Of a DNA stretch of 10,196 nucleotides, positions 1 to 10,196 are shown piece by piece. This DNA comes from Alphaproteobacteria bacterium (GTDB lineage Bacteria; Pseudomonadota; Alphaproteobacteria; Rhizobiales; Xanthobacteraceae). How positions within the stretch are numbered: the first letter of the stretch is position 1; each line of letters begins with the position of its first letter. The DNA is taken from NCBI GenBank assembly GCA_005884465.1, contig VAZH01000100.1, positions 1 to 10,196 of the forward strand, written 5' to 3'. A program made the position numbers and the translations under genes. The notes beneath the pieces are model-generated. The model worked only from the letters and a program-made list of their open reading frames with translations, had not been told where the DNA came from and did no database searches.

Positions 1-107
1 GGCATTCAAGCGTCCCCGAGAGCAACGTCGCCGTATCCGGCGTAAAAAGAAGAAGCCACCGCAACAATATCGCGAGGGCTCCTTTAACTTCGCCGATGGC
101 CGTCGGC
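1..107. other. flank downstream of katG; no gene assigned
   Basis: Nothing firm can be called here. Just after the katG stop, 92-107 holds a small inverted repeat (GCCGA, 6-nt loop, TCGGC) with no T-run, so it is at best a weak transcription end. On the minus strand an AAAGGAG (85-79) is followed by TTG codons at 67 and 64 and a frame that stays open to the window edge, beginning MLRWLLLFTPDTATLL. This could be the start of a small hydrophobic or membrane protein downstream of katG, but the 11-nt spacing and the non-ATG start make it weak. On the plus strand a short frame reading SPRATSPYPA ends at a TAA at 43-45 and could equally be the end of an incoming gene. Confidence 0.3.
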
Positions 108-2647
<2,540 letters not shown>

Positions 2648-3561
2648 ATGATCACGCTTCGACAACTTCGTTATCTCTCCGCGCTCGCCAAACATGGCCA
2701 TTTCGGCCGCGCCGCCGAGGCCTGCGCCGTGACCCAGCCCGCCCTGTCCATGCAGATTCGCGACCTGGAGCGGACCCTCGGCGTCGCGGTGGTGGAGCGG
2801 CGGCCGGGCGATGTGATGCTGACCGATGTCGGGCGCGAAATCGCGCGGCGGGCCGAGGACGTGCTGACGGCATCGCGCGACCTGGTCGACTTCGCCCGTC
2901 AACGCAGCGGGCTGCTCACCGGCCGGCTGACGCTCGGGGTGATTCCATCGCTGGCGCCCTATCTGCTGCCGCGCATTCTCCCGCTGCTGCAGACAAGGTT
3001 TCCGGAATTGCGGCTGGAGTTGCGGGAAACCCAGACCAGGCAACTTGTCGAGGACATCAGGAGCGGCGCGCTCGACGCGGCGATGCTCGCACTGCCGGTC
3101 ACCGAGCCGGACGTCGATACGATTGCCCTGTTCGAGGATCTGTTTCTGCTGGCGGTGCCCGCGAACGATCCGCGTCAGGAGAACGTGCGGGTGGCCGCGG
3201 AGGATATCGATCCGGCCACTGCCTGCGCGATCAGGCGCTGGCATTTTGCGCGACCGCGGCGCGGGGCCGCGCCACCGCCGCCGGCGGGACCGTGTTCGGC
3301 GCCAGCAGCCTGAATACGGTGATGCAGATCGTCGCGGGCGGCTATGGCGTCACCCTGATTCCGCAGATCGCCGCCGACGTCGAGCGGCGCGACGAACGGG
3401 TGAAATTCCTGCGCCTGGAAAATCCGCAACCCGGTCGCAGCATTGGCCTCGTGTTCCGCCGCACCTCGCCGCGCAAGGCGGATTTTGCCGCGTTGGGAGA
3501 GGTGGTGAAGGAAAGTGTGGATATTTCGCCGGCGAGAATCGCGAGCAAGAAGCGTAACTGA
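2648..3561 (+). pseudogene. oxyR: oxyR (LysR-type peroxide sensor), frameshifted by a 25 bp deletion
   Basis: LysR-type regulator remnant, clearly OxyR. The N-terminal part starts MITLRQLRYLSALAKHGHF with a helix-turn-helix at about residues 15-40 (FGRAAEACAVTQPALSMQI), then the OxyR-like effector-domain start GVIPSLAPYLLPRILPLL and RETQTRQLVEDIRSGALD. Translation in this frame leaves the family sequence after ...EDIDPAT (3219) and stops at 3313. From 3220 a second frame resumes with CLRDQALAFC, the two redox cysteines (E. coli Cys199/Cys208), and runs to the stop at 3561 through GVTLIPQIAADVE and PQPGRSIGLVFRR. The eight residues normally before the first Cys (LLLLEEGH-like) are missing. Restoring 25 nt gives about 312 residues with the first Cys near 200, normal for OxyR. 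ATG 2648 fits the family N-terminus; ATG 2642 or TTG 2618 are alternatives, and none has a strong ribosome-binding site. The N-terminal fragment alone would be about 221 residues and would lack the sensing cysteines. Confidence 0.9.
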
Positions 3562-3591
3562 CGGCTATGGATGCCGATGGTCCTGCACAAC

Positions 3592-3616
3592 AAAAAGGGC
3601 GGCTGAAAGGCCGCCC
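3592..3616 (-). terminator. intrinsic terminator of the SOD gene
   Basis: Read on the minus strand, this is a 7-bp perfect GC stem (GGGCGGC / GCCGCCC) with a 6-nt loop CTTTCA, followed at once by TTTTTG (3596-3591). It lies 22 nt past the SOD stop codon. On the plus strand the hairpin is followed by TCCCGAGC, so it should not stop oxyR transcripts well. Confidence 0.85.
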
Positions 3617-3638
3617 TCCCGAGCTCAATGTATCCCGC

Positions 3639-4385
3639 TCACACGCCCAGCGTGCCTGCCTTGGCGGCGGCATAGCGCTCGGCGACCTTGTTCCAGTTCA
3701 CGGTATTCCACCAAGCCTTGAGGTAATCGGCGCGGCGGTTCTGGTAATTGAGATAGTAAGCGTGTTCCCAGACGTCGTTGCCCATGAGCACGCGCTTGCC
3801 GTCCATGATCGGAGTGTCCTGGTTCGGGCGGGTCTCGATCGCGAGCTTGCCGTCCTTGGTGACGGTTACGAACACCCAGCCCGAACCGAACTGGCGTCCG
3901 CCGGCGGCGTCGAAGTCGGTCTGGAATTTTTCCATTCCGCCGAGATCGCGATCGATCGCCGCCAGCACCTCGCCTTCGGGCTTGCCGCCGTTCGGTCCCA
4001 TGATCTCCCAGAACATGGTGTGGTTGGCGTGGCCGCCGAGATTGTTGCGCACCGCGAATTTGATGTCGTCGCTCAGCGCGTTCAGGTTGCCGAGCACATC
4101 TTCCACGGCCCTCGCTCCGAGCTGCTGCGGATTGGTCTTGGCGAGGTTGTTGAGATTGGCGACATAGGCCCCATGGTGCTTGTCGTGGTGGATTTCCATG
4201 GTCCTGGCGTCGATGTGCGGCTCGAACGCATTGGTCGGGTAGGGGAGCGGCGGCACCACGAATGGGCCGGTCGGGGCTGTCGGCGCGGCGGTCGACGCCT
4301 GGGCGAACACAATGCGCGGCGTGGACGCGGCAGCCGCCAAGCCTGCGGCCGCGCTGAAAAAATGACGGCGCGATAATGAGGACAT
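3639..4385 (-). CDS. Tat-exported superoxide dismutase, Mn-type of the Fe/Mn family
   Basis: Converts superoxide to H2O2 and O2. The 248-residue product has an N-terminal twin-arginine signal: SRRHFF (residues 5-10), a hydrophobic AAAGLAAAA stretch and a probable cut after FAQA (about 30). It is therefore expected to fold with its metal in the cytoplasm and be exported to the periplasm. The mature part is a complete Fe/Mn SOD. Metal ligands by alignment with E. coli SODs are His66, His122 (NHTMFW), Asp204 and His208 (DVWEHAYY). Gly118 replaces the Fe-type Gln69, and Gln189 (PNQDTP) matches the Mn-type Gln146, so Mn or cambialistic use is favoured over strict Fe use. ATG 4385 is preceded by AAGGAGGG (4398-4391) with a 5-nt spacer, a very strong site. 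The gene is convergent with the oxyR remnant and close to katG, suiting an oxidative-stress role. Confidence 0.95.
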   Translation of the reverse strand: MSSLSRRHFFSAAAGLAAAASTPRIVFAQASTAAPTAPTGPFVVPPLPYPTNAFEPHIDARTMEIHHDKHHGAYVANLNNLAKTNPQQLGARAVEDVLGNLNALSDDIKFAVRNNLGGHANHTMFWEIMGPNGGKPEGEVLAAIDRDLGGMEKFQTDFDAAGGRQFGSGWVFVTVTKDGKLAIETRPNQDTPIMDGKRVLMGNDVWEHAYYLNYQNRRADYLKAWWNTVNWNKVAERYAAAKAGTLGV

Positions 4386-4429
4386 GAAATCCCTCCTTGG
4401 GGTGAGAGAGCCTGCGTTGTCCGACGAGC

Positions 4430-4478
4430 ATTATGTAGTGGGCAGTCCCGCGATTAAACCCAAATTCGAATTCAATTT
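4430..4478 (-). promoter_or_regulatory. possible SOD promoter and AT-rich operator
   Basis: On the minus strand, CATAAT (4435-4430) resembles a -10 box, and 17 nt upstream lies TTTAAT (4458-4453), a poor -35 match. Just upstream, plus-strand 4462-4478 is the AT-rich near-symmetric AAATTCGAATTCAATTT, built from two overlapping palindromes (ATTCGAAT, GAATTC) within outer arms AAATT/AATTT. It stands out in GC-rich DNA and could be a metal- or redox-regulator site. The regulator is not identifiable from sequence alone. Confidence 0.35.
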
Positions 4479-4535
4479 CGCGTGGCTTATATCTCCGGTT
4501 CCGATGCCGTGACCCAAGTGGCGCGCCGTCGCCCA

Positions 4536-4570
4536 TAAACAGGAAGAGCGGCCTTTCGGCCGCCCTTCCT
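4536..4570 (-). terminator. hairpin terminator of pnp
   Basis: Read on the minus strand, this is a 13-bp stem closing a GAAA tetraloop: arms AGGAAGGGCGGCC and GGCCGCTCTTCCT, fully paired if one G-U wobble is allowed. On the plus strand the same position is an A-C mismatch, so the fold favours the minus-strand RNA. It lies 22 nt after the pnp stop. The following tract GTTTATGG is only modestly U-rich, so it may act partly as an RNA 3'-end stabiliser as well as a terminator. Confidence 0.75.
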
Positions 4571-4592
4571 GCAATCCGCAATGGATCGGGAA

Positions 4593-6746
4593 TTACTCGC
4601 CGGCGGCTTCGCGCGGCGCGGGCTCGGCCTTCTGCTTGGCCTCAAGATCCTCGCCGGTGACCTGATCGACGGCCTTCATCGACAGCCGCGTCTTGCCGCG
4701 ATCGTCGAAGCCGAGCAGCTTCACCTTGACCTTGTCGCCTTCCTTGACGACGTCGGAGGTCTTCTGCACGCGGTTGGCCGCGAGCTGGCTGATGTGCACC
4801 AGCCCGTCCTTGGCGCCGAAGAAGTTCACGAACGCGCCGAATTCCATCACCTTGACGACGGTGCCATCATAGATCTGGCCGACTTCCGGATCGGAGGCGA
4901 TCGATTTGATCCACTTGATCGCGGCCTTGATCGATTCGCCGTCGGCAGAGGCGACCTTCACGGTGCCGTCGTCGTCGATATTGACCTTGGCGCCGGTCTT
5001 CTCGACGATTTCACGGATCACCTTGCCGCCGGTGCCGATCACTTCGCGGATCTTGTCGGTGGCAATCTTGAAGGTCTCGATGCGCGGCGCGTATTCGCCG
5101 AGTTCGGCGCGCGCGGCGTTCAGGGCCTTGGACATTTCGCCGAGAATATGGATGCGCCCTTCCTTGGCCTGGCCGAGCGCGACCCGCATGATCTCCTCGG
5201 TGATCCCGGCGATCTTGATGTCCATCTGCAGCGAGGTGATGCCGTGATCGGTGCCGGCCACCTTGAAGTCCATGTCGCCGAGATGATCCTCGTCACCGAG
5301 GATGTCCGAGAGAACGGCAAAGCGCGAACCCTCCAGGATGAGGCCCATGGCGATGCCCGCGGTCGGCCGCTTTAGCGGAACGCCCGCATCCATCAGCGCC
5401 AATGAGGCGCCGCAGACCGAAGCCATCGACGACGATCCGTTGGACTCGGTGATCTCCGAGACTACACGCACGGTATAGGGGAATTCGTGGTGGGGCGGCA
5501 GCACCGGGTGGATCGCGCGCCAGGCCAGTTTGCCATGGCCGATCTCGCGGCGCTTGGTGCCGCCAAGCCGCCCGGTCTCACCGACCGAGTAGGGAGGGAA
5601 GTTGTAGTGCAGCAGGAATGTCTCTTTGTACGTTCCCGACAGCGCATCGACATATTGCTCGTCCTCGCCGGTGCCGAGCGTGGTCACCACCAAGCCCTGG
5701 GTTTCGCCGCGGGTGAACAGCGCCGAGCCATGGGCACGGGGCAATACGCCGACCTCGGCGATGATGTTGCGGACCGTCTTTGCGTCGCGGCCGTCGATGC
5801 GCTTGCCGGTGTCGAGAATGTTCCAGCGAACGATCTTGGCTTCCAGCTCCTTGAACACGCCGGCGATGCGCTGCTTGTCGTATTTTGGCTCCTGGCCTTC
5901 CGGAAAATAGTGCGCCATCACTTTTTCTTTGGCCTTGCCGACCGCGTTATGGCGCTCCTGCTTGTTTGGAATCGCATACGCGGCGCGCAGGTCCTGCTCG
6001 ATCAGGGCGAGGATTTCCTTTTCCAGCGCGCTTTCGTCGACGACCGCGACTTCGCGCGGCTCCTTCGCGGCCTTTTCGGCGAGTTCGATGATCGCCTTGA
6101 TCACGGGCTGGAAATGCCGGTGCCCGAACATCACGGCGCCGAGCATGATGTCTTCGTTGAGTTCCTTGGCCTCCGATTCCACCATCAGCACGGCGTCGGC
6201 GGTGCCGGCGACGACCAGGTCGAGCTGGGATTCGGCCATTTCGTCGAGCGTCGGATTGAGCACGTATTCGTCGTTGACGAAGCCGACGCGGGCCGCGCCG
6301 ATCGGACCTTTGAAGGGCGCGCCGGACAGCGTCAGCGCCGCGGACGCAGCCACCATCGCAAGAATGTCGGGATCGTTCTCCATGTCGTGCGACAGCGTCG
6401 TAATGATCACCTGGGTCTCGTTGCGCCAGCCATCGACAAACAGCGGGCGGATCGGACGGTCGATCAGACGGGAGACCAGTGTCTCCTTTTCGGTCGGTCG
6501 GCCTTCGCGTTTGAAATAGCCGCCGGGAATTCGGCCCGCAGCGTAGGTTTTTTCCTGATAGTCGACGGTCAGCGGCAGGAAGTCGACGCCTTCGCGGGGC
6601 GTCTTCGCGGCGACGACGGTGGCGAGCACGACGGTCTCGCCGTAGGTGGCAAGCACGGCGCCGTCGGCCTGACGGGCGATTTTTCCTGTTTCAAGCTTGA
6701 GGGGACGTCCACCCCAGTCGATCTCGACTGAATGAATATTGAACAT
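4593..6746 (-). CDS. pnp: polyribonucleotide nucleotidyltransferase (PNPase)
   Basis: Phosphorolytic 3'-to-5' exoribonuclease that also adds 3' tails; acts as a trimer and commonly with RNase E in RNA decay. The 717-residue length is normal. In order: a first RNase PH domain (about 10-140) ending in the helical linker region; a second RNase PH domain (about 310-540) with the phosphate/RNA-binding [10 protein letters not shown] (396-405), [12 protein letters not shown] and the catalytic Asp487, Asp493 and Lys495 ([12 protein letters not shown], equivalent to E. coli Asp486, Asp492, Lys494); a KH domain (about 555-615) with the GTGG loop in [14 protein letters not shown]; an S1 domain (about 622-692, [20 protein letters not shown]); and a short charged tail. 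The start at ATG 6746 gives the family N-terminus [16 protein letters not shown]. The ribosome-binding site is a modest AAGAAGA. pnp is separated from rpsO by a terminator and a structured leader, so it probably has its own promoter. Confidence 0.99.
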
Positions 6747-7007
6747 AGTGGTCTTCTTTCATGGTTTCACGAAAGCAGGGACCCTTCAAAACGCAAAAAC
6801 CATGCGCAAGATGGCGGGACGCTGATTGCGATGAAGTCGCAGACTCAGCGCCCGGCGATCCTGCCATGGTCTTTATGTTTCGAATGGCGTCCATCCTTCC
6901 GATGGTACGGGCATCTTGCCCGTTACGCCCAGCTGCCGGATTGCTGCTGGACGTTCTTTGCGCACGATCGTTTTCGAAAACCTCAACAATGGTTTTACGG
7001 ATCATGC
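6747..7007 (-). promoter_or_regulatory. structured 5' leader and promoter region of pnp
   Basis: Between the rpsO terminator and the pnp start. Three stem-loops are visible. (1) 6815-6854: an interrupted stem of about 15 bp (CGGG, bulge, CGCTGA, internal loop, TGCGA around a 5-nt loop). (2) 6891-6905: CCATC-N5-GATGG. (3) 6904-6926: GTA-CGGGCA-TCT-TGCCCG-T-TAC, with 6907-6923 a perfect 7-bp stem. A 12-bp palindrome GTTTTCGAAAAC lies at 6970-6981. In E. coli the pnp leader folds into a stem cut by RNase III and then used by PNPase to repress its own synthesis; a similar role here is inferred from position and structure only. No clear -35/-10 pair was found. A frame on the minus strand (7005-6691) crosses this region and overlaps the pnp start, but looks non-coding. 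Confidence 0.5.
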
Positions 7008-7031
7008 AAAAACGCGCGCAACGAGCGCGCG
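7008..7031 (-). terminator. intrinsic terminator after rpsO
   Basis: On the minus strand, a 7-bp CGCGCGC / GCGCGCG stem with loop TCGTT, followed directly by TTTTT (7012-7008). It begins 13 nt after the rpsO stop codon. It should end most rbfA-truB-rpsO transcripts before pnp. Confidence 0.85.
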
Positions 7032-7044
7032 CGAACTGAACAAA

Positions 7045-7314
7045 TCAACGACGAATGTTATGCTTTTCGAGCAGCGCCTTGTAACGCGCCTCATCCTTCC
7101 TCTTGATGTAATCGAGAAGCGAGCGGCGCGTCGACACGAGCTTCAAAAGGCCGCGACGCGAATGGTTGTCCTTCACGTGGGTCTTGAAATGCCCGGTGAG
7201 GTTGTTGATGCGTTCCGACAGGATCGCGACCTGAACCTCGGGGGAGCCGGTGTCGCCGGCCTTGGTGGCATTCGTCTTGATGACTTCCGCTTTGCGTTGG
7301 GCGGTAATCGACAT
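7045..7314 (-). CDS. rpsO: 30S ribosomal protein S15
   Basis: Small primary 16S rRNA-binding protein of the 30S platform; also part of an intersubunit bridge. The 89-residue product ([15 protein letters not shown]... to ...EKHNIRR) is the exact length usual for S15. The diagnostic core [17 protein letters not shown] (about 22-38), [16 protein letters not shown] and [10 protein letters not shown] are all present. ATG 7314 is chosen over an in-frame TTG at 7320 because it gives the canonical MSIT start and has GGAAGAG (7328-7322) 7 nt upstream. That site lies inside the last codons of truB, whose stop is only 2 nt before this ATG, so translational coupling is likely. Ends shortly before a strong terminator. 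Confidence 0.99.
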
Positions 7315-7316
7315 CG

Positions 7317-8402
7317 TCAAACTCTTCCATTGCTGCGAGCCGAACTGGCAGTCAGTCCGGTCAGGTTGAACACGCGCTTGGGGATGAGTTCGCCATTGCC
7401 AATTTCGGCGAGGGCCAGAAGCCGGCCTGCCACCGTGACATAGACTGTGCCGCTACAATTGGGCGCATCCCGTCCGCGCAACAAAACGGCTTGGCCCCTG
7501 TGGAGCCTTGCCGCATCAGCCCGTGTGACGGCCAGCGCCGGGATGTCGTCCAGCGCGGTCTCAACGGGCAAAAGCGCGTCGGCGAGGCTGCCCTCGCCAG
7601 ACGCGGCTCTATCGCACAAAGCCTCCAACTGTTCCAGCGGAATCATGTCCGATTCGTCGAACGGGCCGACCAACGTCCGCCGCAGCGCGCAGATATGGCC
7701 ATAACAGCCGAGAATCCGGCCGATATCGCGGGCCAGCGCCCGCACATAGGTACCCTTGCCGCACTCGGCCTCAAGCACCGAATGGCTGCTATCTAAGTGT
7801 TCTATAAGGGATAAATGGTGGACCTCGACCGCCCGCGGCTTCAGCGCGACGCTCTCGCCGTCGCGCGCCAGATCATAGGCGCGCTCGCCCTGGATCTTGA
7901 TGGCGGAGTATTGCGGCGGGATCTGCTCGATCAGGCCGGTGAACCGCGGCAGCAGGTTCAGGATCGCGTCCGCGGAGGGCCTGATATCGCTGGTTTGGGT
8001 GACCCGGCCCTCGGTGTCGTCGGTATCGCGTTCCTCGCCCCAAGCGACCGTAAAGCGATAGCGCTTGCGGCTGTCCATCACGAACGGAACGGTCTTGGTG
8101 GCCTCACCCAAGGCGATCGGCAAGCCGCCGGAGGCGAGCGGATCGAGCGTGCCGGCGTGGCCCGCGCGTTTGGCCTGGAATAGCCGCTTCACGACTGCCA
8201 CGGCATGCGTCGAGGTCATGCCGATCGGCTTGTCGAGCACGATCCAGCCGTGGACGTCGCGCTTGTCGCGCCGCGGTTGGCCCTGTTGCTGCTGTGGCTT
8301 GTCGCCGCGGCCGCCCCGCACATCCGACAGATGATTTTTTTCCGCGCCATGCGAATCAGCATTTTGCTGGTCGAACGGGTTGTTTGCGGCGGTCACGATC
8401 AT
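7317..8402 (-). CDS. truB: tRNA pseudouridine(55) synthase TruB
   Basis: Isomerises U55 to pseudouridine in the T-arm of tRNAs and acts as a tRNA chaperone. The 361-residue protein has a variable, Gln- and Arg-rich N-terminal extension of about 50 residues ([13 protein letters not shown]), then the catalytic core: [15 protein letters not shown] (51-65) and [15 protein letters not shown], where Asp87 is the catalytic aspartate (Asp48 in E. coli). [14 protein letters not shown] and [16 protein letters not shown] match other conserved TruB motifs. The C-terminal part (about 290-340) resembles the PUA-like RNA-binding domain of the family. ATG 8402 is 4 nt after the rbfA stop, with GGAAGAG (8417-8411) inside rbfA. 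The extension is longer than in E. coli, and a later start cannot be fully excluded, but no better-placed ribosome-binding site was noticed. Confidence 0.97.
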
Positions 8403-8406
8403 CGGG

Positions 8407-8826
8407 TTACTCTTCCGGATCTTGCGAATCTGATGCGAGGTCTTTTTGTACCGCAGGCGTTCGCAGCAATTTCTCTATTCGTTCCGCCTCATCGAATCGA
8501 TCGTCAACACGGAAGCGAACATCAGGCGCAAATTTTAAGTTAACCCGCCGCGCCACCTCGCCGCGCAGGAACTTCTTGTTGCGCTCCAGCGCCGCGATCA
8601 CGATCTCGGTATCGCGTCCGCCGAGCGGCATCACATAGATGGTCGCAAGCTTCAGGTCGGGCGACATCCGAACCTCGGGCACCGTGATGATGTGACCTTC
8701 GAGGTCCTGATCGTGCACGCTGCCATTGACAAGAATATCCGCAACCGCGTGACGCACGGTTTCGCCGACCCGCAATTGGCGCTGCGAGCCGCCGGCGGCG
8801 GAACTTTTCCTGTTGTGGCGCGGCAT
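8407..8826 (-). CDS. rbfA: 30S ribosome-binding factor RbfA
   Basis: KH-fold assembly factor that binds the 30S subunit during late 16S rRNA maturation and cold adaptation. The chosen product is 139 residues, normal for RbfA: a basic N-terminus [27 protein letters not shown], then the hallmark [20 protein letters not shown] (about 51-70), [27 protein letters not shown] and an acidic tail (SDSQDPEE). The frame can be extended upstream to an ATG at 8874, but the added residues ([16 protein letters not shown]) are translated from the intergenic hairpin repeat, so ATG 8826 is preferred, with a purine-rich GAGAGAG before it. Placed between infB and truB, as in many bacteria, and almost touching truB (4-nt gap). 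Confidence 0.96.
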
Positions 8827-8847
8827 TATCGCTCTCTCAAAATCCTC

Positions 8848-8927
8848 ATGCCCGCGCTCGTCGCGGGCATCCATGTCTTTCTCGTTGAATCAGGTGAGAC
8901 GTGGATGGCCGGGACAAGCCCGGCCAT
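8848..8927. repeat. paired-hairpin palindromic intergenic repeat
   Basis: Two perfect 9-bp stems with 5-nt loops: 8848-8870 (ATGCCCGCG-CTCGT-CGCGGGCAT) and 8905-8927 (ATGGCCGGG-ACAAG-CCCGGCCAT). The segments facing inward, CATCCATGTC (8868-8877) and GACGTGGATG (8898-8907), also pair with one mismatch, so the whole unit can fold as one large cruciform. I recognise the pattern as a REP/BIME-like unit that I recall recurring between genes in Bradyrhizobium-type genomes; this is from memory, not a search. It fills most of the infB-rbfA spacer and may act on mRNA processing or stability within the operon. Confidence 0.8.
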
Positions 8928-8974
8928 GACGCCGTTTTTTCAGTTACAAGACCAGCCTGTTGTGAGACTTGGAC

Positions 8975-10196
8975 TCACAGCGAGCGCTGGATCGTCTCCA
9001 CGCGATAACACTCGATGACGTCGCCGACCCGCATGTCGCCGTAATTCTCGAACGCCATGCCGCATTCCTGGCCGGACTGCACTTCCTTCACTTCGTCCTT
9101 GAATCGCTTCAGCGTCGACAGCTTGCCTTCGTGCACGACGACGTTGTCGCGAATCAGGCGGACATTGGCGCCGCGTTCCACGGTGCCGTCGGTGACGCGG
9201 CAACCCGCGACCTTGCCGACCTTGGAAATATTGAACACTTCCAGGATCAGGGCATTGCCCAGCATGGTCTCGCGCAGCGTCGGCGCCAGCAGGCCGGACA
9301 TCGCCTTCTTCACGTCATCCACCAGATCGTAGATGATGTTGTAGTAGCGGATTTCGATGCCGTTGCGCTTGGCGGCGGCGGCGGCTTCCTTGTGGGCGCG
9401 GACGTTGAAGCCGATGATGGCGGCATTGAAACCTTCCGCCAGTGTCACGTCGGATTCCGAGATGCCGCCGACGCCCGCATGCAGGATGCGCGCCGCGACC
9501 TCTTCGGTGCCGAGTTTTTCCAAGGATCCCAAGATCGCTTCCAGCGAGCCCTGCACGTCCGCCTTGACGATCAGCGGGAAATCCTTGCGGCCCGAGGTTT
9601 TCAGCTGCGACATCATCTGCTCGAGCGAGCCGCGCATGCCGGAAATGCTGGCGGCGGCGTTCTCGCGCTTCTGGTGAGCGCGGTAGCTCGTCACCTGGCG
9701 GGCGCGGGCTTCGTTTTCGACCACGGCGAGGCGGTCGCCGGCCTCCGGCGGCCCGTTGAAGCCGAGCACCTCGACCGGCACGGAAGGTCCGGCTTCCTCG
9801 ATGGTTTCGCCTTGATCGGAGATCAGCGCGCGGACCCGGCCCATCTCGGCGCCGGCCACCACGATGTCGCCGACGCGCAGCGTTCCGCGCTGCACCAGCA
9901 CGGTCGCGACCGGTCCGCGGCCGCGGTCGAGCTTGGCTTCGATCACAGTGCCTTCGGCGGGACGCGCCGCATTGGTCTTGAGGTCGAGCAATTCGGCCTG
10001 CAGCGCAATCATTTCCAGGAGCTTGTCGAGGTTGGTCTTGTTCTTGGCAGAAACCTCGACGTCGACAACATCGCCGCCGAGCGATTCGACCTGAACCTCG
10101 TGCTGCAGCAGTTCGGTGCGCACCCGCTCCGGCCTGGCGTCGGGCTTATCGATCTTGTTGATCGCCACGATCATCGGAACCTTCGCCGCCTTGGCG
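8975..10196 (-). CDS. infB: translation initiation factor IF-2 (C-terminal part; 5' end outside window)
   Basis: GTPase that brings fMet-tRNA to the 30S subunit and promotes subunit joining. Only the last 406 codons are present; the frame is open through the window edge (reading [20 protein letters not shown]), so the start and the first GTPase motifs lie outside. Visible are the G4 motif NKID (window residues 13-16) and G5 motif SAK (49-51); domain II with [20 protein letters not shown]; the domain III region [26 protein letters not shown]; and the fMet-tRNA-binding C-terminal barrel ending [30 protein letters not shown] (read in two pieces around FENYG). The ATG at 10174 is internal, not a start. 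It is the first of the infB-rbfA-truB-rpsO series here, separated from rbfA by a 148 bp spacer with the hairpin repeat. Confidence 0.98.

What the first reader, a model, noticed from the sequence alone, without database searches (positions are those of the whole stretch)
3190..3330. oxyR is inactivated by an apparent 25 bp slippage deletion directly in front of the first redox cysteine
Seen: the OxyR frame runs to GAT CCG GCC AC, and at 3220 the CLRDQALAFC motif resumes in another frame. Known: OxyR proteins have a stretch like LLLLEEGH just before this Cys. If those residues were coded as ACC (Thr), then four Leu, two Glu, GGC CAC, the intact gene would carry GGCCAC twice, exactly 25 nt apart. 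Loss of one copy plus the intervening bases leaves precisely what is seen (CCGGCCACTGC). This points to a natural slippage deletion rather than a homopolymer read error. It removes peroxide sensing while katG and the SOD gene next door remain intact.
Basis: partly seen in the sequence, partly recalled or inferred. Interest (0 to 1): 0.72.

Follow-up and report, generated by a model that had tools for sequence, protein, structure and literature searches.

The report
Broken oxyR copy, probably not fixed
In one fragmentary soil-bacterium genome the gene for the peroxide sensor OxyR lacks 25 letters and is out of frame, but a nearly identical intact version exists, the proposed cause does not fit, and it may be an assembly error, so this is an ordinary broken gene copy.

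Summary
The break is real in the given sequence. The oxyR frame starting at 2648 is lost at 3212/3213, just before the first redox cysteine (TGC, 3220). All 82 relatives covering the site read through it; the window is 25 nt short. It lies in a 678-contig, 70.9%-complete Bradyrhizobium-group assembly.

The proposed 6-bp slippage is not supported. Close relatives encode DIDQSRLILLEDGHC here; the second GGCCAC copy is present in 0 of 82, and the best single junction has no flanking repeat.

A near-identical intact protein exists (P0002, 298 of 302 compared residues). P0001, also near-identical, has a different deletion starting next to the same spot; P0166 looks like a chimera joined there. Another gene of this assembly lacks 32 nt internally. 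dN/dS of both halves lies within the range of intact relatives.

So this is a private, very recent or artefactual break, not a fixed trait: artefact about 0.5, natural blunt end-joining about 0.4 (two Ku genes present). No second OxyR or PerR was found in the assembled part. An LsrB-like LysR beside trxB is intact but lacks the two cysteines reported as conserved in LsrB.

The parts
108..2309 (-). katG, catalase-peroxidase, intact 733 aa, divergent from oxyR
   Evidence: ORF; NCBIfam catalase/peroxidase 1286.7 bits (cut-off 981); found beside oxyR in 33 of 34 relatives tabulated (not in L069)
2581..2643 (+). conserved operator-like block upstream of oxyR, intact in the window
   Evidence: alignment of the window with 10 relatives; by eye the last ~60 nt before oxyR are the most conserved stretch. 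Binding of OxyR or LsrB here is inference
2648..3211 (+). oxyR codons 1-188: HTH domain and first part of the regulatory domain, in frame
   Evidence: best NCBIfam match OxyR NF008361, 159.7 bits, below its cut-off of 329; intact P0002 also stays below it, 262.1; 93% identical to L039
3212..3213 (+). breakpoint: net 25 nt absent compared with the relatives; no flanking direct repeat in the single-event reading
3213..3313 (+). out-of-frame tail of the truncated product, stop at 3311-3313
3217..3561 (+). rest of oxyR from His-Cys (first redox Cys 3220-3222) to the stop, in another frame from the N-terminal part
3292..3561 (+). 89-aa C-terminal open frame from GTG 3292; an identical 89-aa protein heads a database cluster whose longest contig is 4586 nt
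   Evidence: P0165: 5 member sequences at 90% clustering, 2 contigs
3639..4385 (-). Fe/Mn superoxide dismutase with a Tat-like N-terminus, intact
   Evidence: best matches are SOD [Mn] 204.4 and SOD [Fe] 165.6 bits, both below their cut-offs; Tat-like by eye, not tested
4593..6746 (-). pnp, intact; conserved neighbour
   Evidence: gene name from recall

Best explanation
The window carries a private, out-of-frame 25-nt loss inside an otherwise well-kept oxyR, present in one fragmentary genome consensus and not a fixed trait of the organism. Shown: the frame is lost at 3212/3213, before both redox cysteines; the 82 covering relatives are intact; a near-identical intact protein exists; no decay is seen elsewhere in the gene. 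Inferred: the leading origin is an assembly or library artefact (about 0.5), because near-identical copies break in other ways at the same spot and another gene of this assembly has a similar 32-nt loss. The next origin is a very recent natural deletion by blunt end-joining (about 0.4, given below as a rival although it is a sub-case of 'private and recent'). If real, the product is a 221-aa stub with the DNA-binding domain and no peroxide switch; katG would then lose OxyR-dependent induction, as reported for rhizobial oxyR mutants (PMC8226930 passages; PMC11975290).
For: 25 nt missing against relatives; 82 of 82 covering relatives open. P0002 is intact with 186 of 188 N-part and 112 of 114 C-part residues identical; the next listed full-length protein is 94% identical to P0002. 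P0001 has the same 186 of 188 N part but a different, in-frame loss of 36 residues starting directly after His-Cys. P0166 has a C part 113 of 114 identical, preceded by a foreign-looking N part up to LILLEDGHC. Of the 120 proteins listed, 8 depart from full-length alignment by my thresholds, and 7 of these departures start at residues 187-217 (P0006, one of the 7, may simply end at a contig edge). A 32-nt net loss splits an ABC ATPase gene on C612, against 9 of 9 aligned relatives. Mean pairwise dN/dS of the window is 0.105 (N part) and 0.260 (C part), against 0.076-0.149 and 0.195-0.383 for 11 intact relatives. Assembly: 678 contigs, 70.9% complete.
Against: No reads could be seen. A blunt junction is hard to make by k-mer assembly without a read that spans it (general knowledge). 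The other seven genes in the window (katG, SOD, pnp, rpsO, truB, rbfA and the part of infB present; last five named from recall) have open frames. Only two split pairs were seen among 169 family matches in this genome, so the assembly is not riddled with breaks, and such a rate may also fit ordinary pseudogenes. In the two families also run on G151 and G099, neither they (0 of 93 matches; one internal TAG) nor the own genome (0 of 31) showed a split pair, so that control does not separate the readings. The C612 loss lies about 500 nt from a contig end. An identical 89-aa C-terminal fragment occurs on other contigs, which could mean that the same allele exists elsewhere. P0002 differs by four residues, so it is a sister strain, not proof for this strain. 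The 120-protein survey is biased: the query was itself truncated after residue 188, so N-terminal lesions would rank lower.
Confidence: 0.8

Rival explanations
1. A real, very recent natural deletion made by end-joining without a repeat, private to this strain. OxyR is lost, and katG is left to other control. (Sub-case of the best explanation, natural rather than artefact.)
For: Two Ku genes with open frames in this genome; junction without flanking repeat; a 25-nt loss is not a usual platform error (general knowledge); neighbouring genes open; dN/dS inside the intact range fits a very young loss; identical C-terminal fragment P0165 on other contigs.
Against: Intact near-identical P0002; two other differing breaks at the same place in near-identical proteins; no read support available.
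Confidence: 0.4
2. Slippage between two GGCCAC copies 25 nt apart.
For: Net size of 25 nt is right; the right-hand GGCCAC is present in 28 of 82 relatives and in the window.
Against: Left copy in 0 of 82 relatives; P0002 encodes Q-S-R there, which no codon choice turns into the needed letters. A weaker form remains: a 20-nt loss between two CGGC copies plus a separate 5-nt loss (aligner output for L010), which needs two events.
Confidence: 0.04
3. The gene is still made whole by programmed frameshifting, or the two frames are separate conserved genes.
For: Both halves remain conserved.
Against: No relative has the same two-frame layout (0 of 82). Eight residues before the cysteine that relatives keep would still be missing, and a very young or artefactual lesion also explains the conservation.
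Confidence: 0.02

Closest known systems
Rhizobial OxyR divergent from katG (PMC11975290, sections read)
   Same: Same gene order, LysR HTH, two-cysteine switch in intact relatives, conserved intergenic block
   Different: The window copy is out of frame before both cysteines
Natural oxyR pseudogenes such as that of Mycobacterium tuberculosis (recalled; not taken from a call)
   Same: Peroxide regulator broken while a catalase-peroxidase gene remains
   Different: Here one private 25-nt loss in one assembly, with an intact near-identical copy; no fixed or repeated decay shown
Spurious pseudogenes from assembly (PMC11017572; abstract and Discussion read)
   Same: Frameshifted gene in a fragmentary assembly, near-identical intact copy elsewhere
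   Different: That study did not assess MAGs, and a blunt 25-nt loss is not a one-base error

Membership tests
OxyR (LysR-type peroxide sensor) | LysR HTH plus LysR substrate domain | tested here: met
   substrate domain hit in two pieces; OxyR is the best NCBIfam match of P0121 and of P0002, though both are below that model's cut-off (329 bits); one search lists both Pfam domains for P0001 and P0002
OxyR (LysR-type peroxide sensor) | Two redox cysteines nine residues apart, in frame with the HTH | tested here: not met
   both cysteines lie in another frame in the window; present in frame in P0002
OxyR (LysR-type peroxide sensor) | Divergent from katG with a conserved intergenic block | tested here: met
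Pseudogene | Frame disrupted compared with orthologues | tested here: met
   82 of 82 covering relatives open, window not
Pseudogene | Disruption present in the organism's DNA (reads) | not testable with these tools
   no reads available; near-identical intact P0002 exists
Pseudogene | Relaxed selection after the loss | tested here: not met
   dN/dS of both halves within the range of 11 intact relatives; a very young loss would look the same
Replication-slippage deletion | Direct repeat flanking the lost segment, one copy left | tested here: not met
   left GGCCAC in 0 of 82 relatives; unique breakpoint for 22 of 25 relatives
LsrB (second redox LysR of Rhizobiales) | LysR gene adjacent to trxB | tested here: met
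   G000 C433: TrxB 6001-6909 (over cut-off) followed by a LysR gene
LsrB (second redox LysR of Rhizobiales) | Conserved cysteines C144 and C273 | tested here: not met
   alignment to 9hh1_A, taken as Agrobacterium LsrB because its cysteines count to 144, 236, 244 and 273 as in PMC11975290 (the call names it only 'Transcriptional regulator, LysR family'): the own protein has V at 144 and 273, A at 244, C at 236

The most novel reading that the evidence does not exclude
A free-living Bradyrhizobium population is losing its only OxyR through repeated, independent deletions at one spot next to the redox cysteine (the window, P0001), while katG, its operator and the SOD gene stay intact. katG control would pass to an LsrB-like regulator that itself lacks the usual cysteine pair.
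Probability: 0.1. Interest if true: 0.5.

Novelty: new member of a known kind. Interest (0 to 1): 0.14.

Why it matters
Mostly as a caution: a broken regulator in one fragmentary assembly is weak evidence for lost peroxide sensing when a near-identical intact copy and other breaks at the same spot are on record. If reads proved the deletion, it would be a case of very recent loss of the only OxyR found in this genome, in a soil relative of the rhizobia, with katG kept.

Tried and rejected
GGCCAC slippage: rejected. A strong DNA hairpin as the cause: folding of one window stretch (101 nt) and three relatives' stretches (141 nt) gave z-scores of -0.60, -0.16, -1.68 and -0.28, not unusual. Assembly-graph tangle at a shared stretch: in the window's own gene, 21-, 25- and 31-mers shared with 33 relatives do not peak at the junction. 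With five intact relatives as reference, 25-mers around the lost stretch were shared more than the gene average in 5 of 5 (only slightly in L041), and 31-mers in 4 of 5. This is suggestive only, since a tangle alone does not make a blunt junction. Second OxyR: none; the other listed LysR matches to P0002 in the own genome are 22-31% identical. PerR: of the two Fur-family genes one is Irr (over cut-off), the other best matches Zur below that model's cut-off, and PerR models match both below cut-off. OhrR and other sensors were not searched. G161's partial oxyR is cut by its contig end; its second match was not looked at. Another LysR fragment (C386, no HTH seen in the stretch read) stays unexplained. 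In-print check: searches (15 of 29 papers listed; 15 of 88; 10 of 19; 8 of 12) showed no title or abstract start on an oxyR loss in Bradyrhizobium; one search was for assembly artefacts (10 of 55 listed). Beyond listings I saw PMC7038661 (abstract, section 9), PMC11017572 (abstract, Discussion), PMC11975290 (abstract, two sections, passages) and PMC8226930 (passages).

Full report
What the window is. The window is contig C340 (1-10196) of a 3.83-Mb, 678-contig genome with 70.9% completeness. Its closest named relatives by oxyR are Bradyrhizobium MAGs. Genes: katG (108-2309, -), oxyR (from 2648, +), a superoxide dismutase (3639-4385, -), then pnp, rpsO, truB, rbfA and part of infB (ORFs; these last five names are from recall). 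katG lies beside oxyR in 33 of 34 relatives tabulated; the order katG-oxyR-SOD-pnp is seen in part of them, some loci being too short to tell.

The break. The frame from ATG 2648 follows OxyR for 188 codons (to 3211) and then runs out of frame to a stop at 3311-3313, giving 221 aa. The rest, from His-Cys, lies in another frame at 3217-3561. The window is 25 nt short: 569 nt from the start to His-Cys, against 594 nt in each of 33 relatives measured, and a net 25-nt gap at the site against L010 and L012. Of 83 relative loci examined, L082 ends before the site; the other 82 are all open across it, 81 of them distinct in the 90-nt zone. Allowing one 25-nt cut, the best breakpoint is 3212/3213 in all 25 relatives of at least 80% identity, uniquely in 22 (L010 and L046 are the same sequence). 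In a scan of 146 genomes of the genus, own included, 143 had an OxyR-like match at E <= 1e-60. Thirteen others list one of at least 82% identity, each in one open frame, two of them (G069, G161) cut by contig ends (the list of matches was cut short). The own gene appears in two pieces.

The proposed slippage fails. Close relatives read DIDQSRLILLEDGHC, with variants; LLLLEEGH is found only further out. The right-hand GGCCAC occurs in 28 of 82 and the left-hand copy in 0 of 82. The near-identical intact protein P0002 also has Q-S-R there. As a single event the junction has no flanking repeat. A two-step reading (20 nt between short CGGC copies plus 5 nt) is possible, as the aligner gave for L010, but is not needed.

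Is it real? Against a fixed loss: P0002 is intact and differs from the window by 2 of 188 N-part and 2 of 114 C-part residues. It is the only near-identical full-length protein listed, the next being 94% identical to it. P0001 has the same N part but a different in-frame loss of 36 residues that starts right after His-Cys. P0166 has the C part preceded by what looks like another protein's N part up to LILLEDGHC. Among the 120 proteins listed, 8 depart from full-length alignment by my thresholds, and 7 of these start at residues 187-217. That survey leans towards lesions after residue 188, because the query was truncated there, and one of the 7 (P0006) may simply end at a contig edge. In the same genome an ABC ATPase gene on C612 lacks 32 nt against 9 of 9 aligned relatives (3 of the 12 genomes searched gave only weaker matches and were not aligned); it lies about 500 nt from a contig end. 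Among 169 family matches in this genome (19 LysR, 111 ABC, 8 thiolase, 27 AMP-binding, 4 aldehyde dehydrogenase) I saw by eye two split pairs, oxyR and C612; not every partial match was checked for a contig end. As a control, two of these families in G151 and G099 gave 93 matches with no split pair and one internal TAG, but the own genome also had none in those families (0 of 31), so this control does not decide. For a real loss: the other genes of the window are open; a blunt junction is not easily made in silico; two Ku genes are present, so end-joining is possible (recalled biology); and an 89-aa protein identical to the C-terminal open frame heads a cluster of 5 member sequences on 2 contigs, the longest 4586 nt, which may be the same or another break. 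I cannot separate these without reads.

Age. Mean pairwise dN/dS of the window is 0.105 in the N part and 0.260 in the C part, inside the ranges of 11 intact relatives (0.076-0.149 and 0.195-0.383). The operator-like block at about 2581-2643 is kept as in 10 relatives. The loss is either very young or not real.

Consequences if real. The stub keeps the DNA-binding domain and loses both redox cysteines. No second OxyR was found (other listed LysR matches are 22-31% identical). Of the two Fur-family genes, one is Irr (over cut-off) and the other best matches Zur below its cut-off; neither reaches a PerR cut-off. These are statements about the assembled part only, 71% complete. A LysR gene directly behind trxB on C433 has its best solved match in 9hh1_A (E 6e-105), which I take to be Agrobacterium LsrB because its cysteines count to 144, 236, 244 and 273. 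In Agrobacterium, LsrB binds between katG and oxyR and activates katG along with OxyR (PMC11975290, section read). The own protein has V at the positions of C144 and C273, A at C244 and C at C236, so its peroxide sensing by that route is doubtful. 'Peroxide sensing is removed' is therefore an inference, not shown.

Comparison with print. Changes in oxyR around the redox site are known from laboratory evolution and similar changes from E. coli isolates (PMC7038661, abstract and section 9), but these favour the active form rather than remove it. Spurious pseudogenes from assembly are documented, though that study did not assess MAGs (PMC11017572, abstract and Discussion).

Verdict. It is an ordinary broken gene copy of low interest unless reads prove it.

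Noticed in passing
G000 contig C612:5510-5541 (L146): An ABC transporter ATPase gene is split by a net 32-nt internal loss against 9 of 9 aligned relatives; same style as the oxyR break.
   Followed up: partly
G000 contig C433:6001-7850 (L121): A trxB-LysR pair like Agrobacterium trxB-lsrB, but the LysR protein lacks the equivalents of C144, C244 and C273.
   Followed up: partly
window 2581-2643: Highly conserved block before oxyR containing GATCAG-TTTAT-CTGAT, a likely LysR-type operator (function inferred).
   Followed up: partly
genus scan: The best listed OxyR match of most Bradyrhizobium genomes is only 46-58% identical; the form in the window (82% or more identical) was listed in 13 of the 145 other genomes.
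   Followed up: no
P0174, P0180, P0184, P0201: C-terminal OxyR fragments occur on contigs of 106 kb to 1.1 Mb; the first three start at the GTG equivalent to 3292, P0201 further upstream. Broken or split oxyR calls are thus not rare in public assemblies; indel errors in long-read assemblies are a possible cause (inference).
   Followed up: no
G000 contig C386 (L131): A LysR substrate-domain fragment in mid-contig without an HTH seen in the stretch read.
   Followed up: partly
G006:C4:373644-374188: A relative's third Ku gene looks broken: two adjacent pieces, the second with two internal stops.
   Followed up: no
window 3639-4385: The SOD begins with a Tat-like signal (SRRHFFSAAAGLAAAASTPRIVFAQ), suggesting export; read by eye, not tested.
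   Followed up: no
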